From Pseudoxanthomonas mexicana (GTDB taxonomy: Bacteria; Pseudomonadota; Gammaproteobacteria; Xanthomonadales; Xanthomonadaceae): a stretch of 64,000 bases of DNA. The notes under the pieces were generated by a model. It saw only the letters and a program-made list of their open reading frames with translations. It ran no database searches and had not been told where the DNA came from. Location: contig NZ_LSIF01000028.1 of assembly GCF_001556105.1 (NCBI RefSeq), positions 53,898 through 117,897 of the forward strand, in the 5' to 3' direction. Position numbers and translations under genes: made by a program. Shown here piece after piece: positions 1-64,000 of this stretch. Within the stretch, counting starts at the first letter, position 1, and the number at the start of each line of letters is the position of its first letter.

Positions 1-1482
1 TTCTTCCAGAAGATGGCGCGGCAACGTCACGCCACTGCGGGTCTCCCGCCACAACGGCGACCGCACGAGCGCCGCCGGCGGAATGCCCGGGTCGGTCAGT
101 TGATTGACGAAGGAGGAGTTCGCGCCGTTCTCCAGCAGCCGCCGGACGAGGTAGGCGAGCAGACGCTTGTGCGCGCCCACGGGGGCATACACGCGCAGGC
201 CGACCTGCGGGTATTGCCGGTGCACTTCGGCATGGACAGCGTCGCCCATGCCGTGCAGGCGCTGCAGTTCGAACGGCGTTCCCACCGATTGCGCCAGGTG
301 CAGCGCCGCGGCGATGGTGCCGGCGTTGTGTCCCGCGAACTGGGGATAGATCGCGTCCGACATGGCCAGCATCGCCTTTGCGCAGGCGAGATAGGCGATA
401 TCGGTGTGGTGGCGGTGGGTGAAGACCGGGAATGCCGGCAGGCCGAGTTCCTGCGCGCGCTTGATTTCGTAATCCCAGTACGCGCCTTTCACCAGCCGCA
501 CCATGAAGCGTTGGCCATGCGCGCGAGCGATGCGGGCGACTTCCTCGATCACCTCCAGCGCACGCGTCTGGTAGGCCTGCACGGCCAGGCCGAAACCACG
601 CCACTGCGGATGCTGGAGCGCGATATCGCGGGCGACGCATTCGAACACGTCCAGCGAGATTTCCAGGCGCTCGCTTTCTTCCGCATCGATCGTGAGGTTG
701 ATGTCGGCCGCCGCGGCTGCCTGCGCCAACGCCAGCACGCGCGGTACCAGCATGGTCATCACGTGGTCGTGCTGCAGCGCCTCGAAGCGGGCGTCGATCG
801 CCGACAGCTTGATCGACACGCCATCGGCCTGTTCCACCGGGACGTTGCGGTCACGGGCGGCACCCAATGTCGCGATGGCATCGTGGTACTTGGCCAGGTA
901 AGCCAATGCGTCGGCGTCGGCGCGTGCGCCCTCGCCGAGCATGTCGTACGAGAAGCGGACGTCATGCCGTGCATTGCGTTGCCTGCGGGCATCGGCGAGC
1001 GCCTCGTCGAGCGTCTCGCCCATCACGAACTGGCTGCCCATCAGCTGCACCGCGCGCACCGTGGCGGCGACCACGACCTTGGCACCCGCGGCGAAGAAGA
1101 AGCCCGACGGCGCACCGGTCGGCCCCAGCATTTTCTTCGACAGCGTGATCGCCTGGTTCGACAGCCGGGTGAGCCAGGAATTGGAGACGCCGGAGAAGTC
1201 GGCGCGTGCCAGCTGGTCGGCGGTGAGCGCCATCGCCGTCTCCACGTCGGGCACGCGGAGCAGGGCTTCGGCAAGGCGCATCAGGGTCAGCCCCTCCGCA
1301 CTGGACAGTGGGTACTCCCGCAACAGCGTTTCCATGGCGAAGCTCGCAGGCTTCTGTGCGCGGACGCGGTCGATCCACTCGCCGCCGTCGGCGCTGGCCG
1401 TGTCCCAGTCCAGGTTGTCCAGAGAAGCGAGCAGCCGGGCGACGACGTCGGATTCGGGGCGGTACGGCGAGGGAAGGCGCAT
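1..1482 (-). CDS. putA: Bifunctional proline dehydrogenase / L-glutamate gamma-semialdehyde dehydrogenase PutA (N-terminal part only)
   Basis: The reading frame starts at the ATG on the minus strand at 1482 and runs off the left edge after 494 codons without a stop, so only the proline dehydrogenase half is visible. The FAD-dependent barrel is recognisable from RLVKGAYWDYE and from the PQFAGHNAGT segment typical of bifunctional PutA. PutA oxidises proline to pyrroline-5-carboxylate and then to glutamate at the inner membrane. The N-terminus begins directly with the helical dimerisation region and no ribbon-helix-helix DNA-binding domain, so this PutA probably does not repress its own gene as the E. 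coli enzyme does. That fits the divergent Lrp-type gene next door. A Shine-Dalgarno is weak; the start was chosen from the protein alignment I remember for the family. Confidence 0.9.
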   Translation of the reverse strand, partial: MRLPSPYRPESDVVARLLASLDNLDWDTASADGGEWIDRVRAQKPASFAMETLLREYPLSSAEGLTLMRLAEALLRVPDVETAMALTADQLARADFSGVSNSWLTRLSNQAITLSKKMLGPTGAPSGFFFAAGAKVVVAATVRAVQLMGSQFVMGETLDEALADARRQRNARHDVRFSYDMLGEGARADADALAYLAKYHDAIATLGAARDRNVPVEQADGVSIKLSAIDARFEALQHDHVMTMLVPRVLALAQAAAAADINLTIDAEESERLEISLDVFECVARDIALQHPQWRGFGLAVQAYQTRALEVIEEVARIARAHGQRFMVRLVKGAYWDYEIKRAQELGLPAFPVFTHRHHTDIAYLACAKAMLAMSDAIYPQFAGHNAGTIAAALHLAQSVGTPFELQRLHGMGDAVHAEVHRQYPQVGLRVYAPVGAHKRLLAYLVRRLLENGANSSFVNQLTDPGIPPAALVRSPLWRETRSGVTLPRHLLEE

Positions 1483-1590
1483 GACGGTCTGCTTTGGCGA
1501 AGGACGGGAATGTGTCCGCCATTTTCCGGAGACTGCTGGCGGATTAGTCTCGGTTTTCCCCCGCTTCACGCCCGAACAGCCGAGATTTCC

Positions 1591-2073
1591 ATGGCGATTG
1601 ACCGGACCGACCGCAAGATCCTCGCCCTCTTGCAGAACGATGGCCGCATCACCAATCTGAAGCTTGCCGAGGCGATACACCTGTCGCCCACCGCCACGCT
1701 GGATCGTGTGCGTCGGTTGACGGCCGATGGCTACGTCATCGGATATCGTGCCGTACTCAATCCGATGAAGCTGGGTGTCGGGATGCTCGTCTTCGTCGAG
1801 GTGCTGCTCGATCGCACCACGCAGAACATCCTGGAAGATTTCAAGGAGGCGGTGCGTGCGCTTCCCGAAGTGATGGAATGCCACCTCGTGGCTGGTGGTT
1901 TCGACTACCTGCTCAAGCTGCGCGCCGCCGACATGTCGGATTATCGAGACATCGCCGGGCGCGTGCTCTGGAGGTTGCCGGGCGTCAGGGAGACACGCAC
2001 CTACGCCGTGATGGAGGAAATCAAGAACAGCGCTGACATCTATCTCGGTTCCCGAGAGGGCATGGCTGGCTGA
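1591..2073 (+). CDS. Lrp/AsnC family transcriptional regulator, probable regulator of putA
   Basis: A 160-residue protein with the standard two-part Lrp layout: a winged helix-turn-helix in the first 60 residues (DRTDRKILALLQNDGR, then the recognition helix around LSPTATLDRVRRL) and a C-terminal ligand-binding/oligomerisation RAM domain (about 70-150). It is divergent from putA with 108 bp between the starts. In many proteobacteria a divergent Lrp homologue (PutR/BkdR type) activates putA in response to proline; I infer the same role here. A TAGTCT box at about 1546 could be its -10 element. The same plus-strand frame is open far upstream, but the upstream part is the antisense shadow of putA, so the ATG at 1591 is used. 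Confidence 0.88.
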   Translation: MAIDRTDRKILALLQNDGRITNLKLAEAIHLSPTATLDRVRRLTADGYVIGYRAVLNPMKLGVGMLVFVEVLLDRTTQNILEDFKEAVRALPEVMECHLVAGGFDYLLKLRAADMSDYRDIAGRVLWRLPGVRETRTYAVMEEIKNSADIYLGSREGMAG

Positions 2074-2241
2074 ATCCACGAGCGATCCCCGCAATCCGCG
2101 GAAGGGCGGGGCATGCATCTGCTTCGGAGGCAGGAATCAGTGCGCGCGCGGCCACCGGGCTGATTTCAGTGGCCTGCTGCAGGAACCTTCCCGGGCCATT
2201 ATTCAAGGCCGCCGCAGTCGTGAGCCGTCCGTTCCCAAGCC

Positions 2242-2271
2242 AATAAAAAACCGCCTCGCGGCGGCTTTTAT
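2242..2271 (-). terminator. Intrinsic terminator of the tRNA-Met transcript
   Basis: On the minus strand a GC-rich stem (AAGCCGCC / GGCGGTTT with a GCGA loop) is followed by a run of six T. It lies 28 bp downstream of the tRNA. The plus-strand reading also has T residues, so it may act in both directions. Confidence 0.8.
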
Positions 2272-2298
2272 TCAACGCGTTGATTTCGCTAGGAAATC

Positions 2299-2375
2299 TG
2301 GTGGCTATGGGTGGACTCGAACCACCGACCCCAGCATTATGAGTGCTGTGCTCTAACCGGCTGAGCTACATAGCC
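2299..2375 (-). tRNA. tRNA-Met (anticodon CAT), elongator type
   Basis: The minus strand reads a full cloverleaf of 77 nt including an encoded CCA at 2299-2301. The acceptor stem is GGCTATG/CATAGCC, the D arm contains AGCTCAGCC, the anticodon stem CAGCA/TGCTG encloses CTCATAA with anticodon CAT, and the T arm contains GGTTCGAGTCC. The G1-C72 pair closes the acceptor stem, unlike the mismatched end of the initiator, so this is read as elongator tRNA-Met. Confidence 0.95.
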
Positions 2376-2491
2376 GCGTGAACCGCGTATTCTTCATTTC
2401 GACCCCTTGCCTGTCAAGCCGGGGAGGCATGCTTGTCGCCCGCAGCGGGGCGTGGCAGAGTCGACGGCAGTAGATTTCAGGAGTCCGCATC

Positions 2492-3094
2492 GTGATCGAT
2501 CCGGACGGCTACCGACCCAATGTCGGGATCGTGTTGATGCGGCCGGATGGTCGGGTGTTCTGGGCGCGACGTGTGCGCCGGGATGGCTGGCAGTTCCCAC
2601 AAGGCGGCATGAACACGGACGAGACGCCGGTCGAGGCCATGTACCGCGAGTTGCGCGAAGAAACCGGCCTGTTGCCCGAACATGTGGAGGTTCTGGGCGT
2701 AACGCCCGGCTGGCTGCGCTATCGCTTGCCGCCTCGTGCCATCCGTCGCAACGAACGACAGGTCTGCATCGGGCAGAAGCAGGTCTGGTTTCTGCTGCGC
2801 CTGGTGGGCGACGAGGCCAACCTCAGGCTCGATCTCACGGAAAGCCCAGAATTCGACCATTGGCGCTGGGTCGATTTCTGGTACCCGCTTGAGCATGTAG
2901 TGATCTTCAAGCGCCGCGTTTACGCCAGCGCACTGGAACACTTGGCGACGTTCGCAAGGATGGTCGCGGGGCCGCAGGCGATCCCGCCCCCATTGTCCGG
3001 TCCACGAGTTGCAGAACCTGCTCTTCGTAGAAGTCGTGACCGCAGCCGACCCGCGCGTAAACAGAGTGGCGCGGGCGAACCCGCCAAGAATTGA
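2492..3094 (+). CDS. rppH: RNA pyrophosphohydrolase RppH
   Basis: A 200-residue Nudix hydrolase that removes pyrophosphate from the 5' triphosphate end of mRNA and so opens it to RNase E. The Nudix box is complete at residues 38-60 (G38, E44, R52, E53, E56, E57, G59). The start [14 protein letters not shown] and the WQFPQGGM segment are characteristic of RppH. The start codon is GTG at 2492 with CAGGAG upstream. The C-terminal tail after about residue 160 is basic and low in complexity, as in other xanthomonad RppH proteins. The gene stands alone, with bfd behind it in the same direction and a Fur-like box between them. Confidence 0.93.
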
Positions 3095-3108
3095 CAATCA
3101 TTCTCATT
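3088..3108 (+). promoter_or_regulatory. Candidate Fur box upstream of bfd
   Basis: The sequence TTGACAATCATTCTCATT matches the core of the Fur consensus (GATAATCATTATC) at 11 of 13 positions and lies about 55 bp before the bfd start. Bfd is a classical Fur-repressed gene, so the position makes biological sense. It overlaps the stop codon region of rppH. Confidence 0.7.
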
Positions 3109-3160
3109 CGAGGTGGAATGGCGATGGGCCGTTCCGTGCCCGCCGCATTGCCGCCTCCCC

Positions 3161-3373
3161 GTGTACGTCTGTATCTGCAACGGCATTACCGACCATCAGA
3201 TCCGCGAAGCCGCCGCTTCGGGATGCTCCACCGTGGCTGAGTTGACGATGCGGACCGGCGCTGGTGCCAATTGTGGAAGCTGCCTGGACATGGCGATGGA
3301 TGTGCTGCAAGCCGCCCAGCCGGCTTCACACGAACCGCTGTTCCCGATCCTCGTGCTGTCGCACGCCGCCTGA
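3161..3373 (+). CDS. bfd: Bacterioferritin-associated ferredoxin Bfd
   Basis: A 70-residue [2Fe-2S] protein that reduces the mineral core of bacterioferritin and releases iron when iron is scarce. The four cluster cysteines follow the Bfd spacing: Cys4 and Cys6 (VCICN), then Cys38 and Cys41 (NCGSC). The start is the GTG at 3161; the frame is open upstream but the CICNGIT beginning fixes the family start. A Fur-like box precedes it and bfr follows about 115 bp downstream, so release and storage genes are neighbours but probably separately controlled: iron limitation for bfd, abundance for bfr. Confidence 0.9.
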   Translation: MYVCICNGITDHQIREAAASGCSTVAELTMRTGAGANCGSCLDMAMDVLQAAQPASHEPLFPILVLSHAA

Positions 3374-3488
3374 CGTCGCCGCCTGTCGGCGGCGAGGCAC
3401 TTCCCACAGAATGATCACGATTCGCGTTCCGTCATCAGGTGCGCGCTCGGGCTAACCTTTGCCGTCCTTCCGCCCACGGAGCATGGCC

Positions 3489-3959
3489 ATGAAAGGCGAC
3501 GCCAAGGTCATCGAGTATCTCAACAAGGCGCTCTACAACGAGCTGACTGCGATCAACCAGTATTTCCTGCACGCCAAGATGCTGAAGAACTGGGGGTTCA
3601 AGGAACTTGCAGAACACGAGTACAAGGAATCCATCGACGAGATGAAGCATGCCGACAAGCTGTCGGAGCGCATCCTGTTCCTCGATGGCCTGCCGAACTT
3701 CCAGGCGCTGGGCAAGCTGCGCATCGGCGAGACGCCGCGCGAGATCCTCGAGTGCGATCTTGTACTTGAGCAGGAAGCGCTGCCGGTGTTGCGTGAAGCG
3801 ATCGCGTACTGCGAATCGGTGGCCGACTACGTCACCCGCCAGCTGTTCGCCAACATCCTGGACTCCGAGGAGGAGCACATCGACTGGCTGGAAACACAGC
3901 TGTCGGTGATCGACCGTATTGGCGAACCGAATTACCTGCTGACTAAACTCGAAGATTGA
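3489..3959 (+). CDS. bfr: Bacterioferritin
   Basis: A 156-residue haem-containing ferritin that forms a 24-subunit cage storing ferric iron. Residues of the dinuclear ferroxidase centre are present at the family positions (Glu18, Glu51, His54 and the later EEEH segment), and Met52, the haem ligand shared by two subunits, is present in SIDEMKHAD. Two ATGs lie two codons apart (3483 and 3489). The second gives the family start MKGD and a better distance from GGAG at 3477-3480. The last 28 bp overlap the 3' end of the convergent histidine kinase gene. Confidence 0.95.
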
Positions 3960-6436
3960 GGGGGCGGGGTCGACAGCGGCGGAAGCAGTGGTCGACCCAA
4001 TTGCTGCGCGGCGTAGCCTTGCAGTGCCATGCGGGCACGCGCGTACTCCGCGATGACCAGCGCCACGGCCACGGCCGGGCGTTCCAGCTTGCGGGCGCGG
4101 GCACCCAGCTCCACGCGCTTGGCGGCCGCCGACAACGCCATGGCGCCGACGTTCGCGCTGGATGACTTGAGGGTATGCGCTGCATCGCGCATCGCATCCA
4201 GGTCGGGTACGGCGGCGGCCTTCTCCAGCGTGCCGATCAGGCGCGGGGCGTCTTCCAGGAAGATGGTGATGATGCGCGTCGTTTCGTCGCCCGCGATCTC
4301 GCGCAGTTCCTCCAGCATGGTCTGGTCCAGTACCGGGAAGCTGGGTGCGGGCGAACGCGCCGTGGCTACGGCAGGCGCGGGCGGGGCGGGTTCCGCTGGG
4401 GTAACAAGTGCGGCGTTGCGCAGCACGAAGTTCATGCGATCGGGCAGCCATCGGTGCAGGCAGCTCTCGAGTTGCTCGCGCGAGACCGGCTTGGCCAGAT
4501 AGTCGTCCATGCCAGCGTCAAGGCAACGCTGGCGATCGCCTGCCATGGCATTGGCGGTCATCGCCACGATGGGCAGGCGGCCGCCATCGGCGCGCTGCGC
4601 TTCCAGTTCGCGCCAGCGCCGTGTCGCGGCGTAGCCGTCCAACACCGGCATCTGGCAATCCATCAGGATCAGGTCGAAGTGCTCTAGCTGCATGCGCTTC
4701 AGCGCAATGTCGCCGTTGGCGGCAGTCTCACAGTTGAAGCCGAGGGCGGACAGCAACTTCTGCGCCACCAGCAGGTTGACCGGATTGTCTTCCACCAACA
4801 ACAGGCGTGGTTCTGTGCGCATGGCACTGACGACGGCAGGCTCAGGTTCCGTTGCGACGGCAACGTCGGCCGGGGCAGCAACGACTGCGACAGGCACGCT
4901 TGATGTTTCGTTCGCATCAAACGCAGGCGAAGCATCATCACCGGCTGAGCCTAGAAGGCTGGGTGACTCCGGGAAGATCTCTTCCAGCGCGGCAGTGTCG
5001 GCGACAGGCTCCGGCTCGGGTGTGGCGCCCGTCAACGCGGCGCGCAGGTCCGCGTCGGGTGATTGTCGCGACAGCAGTGTGCTGCGTGGATGGAGTTCCG
5101 CGGGGACGGTCTCGTCGCCGTACAGCCACAGCAAGCGCAGCGTGTCTGGCAAGGGGCGGCGCGCGATGGCCCGATGCAGCGCCAGCGCGGTGCTGCGGAT
5201 GCCACCAATGTCAGCCAGTACCGCCAGGTAATCCTGCTGCCCCTGTTCGCCGACGAGGCGCAGGCGATCCAGCGCCTCCTGCGTCGTCTCGACGGCGACA
5301 GGTTGCATGCCCCAGTTGGTGGACAGCAGTGTGAGGCGTTGGCGCAGCCGGGCATCCGGCGACACGATCAGCACACGGCCATGGTCCAGCACGCCGTTGT
5401 CACGCTGTCGCAGGTCGCCGATGACTTTCATCAAGGGCGCTTCGAACCAGAACGTGGAGCCACGGCCCACCTCCGACACGACGTCGATGCGACCACCCAT
5501 CAGATCGACGATGCGCCGGCAAATCGCCAGTCCCAGCCCGGTGCCGCCATACAGGCGCGTGGTCGAGGCGTCGGCCTGGCTGAAGGAATGAAACAGGCGA
5601 TGGCGCGCATCCTCTTCGATGCCGATGCCGGTGTCGCGCACCTCAAACCGCAGCAGGTGCTGCGCAGCGGTTTCACCCAGCCGGCGCACTACAATGGTGA
5701 CCGTGCCGCGCTCGGTGAATTTGATCGCGTTGCCGACCAGATTGGTCAGCACCTGGCGCAGGCGCACCGGGTCGCCACGCACCGGCAGGCGCACGGCCGG
5801 GTCGAGCTGCAGGCTGAGTCGAAGGCCCTTGTTCTCCGCCGGTCGATACATCAACTGCAGCACGCTGTCGAGCAACTCGCGCAGGTTGAAGCCGGTGATC
5901 TCCAGGTCGAGCTTGTTGGCCTCGAGCTTGGAGTAGTCGAGGATGTCGTCGACGATCCGCAGCAATTGATGGGATGACGCGGTCGCCGTCGTCAGCATCT
6001 CGCGCTGGTCGGGCGCCAGCGGTGCGCGCGACAGCATTTCCAGCATCGGCACGATGCCGTTGAGCGGGGTGCGGATTTCGTGGCTCATCGTGGCCAGGAA
6101 TTCGCCTTTCGCCATCGCGGCGGATTCGGCCGCCTGCTTGGCGCGCAGCAATTCCTGCTCAAGGCGGTCATGCCGCTGGAGGTCGCGCTGCAGCCCGTCG
6201 CGTTCGGATTCGGCCATCGCCGCACGCGCCTGGATCCCGGTATGACGACGCGCGTCGACGCGCGTGTGCCAGGCGGAGGTGAAGGCGCCCAGCAATCCTG
6301 CGGTGCCGCTGCCGGTGGCCACCTGCAACCAGGGGCCGGCGATGCCCGCCCAGTGCAGGCCCAGCGAGGCCACCGAGACGGTGGCGCATGCCACCGTCAC
6401 CCAGGGCATCACCGGCATGCGACCGGTCGAGGGCAT
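3932..6436 (-). CDS. Hybrid sensor histidine kinase with receiver and Hpt domains
   Basis: An 834-residue phosphorelay protein of BarA-like layout. Two hydrophobic segments (about 10-55) are followed by a coiled linker, a HisKA domain with His119 in the SHEIRTPLN box, and an HATPase domain with N box near 232-238 and GTGLGL at 299. A receiver-like region at 353-470 looks degenerate. A proline/alanine linker follows, then an intact receiver (543-660, phosphoacceptor Asp593, Lys649) and a C-terminal Hpt domain with His754 in [13 protein letters not shown]. There is no periplasmic sensor domain to speak of, so the signal may be cytoplasmic or membrane-borne. It starts 3 bp after the stop of the upstream REC-GGDEF-EAL gene and is surely co-transcribed with it, which makes that receiver a plausible phosphate acceptor. 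Confidence 0.88.
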
Positions 6437-6439
6437 CTG

Positions 6440-8329
6440 TTACAGCACCGCGTTGTGGAAGTCGAAACCGAGTTCGCTGCCGACCGCCTGCACCAGATTG
6501 CCCTGGATGAAGTCGACGCCGCCCATCCACATGGCCGCTGCGGCCTGCGGATCCTCGATCTGCTGACCGATCACCTGCAGGCCCTGGCGATGCGCGTTGT
6601 CGATGATGCCGCGCAGCTGGTCACGCAGCACCGGGTCCGCGTGCGCACTGGCGTACCTGCTGGAGACGCGGACGAAGCCCAGCGGCAACTGGGTGAGCAG
6701 GGCATCGGCTTCTGTACCCGGCTCGAACTGGCTCAGGCAGAACTGCACGCCGGCCGGCATCAGCTGCTGGCAGAACTGGCGCAGCGTGACGGTGTGGATG
6801 AGCGCATCCGCAAGGCGCAGGTCGATGACCAGCGAGGTGCCCTCGATACCGCGCGCACGCAGGGCGTCGAGCAACCACTGCGCATGCGTTTCGCGGGCCA
6901 GCGATCGTGGTGACTGCGAGACGAACAGGCGCAGCGATGGCCCCGCGGCCTGGCGCTCGGCGAGCACGTACAGCGCGTGCTCCAGTACCCAGTGATCGAT
7001 CTGGGCGATGCCGCCGGCGAGCTCGGCGGCCGGAATGACCTGCGAGGCCGGCAGCAACGAGCCATCGGGCTGGCGCATCCGCAGGAGCACCTGGTATTGC
7101 GCCTGGTCACTGCCGGCGACAGCCACGATGGGCTGGTAGGCCAGTTCGAACTGACCGTCTTCCAGCGAGATGCGCGGCGCATCGTCGTCGACTTCGGCCG
7201 GCACGTATTCGGCCAGGCTGTCTGACTTCAGGCGGGCCTGCAGTACGGCGCGCTCGATGGCTTCCAGTGCGCTGCCGGCGTCGGCGAACCCGATCGACAG
7301 CGCGGTGTAACCCACCGAGCCCCGGAGCTTGAGGATTTCGTTGGGGCGGGTCTGGAAATCATGGCCGGCAAGGCCGTCGCGCAACTGCTGCGCCAGCGCG
7401 GCCAGCGTGGTTTCATCGACGCTGTCGGCCAGCATCAAGAAGCTGTTGTCGTTCAGACGTGCCACCGGGTGTGGCGACGCCGCCGCCGCCAATTGGCGGC
7501 CGGCCTGGTTCATCAGGTGCTCGAACACCGCATAGCCGTAGCGTTCACGCAGGCTCAGCGCACTGTTGACCTCAACGAAGAACACGCCGCCGCGCGACTG
7601 CCGCTGCAGCGATTCGGCGAGCTGCTGCAGCACGAAGGTGCGCGTCGGCAGGCCGGTATCGGAGTTCACGGACGGGCGCGGCGCCTGCAGGGCTTGATTG
7701 CGCTGGCGCGCACGCTGGATGCGATTGGAGACCGCGGCGATCAGGTGGCGCGGGCGGATCGGCTTGTTGAGGAAGTCGTCCGCGCCGCTTTCCAGCACCT
7801 CGAACTGGCGTTCCGGGTCCGGGTCGCCGGTCAGGAATACGATGGGCAGATGCAGGTATTCGGGTTGCTGCCGCAGCAGCATGGTCAGCGACATGCCGTC
7901 CGTGCCCGGCATGTGCAGATCCATCAGGACCAGGTCGGGACGGAAGCGCCGCATGGTGTCGAGCAGTCCGTCCGACTGCATCTGCACCTCGGCCTGCATG
8001 CCGGCGCCGTGCAGCACGCTCTGGGCGAACAGGGCCTGGCCGCGGTCGTCTTCGACGATCAGCACGCGGTACGGGGATTCCGGGTCGATGGGTTCGGGCG
8101 GATCCACCGACGCGACGGACGTGGGTGTCGCGGTGATCGGGGCGGCAGACGGTGCGACGGGGTGTGGGGTCATCTCGGCGGGCTCTCCGGCTCCGGGGGC
8201 ATCCGCCACATCCTCGGGAGCGGCATCACCCACCCAGCGGCGCCAATGGTGCGCCGGCGGTGTTTCGGCACGCAGGCGCGAGCGTGAAGGCTCATCCTGC
8301 GGGCGGGATGTGGAATCGATGGCGGACAT
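6440..8329 (-). CDS. Response regulator with degenerate GGDEF and EAL domains (FimX/Filp-like c-di-GMP effector candidate)
   Basis: A 629-residue protein. A proline-rich N-terminal 85 residues is followed by an intact receiver (Asp137 in LMDLHMP; Lys189), a GGDEF-like domain in which the signature is LNDNSF (292-297), and an EAL-like domain in which EAL is QVL (413-415) and the usual DDFG loop is replaced. Neither catalytic centre looks active, so the protein is likelier to bind c-di-GMP than to make or break it. FimX of Pseudomonas and Filp of Xanthomonas are known effectors of this kind acting on type IV pili; the C-terminal VDFIQGNLVQ segment resembles theirs, but the PAS domain is absent. 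It leads a two-gene operon with the hybrid kinase. A CATAAT box at 8353-8358 is a possible -10. Confidence 0.8.
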   Translation of the reverse strand: MSAIDSTSRPQDEPSRSRLRAETPPAHHWRRWVGDAAPEDVADAPGAGEPAEMTPHPVAPSAAPITATPTSVASVDPPEPIDPESPYRVLIVEDDRGQALFAQSVLHGAGMQAEVQMQSDGLLDTMRRFRPDLVLMDLHMPGTDGMSLTMLLRQQPEYLHLPIVFLTGDPDPERQFEVLESGADDFLNKPIRPRHLIAAVSNRIQRARQRNQALQAPRPSVNSDTGLPTRTFVLQQLAESLQRQSRGGVFFVEVNSALSLRERYGYAVFEHLMNQAGRQLAAAASPHPVARLNDNSFLMLADSVDETTLAALAQQLRDGLAGHDFQTRPNEILKLRGSVGYTALSIGFADAGSALEAIERAVLQARLKSDSLAEYVPAEVDDDAPRISLEDGQFELAYQPIVAVAGSDQAQYQVLLRMRQPDGSLLPASQVIPAAELAGGIAQIDHWVLEHALYVLAERQAAGPSLRLFVSQSPRSLARETHAQWLLDALRARGIEGTSLVIDLRLADALIHTVTLRQFCQQLMPAGVQFCLSQFEPGTEADALLTQLPLGFVRVSSRYASAHADPVLRDQLRGIIDNAHRQGLQVIGQQIEDPQAAAAMWMGGVDFIQGNLVQAVGSELGFDFHNAVL

Positions 8330-8412
8330 CAGGCTTCCCCAAGCTGAGCCCCATTATGCGATGAAGTTCACGGCCGAGGCAGCGCTCATGATCCCCGATG
8401 CACCGGCCCCTG

Positions 8413-9033
8413 TCACGGGCCTGAGGTCGGGGGTGGCGCATCCGCGAGTGGCGACGCCTGCAGCAAACGCTTCAGGCCACGCGACACCTTGCGCCAGACC
8501 CACCACACGGCGACCGCGATCAGCACCGATGCACCGATCACCAGGAACAACGCAATCCAGGGGTGCGCGAAGGCCAGCGCCAGGCCGCCGACCACGACGG
8601 CGTCCTCGGTGATCGAGGCGGCCCAGTTGCTGACCGGTTCGGGCGACGTGTTCATGAGGGCGCGGGAGCCGCTCTTGAGTACATGACTGGTCAGTGCGAC
8701 GCCGGCGCCCGCCGCCAGCACGCCGCCACTGAGCTGGCCATCCGGCGACAGCGTGGCAGCCGCTAGGAAAGCGCCGGCCGGCACGCGCGCGAGCGTCTGC
8801 AGGAGGTCCCAGCCGGAGTCCACGCCGGGGATCTTGTCGGCGAAGAACTCGGTCAGCGCCAGTGCGCCGGAGGTGCCCAACACCCACCACGATTCGGTCG
8901 CCTGCAACGCCGGCGGCAGGTCAAGCCAGCCCAGCGCGCCGGCCAGGCCGACACCGAAGACCGTGAGGTAGACGCGGATCCCGGCCATCCATGCCAACAG
9001 GATCCCAATTACGAAAAGATGCGCTTCGGACAT
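8413..9033 (-). CDS. DUF4126 family membrane protein
   Basis: A 206-residue integral membrane protein with about four to five hydrophobic segments and a C-terminal basic tail. The opening (HLFVIGILLAWMAGIRVYLTVF) and the central DKIPGVDSGWDLLQTLARVPAGA are typical of DUF4126, a family of unknown function. The ATG at 9033 is preceded by GGGAG at a good distance; an in-frame TTG eight codons earlier is less likely. The gene is divergent from the first DUF6776 gene, with 98 bp between starts, and is about 80 bp upstream of the two-component operon in the same direction. Confidence 0.8.
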   Translation of the reverse strand: MSEAHLFVIGILLAWMAGIRVYLTVFGVGLAGALGWLDLPPALQATESWWVLGTSGALALTEFFADKIPGVDSGWDLLQTLARVPAGAFLAAATLSPDGQLSGGVLAAGAGVALTSHVLKSGSRALMNTSPEPVSNWAASITEDAVVVGGLALAFAHPWIALFLVIGASVLIAVAVWWVWRKVSRGLKRLLQASPLADAPPPTSGP

Positions 9034-9131
9034 CCCCGCCACTCCCGTTAAACTCAATGGCTCGCGCCACTGCGGCGAGTATAGGGGTCCCGTCTGGCTG
9101 CCGGCTGAGCGCCGCCTGCCGCTTGTCCGTC

Positions 9132-9866
9132 ATGTCTGCGCCTGTTTCTTCCCGCTTCCGGATCGTGCCGCGTGATGCGGCCGTGCGTCGCCGCTGTACC
9201 TCGCTGCTGCTGGCTCTGGCGTGGGTGGCCAGTGTGGGAGCAGCCTGGTGGGCCGCCAGCTACACGGCAGCGCCTCGATTGGCGCATGCGGACGGCGCGC
9301 GCGCGCGCGCGGAGCACGACATCAAGGCCGTGCAGGCCGAGTTGGACAACCTGCGTCAGCGCGAGTCGACCCTGTCGCGTTCCGACCAGATCAGCCGCGC
9401 GGCCAATGCCGAAGTGCAGGAGGCGCTTGCCGAGCGAGATGAGGAGATTGCCGCGTTGCGCGCCGACATCGCCTTCTTCGAGCGCCTGGTGGGTTCGACC
9501 AGCCAGCGCAAGGGGCTGACCGTGCACGTGGCCGAGTTCGCGGCCGAGGCGGGCGGCACCTGGCGCTACCAGATCATGCTGACGCAGACGATGAACCGGG
9601 GCGCGATCAGCCAGGGCCAGATGCGTTTCGCCGTGGAAGGCGTACGCGAGGGCAAGCTGGCAGCGGTGCAATGGGATGAGTTGCACCAGCAGCGCAGCGC
9701 GCCGGGACAGACGTATTCCTTCCGTTATTTCCAGCAGTTGGATGGCAACGTGATGCTGCCGGCTGGCTTCACGCCACAGCGCGTCAAGGTGACGTTGCAC
9801 GGCGACGATGCCGCCGTGGAGCAAGCCCTCGACTGGAAGACCGCTACTGCCGCAGGAGGCAAGTGA
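9132..9866 (+). CDS. DUF6776 family protein, first of two paralogues flanking bactofilin
   Basis: A 244-residue membrane-anchored protein: a short cytoplasmic head, one transmembrane segment (about 22-45), a coiled coil of about 70 residues with LSRSDQISR and ERDEEIAALRADI, and a C-terminal beta-rich domain. No enzymatic motif is seen. It shares [25 protein letters not shown] and YSF.YFQQ with the gene at 10341, so the two arose by duplication. It is separated by one base from the bactofilin start, implying one transcript. A role in anchoring or positioning the bactofilin polymer is an inference from position only. Confidence 0.78.
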   Translation: MSAPVSSRFRIVPRDAAVRRRCTSLLLALAWVASVGAAWWAASYTAAPRLAHADGARARAEHDIKAVQAELDNLRQRESTLSRSDQISRAANAEVQEALAERDEEIAALRADIAFFERLVGSTSQRKGLTVHVAEFAAEAGGTWRYQIMLTQTMNRGAISQGQMRFAVEGVREGKLAAVQWDELHQQRSAPGQTYSFRYFQQLDGNVMLPAGFTPQRVKVTLHGDDAAVEQALDWKTATAAGGK

Positions 9867-9867
9867 C

Positions 9868-10293
9868 ATGTTCAAGACCAAGCCCATCCGACCCGACGCA
9901 GGGGCCATCGACACCTTGATCGGCCCGCAGGTCACCATCCGCGGCGACGTCGTATTCAGCGGCGGCCTGTACGTCGAGGGCCATATCCAGGGCAAGGTGA
10001 TCGCCGAGAACGGGGGGCGAGCCGTGTTGACGCTCGCCGAACAGGGCAGCATCGAGGGCGAGGTGCAGGTGCCGGTGGTGGTGATCAACGGGCGCATGAC
10101 CGGCGACGTCCATGCCTTCGAGCGGATCGAGCTGGCCACCAAGGCCCGCGTGCAGGGCAACCTGCACTACAAGGTCGTCGAGATGAGCGCGGGCGCGCAA
10201 CTGACGGGTCGGCTGGTGCATGCGGATGCGGTGGAGAACGACGCACACGCCGCCTCGCCGTTACCGGAAGCCTGGGCGGCCGCCGACGCCTGA
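9868..10293 (+). CDS. Bactofilin (polymer-forming cytoskeletal protein)
   Basis: A 141-residue protein whose central part (about 15-115) is the bactofilin beta-helix, recognisable from DTLIGPQVTIRGDVVFSGG, YVEGHIQGKV and GRMTGDVHA. Bactofilins self-assemble without nucleotide into filaments that act as scaffolds for cell-shape, stalk or motility proteins. Short unstructured ends flank the core. The start ATG has AGGAGG 12 bp upstream inside the end of the preceding gene. It is translationally close to the first DUF6776 gene and followed by the second. Confidence 0.92.
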   Translation: MFKTKPIRPDAGAIDTLIGPQVTIRGDVVFSGGLYVEGHIQGKVIAENGGRAVLTLAEQGSIEGEVQVPVVVINGRMTGDVHAFERIELATKARVQGNLHYKVVEMSAGAQLTGRLVHADAVENDAHAASPLPEAWAAADA

Positions 10294-10328
10294 CGGCGTC
10301 ATTCAGAGCCGGCTGGGAACCGCCGCGC

Positions 10329-10334
10329 TATCCT
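10329..10334 (+). promoter_or_regulatory. Candidate -10 box of a leaderless transcript (DUF6776 paralogue 2)
   Basis: TATCCT ends six bases before the ATG at 10341, so transcription would begin at or next to the A of the start codon. No Shine-Dalgarno or good -35 box is visible. Confidence 0.4.
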
Positions 10335-10340
10335 GCGGCC

Positions 10341-11063
10341 ATGAACGCCAGACCCCTTCCGCCGACCGTGCCGCCACCCCGATTCAGGAGGGGGCCGGTC
10401 ATCGTCATCGTGGCGCTGATCGTGGTGGTCGTGGCAGGCGGATGGGCTGCGTGGCGCTCGATGGCTGGCAGCGAGGGGAATGGCCCCACGCCGGCCCAGC
10501 TGCGCGGCCAGCAGCAACGCATCGAATCACTGGAGCAGCAGACGGCCACGCTGTCCCGCTCGGACCAGATCAGTCGCGATGCCAATCGCGACCTGCAGGC
10601 GACCCTCTCCGAGCGTGACGAGGAAATCGCCGGCCTGCGCGCCGATGTCGCCTTCTACGAGCGGTTCGTCGGCGCCACCGCCCAGCGCCGCGGCCTGTCG
10701 GTGCACGAGCTGACCCTGCAGCCGCAGGACGAACAGGCGTGGCACTTCACCGCCACGTTGACCCAGAACCTCAACCGGGGCGCGGTGAATGCCGGTCGCC
10801 TGCTGGTATCGGTGGAAGGCACCGAGGCCGGCAAGCTGCGTCGCCTGGCCTGGGCCGACCTGCGGCAGCAGCCGAACGCACCGGGCGTGCCTTACTCGTT
10901 CAAGTATTTCCAACAGGTCGAAGGCGACCTGCTGCTGCCGCCGGGGTTCAAGCCGGTCCGGGTGATCGCCCGCGTCGTGCCGCAGGGCGGTGCCGCCGTG
11001 GAACAGTCGTTCCCGTGGGTACAGGCCACGGCGAAGGAAGGCGCCGGCGCCGGCACCCCCTGA
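10341..11063 (+). CDS. DUF6776 family protein, second paralogue
   Basis: A 240-residue protein built like the gene at 9132: a proline/arginine-rich cytoplasmic head, one membrane segment (about 20-40), a coiled coil with LSRSDQISR, then a C-terminal domain containing [13 protein letters not shown] and YSFKYFQQ. The two paralogues differ mostly in their heads and tails. It lies 47 bp after bactofilin and has its own possible -10 box right before the ATG, so it may be expressed both from the upstream operon and alone. Function unknown. Confidence 0.75.
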
Positions 11064-11100
11064 CCTTGAACTGCCCTCCCCGAGCCCTCATCCTTTCCGC

Positions 11101-11487
11101 ATGACTACCGTCGTTTCCCTGCCCATCGCGGCGGCCGCACCCGACTACCAGTCGATCGACCGCCCGCTGAACTTCACGCCGGCCGCGGCGGCGAAGGTGC
11201 GCGAGTTGATCCAGGAAGAAGGCAGCGACAGCCTGGCTCTGCGCGTCTACATCCAGGGCGGTGGCTGCTCGGGCTTCCAGTACGGGTTCGAGTTCGACGA
11301 GAACCGTGCCGAGGACGACGTCGCGGTCGACACCGACGGCGTGTCGCTGCTGGTCGATCCGCTGAGCCTGCAATACCTGATGGGGGCGGAAGTGGATTAC
11401 AGCGAGAGCCTGCAGGGCGCGCAGTTCGTCATCCGCAATCCCAACGCGAAGACCACCTGCGGCTGCGGCAGCAGTTTCAGCATGTGA
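11101..11487 (+). CDS. erpA: Iron-sulfur cluster insertion protein ErpA
   Basis: A 128-residue A-type carrier that delivers [4Fe-4S] clusters to apoproteins, in E. coli including the isoprenoid enzymes IspG/IspH. The three conserved cysteines are present: one in [11 protein letters not shown] and two in the C-terminal TTCGCGSSF. The N-terminal 20 residues are the usual variable extension. LipA, encoded at 39.5 kb, is a likely client. CATCCT ends six bases before the ATG (leaderless-like). The stop overlaps the GTG start of nudC. Confidence 0.95.
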
Positions 11488-12455
11488 CGCCTGGCCTGCC
11501 GCGTTCCGTGACAGGTCCTGTTCCGCTTTCCGCACCACTCTCCGGTTTCGCCTTCGCGGGCGATACGCTGGATCGTGCCGACGCCTTGCGCGATGACGCC
11601 GATGCGCTGGCGCGCCTGTGGCCATCTGCGCGCGTGCTGATACTCGATGACGACGGGCGCGCGCGGGTGCAGGCCGATGGCTCGCTGCTGGCCTGCGAAG
11701 GCGTTTCGCTGGGTGGGGGGCCGGGCGCCAGTCTTTTCCTGGGACGTCGTGATGGCCTGGCGTGGTTCGCCGCCCATGCGCGTCATCATGCCGTGCATGC
11801 GCCGGCGTGGCTGGACCTGCGCCGGGCGGCGGCGACGTGGCCCGCATTCGAATCCGGCGTGTTCGCAATGGCGCGTGCGCTGCTGCACTGGCAGTCGTCC
11901 ACGCGCTTCTGCAGCGCCTGCGGCGGCGACATCACCTTCCGGCGCGCGGGCTACACCGCGCATTGCACGCAATGCGGCAAGGACCATTACCCGCGCGTCG
12001 ATCCGGCTGTCATCGTCGCCGTCAGCGACGGCGAGCGTCTGTTGCTGGGGCGGCAGGCGTCGTGGCCGCCACGGCGGTATTCGGTCGTGGCCGGGTTCGT
12101 CGAGCCCGGTGAGACGCTGGAGCAGACCGTCTTGCGCGAAGTGATGGAAGAAGCCCGGGTGCGCGTGCGGACGTGCCGCTACCTCGGCGCGCAGCCTTGG
12201 CCGTTCCCGGGTGCGTTGATGCTGGGCTTCTGCGCCGACGCCGAGCCCGATGTCCCGCAGGTCGATGGCGAACTCGAGGATGCACGCTGGTTCACCTTCG
12301 ACGAGATCGATGCGGCGCTCGCACGCGACGGCGATGAGGACGGCGAAGGTCTGCTGTTGCCGCCCGCCATCTCGATCGCGCATGCGCTGATCGCGCACTG
12401 GCATGCCGGCATGCGTGCGCGCAGCGCAGCCGCGTCGGGCGAAACCCTGCGTTAA
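11484..12455 (+). CDS. nudC: NAD(+) diphosphatase / NAD-capped RNA hydrolase NudC
   Basis: A 323-residue Nudix enzyme that cleaves NAD(H) to NMN(H) and AMP and removes NAD caps from RNA. It has the family zinc ribbon (CSAC and CTQC, around residues 140-160), the Nudix box [11 protein letters not shown]...REVMEE, and the downstream QPWPFP hallmark. Two hallmark positions vary: the glycine after REVMEE is arginine, and the serines around QPWPFP are alanine. The GTG start overlaps the erpA stop (GTGA), indicating coupling; a later GTG at 11508 is a less likely alternative. Confidence 0.88.
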
Positions 12456-12493
12456 CGCGTCGGCGCGATAGAATCCCGCGTCGGAGGAACCGC

Positions 12494-13372
12494 ATGTCGA
12501 TCACGCTCGTTGCCGTCGTGCTTGCCCTGGTGCTTGGCCACGTCGCGCCTGCACTGGTCGCGTCGTTCCGCCAGTACGGCTGGTACACGGCATGGCTGCA
12601 CTGGTTGGGCGAGTCTGGCGGCGATGCCTGGCGGGGCCGCTACGGCATTGCGCTCGCCCTCGCGCCCATCGTGCTGCTCGTTGCGCTGTTGCAATGGATG
12701 CTTGATGGTCCGGTGTATGGGCTGGTGGGCCTGCTGTTCGATATCGCCGTCCTGGTCTATGCGTGGGGACCGCGCGACCTCGACGTGGACGTCGAAGCCA
12801 TCATTGATGCGCACGATGCACCGACACGGCGCGCTGCGATTGCGCGGCTGGGACTCACCGGTGAAACAGCGGCGCTGGACGGTCCCGCACTGGTCGAAGC
12901 GGTATTCGCCAATGCGCTGCAGCGCTGGTTTGGTGTGCTGTTCTGGTTCCTGCTGCTGGGCCCGGTGGGCGCCATCCTGTATCGGTTGGCGGCAAGGAGT
13001 GCGTCGGCCCCCGACCTGCCCGAGCAGAACAGCCGGGGCGCCCGCGCGCTGAAGACGGCACTGGATTGGCCCGTCGCGCAACTGATGACGTTGGCCATGG
13101 CGCTGGTGGGCAACTTCGATACGGTGTTCTCCACCTGGCGGGAGGCCGGTGGTGCGCGCTTCCGTCCCGATACCGGATTTCTCGCCCAGGTGGCCCGCGC
13201 CAGCGTGCGGGGCGAACTGGCGGAAGAGGCCGAGGAGTATGCGGAAGAGGGCATGGTGCAGGCCATGCGCGAGTTGCCGGAACTTCGCGATGCCATGAGC
13301 CTGGTCTGGCGCATCCTGCTGCTATGGCTGGCGGTGCTGGCCGTGTTCGTGATCGGTGGCTGGGTCAGCTGA
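12494..13372 (+). CDS. AmpE-like regulatory membrane protein
   Basis: A 292-residue inner-membrane protein with four to five hydrophobic segments. The pattern QYGWYTAWL near the start, YAWGPRDLDVDVEAI, and the end RILLLWLAVLAVFVIGGW agree with AmpE/CobD-like proteins. AmpE is linked to beta-lactamase induction through the neighbouring ampD in enterobacteria. No ampD is present here, so the role is uncertain. The ATG has a strong GGAGGAA, and TAGAAT at 12469-12474 is a plausible -10. Confidence 0.75.
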   Translation: MSITLVAVVLALVLGHVAPALVASFRQYGWYTAWLHWLGESGGDAWRGRYGIALALAPIVLLVALLQWMLDGPVYGLVGLLFDIAVLVYAWGPRDLDVDVEAIIDAHDAPTRRAAIARLGLTGETAALDGPALVEAVFANALQRWFGVLFWFLLLGPVGAILYRLAARSASAPDLPEQNSRGARALKTALDWPVAQLMTLAMALVGNFDTVFSTWREAGGARFRPDTGFLAQVARASVRGELAEEAEEYAEEGMVQAMRELPELRDAMSLVWRILLLWLAVLAVFVIGGWVS

Positions 13373-13384
13373 GGCGCGTATCGG

Positions 13385-13798
13385 TCAGCCCGGTGCGAGC
13401 AGCGTGAAGGGAAACCATGGCAGGTTCCTCGCGACCCAGTACGCAGGCAGCAGTACCAGCCAGAACCAGGGCACCAGCAACACGCGCATCAGCGGCGCCA
13501 GCATGCGTGGTCGCCAGCCCTGTCCGTGGGCAATCATCAGCGGGATCACGGGGATCAACAGGACGACCAGCGGGTTCATCGCGAACGCACGTGGCAGGTC
13601 GCCGTGGACCAGCGCGTGCAGGGCGCGCGTCAGGCCGCATCCCACGCAGAAGTAGCCCGTCAACGCGCGGAACATGCAGCCGGGAAACGGACTGTCGGCG
13701 GCATTGGGATCAAAATTCAGCAGCAGCCAAACGCCGGCGGCGGCCACCAGGGCCGCCGCCGTCAATGCAACGTAGTGCAGGGGGCGCAGTGCGATCAC
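13385..13798 (-). CDS. DUF2752 family membrane protein
   Basis: A 137-residue protein with three hydrophobic segments and the family signature PGCMFRALTGYFCVGCGLTR (two cysteine pairs around residues 40-60). The GTG start at 13798 lies within the end of the upstream CD225 gene (GTGA overlap), so translation is coupled. DUF2752 proteins are of unknown function and are often found beside CD225-type genes, as here. Confidence 0.82.
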   Translation of the reverse strand: MIALRPLHYVALTAAALVAAAGVWLLLNFDPNAADSPFPGCMFRALTGYFCVGCGLTRALHALVHGDLPRAFAMNPLVVLLIPVIPLMIAHGQGWRPRMLAPLMRVLLVPWFWLVLLPAYWVARNLPWFPFTLLAPG

Positions 13799-14133
13799 TG
13801 CATCTGCTGCATCTGCTGCATCATCGTCATGTACTGCTCCATGCCGCCCGTGGCGAGCACGACGATATTGAGCAACAAGCCGATGATGGCGAACGCAGTG
13901 GTCACCCAGCACCAGGTCTTGGCATTGGCGGAAGCGCGACGCGCGCCTTCCAGATCGCCCTGGTTGAGCTTGCCGTTCACCTGCGACGAGAACACGATCG
14001 CGACGATGCCGATCAGACCGAACGGACAGCACAGGCAGGTGGCCAGCACCGTGGACACGATGGCCCACGCGAGGTGGTTGGGAACGCTGCCGGGTGCGGC
14101 GGATGACGGAGGCATGGGAGGTACGGCGCTCAT
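13795..14133 (-). CDS. CD225/dispanin family protein
   Basis: A 112-residue protein with a proline-rich head, two membrane segments (about 20-48 and 75-97) and the CD225 signature between them: CLCCPFGLIGIVAIVFSSQV, then GDLEGARRASANAKTW. The family includes the mammalian IFITM proteins; bacterial members are uncharacterised. The tail is a methionine/glutamine repeat (MTMMQQMQQMQ). Coupled to the DUF2752 gene by a 4-bp overlap. Confidence 0.87.
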   Translation of the reverse strand: MSAVPPMPPSSAAPGSVPNHLAWAIVSTVLATCLCCPFGLIGIVAIVFSSQVNGKLNQGDLEGARRASANAKTWCWVTTAFAIIGLLLNIVVLATGGMEQYMTMMQQMQQMQ

Positions 14134-14287
14134 GCAGGCTTTCCTTGTACAGGGATGGAGGGGCGTGCGAGTCGGCGTGCATGCCGCTCAGGCCGCTCAA
14201 TAGTGCCAGACCTGTGCGAAAAATGAACCACGGCAAGGAGGCTCATCGCATGCCCGCACGCCAACCTCCATCGGGTGCACGGTCATG

Positions 14288-16186
14288 TCACGCAGCATCG
14301 CCTCGCAGTGACCGAACACGGGCTTCCAGCTGATCCGCATCCACGGTGGCGCCGTCCATCGGCTCACCTGCCACGACCTCGATGTGGGCGCGGAACCGTC
14401 GTGGCACCCGCATGCGACCCAGGCGCGTGTCGCGGCGGCTCCACATGCTGGCCCACATGCCCTTCAGCGCCATCGGTACGACCGGCACCGGCCGGCGTTC
14501 GAGGATCTTTTCGACGCCGGACTTGAAGGCGGCGATCTCGCCATCCTTCGTCAGCGCACCTTCCGGGAAGATGCCCACGATCTCGCCCGCCGCCAGCGCC
14601 GCATCGATCTCTTCGAACGCGCGCCGCATCAGCTCAGGATCCTCCCTGGCGCCCGCGATCGGGATCGCCTTGGCGGTGCGGAAGATCCAGCTCATCACCG
14701 GGATGTTGAAGATTTTGTAGTACATGACGAAACGCACCGGGCGCGGGATGGTCGCTGCCAGGATCAGTGCGTCCATGTAGCTGACGTGGTTGCAGACGAT
14801 CAGCGCCGGGCCGTCATCCGGGACGTGCTTCTCGACGCCGTGCAGGCGCAGCCGGTACAGGCCGCGCACCAGCAACCAGCTGAGGAAGCGCATCAGGAAC
14901 TCGGGCACGATCGTGAAGATCCAGATCGCGACCACGGCATTCGCGATGGCCAGCGCGAGGAACATCTGCGGGCTGCTCCAGTCGAGCCCGCGCTGCAGTG
15001 CCAGCCCCGTCAGCGCGGCCAGCACGATGAAGCCGGAGTTCTGGATGTTCAGCGCGGCGAACACGCGCGCCATCTGCGAGTTCGCGGTGCGACTCTGGAT
15101 CAGCGCGAACAGCGGCACCACGAAGATGCCGGTGAACAGGCCGATGCCGACGAGGTCGATGATGATGCGGACGCTGCCGGGTTGCCGCACGAACTGCGCC
15201 AGCTCCAGCCCGCCCACCGGCGCCAGGCCGGGACGCGCGACGTACAGGTCCAGCAGGAACGCCGTCATGCCGAATGCACCGACGGGCACCAGGCCGATCT
15301 CGACCGTGCGGCCCGACAATTTCTCGCACAGCAGCGAGCCGATGCCGGTACCGATGGAGAACAAGGCGAGCGCCGCCACGTACAGCGTGGCCGAATCACT
15401 GGGTGCGCCGAGGTGCAGCTCGGCGTAGGTGGGCAGCTGCGACGTCAGCAGCGTGCCGAAGAACCAGAACCACGACACGCCGAGGATGGCGTTGCGCACG
15501 GCCAGCTGCTGCTTGGCCATGCGCAGCACGACCAGTGATTCCGGAATCGGGTTCCAGTTGATCTTCAGGTCCGGCGCGCCGGCATCCATGCGCGGGATCA
15601 GTCGCGACAGCACGTTGCCCAGCACCGCCAGCAGGACGATGGCGATGGCCGCGGCCTGCGGCCCGTGCGCACCAGCGACCTGGAAGATCATGCCGCCGGC
15701 TATCATGCCGCACAGGATCGAGATCGACGTGCCCATCTCGACCAGGCCATTGCCACCCGTCAGTTCCTCCGGCTTGAGGATCGATGGCAACACCGAATAC
15801 TTCACCGGCCCGAACAGCGTGGACTGCACGCCGGTGCAGAACAGCGCGACCAGCAGGACCGGCATGTTCTGCAGCAGGAAGCCGACCGCCGCCAGCGACA
15901 TGATCACGATCTCCATCGTCGTGGTGATCACGATCAGCCGCTGCTTCTCCAGCTTCTCCGCGATCTGGCCGGCGATGGCGGAGAACAGGAAGTACGGCAG
16001 GATGAAGATGGCCGGCGCGATGATCGCGTACAGCGCCCGCTCGTCGGTGCTGGCGCCGAGGAAGATCAGCAGTCCGATGATGGCCTGCCGGTAGACGTTG
16101 TCGTTGAAGGCGCCCAGCGCCTGGACGGTGAAGTACGGCAGGAACCGCCGTTGTGTCAGCAGCGAAAACTGGCTGTGGCTGGACAT
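14288..16186 (-). CDS. MFS transporter fused to a PlsC-type 1-acyl-glycerol-3-phosphate acyltransferase
   Basis: A 632-residue fusion. Residues 1 to about 420 form a 12-helix MFS carrier resembling the lysophospholipid flippase LplT; the remainder is an acyltransferase with the catalytic NHVSYMD (NHx4D) motif and the EGALTKDG motif. In E. coli the corresponding activities are LplT and Aas, which together import and re-acylate lysophosphatidylethanolamine; the AMP-ligase part of Aas is missing here. A phospholipid salvage function is therefore likely, but the acyl donor is uncertain. The ATG at 16186 follows GGAGGG. Confidence 0.87.
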   Translation of the reverse strand: MSSHSQFSLLTQRRFLPYFTVQALGAFNDNVYRQAIIGLLIFLGASTDERALYAIIAPAIFILPYFLFSAIAGQIAEKLEKQRLIVITTTMEIVIMSLAAVGFLLQNMPVLLVALFCTGVQSTLFGPVKYSVLPSILKPEELTGGNGLVEMGTSISILCGMIAGGMIFQVAGAHGPQAAAIAIVLLAVLGNVLSRLIPRMDAGAPDLKINWNPIPESLVVLRMAKQQLAVRNAILGVSWFWFFGTLLTSQLPTYAELHLGAPSDSATLYVAALALFSIGTGIGSLLCEKLSGRTVEIGLVPVGAFGMTAFLLDLYVARPGLAPVGGLELAQFVRQPGSVRIIIDLVGIGLFTGIFVVPLFALIQSRTANSQMARVFAALNIQNSGFIVLAALTGLALQRGLDWSSPQMFLALAIANAVVAIWIFTIVPEFLMRFLSWLLVRGLYRLRLHGVEKHVPDDGPALIVCNHVSYMDALILAATIPRPVRFVMYYKIFNIPVMSWIFRTAKAIPIAGAREDPELMRRAFEEIDAALAAGEIVGIFPEGALTKDGEIAAFKSGVEKILERRPVPVVPMALKGMWASMWSRRDTRLGRMRVPRRFRAHIEVVAGEPMDGATVDADQLEARVRSLRGDAA

Positions 16187-16332
16187 GCGCCCTCCATGGG
16201 TTGCGCGCAGCCTAGCAAATCGCGATGGCGCTGCCAGCCGGACTGCCCGACAGTGTTCCGCCCGTGGCATTGAAGGGGCAGGGTGGCGGGAGGATAGTGG
16301 CGCTCCCCACGTTGTCCGGCTGCATCTCCTTC

Positions 16333-17439
16333 ATGAGTCCTCTGTTCTCGCCCCTTGCACTGGGGCCGTTGTCGTTGTCCAACCGCATTGTCATCGCGCC
16401 GATGTGCCAGTACTCCTCCGAGGAAGGCCGAGCGACGGACTGGCACGCGTTCCACTGGCCCAATCTCGCGCAGTCCGGCGCGGGCCTGGTGATCATCGAG
16501 GCGACGGCAGTGGAACCGCGCGGGCGCATCAGCTGGGCCGACCTCGGGTTGTGGGACGACACGACGGAAGCCGCGTTCGCCAAGGCGCTTGCGGCGACAC
16601 GTCGGTATTCCAGAACACCGATCGGCGTCCAACTCGCGCATGCCGGGCGCAAGGCCTCCACCCACCGTCCCTGGGACGATCATGGCGCGCAGGTCGCCCC
16701 GGACGCGGCGCATGGCTGGCCAACGGTGTCGGCCTCATCACTGCCCTACAGCGAAGGCCAGCATCCGCCGCTCGCCCTCGACCAGGCCGGCATCGATGCC
16801 GTCATTGCCGCATTCGTCGACAGTGCGCGCCGCGCCGTTCGATTGGGTCTTGACCTGGTCGAGATCCATGCCGCGCATGGTTACCTGCTGCACCAGTTCC
16901 TGTCGCCGCTGAGCAACCAGCGCGACGATGCCTACGGTGGCTCGCTGGAAAACCGCATGCGGCTGGTGCTGCAGGTGTTCGACGCGATCAAGGCGGTCGT
17001 GCCCGATGAGATGGCGGTCGGCATCCGTATCTCCGCCACCGACTGGGTGGAGGGCGGCTGGGACCTCGCGCAGAGCATCGCGCTGGCGAAGGCGCTCGAT
17101 GCGCGCGGCTGCCACTTCATCGACGTGTCCAGTGGTGGCCTGCATCCCGCGCAGAAGATCGCGCTGGCACCGGGTTACCAGGTGCCATTCGCACAGGCCA
17201 TCAAGCAGGAGGTGGCGATGCCGGTGATCGCCGTGGGCCTGATCACCGAACCGCAGCAGGCCAACGACATCCTGCAACAGGCGCAGGCCGATGCGATCGC
17301 CATCGCGCGCGGCATCCTCTACGACCCGCGCTGGCCGTGGCATGCCGCGGCCGCACTGGGCGCGCAGATCGACATCGCGCCGCAGTACCTGCGCAGCGCG
17401 CCGCGCGAACACGCGGCGAGCTTCAGGCAGGCGCCGTAA
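16333..17439 (+). CDS. NADH:flavin oxidoreductase, Old Yellow Enzyme family (YqjM-like)
   Basis: A 368-residue FMN enzyme that reduces activated C=C bonds of enones and electrophilic xenobiotics. The YqjM-class marks are present: cysteine in APMCQYSS near residue 25, QLAHAGRK, the substrate-binding pair in EIHAAHGYLLHQFLSP, and the FMN phosphate segment IAVGLIT...IARGILYDP. The ATG at 16333 gives the standard N-terminus (SPLFSPLALGPLSL); the frame is open upstream but that part is not conserved in type. It converges on purD with 4 bp between the stops. Confidence 0.9.
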   Translation: MSPLFSPLALGPLSLSNRIVIAPMCQYSSEEGRATDWHAFHWPNLAQSGAGLVIIEATAVEPRGRISWADLGLWDDTTEAAFAKALAATRRYSRTPIGVQLAHAGRKASTHRPWDDHGAQVAPDAAHGWPTVSASSLPYSEGQHPPLALDQAGIDAVIAAFVDSARRAVRLGLDLVEIHAAHGYLLHQFLSPLSNQRDDAYGGSLENRMRLVLQVFDAIKAVVPDEMAVGIRISATDWVEGGWDLAQSIALAKALDARGCHFIDVSSGGLHPAQKIALAPGYQVPFAQAIKQEVAMPVIAVGLITEPQQANDILQQAQADAIAIARGILYDPRWPWHAAAALGAQIDIAPQYLRSAPREHAASFRQAP

Positions 17440-17443
17440 CCGG

Positions 17444-18736
17444 TCAGGCGTCCGCGCGCTCGCGGGCGATCGCGCGCCAACCGATGTCGGTGCGGTGGAA
17501 CGCGTTCGTCCAGCGCACCTTGTCCACGCCGGCATAGGCGTGACGCTGCGCATCCGATACCGATTCGCCCAGCGCGGCCACGCACAGCACGCGCCCGCCC
17601 GCGCTGACCACGCGGCCTTCCGCATCCAGCGCCGTGCCGGCATGGAAGACCTTGGCGGCCGCGGGGACTTCATCCAGCCCCGCGATCACGTCGCCAGTGA
17701 TCGGCGTTTCCGGATACGGTGCCGCGGCCATCACCACGCCGAGCGAGGGGCGCGGATCCCAGCGCGCGTCGGTCACGTCGAGGCGACCGTCGATGGCGGC
17801 CTCGACCAGGTCCACCAGGTCGGACTGCAGGCGCAGCATCACCGGCTGCGTCTCCGGATCGCCGAAGCGCACGTTGAATTCGATGACCTTCGGCGCACCG
17901 TCGGCATCGATCATCAGGCCGGCGTAGAGGAAGCCGGTGAACGGCACGCCGTCGGCGATCATGCCCTGCACGGTCGGATTCACGACTTCGCGCATGACGC
18001 GCGCATGCACCTCCGGCGTCACCACCGGTGCGGGCGAATAGGCGCCCATGCCGCCGGTGTTCGGGCCGGTGTCGCCGTCACCGACGCGCTTGTGGTCCTG
18101 GCTGGTCGCCATCGGCAGCGCGGTGATGCCGTCGACCATCGAAATGAAGCTGGCTTCCTCGCCCTCGAGGAATTCCTCGATCACCACGCGCGCACCGGCA
18201 TCGCCGAACGCATTGCCCGACAGCATGTCGCGCACGGCGTCTTCCGCTTCCTGCAGCGTCATCGCCACGATCACGCCCTTGCCTGCGGCCAGGCCATCGG
18301 CCTTGACGACGATGGGCGCACCCTTCTCACGGAGGTAGGCCAATGCGGCGTCGACCTCGGTGTGCACGGCGTAATACGCGGTCGGGATGCCGTGGCGCGC
18401 AAGGAAATCCTTGGCGAACGCCTTGCTGCCTTCCAGCTGCGCGGCGGCGGCGGTGGGCCCGAAGATGCGCCGCCCCGCCAGGCGGAAACGGTCCACGACG
18501 CCCGCCACCAGCGGCACCTCGGGGCCAACGACCGTCAGGCCGATGCCTTCGGACTGCACCAGCGCCAACAAGCCGTCGATGTCGGTGACCTTGATCGCCA
18601 CGTTGCGGCAGTTCGCTTCCGTCGCCGTGCCGGCATTGCCCGGCGCCACGATGACTTCGTCCACGCGCGGCGATTGCGCCAGCTTCCACGCCAGCGCGTG
18701 CTCACGACCGCCGGAACCGATGACCAGGACTTTCAA
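17444..18736 (-). CDS. purD: Phosphoribosylamine--glycine ligase PurD
   Basis: A 430-residue ATP-grasp enzyme for the second step of de novo purine synthesis. The start MKVLVIGSGGREHAL, the KADGLAAGKGV nucleotide loop and EFNVRFGDPETQ metal/ATP motif are all intact and the length is normal. It is the last gene of a minus-strand group with the lipoprotein gene (10 bp upstream) and purH, so two purine genes sit in one transcription unit. Confidence 0.97.
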   Translation of the reverse strand: MKVLVIGSGGREHALAWKLAQSPRVDEVIVAPGNAGTATEANCRNVAIKVTDIDGLLALVQSEGIGLTVVGPEVPLVAGVVDRFRLAGRRIFGPTAAAAQLEGSKAFAKDFLARHGIPTAYYAVHTEVDAALAYLREKGAPIVVKADGLAAGKGVIVAMTLQEAEDAVRDMLSGNAFGDAGARVVIEEFLEGEEASFISMVDGITALPMATSQDHKRVGDGDTGPNTGGMGAYSPAPVVTPEVHARVMREVVNPTVQGMIADGVPFTGFLYAGLMIDADGAPKVIEFNVRFGDPETQPVMLRLQSDLVDLVEAAIDGRLDVTDARWDPRPSLGVVMAAAPYPETPITGDVIAGLDEVPAAAKVFHAGTALDAEGRVVSAGGRVLCVAALGESVSDAQRHAYAGVDKVRWTNAFHRTDIGWRAIARERADA

Positions 18737-18746
18737 GGCGCATTCC

Positions 18747-19181
18747 TCATGGCTGGGCCGGCGCGTCGGCCGGAGGGTTCAAGCACTCGCGTGCCGGGAG
18801 TTCGACCTCGAAGAACAGGGCGTCGTTGCGGTCCATGAAGCGGCGGACCAGGATGGCGTCGCTGTCGATCAGCGGCATGATGGCCGGCGAGGCGCACAGC
18901 TCGCGCAGTGCATGTTGCTCGCTTTCCTTCAGCGCATCGAAGCCGGGTGCTTCGCGCGTCTTCGCAGCGTCGCCAACGGGGCTGCGGACCCGCAGCACCA
19001 GGCGGTTGCCGTCGACATCAACGGCTTCGGTCACCAGATCTTCGAAGTACGGGGCCGGCAGCGTGGCGGCGATCTTCGTCTTCGCTTCCCGCAGTTGCGC
19101 CTCCGTATCGACGCAACCACCGAGCGACAGCAGGGCGGTCGCTGCCAGGAGCGAGGCGGCGAGCGAGTGGAGAGTCTTCAT
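18747..19181 (-). CDS. Predicted lipoprotein of unknown function between purH and purD
   Basis: A 144-residue protein with a lipoprotein signal: basic start MKTLHS, hydrophobic stretch, and lipobox LGGC near residue 22. The mature part is mixed alpha/beta without a motif I recognise. The ATG at 19181 was chosen because it begins the signal peptide. Its place between two purine genes is probably positional; nothing in it suggests nucleotide metabolism. Confidence 0.75.
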   Translation of the reverse strand: MKTLHSLAASLLAATALLSLGGCVDTEAQLREAKTKIAATLPAPYFEDLVTEAVDVDGNRLVLRVRSPVGDAAKTREAPGFDALKESEQHALRELCASPAIMPLIDSDAILVRRFMDRNDALFFEVELPARECLNPPADAPAQP

Positions 19182-19272
19182 GGTCGTGTCGATGCTCCCG
19201 TGTTGTTCAACGAATGAAGAAGGCGGCATGACGACACGCGATCGCCATGGGGAAGGCGACCGCGCAAGGCCA

Positions 19273-20859
19273 TCAATGACGGAAATGACGTACGCCGGTG
19301 AACACCATGGCGATGCCGTGTTCGTCGGCCGCGGCGATCACTTCGCTGTCCCGCATCGAGCCGCCGGGCTGGATCACCGCCTTGATGCCGGCCGCGGCCG
19401 CCGCATCGATGCCGTCGCGGAACGGGAAGAACGCGTCGCTGGCCATCACCGATCCCTCGACCACCAGGTTCGCATCCGCGGCCTTGATGCCGGCGATGCG
19501 CGCCGAGTAGACGCGGCTCATCTGGCCGGCGCCGACGCCGATGGTGCGATGGTCCTTCGCGTAGACGATGGCGTTGGACTTGACGAACTTGGCTACCTTC
19601 CAGGCGAACAGCAGGTCGGTGAACTGCGCCTCGGTCGGTGCGAGCTTCGTGACCACCTTCAGTTCGTCGCGGGTGACCACGCGGTCGTCGGCGGTCTGCA
19701 TCAGCAGGCCCGATCCGATGCGCTTGGTGTCGATGAATCCGCGCGATGCCGGTGCCAGCGGGATGCGCAGTACGCGCACGTTGGCTTTTTTCGTCGCGTA
19801 GTCGAGCGCGCCCGGCTCGTAATCCGGTGCGATCAGCACTTCGACGAACTGGCGGTCGAGGATGACCTTGGCCGTCGCCGCATCCAGTGTGCGGTTGAAC
19901 GCGATGATGCCGCCGAACGCGCTGGTGGGATCGGTGGCGTAGGCCAACTCGTAGGCATCGCCGCAGGCCACGCCGACCGCCACGCCGCACGGATTGGCAT
20001 GCTTGACGATCACGCAGGCCGGCGCGTCGAACTGACGCACGCATTCCCACGCGGCGTCACTGTCGGCGATGTTGTTGTAGCTCAGTTCCTTGCCCTGCAG
20101 CTGCTCGAACGTGGCCAGCGAGCCGGGCGCGGGATACAGGTCGCGGTAGAACGCGGCCTGCTGGTGCGGGTTCTCGCCGTAGCGCAGGTCCATGACCTTG
20201 ATGAAACTGCCGTTCGCCTGCGCGGCGAACGTACTGCGCACCGGCACGTCGGACGAGGCGTCGGTGACGGCGGACAGGTAGTTGCTGATCGCGGCGTCGT
20301 ATTGCGCCACGCGATTGAACGCGGCAACCGACAATGCGAAGCGCGTCTTCGCAGACAGCGCGCCATCGTTCGCGTCCAGCTCGGCGACCAGCCCGGCGTA
20401 CTGCGACGGATCGGTCGCGACCGCGACGCGGGCGAAGTTCTTCGCCGCCGAGCGCAGCATCGCAGGGCCGCCGATATCGATGTTTTCCACGGCATCGGCC
20501 AGCGTGCAGTCCGCCTTCGCGGTCACGGACTCGAAGGGGTACAGGTTGAGCACCAGCAGGTCGATCGCGCCGATGCCGTGCTCGGCCATCACGGCGTCAT
20601 CGGTGCCGGCACGGCCCAGCAGGCCGCCGTGTACCGTCGGATGCAGCGTCTTGACGCGACCGTCCATCATTTCCGGGAAGCCGGTGACGTCGGCGACATC
20701 GCGTACGGCCAGGCCGGCGTCACGCAATGTCCTTGCGGTGCCGCCGGTGGACAGCAGTTCGACATCGCGGGCGACCAGGGCACGGGCGAGGTCGAGCAGG
20801 CCGGTCTTGTCGGAAACGGACAGCAGCGCCCGGCGAACGGGCTGGAGATCGAGGGTCAT
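19273..20859 (-). CDS. purH: Bifunctional AICAR transformylase / IMP cyclohydrolase PurH
   Basis: A 528-residue enzyme for the last two steps to IMP. The N-terminal cyclohydrolase domain has [21 protein letters not shown] and [15 protein letters not shown]; the C-terminal transformylase has KHANPCGVA and the final [19 protein letters not shown]. Full length. The ATG at 20859 gives the normal start. A TATAAT box about 30 bp upstream suggests its own promoter in addition to read-through from fis, which ends 62 bp upstream. Confidence 0.97.
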
Positions 20860-20887
20860 GGGAGCGGTGGTGCGGAACGGGGCGCGA

Positions 20888-20893
20888 ATTATA
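20888..20893 (-). promoter_or_regulatory. Candidate -10 box of the purH promoter
   Basis: A perfect TATAAT on the minus strand in the short fis-purH gap, about 29 bp before the purH ATG. No convincing -35 box is visible, and no PurR-type operator is seen. Confidence 0.5.
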
Positions 20894-20921
20894 ACGCGCT
20901 GCACCAACGCATCCGGGGCGG

Positions 20922-21194
20922 TCAGGCCAGCCCGTAATCCTTCAACTTCTTGCGCAGCGTGGCGCGATGGATGCCGAGCATGGCGGCGGCGCGGCTCTGG
21001 TTGCCTTCGCAGTGGTTCAGGACTTCCACGAACAGCGGGATTTCCATTTCGCGCAGTACGATCTCGTAGACATCATCCGCATCACATCCATCCAGGTCAC
21101 GCAGGTAGCGACGCACGGAATGCGCTACATGCTCGCGCAATGGCGGGCGCGACGCGGTGCGTGGCGTGTCCTGGCGTGTGGAGGCAGCGTTCAA
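20922..21194 (-). CDS. fis: DNA-binding protein Fis
   Basis: A 90-residue nucleoid protein that bends DNA and modulates rRNA, tRNA and recombination. The C-terminal helix-turn-helix is intact ([25 protein letters not shown]) and the central [17 protein letters not shown] is typical. The start is a TTG at 21194 with AGGGGAT before it; no ATG occurs earlier than the core, so this rare start seems real. A weak start may help limit Fis levels. Xanthomonads keep fis between DUF3426 and purH as here, instead of beside dusB as in enterics. Confidence 0.9.
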
Positions 21195-21316
21195 TCGGAT
21201 CCCCTGGGGCGCTACGGATGCAGATGCCCGCCACGTGCGTGTGGGTATTCGGCGGGGGGACGAGTCTAGCGCCTGATCGCGGTGTGCGCATCCGCTTTTT
21301 GATGAATCCGGAGGGC

Positions 21317-22249
21317 TTAACGAAAGTCGAAGGAAAAGGCGACGACGCTGGCGCTGGGTTCGCGGATGCGCACGGCCATCTGCGCGCTCTGGCCCGGTCC
21401 GATGGTCGTGAGCGCTTCGTCTTCAGGCAGGTAGTCGCCGGGCTGTAGCGCACGCGTGCCCAGCGTACGGCCATCGGCATCCTTTAATGTCAGCAGGATC
21501 ACCGGCCATCCCTGTGCCCAGCGTGCCTCGTTCCGGAACGTCGCCTGCGCCTGCAGTGCGCCTGGCGTGTCGGGGACGGGGCGGACGTCGCGGCTCAGCA
21601 TGGCGAAGGCAGTGGGCTCCCGCCAGACCGGCACGTCGCAACGGAACAGGCCGCACAAGGACACGACCAGGGGTCGCCAGCTTGCCTGGGTCGCTAATCG
21701 TGCGCGATCGGCGATCACGACCTGCAGGCCAAGCAGCAACAACAGCGCGATGACGATCGCCCATTGTCCGCGTGCGCCGCGGGCATGCACCGATGTGGTG
21801 CGGTTTCGGCGCAGGAAGCGGGGGCCTGCTGCCTTGCGTGCGGCGAGTGGCGCCGCAGCGGCCACTGCGATGTTGTCGATCGCGACGGGTTCGGGTGGCG
21901 ACAGGTCGATCGGTGCAGCGGCGTCGTTGCCAGCCGCCTCGTCGGCGTTCGCGGCCACGTCGCAGTGCGGCGCAGACGCGTCGGCCTGCTCGTCCGCGGT
22001 TGCTGCTTCTGTCGGTGCGCCGAATGACGTCGGTGTCGTCTCCGGTTCGATGGCGTGCGACGCGCTCGCCTTCCTGTCCACGGTTGATGGCGCTGCATTG
22101 AGCAGCGTCGCCAGGCTGGGTGCAGATGCCGTGGCCGCGTCGCCTGCCGTCACCAGTGGTTTGCCGCAGCGCTGGCAATCCGTCGGCGATGCGCCGGTGC
22201 GCGGATCACCGGCGACGAGGAACTGGCAGTGCGGACAGGTGGTGAACAT
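21317..22249 (-). CDS. Zinc-ribbon protein with DUF3426 domain
   Basis: A 310-residue protein. It begins with a MJ0042-type zinc ribbon (CPHC ... CQRC, residues 5-30), continues with an alanine-rich, probably disordered stretch of about 110 residues, one membrane segment (about 165-185), and a C-terminal DUF3426 domain containing [12 protein letters not shown] and [21 protein letters not shown]. The domain is thought to be periplasmic and immunoglobulin-like; function unknown. It lies 62 bp downstream of prmA in the same direction, a conserved arrangement in this lineage. Confidence 0.85.
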
Positions 22250-22311
22250 GATGGCTATTCAACCATGCTCGCCCGCAGGCGTGTTGTGACCGGGGGTAGG
22301 CTGCCCCGCAC

Positions 22312-23226
22312 TCAGCGACGGATGCCGTCGATGCGCATCCAGTCGCCGTCCTGCGTGGCGACCAGCGCATCGAACCAGGCCGAGTAACGCGCGAGCAGGT
22401 CGTCTTCCTGTCCCTTGAGGATGCCGGACAGCGCGATGCGACCACCCGGGGCTACGCGCGCAGCAAGGACATCGGCCAAGGCGTCAAGGGCCGACGCCAG
22501 GATGTTGGCCACCACCACCGGATACGTGGTCACCGGTTCGTCCGCAGGCAAATGGACGCTGAAACGATCGCCGACGTCGTTGCGCTGTGCGTTGTCGGCG
22601 CTGGCAAGCAAGGCCTGTGGATCGTTGTCGACGCCGATCGCCTGTGCGGCTCCCAGCTTCAAGGCCGCCAGCGCCAGGATGCCGGAGCCGCAACCGAAAT
22701 CGAGTACGCGTTGATCCCGCAGTAGACCGTCGCTGGCCAGCGTATCCAGCCAGCGCAGGCAGAGCGCGGTAGTGGGGTGCGTGCCGGAGCCGAATGCCAG
22801 GCCAGGGTCGAGCCGCACGATCGCGGCGTCATCGCCGGCGTCGTCGGGAACCTCGTGGTTCCACGGCACGATGAAGGTGCGCGCACCGAACCGCATCGGT
22901 TTGAACTGGTCGAGCCATGCGCGTTCCCAGTCTTCGTCCTCGACCTTGCGGAACCCGACCTGCGTCCAGTCCAGGCCGGGATCGAACGCCTCCAGGGCGG
23001 CCAGCACGATCAATGCGTCGGTCTCCGCTTCGAACAGCGCGGTCAGCACCAGCGCCTTCCACAAGGGCGTCTCGCCGACGCCCGGCTCCAGAATGGCGTG
23101 TTCGTTGCGGGTATCCGCGTCCGCATCCAGCAGGGTCACCGAGAGTGCGCCCACATCGTCCAGTGCGTTCTCGTAGCGCGGCTGCTCGGCTTCGGTGCAG
23201 CGAAGGGAGAGTTCCAGATAAGGCAT
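22312..23226 (-). CDS. prmA: Ribosomal protein L11 methyltransferase PrmA
   Basis: A 304-residue SAM-dependent enzyme that methylates lysines and the N-terminus of L11. The N-terminal L11-recognition domain is followed by a Rossmann methyltransferase with [18 protein letters not shown] (motif I), a preceding [12 protein letters not shown] loop, and VANILA (motif IV). The ATG at 23226 begins the family start MPYLELSL. Typical length. Confidence 0.95.
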
Positions 23227-23373
23227 GACGACGTCGGCGAGCTGAACGGGCCGGGATTGTCTCACGCGCCTCATGGACCCGGACCGCGGGTGGGCGACGA
23301 AAGGGCGTGACCGGGGTCGTAAACGCGCATGCATCGCGTTGAATCGCGCGGGACGCACCGGGATAATGGGCAT

Positions 23374-24306
23374 GTGCCCCGGAAACTGCTACTGCCGATG
23401 ATGCTGGTGGGCCTGCTGGGTGCGCTCGCGTGGATTCCGCTGCGCCAGGCGGGACAGGTATCGCTGATGGCTTCGCCGGCTGTCGTTGCCGACCCGCAGG
23501 ACGCGTCTCTCGTTCCCTTATCCAGCGCGCCAGCCGTAATGCGCCCGATGGTGGCGCGCGCAGTGCCGGCGTTGACCTCGCTGCGCCGCGGCTTCGAAGA
23601 CAGCACGGACCTGTTCGCGTATTCCCGCGAATTGATGACGCTGGCGGCTGCCGGCGATGCCGATGCCATGTGGCTGCTCAGCCTGGTGCAGGACTATTGC
23701 GCGGGCTATTCGGCGGATCCGGCCGGCTACGCGCAGGACACGCGCGCGATCACGCGGCTCGGATTGTCCAACGGGAACGCCATGCTGTCGGCGCGCCAGC
23801 GCGTGCAGCAGCGTTGCGCACGTTTCATGCCGCAGGATGGTTTTTCACTGCCGACCATCGTCACCCAGCGCCAGCAGGCGGCACGTGCGGGCAGCCTGGC
23901 GGCGGAAGCATCGCTGCTGGCGATGGAGCGGCCCTTGCAGGATGGCGACGACTACCGGCGCGATCTTGTGCAGCGGGTGCTCGACTCCGGAGACCCGTTC
24001 GCTTATCTCGCGATCGCCCCGGCCATGGGCACGATCGGCAGCGGACGGCGCGACACGTTGGGCGATGTGTCCGGCAGTGAGCTGAGCGAGATCGCCTGGC
24101 GTATCGCGTCGTGCCAACTGGGCATGGATTGCAGCCCGAACGGTTCGATGATGACCAATTACTGCGTGAACGGCGGCATCTGCTCGCAGGACGAATCGCA
24201 GGATTTCACCACCTTTGCACGGGACGCCGGTGTCCCGCGCCAGGGTGCGGACAATGTGGACGACATGGTGGGCAGCTTGCTGGCCCGCCCGGGAGTGGAC
24301 GGATGA
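23374..24306 (+). CDS. Uncharacterised secreted or membrane-anchored protein
   Basis: A protein of about 310 residues that I do not recognise. An N-terminal hydrophobic segment ([18 protein letters not shown]) is a signal anchor, followed by a helical region with many alanines and about nine cysteines, some of them ([19 protein letters not shown]) probably in disulfides. The helical body could be a short tetratricopeptide-like repeat fold, but no consensus is visible. The GTG at 23374 is preceded by GATAAT at six bases, which favours it; an upstream in-frame ATG at 23329 is possible. It overlaps the next gene by 4 bp. Confidence 0.6.
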
Positions 24307-24662
24307 AGTACAAGCGCACGCGGCCGGGAGCGAATCTCCTGGTCTGGGGTCTGGTGGTGGTGGCATATGCCGCGGCTGCCGCGACGATCATCATCGATAC
24401 GCGCGATCCGGCGTTCCGGGATCTCGCACGGGTGGGTCACATGACCATCCACGCGCCCGACGACGTACGTCGTCTTGGCGCCACGCAGATCGCCGCGCTG
24501 TACCGCGCGCGCAGCGGTACGCCGTTCTCGACGCTCGCGCCGGGCAGCACGATCCGCGTGGTCTGGGCGGACGGCTCGTCCGAAATGGTCAAGGTCACCG
24601 ATCCGTCCTCGCCCCTGGGCGCGGCGCCGGTGCCGGGGACGCAGCAGGCCGTCGAGCCCTGA
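24303..24662 (+). CDS. Uncharacterised small membrane-anchored protein
   Basis: A 119-residue protein with one membrane segment (about 13-33) and a small exported domain containing TIRVVWADGSSEMVKVTDPSS. The ATG overlaps the previous stop (ATGA), so the two genes form a coupled pair between accC and prmA, in the opposite direction to both. No family is recognised. A strong terminator follows at 24711. Confidence 0.65.
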   Translation: MKYKRTRPGANLLVWGLVVVAYAAAAATIIIDTRDPAFRDLARVGHMTIHAPDDVRRLGATQIAALYRARSGTPFSTLAPGSTIRVVWADGSSEMVKVTDPSSPLGAAPVPGTQQAVEP

Positions 24663-24710
24663 GCGCGTCAGCGCCGACAGTTGGTCGGCGCAGGCGTCAC
24701 GAACAAGGAG

Positions 24711-24743
24711 GGCCGGGATGTCAGCATCCCGGCCCTTTGTTTT
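24711..24743 (+). terminator. Intrinsic terminator of the two-gene unknown operon
   Basis: A perfect 10-bp stem (GGCCGGGATG / CATCCCGGCC) with a TCAG loop, followed by CTTTGTTTT on the plus strand. On the minus strand the trailing T run is poor, so it serves mainly the plus-strand genes. Confidence 0.85.
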
Positions 24744-24758
24744 GCCTGCACCGCCACC

Positions 24759-26126
24759 TCAGACCAGCGAGATCGCCTTGTTCTTGCGTTCGGCCAGGCG
24801 CTTTTCCAGATAGTGGATGTTCTGGCCGCCTGCCTGGAAGCCCTGGTCGCGCATGATGCGCTGCTGCAGCGGGATGTTGGTCTTGATGCCGTCGATGACC
24901 ATCTCGCTCAGCGCCACGCGCATGCGGGCGATGGCGGTTTCGCGGTCGGGGCCATGCACGATGAGCTTGGCGATCATCGAGTCGTAGTTCGGTGGCACGC
25001 GATAGCCTTCGTAGATGTGCGTGTCCACGCGCACGCCAGGGCCGCCCGGCGGATGGAAGTGCTGGATCAGGCCCGGATGCGGCATGAAGGTGTCCGGGTC
25101 TTCCGCGTTGATGCGGCATTCGATGGCATGGCCGCGCAGCACGATGTCGGACTGCCTGATGGTCAGCTTCTGGCCTGCGGCGATGCGCAGTTGTTCGCAG
25201 ACCAGGTCGATGCCGGTGATGCGCTCGGTCACCGGATGCTCCACCTGGATGCGGGTGTTCATCTCGATGAAATAGAAGCGGCCGTCTTCGAACAGGAATT
25301 CGAAGGTGCCCGCGCCGCGGTAGCCGATGCGGATGCAGGCTTCCACGCAGACCTTGCCGATCTCGTTGCGCAGTTCGTCGGTGATGCCGGGTGCCGGCGC
25401 TTCCTCGACGACCTTCTGGTGGCGACGCTGCATCGAGCAGTCGCGCTCGCCGAGGTGGATCGCGCCGCCCTGGCCGTCGGCGAGTACCTGGATCTCCACG
25501 TGGCGTGGGTTTTCCAGGAACTTCTCCATGTAGACCTCGCCGTTGCCGAACGCGGCCTTGGCTTCCGACTTGGTCATCTCGATGGCGGCCTTCAGTGCGC
25601 CCTCGACATGCACCACGCGCATGCCGCGACCGCCGCCGCCGCCTGCGGCCTTGATGATCACGGGGTAACCGATCTCGCGCGCGATCTTGGTGTTGGCGAC
25701 GATGTCGTCACCCAGCGGACCGCCGCTGCCGGGCACGCACGGCACGCCGGCGGCCTGCATGGCGCGGATCGCTTCCACCTTGTCGCCCATCATGCGGATG
25801 GTGTCCGCCTTGGGGCCGATGAAGATGAAGCCGGACTGCTCCACGCGCTCGGCGAAGTCCGCGTTCTCCGACAGGAAGCCGTAGCCGGGATGGATGGCCT
25901 GCGCGTCGGTCACCTCGGCTGCAGCGATGATCGCCGGGACGTTGAGGTAGCTATCCTTGGACGCGGCCGGGCCGATGCAGACCGACTCGTCGGCCATGGC
26001 CACGTGCTTGAGGTTGCGGTCGACGGTGGAATGCACCGCGACCGTGCGGATGCCGAGGGTGTGGCAGGCGCGCAGGATGCGCAGCGCGATCTCACCACGG
26101 TTGGCGATGACGACTTTGTCCAGCAT
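24759..26126 (-). CDS. accC: Acetyl-CoA carboxylase, biotin carboxylase subunit
   Basis: A 455-residue ATP-grasp enzyme that carboxylates biotin on AccB, the first half-reaction of fatty acid synthesis. Marks include [17 protein letters not shown], the glycine-rich loop [14 protein letters not shown], the [13 protein letters not shown] segment and the catalytic region [14 protein letters not shown]. Normal length. It follows accB by 10 bp in the aroQ-accB-accC unit. Confidence 0.98.
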
Positions 26127-26136
26127 GGTGCGGACC

Positions 26137-26613
26137 TCAGCCGATCACGAACAGCGGCTGGTCGAATTCGATCGGCTGGCCGCTCTCGGCCAGGATCGAC
26201 AGCACGGTGCCGGACACGTCGGCTTCGATGGGGTTGAACATCTTCATGGCTTCGATGATCGCCAGCGTCTCGCCGGCCTTCACCGACTGGCCCACGCTGA
26301 CGAACGCCGGCTTGTCCGGCGACGGCGACGCGTAGAACGTGCCGACCATCGGCGCGCGCACCACATGGCCGTCGGGCAGGGTAGTGCCGGCCTTGGCGGT
26401 GCCGCCGGTGGAGGCCTCGGTGGGCGAACTCATCGGCATCGGTGCCGCCGCGCGCGGTTCAGCGTAGACGACCGGCGCCGGTGCAGGCACGGCATAGCCG
26501 CCCTTCGGGGTGCGCGCCAGGCGCACGGATTCTTCGCCTTCCTTGATCTCGATTTCGGCCAGGTTCGACTCTTCGAGCAGGTCGATCAGTTTCTTGATTT
26601 TGCGGAGATCCAT
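26137..26613 (-). CDS. accB: Acetyl-CoA carboxylase biotin carboxyl carrier protein
   Basis: A 158-residue carrier. The N-terminal helical part ([16 protein letters not shown]) is followed by a proline/alanine linker and the biotinyl domain; the biotin is attached to the lysine of EAMKM. The ATG at 26613 begins the canonical N-terminus. Located between aroQ (49 bp upstream) and accC. Confidence 0.97.
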
Positions 26614-26662
26614 GGGAGCCTCGTGGTTGAACGCTGTTCCTCGCGGGGAACAAAAAGGAAAG

Positions 26663-27103
26663 TCAGGCCGGCAGCCGCCGCAGGGCGGCGTCCAGCGCAT
26701 AGCGGTAGCTGTCGGCGCCGAAGCCGCAGACCACGCCGACCGCCTTGTCGCTGAGGTAGCTGGTATGGCGGAACGGCTCGCGGCTGTGCGGGTTGGACAG
26801 GTGGATTTCGATGAAGGGCAGGGCCACTGCCGCCAGCGCGTCGCGGATCGCGACGGAGGTGTGGGTGAAGGCGGCCGGATTGATCAGGATGAAGGCGGTG
26901 CCGTCGGTGCGGGCGGCCTGGATACGGTCCACCAGCGCGTGCTCGGCATTGGACTGACAGGTGCTCAGCTCATGGCCGGCTTCCTGCGCCTGCGCCACCA
27001 ATGCCAGGTCGATGTCTGCCAGCGTCGCATGGCCATAGACCTCCGGCTCGCGCGTGCCGAGCAGGTTGAGGTTGGGGCCATGCAGGACCAGCAGCTTCGC
27101 CAT
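26663..27103 (-). CDS. aroQ: Type II 3-dehydroquinate dehydratase
   Basis: A 146-residue shikimate-pathway enzyme that converts 3-dehydroquinate to 3-dehydroshikimate. The family start [21 protein letters not shown] contains the catalytic tyrosine; the [11 protein letters not shown] segment carries the catalytic histidine. Conserved neighbour of accBC in many proteobacteria. It feeds the same pathway as the attenuator-controlled DAHP synthase at 33725. Confidence 0.96.
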
Positions 27104-27318
27104 TCGGCTCTCCAGCGGAAGGGCGGCAGTCTGCTTGAAGCTGCCGATGCTGTCCAGTTAGCCGAAGTTAGGCTTGTTTCAAGCAATTGTTTGATTTTCT
27201 TGTCAGGGCACGCCAGATCATGGGCTTACGACAGGCATCGGCGTGACAGATGAAGGCGTCGGTCGGGCCGCCTCGCGCGCGTTGGCGACAGATTCGACGA
27301 CGTTCTCGCGTCCGGAGC

Positions 27319-27912
27319 CTATTTCACCCAGCCGCTGATCTCCCCATGCTGGAACGGCCCGACTTTCTGCCGCTCGACGTGGCCGTCGGCCCCGATCAAT
27401 ACGGTGTAGGGCAATACGCCCTTGGCGTTGCCCAGCCACACGCTGGCATCGGCGGGCCCCGGCGTGTCCAGCACGATCGGATAGCGCACCGGGATCTTCG
27501 CGATGAAGTCGCGTACGCCATCCGGCGTGTCCAGTGCGAGTCCGATCACCTGCACGCCCTCCGCGCCCTGCGACGCGGCGAAACGATCGAGTTCCGGCAT
27601 CTCCTCGATGCAGGGACCGCACCAGCTCGCCCACACGTTGATCAGCAACCGTTTGCCTGCGTAGCGCGTGCGCAGGTCGACGACGGCGCCATCCAGTCCG
27701 GGAAGCGCGATCGCCGGCATCGGGTCGCCGATGCCGGCAGGCGTAACACCGGCGGGCGGTGCGGGTGCGGTCGCATTCGTGGCTGCATGCAGGGCGCGTT
27801 CGCCCATCTGCGTGCGCCAGAAGGGATTGCCGTTGAACCAGGCGCTGGCGGCCAGGCCCAAGCCGCCGGCCAGGATCGCGACGGCGACGATGCGCGGCGT
27901 GGTGACCTTCAT
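27319..27912 (-). CDS. TlpA-family periplasmic thiol-disulfide oxidoreductase
   Basis: A 197-residue protein with an N-terminal signal anchor (about 8-27) and a thioredoxin fold with the active site WCGPC around residue 97 in LINVWASWCGPCIEEMPEL, and a cis-proline segment VLPYTVLI. TlpA-type proteins reduce periplasmic disulfides, for example in cytochrome maturation. The start overlaps the dsbD stop by 4 bp (ATGA), so the reductant supplier DsbD and this acceptor are translationally coupled. Confidence 0.9.
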   Translation of the reverse strand: MKVTTPRIVAVAILAGGLGLAASAWFNGNPFWRTQMGERALHAATNATAPAPPAGVTPAGIGDPMPAIALPGLDGAVVDLRTRYAGKRLLINVWASWCGPCIEEMPELDRFAASQGAEGVQVIGLALDTPDGVRDFIAKIPVRYPIVLDTPGPADASVWLGNAKGVLPYTVLIGADGHVERQKVGPFQHGEISGWVK

Positions 27913-30212
27913 CGTGCCGCCCGCTCGAGGGCCTGGCGCATCGTGTCGAGGGTCAGCACGGTCGGCAGCACCTCGCCTTCGCCGCCACCGCGCGGATACA
28001 TCACATACAACGGTACGCCCACGGCGTTGTGCTGCTCGAGGAAGGCGGTGATGGCCGGATCGACGTTGGTCCAGTCGCCGGTCATCATCACCGCCTCGTG
28101 TGTGGCGAGCAGGTCGCGGAACGCGGCGGTATTGAGCACGGCCTTTTCATTGGCCTTGCAGGTAACGCACCAATCGGCGGTCATGTCGACGAAAACGATG
28201 CGGCCCTCGGCACGCAACGCCGCGAGGCGTTGCGCGGAGTACGCCACGTGGCCCTCCGCCGTCGGTGCGGCGACGGACGCCACCGGCAAGCGGTGCACCA
28301 TCAGCAAGGGGACCAGTGCTGCAGCGGCAAGCGCCAGCGCCAGTACGCGCGGCAGCGGCGACGCGGCAAAGCGCACGCGCTGGAACCACCACAGCCCCAG
28401 CGCCAACAGCACCAGGCCGACCAGGGCCAGGCCGACCGCGTCGATGCCGCGCTGTTTGCCGAGCACCCACAGCAGCCACACGGCGGTCAGGTACATCGGG
28501 AAGGCGAGCACCTGTTTCAGCGTCTCCATCCAGGCGCCGGGACGCGGCAGGCGGTTCGCCAGCGCGGGTACGAACCCGATCAGCAGGAACGGCAGCGCCA
28601 GTCCCAGGCCGAGCACCGCGAACACCAGCAGCGCCAGCGGGGTGGGCGCGGTGAAGGCGTACGCGAGCGCCACGCCCATGAAGGGTGCCGTGCACGGACT
28701 GGCCACCACCACCGCCAGCACGCCGGTGAAGAAATCGCCCGCCGGACCGCGCCGCGAGGCCAGGCCATGCCCGGCACCGGCCAGGCGGTGGCCGACCGCG
28801 AACACGCCCGACAGGCTCAGGCCCACGGCGAACATCACATAGGCCAACAGGCCGACCAGCCAAGGCTGCTGCAACTGGAAGCCCCAGCCCAGTGCCTGGC
28901 CGGCCGCGCGCAACGCGATGGCCAGCGCGCCGACGGCGACGAAGCTGACCAGCACGCCGGCGGTGTACCAGAGCGCACGGCGGCGGGCGTTCCCCTCGCT
29001 CTGTCCGCTTTCGGCGAGCGACAGCGCCTTCAGCGACAGGATCGGCAGCACGCAGGGCATCAGGTTGAGGATCAGTCCGCCCGCCAGCGCCAGAGCAAGC
29101 GCGACGAGCAGCGATGTCGAATCTTGCTGGTTGCGTGCCAGCACGTCTTCGGGAGGACGCGTTCGCTCGACCTCGACGGGTGTCGCTGCCTCGGTGACGG
29201 GCATGGCGGCAGCGATATCCGCATCGGCCGGCGCTTCGGGCACGTTCGCGCCCGGCAGCGGCATCAGCAGCGGGACGGGCGGTGCCGTCGGCGTATCCGT
29301 CGGCGTCGCCTTGCCCGCCGGAATCGAGAGTGCCACGCGCCGCGTCATCGGCGGATAGCAGATGCCGTCGGTCTGGCAGCCCTGGAAGGTCACGCGCAAC
29401 GTCGCTTTCGTCGCGTCGCCATGCTCGCGCCGCAGCGGCACAGGGACCTCGGCCTGGTCGAAGTAGACCGTGACGTCGCCGAAATGCGCGTCTCGGTGCG
29501 CCTTGCCCGTCGGCCAGCGCGGTGCCTGCAGGGTGATGCCCTGCGCGCCTTCCAGCGCCATCGAGGTGCGGTCGCGGTAGAGGTAATAGCCGCGCGCCGG
29601 GGTGAAGCGCAGCAGCAACTCGTTGCCGTTGAAGGCGATCGCCTCGAACGCGAACGCCTGTTCCGCCGGCAGTGGCCGCGCGTCCATGCCTGCCTGCGGT
29701 TTCTGGTCGAGCAGGCCGCCGGTGAGTGCGCCGGATCCCAGTGGTACGAAGGTGCCGCCGTCCTCCGCAGGCGGCAACGCCACCTTTAGCGTGCGCGTCT
29801 GCGGCGGGTAGCAGATGCCCGCATCGGCGCAGCCCTGGTACTTGATCTTCAGCGTCACGCTGTCGGTCGATGCCGTCGGCTGGCCGGGCAAGGTGGCGAG
29901 CAGTTCGCCGCGGTAGGTCTCGACATCGCCGAAGAATTCGTCGCGGTACGCCTTGCCCTTGGGCAGTTGCAGTGGCTGCGCGACGAAACCGGCATCGGCT
30001 TCCACGCCGGTGCGGTGGCGATACAGGTAGTAGCCGTCGGTGATCTTCCAGCGGATCTCGATGTGGTCCCGCGCCGGCGCGGTCGCCGTCAGCACGAAGG
30101 CCTCGTCCACCGGCAGCAGGTCGTCCTGGGTAATCGCCGCGGACGCGGTCGGCGCGATCAGCGAGGCGAAGGGCAGCAGCAGGCAGGTGAACAGGGTGCG
30201 GATCAGCGTCAT
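27909..30212 (-). CDS. dsbD: Thiol:disulfide interchange protein DsbD with a duplicated N-terminal domain
   Basis: A 767-residue inner-membrane protein that moves electrons from cytoplasmic thioredoxin to the periplasm. After a signal peptide (1-25) there are two copies of the periplasmic alpha domain: Cys128/Cys134 in GCADAGICYPP and Cys279/Cys285 in GCQTDGICYPP. The eight-helix beta domain follows with NLMPCVLP and SPCTAPFMG, and the C-terminal thioredoxin-like gamma domain has WCVTCK. E. coli DsbD has one alpha domain and is about 565 residues long, so the extra copy explains the length. The ATG at 30212 gives the signal peptide; cutA ends 4 bp upstream. Confidence 0.94.
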   Translation of the reverse strand: MTLIRTLFTCLLLPFASLIAPTASAAITQDDLLPVDEAFVLTATAPARDHIEIRWKITDGYYLYRHRTGVEADAGFVAQPLQLPKGKAYRDEFFGDVETYRGELLATLPGQPTASTDSVTLKIKYQGCADAGICYPPQTRTLKVALPPAEDGGTFVPLGSGALTGGLLDQKPQAGMDARPLPAEQAFAFEAIAFNGNELLLRFTPARGYYLYRDRTSMALEGAQGITLQAPRWPTGKAHRDAHFGDVTVYFDQAEVPVPLRREHGDATKATLRVTFQGCQTDGICYPPMTRRVALSIPAGKATPTDTPTAPPVPLLMPLPGANVPEAPADADIAAAMPVTEAATPVEVERTRPPEDVLARNQQDSTSLLVALALALAGGLILNLMPCVLPILSLKALSLAESGQSEGNARRRALWYTAGVLVSFVAVGALAIALRAAGQALGWGFQLQQPWLVGLLAYVMFAVGLSLSGVFAVGHRLAGAGHGLASRRGPAGDFFTGVLAVVVASPCTAPFMGVALAYAFTAPTPLALLVFAVLGLGLALPFLLIGFVPALANRLPRPGAWMETLKQVLAFPMYLTAVWLLWVLGKQRGIDAVGLALVGLVLLALGLWWFQRVRFAASPLPRVLALALAAAALVPLLMVHRLPVASVAAPTAEGHVAYSAQRLAALRAEGRIVFVDMTADWCVTCKANEKAVLNTAAFRDLLATHEAVMMTGDWTNVDPAITAFLEQHNAVGVPLYVMYPRGGGEGEVLPTVLTLDTMRQALERAAR

Positions 30213-30216
30213 CGGG

Positions 30217-30552
30217 TCACTCGGAGGCACGGGCGTCGGCCCGGGTTTCGGCGGCCACCCAGTCCAGGTAGGCGGGCAAGCCGGCGGCGGTTTCGACCGC
30301 CAGGATCTCCGGCAGTTCATACGGGTGGAGTTCGGCCAGCCGGGCGACCAGCGCCTCCCGCCGGTCGGCGGACGTCTTGGCCAGCAGCTGGACCTCGGTC
30401 GCCTGCTCCACCTGGCCCTGCCAGCGGTAGGTCGAGACCACGCCGGGCAGCAGGTTCACGCAGGCCGCCAACCGTTCGTCCACCAGCGCACGCGCCAGCC
30501 GCTGGGCGGTGTCGGCGTCCGGGCAGGTGGACAGGATCAGGAAGACGGGCAT
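30217..30552 (-). CDS. cutA: Divalent-cation tolerance protein CutA
   Basis: A 111-residue protein of the CutA1 family, which forms a very stable trimer related in fold to PII. The family pattern is clear: FLILSTCPD, LAACVNLLPGVVSTYRWQG, EVQLLAKTS and HPYELPEILAV. Adjacent to dsbD as in E. coli, where cutA and dsbD (cutA2) were found together in copper tolerance. First gene of the cutA-dsbD-tlpA unit and divergent from groES. Confidence 0.96.
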   Translation of the reverse strand: MPVFLILSTCPDADTAQRLARALVDERLAACVNLLPGVVSTYRWQGQVEQATEVQLLAKTSADRREALVARLAELHPYELPEILAVETAAGLPAYLDWVAAETRADARASE

Positions 30553-30613
30553 GGGCCGGCGATTATTGCAGACCCGCCCGACCGGCCCCCTGCGACAAAG
30601 ATGCGGGCCCGCC

Positions 30614-30641
30614 CTTGAAAGCCGTCCGGCGCACCCAATAT
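30614..30641 (+). promoter_or_regulatory. Sigma-32 (RpoH) promoter of groESL
   Basis: CTTGAAA (30614-30620), a 13-bp spacer, then CCCAATAT (30634-30641). This matches the RpoH consensus CTTGAAA-N11-16-CCCCATNT at 14 of the 15 positions, with the N position free. Confidence 0.85.
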
Positions 30642-30650
30642 CCCCTGCAT

Positions 30651-30670
30651 CCCGGCCTGGCCGGGTTTTT
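30651..30670 (+). terminator. Terminator-like hairpin in the groESL leader
   Basis: CCCGGC / GCCGGG (6-bp stem, CTG loop) followed by five T. It lies directly after the expected start of the sigma-32 transcript and before the CIRCE operator. No plus-strand gene lies upstream that would need terminating, since cutA is divergent. It may act as an early attenuator or be a fortuitous hairpin. Confidence 0.5.
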
Positions 30671-30682
30671 GTACCTGCGGCG

Positions 30683-30712
30683 TTGGCAGTCCCCTGAGGC
30701 GAGTGCTAACAT
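30683..30712 (+). promoter_or_regulatory. CIRCE operator (HrcA site) overlapping a sigma-70 promoter of groESL
   Basis: TTGGCAGTC-N9-GAGTGCTAA at 30683-30709 matches the CIRCE inverted repeat TTAGCACTC-N9-GAGTGCTAA, with a perfect right arm and two changes in the left. TTGGCA (30683-30688) and TAACAT (30707-30712), 18 bp apart, form a sigma-70 promoter that HrcA would occlude. Confidence 0.85.
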
Positions 30713-30756
30713 CGCTGCCCCTTTCCCAGTCCAATCAATCACTTAAGAGGATTGAC

Positions 30757-31050
30757 ATGAGCAATATCAAGCCGCTGTACGACCGCCTGGTGGTCAAGCC
30801 GATCGAAGCCGAAGAAACCTCGCTCGGCGGCATCATCATTCCCGACGCCGCGAAGGAAAAGCCCACCAAGGGTGAAGTCGTCGCCGTCGGCGAAGGCAAG
30901 TTCATCGAGGCCACCGGTGCCGTCCGCGCCCCGAAGGTCAAGGTCGGCGACAAGGTGATCTACGGCCAGTACTCCGGTTCGGCGTACAAGTTCGAAGGCA
31001 TCGAGTACAAGATCATCAAGGAAGACGACGTCCTCGCGATCCTCGCCTGA
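30757..31050 (+). CDS. groES: Co-chaperonin GroES
   Basis: A 97-residue lid of the GroEL chamber. The mobile loop ([19 protein letters not shown] region, about 17-37) and the YGQYSG turn are typical. The ATG at 30757 follows AAGAGG and gives the normal N-terminus [13 protein letters not shown]. Transcribed with groEL from the double heat-shock control region upstream. Confidence 0.98.
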
Positions 31051-31100
31051 TCGCGCGCGACGGCACCGCGCCGTCGCCCACGTCACCGAGTTCCTTTTGA

Positions 31101-32792
<1,692 letters not shown>

Positions 32793-32827
32793 GTCCCGCT
32801 TCTCCGCCATACCGCTACACAAAAAAA

Positions 32828-32852
32828 GCCCCGCAGCGATGCGGGGCTTTTT
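32828..32852 (+). terminator. Intrinsic terminator of groESL
   Basis: GCCCCGCA / TGCGGGGC (8 bp, GCGA loop) with five T after it and seven A before it, so it could work in both directions. Confidence 0.9.
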
Positions 32853-32881
32853 CTTGCCTTGTGGTTGGGGCGGTGTATCGC

Positions 32882-32887
32882 TAGCCT
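32882..32887 (+). promoter_or_regulatory. Candidate -10 box of a leaderless transcript (DUF6445 gene)
   Basis: TAGCCT ends seven bases before the ATG at 32895. No Shine-Dalgarno is visible between them. Confidence 0.4.
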
Positions 32888-32894
32888 GCGCGCC

Positions 32895-33503
32895 ATGCAC
32901 ACCTCCCTCATCATCGTCGACGACTTCCTCGGCCAGCAGGACGCGTGGTCGCTGCGCGATGCCGCGCTCAAGCTGGCCTACCCAGATCTGAAGGGGCCGT
33001 TCCCCGGGCGCAATTCGCTGGAGCGGATCGAGATGGAAGGGCTGTCCGAGATCGCGTCGCACCTCACCGGCGAACGCCTGAAGCCGATCAACCCGCTGCA
33101 GTCGCATGGCAAGTTCCGCATCACCCTTGCCTCGGATGTCGGTAGCGCGAAGGTCCACATCGACCAGGCGTACTGGTCGGGCATCCTCTACCTCAGCCGT
33201 CCCGAGGATTGCCGCGGCGGTACCGAGTTCTTTCGCCATCGCCCTTCGAACCGCGACCGCGCACCGATCAACGATGCGGAACTGGCGGAGATGGGGTTCT
33301 CCTCGCATGCGCAGATGCACCAGGAGATCATCGAGAAGCACAGCAACGACGACAGCATGTGGGAGCCCGCCATGCAGGTGCCGATGCGCTTCAATCGGCT
33401 GGTCCTGTTGCGTCCGTGGCTGTGGCACACCGCGGGGCCTGCGTTCGGCAGCACGATGGAGGATGGGCGGCTGGTTTACCTGATGTTCTTCACCGCAGCC
33501 TGA
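32895..33503 (+). CDS. DUF6445 family protein, putative Fe(II)/2-oxoglutarate-type dioxygenase
   Basis: A 202-residue protein. A His-X-Asp pair in KVHIDQAYWSGILYLS and a later histidine in LRPWLWHTAGPAFG, with an arginine nearby, form the arrangement expected of the double-stranded beta-helix dioxygenases, and GGTEFFRHR resembles the sheet between them. The family assignment is from memory of such sequences; the substrate is unknown. It sits between the groEL terminator and the DAHP synthase leader and is probably transcribed alone. Confidence 0.65.
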   Translation: MHTSLIIVDDFLGQQDAWSLRDAALKLAYPDLKGPFPGRNSLERIEMEGLSEIASHLTGERLKPINPLQSHGKFRITLASDVGSAKVHIDQAYWSGILYLSRPEDCRGGTEFFRHRPSNRDRAPINDAELAEMGFSSHAQMHQEIIEKHSNDDSMWEPAMQVPMRFNRLVLLRPWLWHTAGPAFGSTMEDGRLVYLMFFTAA

Positions 33504-33568
33504 GCGGGCGATCGTCCGTTGCCGATGAAACATTCGACAAGCATCACGATGCATGGCCCAATGCCGAT

Positions 33569-33652
33569 GTGAACACCGTTTGCGCCCGCTATTGGTTTTG
33601 GTACGAAGGCTTTCCGATGCCAGCGGCGGACGCGAGGTTGCATTCATTCTAG
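33569..33652 (+). CDS. Aromatic amino-acid leader peptide of the DAHP synthase attenuator
   Basis: A 27-residue frame from GTG at 33569 to TAG at 33650. Codons 8-12 (33590-33604) read Tyr-Trp-Phe-Trp-Tyr, followed by Glu-Gly-Phe, so six of eight consecutive residues are aromatic. It ends 25 bp before a strong terminator hairpin and 72 bp before the DAHP synthase start. This is the design of ribosome-mediated attenuation: a ribosome stalled at the aromatic codons for lack of charged tRNA would free the leader to form an antiterminator. The GTG has no good Shine-Dalgarno; an eight-codon mini-frame (33549-33572) ends on top of it. No other start for a short frame exists. Confidence 0.75.
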   Translation: MNTVCARYWFWYEGFPMPAADARLHSF

Positions 33653-33677
33653 GCAAGACCCCAGAAGAATCCCTTGA

Positions 33678-33705
33678 AGCCGCCAGCGAAACTGGCGGCT
33701 TTTTT
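33678..33705 (+). terminator. Attenuator terminator upstream of DAHP synthase
   Basis: A 9-bp perfect stem (AGCCGCCAG / CTGGCGGCT, loop CGAAA) followed by TTTTTT, ending 19 bp before the ATG at 33725. Segments in the leader at 33623-33629 (GCGGCGG) and 33608-33612 (GGCTT) are complementary to its left arm and could form a competing antiterminator; CCGCT (33586-33590) can pair with AGCGG (33622-33626) as a pause hairpin. Confidence 0.8.
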
Positions 33706-33724
33706 GTTGACCCGGAGAACCCCG

Positions 33725-34804
33725 ATGGCCCCCCATACCGACGACCTGCGCATCCGCAAACTCGATGAGCTGGTGACGCCTGCCGCCGTGATCGGCGAAC
33801 TGCCCTGCGACGACGTGGTCTCGCAGACCGTGTCCGATGCGCGCGGCGCGCTGCACGACATCCTGCACGGCCGCGACGACCGCCTCGTCGTCGTGATCGG
33901 GCCGTGCTCGATCCACGATCCTGCATCGGCGATGGATTACGCCCGCCGGTTGAAGCCGCTGCGCGACGCGCTGGCCGATGATCTCGAAGTCGTGATGCGC
34001 GTGTACTTCGAGAAGCCGCGTACCACGGTCGGCTGGAAAGGCCTGATCAACGATCCGGCCCTGGATGGCAGCTTCGACATCAACCGTGGCCTGCGCCTGG
34101 CGCGCGGGCTGCTGCGCGACATCAACGCGCTCGGCCTGCCGGCAGGCTGCGAGTACCTCGATACCATCTCGCCGCAGTACATCAGCGACCTGGTGGCGTG
34201 GGGCGCGATCGGCGCGCGTACCACCGAGAGCCAGGTGCACCGCGAAATGGCCAGCGGCCTGTCGTGCCCGGTCGGCTTCAAGAACGGCACCGACGGCAAC
34301 GTCAAGATCGCAGTGGACGCGGTCGGCGCGGCCTCGCATCCGCATCATTTCCTGGCGGTGACGAAGGAAGGCCGTTCGGCCATCGCGGCGACGGCGGGCA
34401 ATCCCGATTGCCACGTGATCCTGCGCGGCGGCAAGGCGCCCAACTACGATGCCGCGAGCATCGACGCCGCCAGCCAGGTGCTGGTGAAGTCGGGACTGTC
34501 GGCGCGCCTGATGGTCGATGCCAGCCACGCCAATAGCGGCAAGAACCCGGACAACCAGCCGGCCGTGATCGACGACATCGCCGCGCAGCTGGAGGCGGGC
34601 GAGCGCCGCATCGTCGGCGTGATGGTGGAAAGCCATCTGATTGGCGGGCGGCAGGATCTGGTCGATGGTCAGCCGCTGACGTACGGGCAGAGCATCACCG
34701 ACGGATGTCTCGGATGGGAGGCGTCGGTGCAGGTGCTGGAGCGTCTTGCCGTGGCGGTACGCACGCGCCGCCAGCGTGGCGACGCGGCGGTGCAGGCGGC
34801 CTGA
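33725..34804 (+). CDS. 3-deoxy-7-phosphoheptulonate (DAHP) synthase, class I
   Basis: A 359-residue enzyme joining phosphoenolpyruvate and erythrose 4-phosphate, the committed step to tryptophan, tyrosine and phenylalanine. AroF/AroG-type motifs are intact: VVVIGPCSIHDP, MRVYFEKPRTTVGWKGLINDP, GARTTESQVHREMASGLSCPVGFKNGTDG and MVDASHANSGKN. Feedback specificity (AroF, AroG or AroH type) cannot be told by eye. The ATG at 33725 follows CGGAG. It is preceded by a leader peptide and terminator, so transcription is probably controlled by charging of aromatic tRNAs. Confidence 0.95.
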   Translation: MAPHTDDLRIRKLDELVTPAAVIGELPCDDVVSQTVSDARGALHDILHGRDDRLVVVIGPCSIHDPASAMDYARRLKPLRDALADDLEVVMRVYFEKPRTTVGWKGLINDPALDGSFDINRGLRLARGLLRDINALGLPAGCEYLDTISPQYISDLVAWGAIGARTTESQVHREMASGLSCPVGFKNGTDGNVKIAVDAVGAASHPHHFLAVTKEGRSAIAATAGNPDCHVILRGGKAPNYDAASIDAASQVLVKSGLSARLMVDASHANSGKNPDNQPAVIDDIAAQLEAGERRIVGVMVESHLIGGRQDLVDGQPLTYGQSITDGCLGWEASVQVLERLAVAVRTRRQRGDAAVQAA

Positions 34805-34807
34805 GCG

Positions 34808-34820
34808 GGAAGTGACTTCC
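34808..34820 (+). promoter_or_regulatory. 13-bp palindrome shared with 55808, candidate operator
   Basis: GGAAGTGACTTCC is a perfect palindrome around its central base. Together with the following GGCA it is identical over 17 bases to the minus strand at 55804-55820. It lies 86 bp before the DUF2141 start. A second 12-base identity, ACACCTGTCACC, occurs at 34885-34896 here and 55889-55900 there, at nearly the same distance. Confidence 0.5.
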
Positions 34821-34906
34821 GGCAGGTCGAAGAGGTGACGGCTGGCAACTGACCCGGCTCGGGACGACGGACGACACTGGCCGCACACCTGTCACCGGAG
34901 TCCGCC

Positions 34907-35338
34907 ATGTTCCGTCCCAAACACTACGCGTTGTCGCTCGCCCTTGTGCTGGCCTGTTTCGGCGCCTTCCATGCGCAGGCCGCCGATCTCACCGTCACCC
35001 TGCACGATGTGCGTGCCCAGTCCGGCGTGCTGAAGCTCGCAGTCGTCGATTCGCAGGCCGCTTGGGACGGACAGGCGAAGCCCATACAGGCCGATGGCGC
35101 TCCGCCGCAGGGCAACGTGGCGACGTTCGTGTTCAAGGGTCTGGAGCCGGGTGCCTACGCCGTGCTGGTGACCCATGACGAGAACGGCAACGGCACGCTC
35201 GACAGCAACATGATCGGCATGCCGATCGAGGCCTACGGCTTCAGCAACAATCCCAACGTGATGCGCAAGCCGACCTGGGACGAAGCCCGTTTCGACGTCG
35301 GCGCGCAGGATGCCGCCATCGACATCACCCTGCGTTGA
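34907..35338 (+). CDS. DUF2141 family exported protein
   Basis: A 143-residue protein with a signal peptide (cleavage after AQA, about residue 25) and a single beta-sandwich domain with the DUF2141 pattern: GVLKLAVVDS, PPQGNVATFVFKGLEPGAYAVLVTHDENGNGTLD and PIEAYGFSNN. Function unknown; members are often next to carotenoid or membrane-lipid genes. It is 11 bp upstream of the carotenoid oxygenase gene and clearly in the same operon. Confidence 0.87.
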   Translation: MFRPKHYALSLALVLACFGAFHAQAADLTVTLHDVRAQSGVLKLAVVDSQAAWDGQAKPIQADGAPPQGNVATFVFKGLEPGAYAVLVTHDENGNGTLDSNMIGMPIEAYGFSNNPNVMRKPTWDEARFDVGAQDAAIDITLR

Positions 35339-35349
35339 GGAGCCAGGCC

Positions 35350-36873
35350 ATGGACCGCCGCCGCTTCCTGCGCACCCTGTTGTCCGGCGCCACCGCGCTT
35401 GCCGTCGCGCCGGCTCTGCTGCGCAGCGAGTACGCATTCGCCGGGGATCCCGGCAAGTTTGCGGCGGGCCTGCGCGAGCAGCCGTGGCTCGCCGGCTGGA
35501 GATCCGTGCAGTCTGAAACGCTGGGGCCGGCGACTGTACAGCTCGAAGGCCGCTTGCCGTCGGGCTTCACCGGCACGCTGTACCGCAACGGGCCGGCATG
35601 GACGGAGCGTGCCGGTTTCCGCTACGAACACTGGTTCGACGGCGACGGCATGGTGCACGGCTGGCGCTTCAACGGCGACGGCACGCTGAGCCACCACGCG
35701 CGCATGGTCGCCACGCCCAAGTTCACCCGCGAGCAGAAGGCCGGGCGCTTCCTGTATCCGACGGCGGGCACGTCCATTCCCGACATGCAGCCGATCCGCA
35801 ACAACGACGACGCGAACACGGCCAACACCTCGGTCACCATGATCAACGGCCGATTGTTCGCGCTCTCCGAGGCGGGCTCCGCGTTCGAACTGGATCCGGA
35901 TGCGCTGACAACGCTTGGCCCCGTGACGTGGCGTCCCGACCTGGCCGCCATTCCGTTCTCCGCGCATCCGCTGGTGGATCGCGATGGCTCGTCATGGAAT
36001 TTCGGCTCCATCTCGATGATGGGCGGCAACGGCCTGGTGGTGTGGCACATCGGTCGCGATGGCACGCTGGCGTCGGCCGACGTGCTGGAGACGCCGGTGC
36101 CGGGTTACCTGCACAGCTTCGCGATGACCGACCGGCATCTGGTCTTTGCACTGATTCCGTTCCGCTACATCGAAGGCAAGGGGGCGTTCTTCGAACGCCT
36201 GCGATTCCAGGCGGACCAGCCGCTGCGCGTGGCCGTGGTCGACAAGGCATCGCCGTCGAAGGCGCAGTGGTTCGAGGCCGACTTCGCCGCGATCTACCAC
36301 TTCGGCGATGCATGCGAACGCGATGGCCGCATCACGGTGCGTGCCGTGCAGCACCTCGATCTGGAGGAGGCGCGTTCACCGATGAAGGCGGCGATGAATG
36401 GCGACGCGCACGGCGCGGCGCATGGTGGCAAGGGCCCGCTGCGTGAGCTGGTGCTGGATCTGCGCAGCGGCAAGGCGCACTGGGAAGACACGGGCATCGC
36501 CGGCATCGAGTTCCCGGTATTCGATGCCCGCACGCCGTCGCGCGACGCGGCGCGCCTGTACGCACCGATCCATGCCGATGGCTCGACCGCACCCTACTTC
36601 AGCCGCATCGGCGCCTTCGACCTCAAGCGCGGTGGACGCCAGGTGTACGACTACGGGCGCGACGTGCTGGTGGAGGAGCACCTGTTCGTGCCGCGTCCCG
36701 GCAGCACGCGTCCGGATGACGGCTGGCTGGTCGGCACGCTGCTCGATGCGGCCAAGGGCCGCAGCGGCATCGCCGTGCTGGATGCACGGCGCGTGGGTGC
36801 CGGTCCGCTGGCGCAGGCGTGGCTGCCGTACACGGTGCCGCTCGGCTTCCACGGACACTTCGCCGCGCGTTGA
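35350..36873 (+). CDS. Carotenoid oxygenase family protein (TAT-exported)
   Basis: A 507-residue non-haem iron dioxygenase of the carotenoid/stilbene cleavage family. An N-terminal twin-arginine signal (MDRRRFLRTLLSGA, cleaved near AFA) is unusual among characterised members, most of which are cytosolic. The four iron-binding histidines can be placed in FSAHPLVD, YLHSFAMTD, IYHFGDACE and the final FHGHFAAR. YRNGPAW near residue 80 and the EHLFVPRPG segment also fit. The substrate is not evident; an outer-layer pigment or an aromatic alkene is possible. Operon with DUF2141. Confidence 0.88.
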   Translation: MDRRRFLRTLLSGATALAVAPALLRSEYAFAGDPGKFAAGLREQPWLAGWRSVQSETLGPATVQLEGRLPSGFTGTLYRNGPAWTERAGFRYEHWFDGDGMVHGWRFNGDGTLSHHARMVATPKFTREQKAGRFLYPTAGTSIPDMQPIRNNDDANTANTSVTMINGRLFALSEAGSAFELDPDALTTLGPVTWRPDLAAIPFSAHPLVDRDGSSWNFGSISMMGGNGLVVWHIGRDGTLASADVLETPVPGYLHSFAMTDRHLVFALIPFRYIEGKGAFFERLRFQADQPLRVAVVDKASPSKAQWFEADFAAIYHFGDACERDGRITVRAVQHLDLEEARSPMKAAMNGDAHGAAHGGKGPLRELVLDLRSGKAHWEDTGIAGIEFPVFDARTPSRDAARLYAPIHADGSTAPYFSRIGAFDLKRGGRQVYDYGRDVLVEEHLFVPRPGSTRPDDGWLVGTLLDAAKGRSGIAVLDARRVGAGPLAQAWLPYTVPLGFHGHFAAR

Positions 36874-36910
36874 AATCCTCCGTCGGCGCCGGATGCGGCA
36901 TCCTGTGCGG

Positions 36911-39088
36911 ATGAAACGGACCTCCTTTCGCACGAATGCCCTGCGCTGGTTGGCGCGAGGTCTGATCGCCCTGACGGCGACCTACGCGGTCTACCTGGTC
37001 GCGGGCAACGTGTTCCTCAACACGGCGCTGGGTGAGAACACGGCGAATCGCAAGCCGGACCGCTTCCAGATGCAGTGGGCGTCCGGCCACACCTGGTGGC
37101 CAGGTCGCGTCAGCCTGCGCGAGGTGACGATGCGCGGGCAGTCGCGGCGCATCGGCTGGGAGGCGCAGGCTCAACAGGTCGAAGGGCGCATCGCGTTATG
37201 GCCGCTGTTGTTGCGGCAGCTGCATGTGCCGGAGGTGCGTGCGCATGAGGTGCGCGGCGGCGTCCGCCGGGTGGACAAGGAACTGCCGGCGCCACCACCG
37301 CAGGACGGCGGCTGGGAACTGCAGTTCGACCGAATCGCCAGCGATTCGATACGGCGCGGCTTCTTCGACGGGTTCGAACTGCTTGGCGAGGGCCGCGGCG
37401 AAGTCGGCTTCTACAAGCAACTGCGCGGCGGGCCGATGGAACTGATGCCTTCCACCGCCGGGTTCACCGGCGCGCGATTGCTCCGCGACGGCCAGGAAGT
37501 GCTGCGCGACGCCACGCTGGACGCGCGCTTCGCGATCGACCGGCATCGCCGCGAGGACGCCGCCGGCCTCGACAAACTGCTGAAGACCACGCTGCACCTG
37601 GCGCTTGGGGGCCGCACTGCCGGACTGAACGTGGCCGTCGGTTCGCGTGGCGACGTGGCGGTGACACTGGTGCCCGGAGAAGGGCGCGCCGACATCGACC
37701 TGGGGTTCGAGCGTGGCCAGCTCACACCCGGCGGCCGCGCGCAGTGGACGATGGCGGTAGCCGGCAACGACATCGCCGGCGCGGTGCGCAACGACATCCT
37801 CGGCATCGACGTGGCGGTGGACGAGGACATCGTGCTGAAGGCGACCGTGCCGCCGCAGGCCGACGGCAGGCTGGCGGTCGACGCCGACCTGCGCCTGCGG
37901 GGAAGGGACGTGCCCCTGCGCGATGTCGCCGGCCTGCTGCCTCGCGCGTCCGGCCATGTGGCAGGTGCGTGGCATTTCGACTCCCTGCGCTGGCTGTCGG
38001 ATCTGTTCCCGCAGGCGCCATGGCTGAAACTCGACGGCGCCGGCTCGGTCAGTGCCGACGTGCAGGTGGCGGACGGACAGCTGGCTGCCGGCAGCCGTAT
38101 CGCGGTGCCGGAAGTCGATGCGGTGGCCGAGGTGATGGGTAACCGCATCCGTGGCCGCGCCCGCGCCGACATCCGGCTGGATGCGGGCAAGGACGGCGCG
38201 CTGGTGCCGCGGCTGCAGGCGACGATGGACTGTTTCGACGTGGCGTCGCTGAAGACCCCCGGCACGCCCTATGTGCAGGGGAGGCACCTGGCGCTGTCGA
38301 TCAATGCCGATGGCCCCTTGGCGCAACTGCGCGACGCGCTGCAGGCGAGGGTGGTGTTCAAGGATGCCCGCGTGCCGGACCTGCGCGTCTACAACCCGTT
38401 CCTGCCGCGCCGGCACATGCGCTTCGACGGGGGCGCCGGCGTGCTCAGCGGCGACCTGTCGATGGATGCGGCGGGTGAAGTGGGGCGCGGCTCGGTCCGC
38501 ATCGCCGGGCGCGACACCCGTATGCATCTGGCGGGCGTGCAGCTGCGTGGTGACATCGACCTCGACCTGAAGCTGCGTCGCGCCGACCTGAAGCGGCGGC
38601 TGTTCGTTGCGGACGGCAGCACCGTGCAGGTGCGCAATGTCGGCTTCACCGAGTCCGGCGGCGAATCACGGCGCGGCTGGTGGGCGCGGGTGACGTTGGA
38701 CCGGGCGCGGCTGGACGTCGATCGTCCGGTCAGCGCTCGCGGCGGAGCCGACGTGACGATGAAGGATGTCGGCTTCCTGCTGGCGCTGTTCTCGCGACAG
38801 AAGGAATACCCGGCCTGGGTCTACAAACTGGTCGATGCCGGCCAGGCGCAGGTCCGGGGCCGTGTGCAGTGGCGCGATGACCTGTTGGTGCTCGACCGCA
38901 TGCAGGCGCGCAACGACCGCTACGACGTGCTGGCACGGCTGCGCCTGCAAGGTGGCCAGCGGCGGGGCGATCTGTATGCCCGCTGGCGCGCGCTGAGCGT
39001 CGGCATGGAAGTGCAGGGGACCCAGCGCAAGCTCCACCTTGTCCGGGCCAGGGACTGGTACGACGGACGTCCCCACTACCTGAAATAG
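36911..39088 (+). CDS. AsmA-like membrane-anchored periplasmic protein
   Basis: A 725-residue protein with one N-terminal transmembrane helix (about 12-35) and a long periplasmic part of repeating beta-strand units (for example AGRVSLREVTMRG, ALWPLLLRQLHVPEVRAHEVRGG, and ARLDVDRPVSARGGADVTMKD). This is the pattern of AsmA/YhdP/TamB-type proteins that bridge the envelope and are implicated in lipid transport. No precise subfamily can be named. CATCCT ends six bases before the ATG, another possible leaderless start. It lies 37 bp after the carotenoid oxygenase and may be read through. Confidence 0.65.
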   Translation: MKRTSFRTNALRWLARGLIALTATYAVYLVAGNVFLNTALGENTANRKPDRFQMQWASGHTWWPGRVSLREVTMRGQSRRIGWEAQAQQVEGRIALWPLLLRQLHVPEVRAHEVRGGVRRVDKELPAPPPQDGGWELQFDRIASDSIRRGFFDGFELLGEGRGEVGFYKQLRGGPMELMPSTAGFTGARLLRDGQEVLRDATLDARFAIDRHRREDAAGLDKLLKTTLHLALGGRTAGLNVAVGSRGDVAVTLVPGEGRADIDLGFERGQLTPGGRAQWTMAVAGNDIAGAVRNDILGIDVAVDEDIVLKATVPPQADGRLAVDADLRLRGRDVPLRDVAGLLPRASGHVAGAWHFDSLRWLSDLFPQAPWLKLDGAGSVSADVQVADGQLAAGSRIAVPEVDAVAEVMGNRIRGRARADIRLDAGKDGALVPRLQATMDCFDVASLKTPGTPYVQGRHLALSINADGPLAQLRDALQARVVFKDARVPDLRVYNPFLPRRHMRFDGGAGVLSGDLSMDAAGEVGRGSVRIAGRDTRMHLAGVQLRGDIDLDLKLRRADLKRRLFVADGSTVQVRNVGFTESGGESRRGWWARVTLDRARLDVDRPVSARGGADVTMKDVGFLLALFSRQKEYPAWVYKLVDAGQAQVRGRVQWRDDLLVLDRMQARNDRYDVLARLRLQGGQRRGDLYARWRALSVGMEVQGTQRKLHLVRARDWYDGRPHYLK

Positions 39089-39354
39089 GCAGGAGCCGCG
39101 CAGTTGCGCCAAGACGGTGCGATTGCCCTGTTCAGGTAAATGCGTTGAGGAACGTAATCGGAATTCTGACGAACGGCCAGCGAATTGGTCTGATATCGGT
39201 AACACGCAGTAGCGGCGCGGGTTTTGCTCGCATTCATATTCGTGACATCACAACAGTGGCGGGTGAACCGCCCGGTTCTGTTTTGCAGTGCAGCGTGCAA
39301 CACCTGTAACCCACCCTTCACGATGGCCCCGCATCCCGACGTGGGGGAGGGAGC

Positions 39355-39389
39355 AAGCCCGCAATAGCCTAGCTGTTGCGGGCTTTTTT
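39355..39389 (+). terminator. Intrinsic terminator upstream of lipA
   Basis: A 10-bp stem AAGCCCGCAA / TTGCGGGCTT with an 11-base loop, running into a six-T tract. It ends transcription arriving from the AsmA-like gene or from a small RNA in the gap. Confidence 0.88.
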
Positions 39390-39480
39390 ATTGCCCGCGT
39401 CCACGGCCGCGCCGTGGGGCGGGACGCTGGATTCCGGAAGCGGGACGCCCCGTCTGCGCCGATGCGGAAGGGTCGGGGAG

Positions 39481-39486
39481 TAGAAT
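39481..39486 (+). promoter_or_regulatory. Candidate -10 box of a leaderless lipA transcript
   Basis: TAGAAT ends six bases before the lipA ATG at 39493; the space between is too short for a Shine-Dalgarno. No good -35 box at the usual distance. Confidence 0.5.
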
Positions 39487-39492
39487 TGCCGC

Positions 39493-40524
39493 ATGACCGA
39501 ATCCGCCCGCCCGGCCAGCGCCCGGGAAATCCCCCTGCAGATCGTTTCCGCCACCGCCGCGGCCCCGCTTGAGACGGGCGCCAAGCAGCTCGGTGGCGAC
39601 AAGATCGCGCGCTCGCCCGTCCAGTTCGCCGACGCCCCGGTACTGCGGAAACCCTCGTGGATCCGCGTGCGCATTCCGTCCGACGGCTCGGTCGCCAAGC
39701 TCAAGGCCAAGTTGCGCGAGAACCGCCTGGTCACGGTCTGCGAAGAGGCCAGCTGCCCGAACATCCACGAGTGCTTCGGTCATGGCACGGCCACTTTCAT
39801 GATCCTCGGCGAGGTCTGCACGCGGCGCTGCTCGTTCTGCGACGTCGCCCACGGCCGGCCCAAGCCGCCCGATGCGTCCGAGCCGTTGAGCCTCGCGAAT
39901 ACGGTGGCCGACATGGGCCTGAAGTATGTCGTGGTGACCAGCGTGGACCGCGACGACCTGCGCGACGGTGGTGCCCAGCATTTCGTCGATTGCATCGCCG
40001 CGATCCGCGAGCATTCGCCGGCCACGCGCATCGAGATCCTCACCCCGGACTTCCGTGGCAAGGGCCGCATGGACCGCGCGCTGGAGATCCTGGCGGTCAA
40101 CCCGCCGGACGTGTTCAACCACAATATCGAAACCGTGCCGGAGCTGTACACGAACGTCCGCCCCGGCGCCGACTACCAGTGGTCGCTGACCCTGCTGCAG
40201 CGCTTCAAGCAGCAGCATCCGCACCTGCCGACCAAGTCCGGGATCATGCTCGGCCTGGGCGAGACCATGGAGCAGGTGCAGGGCACGCTGCGCGACCTGC
40301 GTGCGCATGACGTCGACATGGTCACCATCGGCCAGTACCTGCAGCCCACGCCGCACCATCACCCGGTGCTGCGCTACTGGACCCCGGACGAATTCAAGGC
40401 GCTGGAGGAGTACGGCATGGCGCTGGGCTTCAGCCATGTCGCGTCCGGTCCGCTGGTGCGTTCGTCCTACCACGCCGACCAGCAGGCCGCACAGGCCGCC
40501 TACACCGCCCGACAGGCGGGTTGA
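39493..40524 (+). CDS. lipA: Lipoyl synthase LipA
   Basis: A 343-residue radical-SAM enzyme that inserts two sulfurs into protein-bound octanoate. The radical-SAM cluster motif CTRRCSFC (CX3CX2C) and the auxiliary cluster cysteines ([12 protein letters not shown]) are present, as is the C-terminal RSSYHADQQ with the conserved serine. The first 45 residues are a longer, alanine-rich extension. Usually lipB lies beside lipA; here it does not, and the upstream neighbour is unrelated. Confidence 0.96.
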
Positions 40525-40719
40525 GCCCACGGGTTTCGTGACGCCCGGCCGCAGGTGGTCGCAGTCGGGCGCGCGGCACGGGTACGGTTCACCTTTTTGT
40601 ACCATCAGGCCTATAGGCTGCCGAAAGGCAGATGACAGGACGCGCAACTTTGTGCACTGTCGGCGTGTCGAATCTGCCTTCCGTTCACGCCTGACCGGCC
40701 TCCGGGCCATGAGTACGCA

Positions 40720-42900
40720 ATGACCCTGAAGAAAGCCCCTCTCCTGCTGCTGGTCCTGGCCCTTTCGGCTCCGTTGGCGCTGCTCGCGCGCGGAGACGGC
40801 GATGCGATTGCGGTGGCGCCGACCACCGACCAGTCGAACACCTCCAAGCTCGTCTACGGTTTGTTGTCCGACAGCCGTTACGCCTACCGGCCGCGTCCGT
40901 TGGACGACACACTGTCGCAGGATGTGTTCAAGCGCTATTTCGACGCGCTCGATGGAGGCAAGCAGTTCTTCACCGCCGCCGACATCGCGAAGTTTGCGCC
41001 GTACAAGACCCAGATGGACGACGCCATCCGCAGTGGCGATCTCGCCCCGGCGTACGACATCTTCACTGTCTACAAGCAGCGCGTCGGCCAGCGCGTGGCC
41101 TATGCACGCGCGCTGCTGAAACAGGATTTCGATTTCACCGGCGACGAGCGCTGGGAATACGACCGTGAGGATGCGCCATGGGCGGCGGACGCCAAGGCGC
41201 TGGATGCGATCTGGAAGAAGTCGGTGATGAACGACTGGCTGCGCTTGAAGCTGGCCGGCAAGAAGCCCGACGACATCCGCAAGACGCTCGACAAGCGCTA
41301 CGGCAACCTGCAGCGCAGCGTCAACGAACTCAAGACGGAAGACGTCTTCCAGACGTTCCTCAACGCTTACACCAGCGCGATCGATCCGCACACGGATTAC
41401 TTCACCCCGCGCACCGCCGAGAACTTCAACCAGTCGATGTCGCTGTCGCTGGAAGGCATCGGTGCCGTACTGCAGCGCCAGGACGACCTGGTGGCGATCC
41501 GCGAGATTGTCCCGGGCGGTCCAGCCGACCTCAGCGGCAAGTTGAAGATCGGTGATCGCATCGTTGCCGTCGGCCAAGGCAAGTCCGGTCCGATGACCGA
41601 CGTGATCGGCTGGCGCATCGATGATGTCGTCGCGCAGATCCGCGGCAAGAAGGACACGCAGGTTCGCATCGAGTACATCCCGGTCGAGGCCGGCATCGAT
41701 GGCAAGCACGCGCAGGTCACCATCACGCGCCAGAAGGTCAAGCTGGAAGAGCAGGCGGCGAAGGCCGAGACGATCACGCTGCCCGCCAATGGAAGCGAAC
41801 CCGCACGCCGTATCGGCGTGATCAAGCTGCCGGCGTTCTACCAGGATTTCGAAGGACGCCGCCGTAATCCGAACGACTTCAATTCCGCGACCCGCGACAT
41901 CGCCAAGCTGCTAGCCCAGTTCAAGACGCAGGGCGTCGACGGCGTGGTGATGGATCTGCGCAACAACGGAGGCGGTTCGCTCGACGAGGCGGTGGAACTG
42001 ACCGGTCTTTTCATCGACAAGGGCCCCGTCGTGCAGGTGCGCGAATCCGGTGGCCGCGTGACGGTCAACAGCGACCGCAAGACCGGCGTGGCGTGGGATG
42101 GTCCGTTGGCGGTGCTGATCAACCGCGCGTCTGCATCGGCATCGGAGATCTTCGCCGGTGCCATCCAGGATTACGGCCGTGGCCTGGTGATCGGCGAAAC
42201 CAGTTTCGGCAAGGGCACCGTGCAGAACATGGTGGATCTGGACCGCTGGCCGGCCAACGAAGCGCCGCGCTTCGGCTCGGTGAAGTTGACCATCGCGCAG
42301 TTCTTCCGCGTGGCGGGTGGCAGCACCCAGCACAAGGGCGTGGTGCCGGACATCGCGTTCCCGGTCAGCGTCGACGGCAGCGAGTACGGCGAGAGCACGT
42401 ATGACAACGCGTTGCCGTGGACCCGCATCGCGGCGGTGCCGCACACGCAGTACGGCAACTTCGCGCCGCTGCTGCCGCGGCTGGAATCGCTGCATGCGGC
42501 CCGCTCGGTCAAGGACAAGGAATTCCAGTGGTGGTCGGAGGACGTGGCGCAGTTCCGCGCCGAAGCCGCCAAGAAGTACGTGTCGCTCAACGAGGCAGAG
42601 CGCCGTGCCGAGCGCGATCGCCAGGATACGCAGCGCAAGCAGCGGCAGGCCGATCGCAAGACGCTTGGACTGGCACTGGATCCGCTGGCCGAAGACCTGG
42701 CCGATGACGGCCTGGGTGCGTCCGAGCGCGACATCGTGAAGGATGCGCAGCGCGAGAAGCTGGCCGACAAGCGTCCCGACCCGCTGCTGCGCGAATCCGC
42801 CGCCATCCTGTCCGACGCCATCGGCATCCTGGGCCAGGACCGCAAGCTGTCGGCGCAGGTGCTGCCGGATTCGCCGGGTCCGGGCCGCTGGGCCCAGTGA
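40720..42900 (+). CDS. prc: Carboxy-terminal processing protease Prc (Tsp), S41 family
   Basis: A 726-residue periplasmic protease that degrades proteins with non-polar C-termini and processes penicillin-binding protein 3. A signal peptide (1-25) precedes the N-terminal helical domain, a PDZ domain around 235-320 (EGIGAVLQRQDDLVAIREIVPGGPA) and the catalytic domain with the Ser/Lys dyad: serine in NRASASASEIFAGA and lysine in GETSFGKGTVQ. The C-terminal third is the helical DUF3340 region. Typical length for the long Prc type. Confidence 0.95.
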   Translation: MTLKKAPLLLLVLALSAPLALLARGDGDAIAVAPTTDQSNTSKLVYGLLSDSRYAYRPRPLDDTLSQDVFKRYFDALDGGKQFFTAADIAKFAPYKTQMDDAIRSGDLAPAYDIFTVYKQRVGQRVAYARALLKQDFDFTGDERWEYDREDAPWAADAKALDAIWKKSVMNDWLRLKLAGKKPDDIRKTLDKRYGNLQRSVNELKTEDVFQTFLNAYTSAIDPHTDYFTPRTAENFNQSMSLSLEGIGAVLQRQDDLVAIREIVPGGPADLSGKLKIGDRIVAVGQGKSGPMTDVIGWRIDDVVAQIRGKKDTQVRIEYIPVEAGIDGKHAQVTITRQKVKLEEQAAKAETITLPANGSEPARRIGVIKLPAFYQDFEGRRRNPNDFNSATRDIAKLLAQFKTQGVDGVVMDLRNNGGGSLDEAVELTGLFIDKGPVVQVRESGGRVTVNSDRKTGVAWDGPLAVLINRASASASEIFAGAIQDYGRGLVIGETSFGKGTVQNMVDLDRWPANEAPRFGSVKLTIAQFFRVAGGSTQHKGVVPDIAFPVSVDGSEYGESTYDNALPWTRIAAVPHTQYGNFAPLLPRLESLHAARSVKDKEFQWWSEDVAQFRAEAAKKYVSLNEAERRAERDRQDTQRKQRQADRKTLGLALDPLAEDLADDGLGASERDIVKDAQREKLADKRPDPLLRESAAILSDAIGILGQDRKLSAQVLPDSPGPGRWAQ

Positions 42901-42962
42901 CGGCCTGCGCCGGGATCCGCTCCCCGCGCAAGATCCGGATAGCACGACCGCCGCATGCGCCC

Positions 42963-42968
42963 TAGTCT
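42963..42968 (+). promoter_or_regulatory. Candidate -10 box of a leaderless ada-like transcript
   Basis: TAGTCT ends six bases before the ATG at 42975. No Shine-Dalgarno precedes that ATG. Confidence 0.45.
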
Positions 42969-42974
42969 GGGCGC

Positions 42975-43829
42975 ATGGACACCATGCCGCGCCGATCGAT
43001 CTCCACTCCAACCGCCGCCTCCAGCGATCCGCTGGAGCTGGCGCGCCGCCTGCTCGACGAAGGCGACCCCTCGCTGTCGGAGCTGGCTTTGCGCACGGGC
43101 CTCAGTGCCTCGCACCTCCAGCGGCGTTTCCGCGCACACTTCGGTCTGAGCCCTGCCGAATACCTCGCGCGCAGGAAGCTGGGCACGCTGAAGAGCGCAT
43201 TGCGTGAAGGGTCCGACGTCACCACGGCGCTGTACGACGCCGGTTACAGCTCGCCCTCGCGGCTTTACGAGCAGGGGGCGACGAAACTCGGCATGACGCC
43301 GGCCACCTATCGTGCCGGCGGACGTGGCGTGGCGATCCGCTGGACGCTGGTGGACACCGTCCTCGGTCGCACGCTGGTCGCGGCCACGGAGCGTGGCATT
43401 TGCGCGGTGGAACTGGGCGACGATGACGCGGTGCTGGAGCAGCGGCTGCGTGGCGAGTTTCCGCTGGCGCGGCTCGAGCGCGTCGAGGCTGGTCGCGACG
43501 ACTATCTCGCGCCGCGCCTGCGTGCCGTCGCCGAGCGCCTGGCGGGGCGCGATACGCGCGTGCCGGTGGATCTGCTGGGCACCGGTTTCCAGCAACGCGT
43601 GTGGGACGCCTTGATGAAGATTCCCGCAGGCGAAACCGTCAGCTACGCGGGACTGGCGCACGCGCTGGGTGCGCCGCGTGCGGCTCGCGCGGTGGCCAGC
43701 GCGTGCGCCCACAACCGCATCGCGGTGGTCGTGCCGTGCCACCGCGTGATCCGTGGCGATGGTTCGCTCGGCGGTTATCGCTGGGGCCTGCCACGCAAGC
43801 AGCAGTTGCTCGCACGCGAACAGGCATGA
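42975..43829 (+). CDS. AraC-type regulator fused to methylated-DNA--cysteine methyltransferase (Ada-like, lacking the Ada N-terminal domain)
   Basis: A 284-residue protein. Residues 15-110 are an AraC-type double helix-turn-helix (LSELALRTGLSASHLQRRFRAHFGLSPAEYLARRKL); the rest is an O6-methylguanine-DNA methyltransferase with acceptor cysteine in PCHRVIRGDGSLGGYRWG. E. coli Ada also has an N-terminal zinc domain whose Cys38 becomes methylated and switches on transcription. That domain is absent, so the protein can repair O6-alkylguanine but cannot sense methylphosphotriesters in the known way. How or whether its DNA-binding part is switched is an open point. Confidence 0.92.
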   Translation: MDTMPRRSISTPTAASSDPLELARRLLDEGDPSLSELALRTGLSASHLQRRFRAHFGLSPAEYLARRKLGTLKSALREGSDVTTALYDAGYSSPSRLYEQGATKLGMTPATYRAGGRGVAIRWTLVDTVLGRTLVAATERGICAVELGDDDAVLEQRLRGEFPLARLERVEAGRDDYLAPRLRAVAERLAGRDTRVPVDLLGTGFQQRVWDALMKIPAGETVSYAGLAHALGAPRAARAVASACAHNRIAVVVPCHRVIRGDGSLGGYRWGLPRKQQLLAREQA

Positions 43830-43960
43830 GTCTTCTCACATCGACTTGAGCAGGATTCAAGGCGGGCAGGAAACGTTTCAAGCGCGTCCGCGCCCGACGC
43901 GCCACGTCCATCGTGTACTGCTGGCCTAGAATGTGCGTACGTCGTCCCCCCCGTGATCCC

Positions 43961-44869
43961 ATGACCTCCTCCGTTTCCGCTGCCGCGCCCGCGCGTGGCG
44001 GGCTAGCCGTCGCTGTCGCCCTGGCCATCGTCTATCTGGTCTGGGGTTCGACCTACCTCGGGATCCGCATCGCGCTCGAGGGCGGTTTCCCGCCGTTGCT
44101 GATGGTGTCGGGCAGCCGCTTCGTCGTGGCCGGCCTGGTGATGTTCCTGTTCCTGCTGTGGCGCGGTGTCGCACCACCCACGCGGGCGCAGTGGAAGAAC
44201 CTGCTGGTGATGGGCGCGCTGCTGTTGCTGATGGGCAACGGCATGGTGGTGCTGGCGGAGCAGACGGTGTCTTCCGGCCTGGCCGCGGTGGCGGTGGCGT
44301 CGATGCCGTTGTGGATGGGGCTGTTCGGTGCGATGCGTGGCCAGCATCCGACGCGTGGCGAGTGGCTCGGCATCATCGTCGGCTTCGCCGGCGTGGTCTG
44401 GCTCAACGCCGGCAGTTCGCTGACCGGTTCCCCCGTCGGGCTGGTGCTGTTGCTGATCGCGCCGATCGCCTGGGCCTACGGCTCGGTGTGGTCGCGCGGC
44501 CGTGACCTGCCATCGCCCTTCATGACCGCTGCGGCGCAGATGCTGGCGGCCGGCGTGATGCTGGTGATTGCGGGTCTGTTGCACGGAGAGCGTTTCGATA
44601 CGGCGGACTGGACGTTGAACGGCGGGCTGGCGGTCGCGTACCTGGCGGTGTTCGGTTCGATCATCGCGTTCACCGCCTACGTGTGGCTGCTGCACCATGC
44701 ACGCCCCGTGCTGGTGGGCAGCTATGCCTACGTCAATCCGGTGATCGCGGTGGCACTGGGCGCCTTCATCGCCGGCGAAACCTTCACGCGGCATGACCTC
44801 GGCGCAATGGCGGTGATCCTGGCGGGCGTGGTGTTCATCACGCTGGCACGCGCACGGCAACCGAAATGA
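43961..44869 (+). CDS. EamA-family drug/metabolite exporter (YedA-like)
   Basis: A 302-residue protein with ten predicted membrane helices in two EamA repeats; YLVWGSTYLGIRIA in helix 1 and SYAYVNPVIAVALGAFIAGE in helix 9 are typical of YedA-like exporters. Substrate unknown; such carriers export amino acids or metabolites. The ATG at 43961 is used; TAGAAT at 43927-43932 is a plausible -10. The stop overlaps the start of rarD (ATGA), so the two carriers are co-expressed. Confidence 0.85.
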   Translation: MTSSVSAAAPARGGLAVAVALAIVYLVWGSTYLGIRIALEGGFPPLLMVSGSRFVVAGLVMFLFLLWRGVAPPTRAQWKNLLVMGALLLLMGNGMVVLAEQTVSSGLAAVAVASMPLWMGLFGAMRGQHPTRGEWLGIIVGFAGVVWLNAGSSLTGSPVGLVLLLIAPIAWAYGSVWSRGRDLPSPFMTAAAQMLAAGVMLVIAGLLHGERFDTADWTLNGGLAVAYLAVFGSIIAFTAYVWLLHHARPVLVGSYAYVNPVIAVALGAFIAGETFTRHDLGAMAVILAGVVFITLARARQPK

Positions 44870-45786
44870 GCGCCGCGCCCATCGACCGCAAGGGACTGGC
44901 GATTACCGCCGGCACGTTCCTGATCTGGGGCGTGGTGCCGCTCTACTGGCATCTGCTGAAGGCAGTGCCGTCGTTCCACATCATTGCGCACCGCATCGTC
45001 TGGAGCGCGGTGCTGGTCATCGGCTGGCTGTTGATCAAGAACGGACGCAGCTGGTGGCGACAGGTGCGCGCCCAGCCTCGTGCGGTACCACTGCTGGGTG
45101 TCAGCAGCCTGCTGATCGCGTTCAACTGGGGCCTGTACATCTGGGCGGTGAACGCGGGGCACGTGGTGGAGACCAGCCTCGGCTACTTCATCAACCCGCT
45201 AATCAACGTGGTGCTCGGCGTGCTGGTGCTGCGCGAGCGCCTGTCGCCCGCGCAGTGGATCGCGGTGGGCTTCGCGCTGGCCGGCGTGGCGTGGCTGACG
45301 CTGCAGGCGGGCTCGCCGCCGTGGATCGCGCTGGGCCTGGCGTTCTCGTTCGGCCTGTACGGGCTGGTGCGCAAGCTGGTCGCGGTGGATCCGGTGGCCG
45401 GTCTCGGCGTCGAAAGCCTGTACCTGTTCCTGCCCGCGCTGGCGTATGTGGTCTGGGGCGAGTTCGGCCACGGCGGCGGCTTCGTCAGCGGCTACGGCTG
45501 GAAGAATGACCTGCTGCTTATCTTCGGTGGCGTGGTGACGGCGGTGCCATTGATCGGCTTCGCCTACGGCGTGCGCCGTATTCCGCTGTCGGTGGTCGGG
45601 CTGCTGCAGTACATCGCGCCCAGCATCCAGCTGCTGATCGGCGTGCTGGTGTTCCGCGAAGCCTTCGGCGTTGAGCGTGCGATCGGCTTCGCCGCCATCT
45701 GGACCGGGTTGCTGATCTTCGCCAGCGATGGGCTGTGGCGTGCACGCCGCCGCGATGCGGTCGCGGCGGCTGCATCGGGACGCTGA
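44866..45786 (+). CDS. rarD: RarD-type EamA transporter
   Basis: A 306-residue ten-helix carrier. RarD-specific features are GTFLIWGVVPLYWHLLKAVP at the start, FNWGLYIWAVNAGHVVETSLGYFINPL, and RRIPLSVVGLLQYIAPSIQLL. RarD was linked to chloramphenicol sensitivity in Pseudomonas but its physiological substrate is not known. Coupled to the preceding EamA gene; it converges on the cytochrome gene with no intervening space (1 bp). Confidence 0.9.
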   Translation: MSAAPIDRKGLAITAGTFLIWGVVPLYWHLLKAVPSFHIIAHRIVWSAVLVIGWLLIKNGRSWWRQVRAQPRAVPLLGVSSLLIAFNWGLYIWAVNAGHVVETSLGYFINPLINVVLGVLVLRERLSPAQWIAVGFALAGVAWLTLQAGSPPWIALGLAFSFGLYGLVRKLVAVDPVAGLGVESLYLFLPALAYVVWGEFGHGGGFVSGYGWKNDLLLIFGGVVTAVPLIGFAYGVRRIPLSVVGLLQYIAPSIQLLIGVLVFREAFGVERAIGFAAIWTGLLIFASDGLWRARRRDAVAAAASGR

Positions 45787-45787
45787 G

Positions 45788-46375
45788 TCAGCCGGATGCC
45801 TTCGCTGCCGGCGCGGGGCAGGGGCCGCCGGCCTCCTTCCACGTCTTGAACGCGGCGACGAACTGGTCGTGCGGCACCGGCACCGGTGCGCGTTCGCCAC
45901 CGGGGCTCCAGCCCCACAGCACCAGCTTGTCTTCGGCCACGTGCTTGAGCAGCGCGTCGAAGTCGCGGTCGCCGTTGCGCTTCTTGTCCTGGATCATCTC
46001 GCACAGCTGGTCGGCGGGCAGACCGATCCACGCCATCTTGTGATCCGGCGGCGGCAGCTGCCAGTGCGGCGCGCCGGGCGGCGCGTGAGGGCCGTAGCTT
46101 GCCGGCGCGTTCTGTTCGGCGTGGCAGGTGGAACAGGGCAGGCCGGGCGCGCCCTTGCCATCGGGGCCGCGCGCGACGTTCATCGCATGCGGCGTCTGCG
46201 CATCGAACTGCAGCGGCGCGTCGCCGGGGATGTGGCAATTGCTGCAGCGGGGATGCTGGAACACCTTCTCCACGGTGGCGAACGCGGTCAGCGCCTGGGC
46301 CCTCTGCTCCTCGCTGATGCGCGGCTTGCAGGCCACCAGCAGGAGGACGGTCAACGACATCATCAGGATGCGCAT
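45788..46375 (-). CDS. Di-haem c-type cytochrome lipoprotein
   Basis: A 195-residue lipoprotein (signal and lipobox VACK near residue 20) with two CXXCH haem sites, CSNCH and CSTCH. It lies 8 bp after the isoquinoline oxidoreductase beta-subunit gene and in the same direction. Molybdenum hydroxylases of that periplasmic class pass electrons to a c-type cytochrome, so this is the probable electron acceptor. The ATG at 46375 follows GAGG; an in-frame GTG overlapping the upstream stop is possible. Confidence 0.85.
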   Translation of the reverse strand: MRILMMSLTVLLLVACKPRISEEQRAQALTAFATVEKVFQHPRCSNCHIPGDAPLQFDAQTPHAMNVARGPDGKGAPGLPCSTCHAEQNAPASYGPHAPPGAPHWQLPPPDHKMAWIGLPADQLCEMIQDKKRNGDRDFDALLKHVAEDKLVLWGWSPGGERAPVPVPHDQFVAAFKTWKEAGGPCPAPAAKASG

Positions 46376-46383
46376 GGCGGGCC

Positions 46384-48576
<2,193 letters not shown>

Positions 48577-48639
48577 GGACACGACCTCCGTCGAACATCG
48601 GATCGGAGCCACGGCAACGCATGCCGCGGCGGCGTGGGA

Positions 48640-49095
48640 TCAGGCTTTGCCGAGCTCGGCCGCGCGATGCACGGCGGCGCGGATGCGCTGGTAGGTGCCG
48701 CAGCGGCAGAGGTTGCCGGACAGCGCGTGGTCGATGTCGCTGTCGGTCGGTGTCGGCACCACCGCGAGCAGCGCCACGGCCGACATGATCTGGCCGGACT
48801 GGCAGTAACCGCACTGCACGACGTCGAGTTCGGCCCACGCCTTCTGCACGGGATGCGAGCCGTCGGCCGACAGGCCTTCGATGGTGGTGATCTTCTTGCC
48901 GGCGACGGCGGAGGCGGGCGTGACGCAGGCGCGCAGCGGCGAGCCATCGACATGCACGGTGCAGGCACCGCATTGCGCGATGCCGCAGCCGAACTTGGTT
49001 CCGGTGAGGCCCATCAGGTCGCGCAGGACCCAGAGCAGCGGCATGTCATCGGACGCATCGACTTCGCGCTCCGACCCATTGACGTTCAACTTCAT
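48640..49095 (-). CDS. (2Fe-2S)-binding small subunit of the molybdenum hydroxylase (IorA type)
   Basis: A 151-residue electron-transfer subunit. The plant-type cluster is bound by CGIAQCGAC plus a later cysteine (RACVTP), and the second cluster by CGYCQSG and CRCGTY. It has no signal peptide and is presumably exported with the TAT-bearing large subunit. First gene of the three-gene minus-strand operon with IorB and the cytochrome, and divergent from xdhC/mocA. Confidence 0.93.
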
Positions 49096-49266
49096 GGTGT
49101 CTCCCTGGCGGCGGCGTGGGACGGGTCGACGATACTCCGTGACTCCGTGGGCTGCCAGTGAAAACGCACGCCGCCGCTTGCACGATCCTCCGGAAAACTT
49201 GCCCGATGCCCGGGACGGCACCCGAGGCGTTGCCTTCGGCCCCGTGCTTGCGCCATCGTGGTGCGC

Positions 49267-50226
49267 ATGTCGGTCCATCGCCACCCGTTGGAAGTCTCCG
49301 CGCGCGCCAGCGAGGCCGGCGACGGCAGCGCGCTGGTCGTGGTCGTCGCCACCGAGGGCTCGACGTACGTGCGGCAGGGCGCGATGGCCGTGTTCGCGGC
49401 GGACGATGCACAGACGGGTTGGTTGAGCGGCGGCTGCCTGGAACCCGAGATCGCGCGTCGTGCGCGTGGGGCGGTCGCGGCTGGCCATCTCGATGCGATG
49501 GAGATCGACACGCGCGATGACGAGGATCTGCTGGCGGGTTCCGCCATCGGGTGCCGGGGTCGCTTGCGCTTGGCGCTGCTGCCGCTGGATCGCCTGCCCG
49601 GCTGGTCGCAGGTGGTGCAGGCATGGTGGCAGGGCGCAGGACCGCTGTCGTTGCGGCTGACCGCAGCAGGTGGCGTGTCCGCACGCGTAGGCGATATCGA
49701 GCGGACATGGATGCTCCCCGTCGCGGCTTCCGCCGCGGCCGAGATCGTCGGCGAAGCAACGGTGCCGCCACCACCGCGCGTGGCCATCTTCGGCGCCGGT
49801 CCGGAGACGCCGATGCTGGTGGCGTGGCTGCGCCAGCTCGGTTGGCACGTCACCGTAGTGGAGCGGCGTGCGCGCTGGATCGCTGCGGACAGTGTCGCGG
49901 ACGATTGGCGGATGCAGTCGCCCGATGATGCGCTTCTAACGCTGCAGCCTGCGCCGGATGCCGCGCTGGTGATGCACCATCATTTCGAACACGACCGCGA
50001 AGCGCTGGTCGTGCTGGCGGACACCGCGATTCGGTTCATCGGCCTGCTTGGTCCCGTGCGCCGGCGCGAGGATCTGTTGCGGGTAGTTCCTTCTGGTCTG
50101 CATGCGCAGCTCTTGCCGCGCCTTCGCTCACCGATCGGCTTGAAGCTGGGTGGGCAGGGCGCTGAAGCGATCGCACTCAGCATCGCCGCGCAACTGCAGG
50201 CGTGGTATCACGGCGAGCCAGCATGA
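49267..50226 (+). CDS. XdhC/CoxI family molybdenum cofactor maturation protein
   Basis: A 319-residue protein of the family that binds molybdopterin and sulfurates it before insertion into xanthine-oxidase-type enzymes. The N-terminal XdhC domain ([33 protein letters not shown]) and the C-terminal Rossmann domain ([38 protein letters not shown]) are both complete. No Shine-Dalgarno is clear; ATG at 49267 is favoured over GTGs at 49258 and 49261. Divergent from the enzyme genes it should serve. Confidence 0.88.
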
Positions 50227-50834
50227 GCGTTCCGCACGCGGCGGTCGTGCTCGCGGCCGGCGGCAGCACGCGGCTGGGCCGACCGAAGCAGCTACTGACG
50301 CGCGAAGGCGAGACGCTGGTGCATCGCGCCGCGCGGCTGGCACGGGAGGCAGGTGCGTCGCGCGTACTGGTGGTCGTGGGCGCGCATGCGGACGAGATGC
50401 GTAACGCGTTGGCGGATCTGTCGGTTGAATATGTCGTCAACAACGCGTGGCAGACGGGCATGGCCGGCAGCCTGCGCCTGGCAGCCGAAGCGCTCGCCAC
50501 GCACGAAGCCGCCACGCTGCTGTTGGCCTGCGATCAGCCGGCGCTGGCGCTGTCGCATCTGCAAGCGCTGAGGAAGGCTGCGCTTCGCGCTCTCGCCGGC
50601 ACGGCGGCGACGCGCTTCGGCGATCGCCTCGGTATTCCCGCGCTCGTTTCGCCGGATATCCTGCACCGTGCGCTCGCGCTGCATGACGGCGACCGCGGCC
50701 TGCGCGATGTGCTCAATGTCGATGGGCTGGATGTCGTGCCTTGCGATGCGCCCGAACTCGCATACGACATCGATACGTGGGAAGACATCGATGCCGCCAT
50801 CGCGAAGGGATGGCTGGATCCGGTGTCGTCCTGA
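50223..50834 (+). CDS. MobA-like nucleotidyltransferase, probable molybdenum cofactor cytidylyltransferase (MocA type)
   Basis: A 203-residue NTP transferase with the glycine-rich start VVLAAGGSTRLGRPKQLL and the CDQP metal-binding segment. Paired with xdhC by a 4-bp overlap, it most likely makes the cytosine dinucleotide form of the cofactor, which Ior-type enzymes use. Typical length. It converges on the ABC permease gene at 50877. Confidence 0.87.
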   Translation: MSVPHAAVVLAAGGSTRLGRPKQLLTREGETLVHRAARLAREAGASRVLVVVGAHADEMRNALADLSVEYVVNNAWQTGMAGSLRLAAEALATHEAATLLLACDQPALALSHLQALRKAALRALAGTAATRFGDRLGIPALVSPDILHRALALHDGDRGLRDVLNVDGLDVVPCDAPELAYDIDTWEDIDAAIAKGWLDPVSS

Positions 50835-50876
50835 TGCGACGAGGGTGCCGGCTGCGCCGACACCCTCATTGGTCCA

Positions 50877-52421
50877 TCAGATCGCGCGAAGTGCCTGCGT
50901 GATCGGCAGGCGCGCGGCCCGCAACGCGGGGAACAGCCCGCCGACCAGGCCGATGCCGAGCGCCCACTTCAGTCCGCTCCACAGCAGCTCCGGCGTGACC
51001 TTGAACTGGAACACCACCTGGCTGAAGTTGCTGCCCAGCGTGGCGACGCTATAGCCGTTGAACACCACCCAGGCGATCAACCCGCCCAGCAGCCCGCCCA
51101 GCAGCGCCAGCAGCATCGTCTCCAGCATCACCGCCATCACCACCGGCAGGCCGCGGAAGCCGATCGCCCGCATCGTGGCGATCTCGCGCGCACGTCCGGC
51201 GACGGCGGCGTACATGGTATTGAGCGCACCGAACACCGCGCCGATCGCCATGATGGTGCCGATCACCATTCCAAGCCACCTGATCAGCCCGGTTAGCTGT
51301 GTCGATTGCTTGGTGTAGTAATCGCTCGTGGTCAGCACGTCCAGCTTCAGGCGCGGGTCGTTCTCCATCGCCTGCTTGAACCGGTCGAAGCCTGCCTTGC
51401 CTTCGGTGCGCACGGTGACCGACTGGTAGGCGCGGCGGTCGTAGGCCGACGACAGCGTATCGATGTCAGTCCACAGCTCCGAGTCGTGCGCGTCACCGGA
51501 CGCGAACACGCCGACGACCGTCCACTCCTGGTTGCCCAGTTTCAACGTCTTGCCGACATCGAGGCCGCGGTACTGGCCTTTCGCGCCCTGGCCGACCACG
51601 ATCTCGCGCACGCCGACATTGAACTTGCGCCCTTTGGTCAGTTTCACCTGCGGACGGATCGACCACGCGGCCTCGCTGACGCCACGGAACTGCGCATTGG
51701 CGTCCTCGCCCGTGCTGGCCGTCGGCAGGTTGACGATCTGCGACAGCTCCGGCGACAGCAGCGCGCGACCGTCCTTGCCCTTGGCGACGCCGGCCAGTGT
51801 GGAGATCAGCGGTACCTGATCGCGGCTGATCACGGAATTGGTTTCCGCCTGCGAACCGCCGCGCAGCACGATGGCGGTGTCTTGGCCGCCGGTCTGCTTG
51901 AGCGTGGCCGAAAAGCCTTCACCCATCGCCAGCATCGCCACCAGCACCCCGACCACGCCGGCGATGCCCACCACGATCACTGACGACGCGCCCCAGCGCT
52001 GCGGCAGGCTGGCGATGCCGATCTTCGCGATCTCGATTGCATTCTTTCCCTGTCGGGTAAGGAGCAGCCAGAGAGCGATCAGGCTCAATAGCGAAATCAG
52101 GGTGATGAGCGCAAACGTACTGGTGTCAAAAAACAAGAAAACCAGCATTGAGATCAGTGTGAAAAATAGCCAGGAAGAGGATACGTTCCGCAGCAGCGAT
52201 GGCAGGAAGCCATCCCGTTCGGTCCATTTCGAAAACGCCTCCAATGCCCGGGGCGCCAGCAGCGCCAATGTTGCAAGAACTACGAGGAAAAACAGAGGGT
52301 ACGCCAGCATATGCGTGACCTTCCTGAGAAAAACCAGTTCCGCTATGAACGGTCCGGCAGTTAAGAGTAGTGCGATTGTCCAGCGGATCGCGGTGAGGAT
52401 GGTGCTAAGAATTGATTTCAT
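50877..52421 (-). CDS. ABC transporter permease (MacB/FtsX type) with an extra N-terminal membrane region
   Basis: A 514-residue permease. From about residue 130 it is a normal FtsX/MacB-core protein: first helix (VIVVGIAGVVGVLVAML), a periplasmic domain of about 210 residues, and three C-terminal helices with REIATMRAIGFRGLPVVMAVM. The first 130 residues add about four hydrophobic segments that ordinary members lack. The DNA for them (about 52040-52421) is clearly lower in GC than the rest, with AAAAAACAAGAAAACC-like runs, suggesting a later addition. Last gene of the adaptor-ATPase-permease-permease operon. Confidence 0.85.
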   Translation of the reverse strand: MKSILSTILTAIRWTIALLLTAGPFIAELVFLRKVTHMLAYPLFFLVVLATLALLAPRALEAFSKWTERDGFLPSLLRNVSSSWLFFTLISMLVFLFFDTSTFALITLISLLSLIALWLLLTRQGKNAIEIAKIGIASLPQRWGASSVIVVGIAGVVGVLVAMLAMGEGFSATLKQTGGQDTAIVLRGGSQAETNSVISRDQVPLISTLAGVAKGKDGRALLSPELSQIVNLPTASTGEDANAQFRGVSEAAWSIRPQVKLTKGRKFNVGVREIVVGQGAKGQYRGLDVGKTLKLGNQEWTVVGVFASGDAHDSELWTDIDTLSSAYDRRAYQSVTVRTEGKAGFDRFKQAMENDPRLKLDVLTTSDYYTKQSTQLTGLIRWLGMVIGTIMAIGAVFGALNTMYAAVAGRAREIATMRAIGFRGLPVVMAVMLETMLLALLGGLLGGLIAWVVFNGYSVATLGSNFSQVVFQFKVTPELLWSGLKWALGIGLVGGLFPALRAARLPITQALRAI

Positions 52422-52434
52422 GGGTTTCTTCTCC

Positions 52435-53595
52435 TCAGCGCCCGGCCAGTGCGTCGACAATTTTCAAGCGCATGGCGCGCGTGGCGGGCAGGGCACCTAC
52501 TACCACGCCAATCACCAGCATCAGCGAGAGTCCAAGCGCCCAGGTCTGGCTCGGGATGTTGGGAAGAGCGATCGCGCCGTTACTCGCTTGACTCAACGTT
52601 GGAATGATCAAAGAGGCGATCGCCATGCCCAGCACGCCGCCCAGCACGATCAGCAGCACCGATTCCACCAGCACCAGCACGAGCACCGTGCCGTTGGTGA
52701 AGCCGAGCGTCTTCAGCACGGCGAGTTCGGGGACACGCTCGCGTACCGCCTGCGCCATGGTGTTGCCGGTCAGCAGCAGCAGGGTGAAGAACACCGCCGC
52801 CATGATCGCGGTGACGATCAGGCCGATGTCGGCGAACTGCTTGGCGAAGGACTGGTTGAAGGCCTGCTCGGTCTGCGTCTTGGTCTCGTGCGCGGAGTTG
52901 GCCGAGATCGCATCGATCGCTTTCGCGACGCGGGTGGCATGGCTCACGTTGTCCAGCTTCACCATGTACCAGCCGATCTGACCGTTGACGTACTGGTTGG
53001 CTTCGTCGAAGTACTTCCAGTGGAACAGCAGCTGGTTCTCTTCACCCTTGCGCTTGCTGTCGGACAGTTTGAACGTGCCGCGCAGCGTCAGTGGCCACGC
53101 ATTGCTGCCGTCCTTCTGCGGGAAGATCGTCGCCTGCAGCGGGATGGTGTCGCCGACCTTCCAGCCGAAACGCCTGGCCAGGTTCTCGCCGACGATGGCG
53201 CCGGTGCGGTCGGCTTCCCACGCCTTCAGTTGCGCAGGGTCGATGACGTATTCCGGGTACATCTCCATGTAGCCGGGACCGACCGAGAAGTTCGGGAAGA
53301 AGTTCTTCGGGTCCTTGTAGATGCCACCGAACCAGGCGGCGTAGGCGCTCTTCTTCACGCCCGGCGTCGCATCGATGCGGGCCGCCAGGCTGTACGGCAG
53401 CATCTGCGTGATCGAAAGCCGCGAGGCGACGACCAGGCGGTCCGCGCCGGCCACGCTGCCGCCGGAGTTGAACGCGACGCGCACCGAGTCGAGCAGGCCG
53501 AACAGCAGGAAGGCCGCGATTACCGACAGCAGGGTCAGGAACGTCCGCGTCTTGCTGCGGAACAGCGCCGACCATATCAGCGAGAAATATTTCAT
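52435..53595 (-). CDS. ABC transporter permease (MacB/FtsX type)
   Basis: A 386-residue permease with one N-terminal helix (TFLTLLSVIAAFLLFGLL), a periplasmic domain (about 45-260) and three C-terminal helices containing RVPELAVLKTLGFTNGTVLVLVL. Partner of the other permease (13 bp downstream) and of the ATPase 12 bp upstream. The split arrangement with a separate ATPase recalls LolCDE or the YknXYZ class more than MacB itself. Confidence 0.9.
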   Translation of the reverse strand: MKYFSLIWSALFRSKTRTFLTLLSVIAAFLLFGLLDSVRVAFNSGGSVAGADRLVVASRLSITQMLPYSLAARIDATPGVKKSAYAAWFGGIYKDPKNFFPNFSVGPGYMEMYPEYVIDPAQLKAWEADRTGAIVGENLARRFGWKVGDTIPLQATIFPQKDGSNAWPLTLRGTFKLSDSKRKGEENQLLFHWKYFDEANQYVNGQIGWYMVKLDNVSHATRVAKAIDAISANSAHETKTQTEQAFNQSFAKQFADIGLIVTAIMAAVFFTLLLLTGNTMAQAVRERVPELAVLKTLGFTNGTVLVLVLVESVLLIVLGGVLGMAIASLIIPTLSQASNGAIALPNIPSQTWALGLSLMLVIGVVVGALPATRAMRLKIVDALAGR

Positions 53596-53607
53596 GGCCG
53601 CCTCCGG

Positions 53608-54300
<693 letters not shown>

Positions 54301-54500
54301 CGGCAAGGTCCTTGTTGGAGGCGGGAAGGCGAACGGCGATGCGGCGGTTCAAGCCGGGCGGATCCCGTCCGCGATGGACACGGTCCGTCCTTCAGGACGA
54401 CGGATGGCATCGCCCGGGATCTGCAGGCGCCGGTGGGGCGGCGCCGATGTGTCAGGTGGTTCGCCGCATGAGGAAGATCCTCACGCGATGAGCCGATGAT

Positions 54501-55745
54501 TCACTCGGCGTCTTCGGCCAGCACGACCTTGGCGCCGTCCTTCAGTTCGGCAGGCGGATCGAGCACGACCGTCTCGCCCGCCTCGAGGCCTTCGGTGACG
54601 TGGACATCGTCGCCCAGCTTGCCGGCGACCTTCAGGCCGCGCTGCTGCACGGTGTCGTCGTCGCCGACCACGAAAGCTACCTGCGCGCCCTCCCGTTCGA
54701 CCACGCCGGCGCCGGGCACGCGCACGCCCTTGGGCTGCTCGGCCTGCTGCGGCTTGGCGGCCTCCAGGAAGCTCACGCGCACGCCCATGTCCGGCACGAT
54801 GCGCGGATCCTTCACGTTCAGCGCCACGCGGACCTTGACCGTCGCCTTGCTGCGGTCGGCGGTCGGGATGATGGCGATGACCTCGCCGGGAATCTGCCAG
54901 TCAGGATACGCGTTCAACGTGGCCTGGATCGGCATCTTCGGCTGCACGCGGCCGATGAAGGACTCGTTGACCTCCACTTCCACTTCCAGCGATTCCATGT
55001 CGACGATGGTGCCGATGCCGGTACGGGTGAAGCCGCCACCGGCCGACAGCGGCGAGACGATTTCACCGGGTTGCGCGGCCTTGGCGATGACGACGCCGGC
55101 GAACGGGGCGCGCACGATGGTGTTGTCCAGGCCGATGTCGGCGATCGTCAGGCGGTCGGCGGCCGAGCGTTCGTTGCGCTGCGCGGTCAGCAGCTGCGCA
55201 CGCAACAGGTCGCGCTGGGCGACGGCCTGGTCGTACTGCGCCTTCGACACCAGTTGCTGGGCGACCAGCGACGACAGCCGGCGTCCATTCGCCTCGGCTT
55301 CCACCAGTTGCGCGCGCACGCCGCCGGTCTGGCTGCGCGCGGCCAGCAGCTGGCTCTGTGCCAGCGCACGGTCGGCATCGGCGTTGATCGGCTCCAGCCG
55401 CGCCAGGACCTGGCCAGCCTCGACGCGCATGCCTTCCTCGATCAGCACTTCCTGCACCTTGCCGGTGACCTTCGACGACACCGTCGCCATGCGCCGGGCC
55501 ACCACATAGCCGGACGCATCCAGCACGGAGGCGGCCGCACTGCCCCCGCCCAGCGCGACCGTCGGCGCGGTACGCACTTCGAGCGGCTTCTCGCGCCCGA
55601 GCAGCGCCCATGCCGCGGCGGCCAGCCCCAGCAGCACGACGACCACGCCCAGCGTGATCCACAGGCCACGACGCGACGGCGGGGCCGGCGGTGGCGCCTT
55701 GCGGTCGATGCGGAGTTCCTTCAGCAGGTCGGCAGACGTATTCAT
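54501..55745 (-). CDS. Periplasmic adaptor (membrane fusion) protein of an ABC efflux system
   Basis: A 414-residue HlyD/MacA-type adaptor with one membrane helix (about 28-48), a lipoyl half-motif (VTGKVQEVLIEEGMRVEAGQVLARLEP), a coiled-coil hairpin (about 125-200), the second half (IVRAPFAGVVIAKAAQPGEIV), and the membrane-proximal beta domain. Together with the ATPase and two permeases it makes a tripartite exporter. No outer-membrane TolC-like gene is nearby, so a general one is probably used. The 13-bp palindrome at 55808 lies 62 bp upstream of the start. Confidence 0.9.
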   Translation of the reverse strand: MNTSADLLKELRIDRKAPPPAPPSRRGLWITLGVVVVLLGLAAAAWALLGREKPLEVRTAPTVALGGGSAAASVLDASGYVVARRMATVSSKVTGKVQEVLIEEGMRVEAGQVLARLEPINADADRALAQSQLLAARSQTGGVRAQLVEAEANGRRLSSLVAQQLVSKAQYDQAVAQRDLLRAQLLTAQRNERSAADRLTIADIGLDNTIVRAPFAGVVIAKAAQPGEIVSPLSAGGGFTRTGIGTIVDMESLEVEVEVNESFIGRVQPKMPIQATLNAYPDWQIPGEVIAIIPTADRSKATVKVRVALNVKDPRIVPDMGVRVSFLEAAKPQQAEQPKGVRVPGAGVVEREGAQVAFVVGDDDTVQQRGLKVAGKLGDDVHVTEGLEAGETVVLDPPAELKDGAKVVLAEDAE

Positions 55746-55807
55746 GCGTATCCAGACGGTGAATGCGGGGAAGTGTGACCAGCAAGGGTAACGGAAGCCC
55801 AGTTGCC

Positions 55808-55820
55808 GGAAGTCACTTCC
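55808..55820 (-). promoter_or_regulatory. 13-bp palindrome in the divergent ABC control region
   Basis: Read on the minus strand this is GGAAGTGACTTCC followed by GGCA, the same 17 bases as at 34808-34824. It lies between the adaptor gene (62 bp) and the ATPase gene at 55979 (158 bp). The downstream palindrome GTGACACCTGTCAC at 55887-55900 is a second possible operator. The DesR-like regulator at 59038 is one candidate binder. Confidence 0.5.
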
Positions 55821-55978
55821 TGCGGGAGCGGTCGGCCAAGGCCTTCCACGGGGCGCATCCTGCGCCGGCGGCGGTCCGCATCCCAGTGACACCTGTCACC
55901 TGATTCGCCTGAGAGCCCGCACTCATCACACGATTCGTGGGCGCGCAGGATGGCTTCACCCTCCGACGAGACCGTCGC

Positions 55979-56899
55979 ATGAACGTGGCAAGCCTCACCT
56001 CCGCACCATTGGCCCGCCTGCGCGGCGTGCGCCATCACTATGGCAAGACCCTCGCGCTGGACGGCCTGGACCTGGCGCTGTCCGCCGGACAGGTGCTCGC
56101 GCTGCTCGGGCCGAACGGCGCGGGCAAGACCACCGCGGTCAGCCTGTTGCTGGGCCTGCAGCGTGCCGATGCCGGGACGGTCGAACTGTTCGGCCTGCCG
56201 CCGCAGTCATTGCACGCGCGCCGCCGCGCCGGGGTGATGCTGCAGAGCGCCGCCGTGCCCGACACGCTGAAGGTGCGCGAGCTGATCGACCTGACGCGCG
56301 CCTACTACCCGCAGCCGCGCAGCGTCGCCGACCTGGTCGCGCTGGCCGGTCTCGATGGCCTGATGGAGCGCCGTTACGGCCGGCTGTCCGGTGGCCAGCA
56401 GCGGCGCGTGCAATTCGCGCTGGCGGTCTGTGGCCGTCCGGAGCTGCTGTTCCTCGACGAACCCACCACCGGGCTGGACATCGATGCGCGGCAGATGCTG
56501 TGGAGGGCGATCCGCGAGCTGAGCGCGCAGGGCTGCGCGGTGCTGCTGACCACGCATTACCTGGAGGAAGCCGAGGCGCTCGCCGATCGCGTCGTGGTGG
56601 TCAACCATGGCCGCGCGGTCGCCGAAGGCACGGTGGCGCAGATCCGCGCGCGGGTGGCGCAACGCCGCATCCGCTGCAACAGCCAGCTGCCGGTCGCGCT
56701 GGTGCAGGACTGGCCCGGCGTGCAACTGGCGCAGCACGACGGCGAGCGGCTGGAGATCGTGGTCGAAGCCGCCGAGCCCATCGTGCGTCGCCTGCTGGCC
56801 GAAGACGCCAGCCTGTCCGACCTGGAAGTGCAGCGCGCCGGACTGGCCGATGCTTTCCTCGCCCTCACCCGCGACGCCGCGCAGAAGGAAGCCGCCTGA
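55979..56899 (+). CDS. ABC transporter ATP-binding protein (ABC-2 type)
   Basis: A 306-residue ATPase: Walker A GPNGAGKTT, signature LSGGQQRR, Walker B LLFLDEPTTGLD, H loop TTHYLEEAEALADR, and a C-terminal extension of about 80 residues. The class (GLD after the Walker B, DrrA/NodI-like) fits exporters that work with a separate ABC-2 permease. The stop overlaps the permease start (TGATG). Leads the operon ATPase-permease-kinase-regulator. Confidence 0.93.
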   Translation: MNVASLTSAPLARLRGVRHHYGKTLALDGLDLALSAGQVLALLGPNGAGKTTAVSLLLGLQRADAGTVELFGLPPQSLHARRRAGVMLQSAAVPDTLKVRELIDLTRAYYPQPRSVADLVALAGLDGLMERRYGRLSGGQQRRVQFALAVCGRPELLFLDEPTTGLDIDARQMLWRAIRELSAQGCAVLLTTHYLEEAEALADRVVVVNHGRAVAEGTVAQIRARVAQRRIRCNSQLPVALVQDWPGVQLAQHDGERLEIVVEAAEPIVRRLLAEDASLSDLEVQRAGLADAFLALTRDAAQKEAA

Positions 56900-57657
56900 T
56901 GGAAACGACCGCCACCGTTCCGTTCTCCTCCACGCGCGCCTATGTGCTCGAGGCGCGCTACGAATTCCTGCGCCTGCTGCGCACGCCGTCGTTCTCGCTG
57001 CCGTGCCTGTTGTTCCCGCCGGTGTTCTACCTGCTGTTCGGCGTGCTGCTGGGTGGCAAGGGCGGGCCGGCCGTCGCGTCGTACATGCTGGCCGGCTACG
57101 GCGTGTTCGGTGTGGTCGGCGTGGCGCTGTTCGGCTTCGGCGTGACGGTCGCGATGGATCGCGAGCAGGGACTGCTGACGCTCAAGCGCGCGCAGCCGAT
57201 GCCGCCCGGTGCGTACCTCGTCGCCAAGATGGCGATGGCGATGCTGTTCGCCGCGATCATCCTGCTGCTGCTCGGCGCGTTGGCGGCCGGCGTGGCCGGC
57301 GTGCGGCTGGCGCCGATGCAATGGCTGCTGCTCTCCACGACCTGCTTGCTGGGCGTGTTGCCGTTCAGTGCGCTCGGGCTGTGGCTGGGCACGCTGGTCA
57401 GCGGCAGTGGTGCGCCTGCCCTGATCAACCTGGTCTACCTGCCGATGGCGTTCCTGTCGGGCCTGTGGGTGCCGCTGGCGATGCTGCCCCCGGTGCTGCA
57501 GTCCATGGCGCCGGTGTGGCCGGCGTATCATCTGGCGCAGCTTGCGCAGAAGATCGTCGGCGTCGATGCCGGCGGATCGGCGTGGCTGCATCTGGGCGTA
57601 CTCGCCGCGATCACCGGCGTGTTCTTCACCCTGGCCCGCCGCCGGCTGGTGCAATGA
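56899..57657 (+). CDS. ABC-2 type permease
   Basis: A 252-residue protein with six predicted membrane helices and the ABC-2 arrangement: a cytoplasmic entry (EARYEFLRLLRTPSFSLPCLLFPP), MDREQGLLTLKRAQPMPP between helices 2 and 3, and the C-terminal GLWVPLAMLPPVLQSMAPVWPAYH. Works with the ATPase upstream; the DesK-like kinase follows 28 bp later, an arrangement typical of lipid- or antibiotic-responsive export units. Confidence 0.9.
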   Translation: METTATVPFSSTRAYVLEARYEFLRLLRTPSFSLPCLLFPPVFYLLFGVLLGGKGGPAVASYMLAGYGVFGVVGVALFGFGVTVAMDREQGLLTLKRAQPMPPGAYLVAKMAMAMLFAAIILLLLGALAAGVAGVRLAPMQWLLLSTTCLLGVLPFSALGLWLGTLVSGSGAPALINLVYLPMAFLSGLWVPLAMLPPVLQSMAPVWPAYHLAQLAQKIVGVDAGGSAWLHLGVLAAITGVFFTLARRRLVQ

Positions 57658-57685
57658 GCCGGTGCGCCGGTACAAGGAGTCGTCG

Positions 57686-58876
57686 ATGACACTGTCTTCC
57701 TCACCGCTGCTGCGTGGCCCCACCCGCCTGCGCGACGCGCTCGTGCCCGAAGCGCTCGGCCTGGGCTGGATGCCGATCCTGCTGCTGGGCTACCTGCTGT
57801 TCCTGTTCGCACCGCTGCTGTTGCCGTCCAACGGCGGCTGGGGCGACAGCGTGCAATGGCGCCTGTGGCCGACGCTGGCATCCATCGTGGTGTTCCTGCC
57901 GATGTACTTCCTGGCCTACCGCGGCAGCGCGATGACGCGCGTGCTGTGCACGTTCGGCATCGCCGCGCTCGGCTGTGGCCTGATGTCGTCCAATGCGTTC
58001 TCCAACACCTACATCATCTATGCGGCGGCGTTCGTCGCGCTGCTGCCAGGGGCGCTGTGGGTGCGGCTGGTGGCGCTGGTGGCCTTGCTGTCCGCTTACT
58101 ACGGCCTGTCGGCGTGGCTCGGTTTCCCGGTGTTCGTGCCGGTGCTGACCGCGATCATCTCGGTGGCGGTGTTCACCGGCAACTATTTCCAGTCGGAGAC
58201 GGTGCGCAAGCGTGCCGAACTCAAGCTCTCGCATGAAGAGGTCCGGCGCCTCGCCGCACTGGCCGAACGCGAGCGCATCGGCCGCGACCTGCATGACCTG
58301 CTCGGCCACACGCTGTCGCTGGTGGCGCTGAAGTCCGATCTCGCCGGCCGCCTGATCGACCGCGATCCGCAGGCCGCGCGCAACGAGATCGTCGAGGTCA
58401 GCCGCGTCGCCCGCGACGCACTGGCGCAGGTGCGCCGCGCCGTGACCGGCATCCGTGCGGCAGGACTGGCGGCCGAACTCGCATCGGCGAAGCTGCTGCT
58501 GGAATCGGATGGCATCACGCTGCGCTACGACGCGCAGGAAGCGGTGGTGCCGCCGGATCTGGAAACCGTACTGGCCCTGGCGCTGCGGGAAGCGGTGACG
58601 AACATCCAGCGCCACGCCCGTGCGACGCTCGCCGAGGTGTCGCTGACAGGCACCCCGGACCACGTGCAATTGCGCATCCGCGACAACGGCGTCGGCAGTG
58701 CCGCCGTGCCCGGCAACGGACTGTCAGGCATGCGCGAGCGGGTCGAATCTCGCGGCGGGCGCCTGCGCATCGAATCGACGCTGCGGCAGGGCACCTGCGT
58801 GGAGGTCTTGCTGCCGCTGCCGTCGCGGGAAGGCGAAACCATTGCTTCCAGCAAGGACGTTGTGGGAGCGACGTAA
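57686..58876 (+). CDS. DesK-like membrane sensor histidine kinase
   Basis: A 396-residue kinase with five to six N-terminal membrane helices (about 25-170), then the HisKA_3 domain with the phosphoacceptor histidine in ERERIGRDLHDLLGHTLSLVALK, and a HATPase domain (REAVTNIQRHA, DNGVG, GNGLSGMRERVESRGG). DesK types read membrane thickness or fluidity directly through their helices. Its start follows the ABC permease closely and its partner regulator lies 161 bp downstream. The last codons and the stop (GACGTTGTGGGAGCGACGTAA region) lie inside a REP sequence, so the C-terminal tail was contributed by the repeat. Confidence 0.92.
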   Translation: MTLSSSPLLRGPTRLRDALVPEALGLGWMPILLLGYLLFLFAPLLLPSNGGWGDSVQWRLWPTLASIVVFLPMYFLAYRGSAMTRVLCTFGIAALGCGLMSSNAFSNTYIIYAAAFVALLPGALWVRLVALVALLSAYYGLSAWLGFPVFVPVLTAIISVAVFTGNYFQSETVRKRAELKLSHEEVRRLAALAERERIGRDLHDLLGHTLSLVALKSDLAGRLIDRDPQAARNEIVEVSRVARDALAQVRRAVTGIRAAGLAAELASAKLLLESDGITLRYDAQEAVVPPDLETVLALALREAVTNIQRHARATLAEVSLTGTPDHVQLRIRDNGVGSAAVPGNGLSGMRERVESRGGRLRIESTLRQGTCVEVLLPLPSREGETIASSKDVVGAT

Positions 58877-58883
58877 GTCGCGA
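58861..58883 (+). repeat. REP-like palindromic repeat, copy 1
   Basis: TGTGGGAGCGACGTAAGTCG and the following CGA, an imperfect palindrome of the kind scattered through Xanthomonadaceae genomes. It contains the stop codon of the sensor kinase gene. The inverted partner lies 67 bp away. Confidence 0.8.
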
Positions 58884-58950
58884 ATCGACCAAGTCGGACG
58901 GGTCGGCAGTATCGATATCCAACTGCAATGTAGGCGATTCATTCGTGCGA

Positions 58951-58974
58951 TCGCGACTGACGTCGCTCCCACGA
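58951..58974 (-). repeat. REP-like palindromic repeat, copy 2 (inverted)
   Basis: The minus strand reads TCGTGGGAGCGACGTCAGTC and then GCGA, differing from copy 1 at two positions. The two copies in head-to-head orientation form a BIME-like pair in the kinase-regulator gap. Confidence 0.8.
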
Positions 58975-59037
58975 CAGCCCCCGGGAGCGCTCACGATTTG
59001 CTAGCGTGTCACCCGACCTGTCCACCGTGATGTACCG

Positions 59038-59640
59038 ATGATCCGCGTGCTGATTGCTGAAGACCAGGCCATGGTGCGTGGTGCGTTGACCGCCTTGCTG
59101 GGCATGGAGACCGATATCGAGGTGGCCGGCAGTGCGCCCGATGGCGAAGCCGCCTGGCGCGAGCTGCAGCGGTTGAAGCCCGACCTGCTGGTCACCGATA
59201 TCGAGATGCCGGGCCTGAGTGGGCTGGAACTCGCCCAGCGCATCCAGCGGCACGCGCTGCCGTGCAAGGTCGTCATCGTCACCACGTTCGCGCGCGGCGG
59301 TTTCCTGCGGCGCGCGCTCGATGCCGGCGTGTCCGGCTACCTGTTGAAGGATGCGCCGGCCGAGGACCTGGCCGAGGCGTTGCGCAAGGTGCACCGCGGC
59401 GGTCGCGCCATCGATCCGCAGCTCGCGCTGGAAGCCTGGTCCGATGCCGATCCGCTCAACGACCGTGAGCGCCAGGTGTTGCGGCTGGCGGGCGAGGGCC
59501 AGTCGGCAGGCGACATCGCCAAGCAGCTGAACCTCTCGCAGGGCACCGTGCGCAACTACCTGTCCGAAGCGATCGGCAAGCTCGGCGTCGCCAACCGCAT
59601 CGAGGCCTACCGGCTGGCGCGCCAGCGCGGGTGGCTGTAA
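59038..59640 (+). CDS. DesR-like response regulator (NarL/FixJ family)
   Basis: A 200-residue regulator: a receiver (Asp pair in IAEDQ, phosphoacceptor in LLVTDIEMPG, Lys in LLKDAPAE) and a LuxR-type helix-turn-helix (LNDRERQVLRLAGEGQSAGDIAKQLNLSQGTVRNYL). It pairs with the kinase upstream. Likely targets are the ABC operons next to it; the shared palindrome at 55808 is the best-looking candidate site. The REP pair between kinase and regulator may lower the regulator's expression relative to the kinase or stabilise the upstream mRNA. Confidence 0.93.
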   Translation: MIRVLIAEDQAMVRGALTALLGMETDIEVAGSAPDGEAAWRELQRLKPDLLVTDIEMPGLSGLELAQRIQRHALPCKVVIVTTFARGGFLRRALDAGVSGYLLKDAPAEDLAEALRKVHRGGRAIDPQLALEAWSDADPLNDRERQVLRLAGEGQSAGDIAKQLNLSQGTVRNYLSEAIGKLGVANRIEAYRLARQRGWL

Positions 59641-59685
59641 CGCCGCCAGGATGTGTCGTGGTTGGCACTTCCGGTGTGCGCCGGG

Positions 59686-59714
59686 TTGTCTCCCGGGACA
59701 GCGCGACCTAGTCT
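59686..59714 (+). promoter_or_regulatory. Sigma-70-like promoter of the diguanylate cyclase gene
   Basis: TTGTCT (59686-59691), 17-bp spacer, TAGTCT (59709-59714), about 30 bp before the ATG. GGCACTTCCGG at 59664, just upstream of the -35, resembles one half of the palindrome at 34808 and 55808. Confidence 0.55.
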
Positions 59715-59744
59715 TCACTTCACCATTGCCGCGCCCCACACGGA

Positions 59745-61457
59745 ATGCCCCAGCGTCGCCGTCTCGCCAACCGCCTCGGCCTGCTCGCCGCCGCGCTGAT
59801 CTTCGTCGCGGTCGGCGTCGGCGTGGTGCTGGGCGCGCAGCGTTTCATCGTCGACGCCAACCGCGTCTCGCACACCAATGAAGTGATCGCGCTGGTGGGG
59901 GCCATCGAGGCGCACCTGCGCGATGGCGAATCCGCGCAGCGCGGCTACCTGCTCACCGCCGACGTCAACTACCTCGCCGACTACCAGCGCAGCCGCGACG
60001 AACTGCCCGGCATGATCGTCAACCTGCAACGGCTGGTGCGCGACAACCCCGAGCAGGCCCGCCTGGTGCTGGCGTGGAAGCTGGAGACCGAGCGCCGCCT
60101 CGGCCAGATGGACGCCACGCTGGGCAACTACGCCACCGGTGGCCTGGTGTCGGCGCAGCGTTCGATCGGCCAGGAAGTGCGGCGGACGTCGGCGAACCTG
60201 CGCATGCAGGCGCGCCAGCTGGTCGCCAACGAGAAGGTGCTGCTGGTGCAGCGCGCGGAGTCCAGCCGCACCAGCGCCAACCTGCTGCGCGCGCTGGCGA
60301 TCCTCGGCATTCCGATGGGCCTGGTCATCATCGCGGTGGTGTACGGCTGGCTGCTGGGGGAAATCCGCCATCGCGCACGTGCCGAAGCCGATGGCGACGA
60401 CGCACGCGGCGAGCTGATGAGCAACATCCGCGCGCTGGAACAGCACGGCGCCGATCTCAACGAACTCAGCCGCTACGGCGGCATGCTGCAAAGCTGCGTG
60501 CGCGCCGAGGAAGCCGTCGGCCTGGCCACGCAGTATTTCTCGCGCCTGCTGCCCTCGACCGGCGGCACGCTGTACCGGGTGCGCGCCTCGCAGGACTACG
60601 CCGAGGAGGTCGCGCACTGGGGCGAGCATGCGATCAACGGGCCGGCGATGTTCCCGCTGCCGGACTGTTGGGGGTTGCGCCGCGGCCAGCCGCACGTGCA
60701 TCGCGCGCACCACGAGCTGCTGCCGTGCAACCACGTGTCGACGCCGTCGCTCAGCGCGATGCCGTCTTACGCGTGCGTGCCGTTGATCGCGCAGGGCAGC
60801 CAGCTGGGCCTGCTGTACCTGTCCAGCCACGACGACAGCTTCCTCGCGCGCCTCGACCTGGTGAAGACCGCCGCCGAGCAGCTGTCGATGGCGCTGTCCA
60901 GCCTGGACCTGCAGGCGCGCCTGCGCGTGCAGTCGATCCGCGAGCCGCTGACGGGCCTGTTCAACCGCCGCTACCTGGAAGAGTCGCTGGCGCGCGAACT
61001 GGCGCGCTGCGAGCGCCGCGGCATGCCGCTCGGCCTGATGATGCTGGACCTTGACCACTTCAAGCGCTTCAACGACCTGCATGGGCATGCCGGCGGCGAT
61101 GCGCTGCTGGCCGAGTTCGGCCGGCTGCTGCAGGCGCTGTCGCGCGACGAGGACATCGCCTGCCGGTATGGTGGCGAGGAATTCACCCTGATCCTGCCCG
61201 AGGCCGATGCCATCACCGTGCAGGCGCGTGCGGAAGCCATCCGTGCCGGCGTCGAAGCGATGCGCGTGACCCATCTGGGGCAGGAGTTGCCGCCAGTGAC
61301 GGTGTCGATCGGCATGGCGATGTTCCCGCAGCATGGCGGCCTGGGCGAAAGCCTGATGCGCCATGCCGACGCCGCGCTCTATCGCGCCAAGCATGCCGGC
61401 CGCAACCGGGTGGAAGCGGCGACGCTGGACGTCGTCGCCGATCAGTCGGCGGCGTAG
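59745..61457 (+). CDS. Diguanylate cyclase with CHASE3-like and GAF domains
   Basis: A 570-residue membrane protein. Two membrane helices (about 10-30 and 182-205) bracket a periplasmic helical CHASE3-like domain (ESAQRGYLLTADVNYL), followed by a GAF domain (about 235-385) and a C-terminal GGDEF domain. The active site is GGEEF and the inhibitory I-site RDED lies five residues before it, so the enzyme should be active and product-inhibited. It makes c-di-GMP, which the degenerate GGDEF-EAL protein at 6440 could bind. The ATG at 59745 follows a convincing promoter. Confidence 0.92.
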   Translation: MPQRRRLANRLGLLAAALIFVAVGVGVVLGAQRFIVDANRVSHTNEVIALVGAIEAHLRDGESAQRGYLLTADVNYLADYQRSRDELPGMIVNLQRLVRDNPEQARLVLAWKLETERRLGQMDATLGNYATGGLVSAQRSIGQEVRRTSANLRMQARQLVANEKVLLVQRAESSRTSANLLRALAILGIPMGLVIIAVVYGWLLGEIRHRARAEADGDDARGELMSNIRALEQHGADLNELSRYGGMLQSCVRAEEAVGLATQYFSRLLPSTGGTLYRVRASQDYAEEVAHWGEHAINGPAMFPLPDCWGLRRGQPHVHRAHHELLPCNHVSTPSLSAMPSYACVPLIAQGSQLGLLYLSSHDDSFLARLDLVKTAAEQLSMALSSLDLQARLRVQSIREPLTGLFNRRYLEESLARELARCERRGMPLGLMMLDLDHFKRFNDLHGHAGGDALLAEFGRLLQALSRDEDIACRYGGEEFTLILPEADAITVQARAEAIRAGVEAMRVTHLGQELPPVTVSIGMAMFPQHGGLGESLMRHADAALYRAKHAGRNRVEAATLDVVADQSAA

Positions 61458-62815
61458 CGCGCCTTCAACATCGCGTAGGCGCTGCGCAGCGCCAGCGCTT
61501 CGCCACCGGCGGGGCGCCCGGCGCGGTCGCTGTCGTTCCATGCGTACACGTCGAGGTGCGCCCACTTCATGCCGTCCGGCACGAAGCGTTCGAGGTACAG
61601 CGCCGCGGTGACCGCACCGGCCATGCGCGAACCGGCGTTGGCAAGGTCGGCGATGCCGCTGGTGAGGTAGCGCAGGTACGGACGCCACAGCGGCATGCGC
61701 CACACCGGGTCGCGCATGCGCTCGCCGGCGGCGATCCAATCGTTGGCCACCGCGTCGTCGTTGGCGAACAGCGCCGGCAGATCCGGGCCGAGCGCGATGC
61801 GCGCGGCGCCGGTCAGCGTGGCGAAGTCGAGCAGCAGCTCGGGCGCCTGTTCGCCGGCATAGGTCAGCGCATCGCACAGGATGATGCGGCCTTCGGCATC
61901 GGTGTTGTCGATCTCGACGCTGACGCCCTTGCGGGTGGCGATCACTTCGCCGGGGCGGAAGGCATTCGGGCCGATGCTGTTTTCCACCGCCGGCACCAGC
62001 AGCGTCAGTCGCACCGGCAGCGCGCGCGCCATCACCAGCCGCGCCAGCGCGATCGCATGCGCGGCGCCGCCCATGTCCTTCTTCATGTTGCGCATGCCGT
62101 CGGCCGGCTTGATGTCCAGGCCGCCGGTATCGAAGCAGACGCCCTTGCCGACCACCGCCACGTGCGGATGCGAGGCGTCGCCCCAGCGCAGCGCGATCAG
62201 CCGCGGTGCGCGGTGCGACGCGCGGCCGACCGCGTGGATGGCGGGGAAGTTCTGCGCCAGCAACGCTTCACCGGCGATGACGTCCACGTCGGCGCCATGC
62301 GTGGCGGCGAGGTCGCGCACCGCGGCTTCCAGGTCATCCGGGCCCATGTGCTCGGTCGGCGTGTTGACCAGGTCGCGCACCTGCAGGCTGGCGTCGAGCA
62401 GGTCGAGCGCCTCGGCATCGGCCTGCGGCAGCACCAGTCGCGCCGGCTTGCGCGCGGGCTGCTTGTAGCGGTCGAACTTGTAGCTGCCCAGGCCCCAGCC
62501 CAGTTGCAGTGCGATGCGCGCGTCGTCCGCGAGATCGCCCGCGATCTCCCAGTCGCCGGCCGGCAGGCCGAACGGCGCGTGCGCGTAGGTATACGGATCG
62601 AGTGCGTCGCCGATGCCGATCACCGCACCCGCCAAGCCGTTCTCGCCCGGCAGCGGCAGCAGCGAACCGGGCGACGCGGTGAAGCCCTGCGCGTCGATCC
62701 AGGCATTGACCGCCGGCGACTGCGACATGCGCCACGTGGCCAGCCGCGTGCGATCCAGTACGTGCAGCGGGCGCGCGTTGGCGGAGGAATCGATGTAGGC
62801 GAGGGCAGCGCTCAT
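61442..62815 (-). CDS. Leucyl aminopeptidase family protein (M17)
   Basis: A 457-residue metallopeptidase that removes N-terminal residues in the cytoplasm. The C-terminal catalytic domain has the two-metal motifs VGKGVCFDTGGLDIKP, MKKDMGGAAHA and NTDAEGRIILCDAL; the N-terminal domain is shorter than in PepA, so the DNA-binding role of PepA is not expected. The ATG at 62815 overlaps the HAD gene stop by 4 bp. The 3' ends of this gene and the diguanylate cyclase gene overlap by 16 bp in opposite directions. Confidence 0.93.
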   Translation of the reverse strand: MSAALAYIDSSANARPLHVLDRTRLATWRMSQSPAVNAWIDAQGFTASPGSLLPLPGENGLAGAVIGIGDALDPYTYAHAPFGLPAGDWEIAGDLADDARIALQLGWGLGSYKFDRYKQPARKPARLVLPQADAEALDLLDASLQVRDLVNTPTEHMGPDDLEAAVRDLAATHGADVDVIAGEALLAQNFPAIHAVGRASHRAPRLIALRWGDASHPHVAVVGKGVCFDTGGLDIKPADGMRNMKKDMGGAAHAIALARLVMARALPVRLTLLVPAVENSIGPNAFRPGEVIATRKGVSVEIDNTDAEGRIILCDALTYAGEQAPELLLDFATLTGAARIALGPDLPALFANDDAVANDWIAAGERMRDPVWRMPLWRPYLRYLTSGIADLANAGSRMAGAVTAALYLERFVPDGMKWAHLDVYAWNDSDRAGRPAGGEALALRSAYAMLKARYAAD

Positions 62816-63552
62816 GCGGCGGCGTGTTCCGTGGCGAAGTCGGGATGGGCGTCCAGCCAGTCGGCCAGCGCGGTGAGGGTGGTGAACTCGAGGTCGGGAT
62901 GCAGCGCGGCGTGCGGCCAGGCCCGCGGGTGGCCGTCGTGGTCTTCCGGGCGGTTGATCCAGCAACCGCGAAGGCCGGCGCGCATCGCACCGACGACATC
63001 CATCTCGATGTGGTCGCCGACGTGCAGCACGTCGCCCGGCGCCACGCCGAGGAGGTCGCAGGCAGCGTGGAAGATGCTGGCCTCCGGCTTCGCCGCCCCA
63101 TGCTCGCGCGAATGGATCTGGTGCACGAACAGGTGGCCCAGGCCGATCCGCTGCAGGTCGGCATTGCCGTTGGTCACCGCGGCGACCGGCAACCGCGCGG
63201 CGATGCGCTCCAGCGCGGCCAGCGCATCCGGGTAGTACTCGACCTGGTTGCGGGCGGCGTAGAAGGTTTCGTACGCCGGTTCCAGCAGGGCCATGTCGGC
63301 ACCGCTTTCGCGCAGGGCGTGCTCCAGCGTCATCCGGCGCAGGCGGCTGAGGTCGTGGATGTACTGCGGATTGTCGGCGAACACCTGCTCGCGCACGGCG
63401 CGCATGCGCTCGGCGGGGAACATGGCGGCGGTCGCGGGGCTGTGCTCGCGCAGCCAGTCGTCGAGGACGCGCTCGATGCGTGCACCGATGGGGGCGAACG
63501 GCCAGAGGGTGTCGTCGAGGTCGAGGGTGATGGCGCGGACGGGGAAGCTCAT
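62812..63552 (-). CDS. HAD-IA family hydrolase (YigB-like)
   Basis: A 246-residue phosphatase. Motif I DLDDTLWPF, motif II VTNGN, motif III lysine in GAAKPEASIF and motif IV HVGDHIEMDVVGAMRAG are all present, with a helical cap after motif I. YigB-type enzymes dephosphorylate FMN and sugar phosphates; the exact substrate is not readable. Coupled to the aminopeptidase gene. The ATG at 63552 has TAAAAT seven bases upstream. Confidence 0.9.
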   Translation of the reverse strand: MSFPVRAITLDLDDTLWPFAPIGARIERVLDDWLREHSPATAAMFPAERMRAVREQVFADNPQYIHDLSRLRRMTLEHALRESGADMALLEPAYETFYAARNQVEYYPDALAALERIAARLPVAAVTNGNADLQRIGLGHLFVHQIHSREHGAAKPEASIFHAACDLLGVAPGDVLHVGDHIEMDVVGAMRAGLRGCWINRPEDHDGHPRAWPHAALHPDLEFTTLTALADWLDAHPDFATEHAAA

Positions 63553-63559
63553 CGGGGCG

Positions 63560-63565
63560 ATTTTA
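63560..63565 (-). promoter_or_regulatory. Candidate -10 box of a leaderless HAD transcript
   Basis: On the minus strand TAAAAT ends seven bases before the ATG at 63552, leaving no room for a leader or Shine-Dalgarno. Confidence 0.45.
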
Positions 63566-63650
63566 ACCCAGTGGGCGGGTTGTCCCTTCACCCTGTTCCG
63601 TCAGCAGGGGTGCGCTCCCAGCATGCTGGTATGGCGCCGCTGGCCGCGGA

Positions 63651-64000
63651 GGCCCTACTTTTCTTTGCCTGTGCAAAGAAAAGTAGGCAAAAGAAGCACC
63701 CCCCGTCGGTCCGCCCGCCGCTGCGCGGCGGGTTCGCAGTCCCGGCGGGCCGCCCTTCGGGTTTTACCCGCCGTGACTGCCGGACCTAAGGGGCCCCAGA
63801 AGCGACGCCTGAAAGGTCGAGGCGCGCCTTTGCTCTTGCTCCTGCCTTGGGCCCCCATGAGGCACGGCGAGTGGGCCGGGTACAACCCGAAGGGCGCCGC
63901 CATGGATGACGGCGTTTTCGTATGGCACATGGATGTGGCTTACGAAAATTCCCGGACCGCTCGCGGACCCTGCGCGCAGCGCAGGGCGTGCCGCCTGGGG
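63651..64000. repeat. Interspersed repeat of the Xanthomonadaceae type, truncated by the window edge
   Basis: It opens with a 15-bp near-perfect hairpin (63654-63668 / 63673-63687, loop CTGT) made of CTACTTTTCTTTG and its complement. GC-rich sequence with further inverted arms follows (for example CGCCGCTGCGCGGCGGG at 63716 and CGGGTTTTACCCG at 63758). Translated frames give the arginine/proline-rich peptides commonly annotated as small hypothetical proteins in this family (such as LLFFACAKKSRQKKHP), so I treat them as repeat-derived and not genes. No gene is supported from 63553 to 64000. Confidence 0.6.

Follow-up and report, generated by a model that had tools for sequence, protein, structure and literature searches.

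A candidate ribosome-mediated attenuator with clustered aromatic codons upstream of class I DAHP synthase genes in Xanthomonadaceae and other Proteobacteria

Introduction

Control of the entry step of aromatic amino-acid biosynthesis is usually told from the enteric repressors TyrR and TrpR. The hisL attenuator shares with trpL and pheL a run of regulatory codons and the segment logic, and the ilvGMEDA leader of E. coli illustrates that, where a pathway branches, codons for more than one of its end products may stand in a single leader; the latter differs from the case considered here in that it concerns branched-chain amino acids and no DAHP synthase (DAHPS). At a locus of Pseudoxanthomonas mexicana, a short open reading frame (ORF) with clustered aromatic codons and a terminator-like hairpin lies ahead of a gene for a class I DAHPS. 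This arrangement raises the question of whether transcription of the gene is controlled by attenuation and, if so, which amino acids are sensed.

Here, we discuss a stretch of 64,000 nucleotides (referred to as the window), for which an initial annotation, made from the sequence alone, had proposed that one leader senses all three aromatic amino acids and gates the common first step of the pathway. We consider the leader to be a ribosome-mediated transcription attenuator (trp/phe/his type) of the class I DAHPS gene, with a probability of about 0.88.

Results

Leader ORF and controlled gene

The elements from which the argument starts are the following (a candidate role is implied by the words "sensor" and "controlled"):

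33569..33652, + strand: leader ORF with GTG start, 27 codons and TAG stop at 33650-33652, read from the sequence
33590..33604, + strand: sensor codons 8-12, Tyr-Trp-Phe-Trp-Tyr (TAT TGG TTT TGG TAC), from the sequence; the cluster is conserved in relatives
33725..34804, + strand: class I DAHP synthase gene, the controlled gene (PF00793, TIGR00034)

The frame reported in the initial annotation, including a further Phe at codon 15 (TTT, 33611-33613), matches the sequence base for base, i.e., a short ORF with clustered codons of the pathway end products precedes the gene. The GTG start that had been assigned at 33569 is borne out by an alignment to other Xanthomonadaceae (34 aligned rows), in which every row has ATG or GTG in the start column and the start, the aromatic run, the GGCGG segment and the terminator are conserved. 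In the same alignment, all 20 gap stretches inside the leader ORF (several shared by descent) are 3, 6 or 9 nt long. Third codon positions (variability 0.21) are barely more variable than first and second positions (0.195 and 0.183), possibly owing to RNA pairing, which would act as a further constraint on the codons. A second short frame, from ATG at 33525 to TGA at 33570-33572, overlaps the leader start (ATGTGA).

When both strands of the window were scanned for at least four aromatic codons in seven, within a short frame 40-130 nt upstream of a strong terminator, the leader was the one place found. None of 3000 sequences simulated with a first-order Markov model of a 614-base string, built from the leader region, had the same arrangement, nor did any at a threshold of five codons.

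The gene product belongs to DAHP_synth_1 (PF00793, E 3.9e-93) and scores above the cut-off of TIGR00034 (aroFGH); a Shine-Dalgarno-like GGAG is found at 33714-33717, ahead of the ATG. Directly upstream of the DAHPS leader lies a DUF6445 gene (32898-33503), preceded by ORFs that we take to be groES and groEL, while the region downstream of the DAHPS gene (34907-36873) encodes a DUF2141 protein and an RPE65-type (carotenoid oxygenase-like) protein.

The proposal that the leader gates the common first step has to be narrowed, as the class I enzyme does not stand alone. A class II DAHPS (PF01474) is found in 387/390 genomes sampled from the Xanthomonadaceae-type family, so that the class I enzyme, where present, is generally a second isozyme rather than the sole entry; the source genome of the window presumably has its own class II gene. 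The idea that the class II enzyme is under the same control was discarded, as five consecutive T were not seen in the 600 nt upstream of any of the 8 loci examined; in these eight loci, three aromatic-rich frames were seen about 470-570 nt upstream.

Terminator and alternative pairing

The RNA between the leader start and the gene can be divided into four segments in the manner of known attenuators:

33580..33600, + strand: segment 1, bounds approximate, overlapping the sensor codons (minimum-energy folds)
33612..33636, + strand: segment 2, bounds approximate, with the antiterminator core GCGGCGG at 33623-33629 (folds; core in relatives)
33676..33686, + strand: segment 3, the terminator left arm, also the partner of segment 2 (folds, terminator scan)
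33692..33705, + strand: segment 4, the terminator right arm plus T run (folds, terminator scan)

An intrinsic terminator, GAAGCCGCCAG-CGAAA-CTGGCGGCTTT, is located between the leader ORF and the structural gene at 33676-33702. It is composed of 9 bp plus two A-U pairs, and the six T at 33700-33705 are followed by exactly 19 nt to the ATG at 33725. The sequence agrees with the earlier description on these points, and a terminator scan gives the same hairpin, which alone folds at -19.3 kcal/mol. The 206-nt leader folds better than its shuffles (z -2.05; 6/200 shuffles equal or better). Segment 1 pairs with segment 2 in RNA lacking the terminator left arm and also in the full leader, which in the window folds as 1:2 plus terminator at -58.3 kcal/mol.

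Alternative structures had been anticipated, and folding does predict an antiterminator pairing that excludes the terminator, at about -25 kcal/mol for the whole antiterminator fold. The leader segments said to be complementary to the terminator left arm are represented by GCGGCGG (33623-33629), which matches CCGCC.GC (33680-33687), but the longest unbroken match is 5 bp.

The GGCGG core is found at similar spacing in relatives across families. In many of these, Pro-Leu-Ala-Glu codons (CTGGCGGAG) copy the terminator right arm and would thus constitute the antiterminator segment. In the 110 loci that have both cores, the base pairs adjoining the terminator core are retained in 110/110 and 105/110 despite changes on both sides (outer pairs G-C and A-T; inner A-T, G-C and T-A). 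For the 2:3 pairing, one of the same flanks is paired in 44/110 loci vs 37.8 expected (8/5000 shuffles) and the other in 74/110 vs 68.7 (30/5000), where the shuffles ignore kinship among the 110 loci. These comparisons suggest that the terminator arms covary and that the 2:3 flanking pairs covary weakly; the GGCGG:CCGCC core cannot itself show covariation because the search demanded its presence. The comparison for covariation was made across families because RNAalifold, applied to the family alignment, returned essentially the terminator plus a 3-bp stem, with two-sided change in 1/14 pairs.

Simulated ribosome stalling

To model stalling, equilibrium folds were calculated on the assumption that the edge of the ribosome lies 13 nt from the first base of the A-site codon, for 83 rows that represent 77 distinct loci (L081-L086 are repeats); pairing of the left arm with any partner upstream, and not just with segment 2, enters the measure. 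In the window, a stall at Phe10 or Glu13 lets GCGGCGG (33623-33629) pair with CCGCC.GC (33680-33687) in an interrupted fold. Averaged over the 83 rows, the antiterminator probability relative to its maximum stays at 0.89-0.94 while the stall lies between 10 codons ahead of the last clustered aromatic codon and that codon itself, with values of 0.93-0.94 within the aromatic run and 0.89 at its last codon, and falls to 0.61 two, 0.47 three and ~0.2 at 12-14 codons after it. Permissive codons make up 512/555 of the aromatic vs 495/1369 of the other codons in the same rows; the count starts nine codons ahead of the last clustered aromatic codon and ends just beyond the stop, and so takes in a few codons outside the ORF. 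In the window the left-arm pairing past the run is uneven (0.55 at Phe15, 0.46 at Pro16, 0.72 at Met17, 0.28 at Pro18, 0.62 at Ala19 and 0.08 at Ala20). In silico, stalling at the sensor codons is thus predicted to free the antiterminator, and passage to the stop is not.

In ribosome-free window RNA up to the terminator loop, the antiterminator fold is obtained (0.63 of a maximum of 0.72), and in ribosome-free RNA the antiterminator is under one half in 25/83 rows (equilibrium folds). Because the antiterminator wins without a ribosome, the untranslated state would depend on 1:2 forming first and holding.

Distribution in relatives

One genome per species was scanned, and the best 80 of at least 589 confirmed DAHPS stretches formed the set of named loci. 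Among these 80, a leader with terminator is found upstream of 42 (strict script), 46 (looser script) or 50 (by eye, the reading used for the tree labels below). The holders in this set include Xanthomonas, a Stenotrophomonas MAG, Dyella, Rhodanobacter, Burkholderia, Caballeronia, Paraburkholderia, Cupriavidus, Massilia, Rugamonas, Janthinobacterium, Bradyrhizobium, Mesorhizobium, Devosia, Methylosinus and Leisingera. Leaders of the same layout are located ahead of the DAHPS gene in Rhodanobacteraceae, Burkholderiaceae, Oxalobacteraceae, Rhizobiales and Roseobacteraceae. Citrobacter, Erwinia, Pantoea, Pectobacterium, Photobacterium, Chitinimonas, Rhodocyclus, Thauera and Methylotenera are labelled as without a leader among the best 80. 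No leader with terminator was found at six enteric class I loci (L065, L068, L075, L077-L079), although two of these, L077 and L079, show a frame rich in aromatic codons but no detected terminator.

A census was made in the family of [Pseudomonas] boreopolis (genome G002, locus L003), which served as the Xanthomonadaceae-type centre. With at most five candidates scored per genome, the class I gene is present in 158/395 family genomes, and all 30 census loci taken (L088-L117) carry the leader. A covariance model, R1, was built from 34 of 38 prepared rows (L105, L115 and L116 were omitted as near-copies, and L111 was also omitted) and searched in 390 genomes, taken as the same 395 less five. It matches 152 of the 153 class-I-positive genomes at E<1e-10; these matches are partly non-independent because at least 28 of the 152 genomes supplied sequences to R1. 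In the sole exception (G287) the enzyme match starts only at residue 30. None of the other 237 genomes has a match at this threshold; 31 of them have weak matches (best E 8.1e-6), where eight first-look candidates were scored per genome and weak matches may be lost. In the eight best-scoring rows, compared by eye, the match ends 17-51 nt ahead of the gene match. The search was also used for a possible regulon of other leader targets, in 16 re-searched genomes with five strong matches set aside. This idea was dropped because the other 32 matches are weak, scoring no more than 29.3 bits (best E 8.1e-6), and many of them cover just the terminator.

In a sample of the phylum, a class I match at E<=1e-60 is found in 225/398 genomes. 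Upstream regions were inspected for 88 of these loci (28 new ones, L162-L189, the next 40 by rank save G540, and 20 hand-picked from lower rows); two returned loci, L104 and L082, were already in the earlier set. A leader with terminator is present in 38/88 regions, i.e., in 27/28 where the enzyme is at least 66% identical to that of the window and in 11/60 below this value. Leader ORFs with hairpins outside the search acceptance at L240, L241 and L245 are additional to the 38. By eye, L173 and L030 appear to lie directly after another coding frame and have no leader. At L240, L241, L245, L247 and L248 (60-64% identity) a differently worded leader (FYFWFS.PGGR or similar) with CCGCCG-armed hairpins is seen, perhaps a second leader subtype. 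In a MAG labelled Anaerolineae (Chloroflexota), an aromatic-rich ORF (RYFSFFSWYGYF) and a long GC hairpin precede the DAHPS gene (L051, counted as without leader in the tree labels); the arrangement may reflect transfer, misbinning or a wider family.

A quick maximum-likelihood tree was calculated for 111 enzymes, of which 79 were labelled as having a leader and 32 as lacking one. The label changes nine times on this tree vs a shuffled mean of 27.9 (0/500 shuffles as low), and on one branch (SH-aLRT 93, not starred) 77/84 rows are leader-labelled; the starred branches force just three label changes. No leader was seen for Undibacterium (L045), which is found within the leader clade. The pattern fits inheritance of the leader with the DAHPS gene plus losses, and on this comparative basis suggests an old, widespread starvation-sensing switch in many proteobacteria.

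Promoter region

An additional conserved element is found upstream of the leader:

33518..33531, + strand: imperfect palindrome GTTGC-N4-GAAAC, candidate regulator site, starting 51 nt upstream of the leader start

The pattern GTTGC-N4-G[AC]AAC begins 51-55 nt ahead of the leader start in 36/40 Xanthomonadaceae loci, and some Xanthomonas loci have a longer palindrome; elsewhere in the window, the pattern is matched once more, at 4851. Its conservation at an activator-like place makes it a possible activator site.

In 33 of the same 40 loci a TGnTAT[CT] box, resembling an extended -10 element, ends 7-10 nt upstream of the leader start codon. A transcript starting from such a box would begin at or next to that codon, and the leader ORF is probably leaderless in most Xanthomonadaceae loci. 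The box is absent in the window and in L088, L089, L091, L093 and L101, and the L111 stretch is incomplete; the window's own subclade has GGCCCAAT in place of the box (region 33545-33571 of the window), a sequence read in the window and in L088, L091, L093 and L101, and L089 has GGCTCAAT. No sigma-70 consensus pair was found in 33440-33760. By eye, Rhizobiales and some betaproteobacterial loci have a similar box spacing, and Burkholderiaceae and Oxalobacteraceae do not. The probable leaderless ORF and the conserved palindrome are new beyond the initial annotation.

Which amino acids are sensed

Residues were counted over 12 codons from the start of the cluster in the loci listed for this purpose. 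Phe, Tyr and Trp are all found in the cluster in 35/35 Xanthomonadaceae, 3/3 Rhodanobacteraceae, 11/11 Rhizobiales and 9/10 Burkholderiaceae, and these counts favor joint sensing in most families. In Xanthomonadaceae, a lack of Phe, of Tyr or of Trp would presumably each suffice to open the gate, and the anatomy of the window leader fits the earlier suggestion that all three aromatic amino acids may be sensed.

The attenuator could also be keyed to one residue (Trp or Phe), the other aromatic codons being bystanders, a variant that is compatible with attenuation as such and that we regard as possible, though not favored. Not every codon of the run has to act as a signal, as the Phe-Tyr-Phe leader peptide AroR of C. 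glutamicum is reported to answer Phe limitation and not Tyr limitation (PMC11802643). In the Xanthomonadaceae alignment the central TGG (codon 11, 33599-33601) hardly varies, and all ten named Oxalobacteraceae leaders counted have Phe and Tyr alone, without Trp. Against a single key residue stand the retention of three residues in the four groups above, the varying identity of the aromatic residue at codons 8 and 9, and the presence of Trp in L167, which groups with Massilia in the tree. Moreover, stalls at each of the clustered aromatic codons give a nearly equal antiterminator probability.

A more encompassing view, which we hold tentatively and at somewhat less than even odds, is that of an ancient attenuator family, inherited with one class I DAHPS clade in Alpha-, Beta- and Gammaproteobacteria, in which one ORF, often leaderless, would serve as a pan-aromatic OR gate.

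Proposed mechanism and alternative explanations

We propose a three-way transcription attenuator in which RNA polymerase transcribes the 27-codon ORF. When aromatic aminoacyl-tRNAs are plentiful, the ribosome would reach the stop codon and cover segment 2, such that segments 3 and 4 would form the terminator and transcription would stop ahead of the DAHPS gene. A ribosome stalled at the Tyr-Trp-Phe-Trp-Tyr run (or at Phe15) would instead cover segment 1 and leave segment 2 free to capture segment 3, i.e., to form the antiterminator, and the gene would be transcribed. Without translation, 1:2 would pair first and the terminator could form, which is the least supported step. The locus has the ORF, the terminator, the conserved antiterminator core and their spacing, and in silico also the stall geometry; translation of the leader, termination and read-through, and the response to tRNA charging are what we infer.

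A different possibility is that the leader mainly yields a small RNA or peptide acting in trans, attenuation being secondary. A precedent is found in rnTrpL/peTrpL of Sinorhizobium meliloti, and the probably leaderless small ORF with its own terminator resembles trpL of that organism as portrayed in PMC10117765 and PMC7298713. However, at E<1e-10 the R1 matches are confined to genomes with the class I gene, which is what control in cis predicts, and we consider a mainly trans-acting leader unlikely. If the leader were simply an untranslated 5' region whose terminator protects the gene against read-through, the ORF would be incidental; no Shine-Dalgarno sequence is found upstream of the GTG at 33569 in the window, as such a reading would allow. 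The frame-preserving gaps, the conserved start and aromatic run, the similar GGCGG spacing across families and the Markov result above make this explanation very improbable. The position and the terminator alone would also suit a metabolite riboswitch or a T-box element, but Rfam offers no support: at the gathering threshold the whole window yields one tRNA and nothing else, the two matches in 33500-33760 are on the minus strand and far under the gathering score (E 0.29 and 0.35), and none was found in 15 related loci. We give this possibility almost no weight. Five of the leader peptides were compared with NCBIfam and Pfam, and none of them matched a known leader-peptide family. On balance, attenuation by ribosome stalling remains the preferred reading of the locus.

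Discussion

Relation to known systems

The kind of system is known, while this DAHPS leader family appears to be new. The closest described case is the aroR leader before aroF, the DAHPS gene of C. glutamicum, for which attenuation was reported (Neshat et al. 2014, as cited in PMC11802643 and PMC4046766). There too, a leader peptide with aromatic residues precedes a DAHPS gene and attenuation occurs by ribosome stalling; aroR differs in that it is actinobacterial, has Phe-Tyr-Phe only and is reported to respond to Phe and not to Tyr (PMC11802643), a comparison made by description. The enteric trpL and pheL attenuators share the run of regulatory codons, the 1:2/2:3/3:4 logic and the terminator before the first structural gene (PMC11802643). 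In contrast to the leader discussed here, with three aromatic kinds, trpL, pheL and hisL each concern one amino acid.

In Acholeplasma, the uORFC-13-1 motif before aroF is a predicted upstream ORF with at least one Phe codon (24 examples), and it resembles the present leader in having a terminator before a DAHPS gene; the part of PMC8632094 seen makes no mention of a run of three aromatic kinds. The trpL RNA of S. meliloti starts at the AUG of trpL, according to PMC10117765 and PMC7298713, and offers a parallel for a leaderless leader ORF in an attenuator (probable here); it is a Trp attenuator that controls trpE(G). A Shewanella screen lists aroF with a note of an attenuator sensing tyr-tRNA, citing E. 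coli work (PMC2659441), and the main text of a survey of premature terminators contains no aroF, aroG, DAHP or aromatic (PMC2965389).

The initial view that the control system is little described needs correction in so far as attenuation of DAHPS has been described in C. glutamicum and predicted in Acholeplasma. For the proteobacterial DAHPS leader family, no report was found in the open-access literature searched. Comparative-genomics studies of proteobacterial attenuators reportedly appeared in about 2001-2004.

Implications

Because the covariance model performs well within the family, the element could be annotated. If the proposed mechanism is correct, the leader would constitute a natural biosensor for aromatic supply and offer a handle for engineering of shikimate-derived products. 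One leader would cover up to three amino acids and provide a testable case of a multi-signal attenuator. As an OR gate, it would raise the level of the pathway entry enzyme whenever Phe-, Tyr- or Trp-tRNA alone ran short. Many Proteobacteria, including plant-associated and soil genera, would then control a DAHP synthase by the supply of aminoacyl-tRNA instead of by such repressors as TyrR and TrpR.
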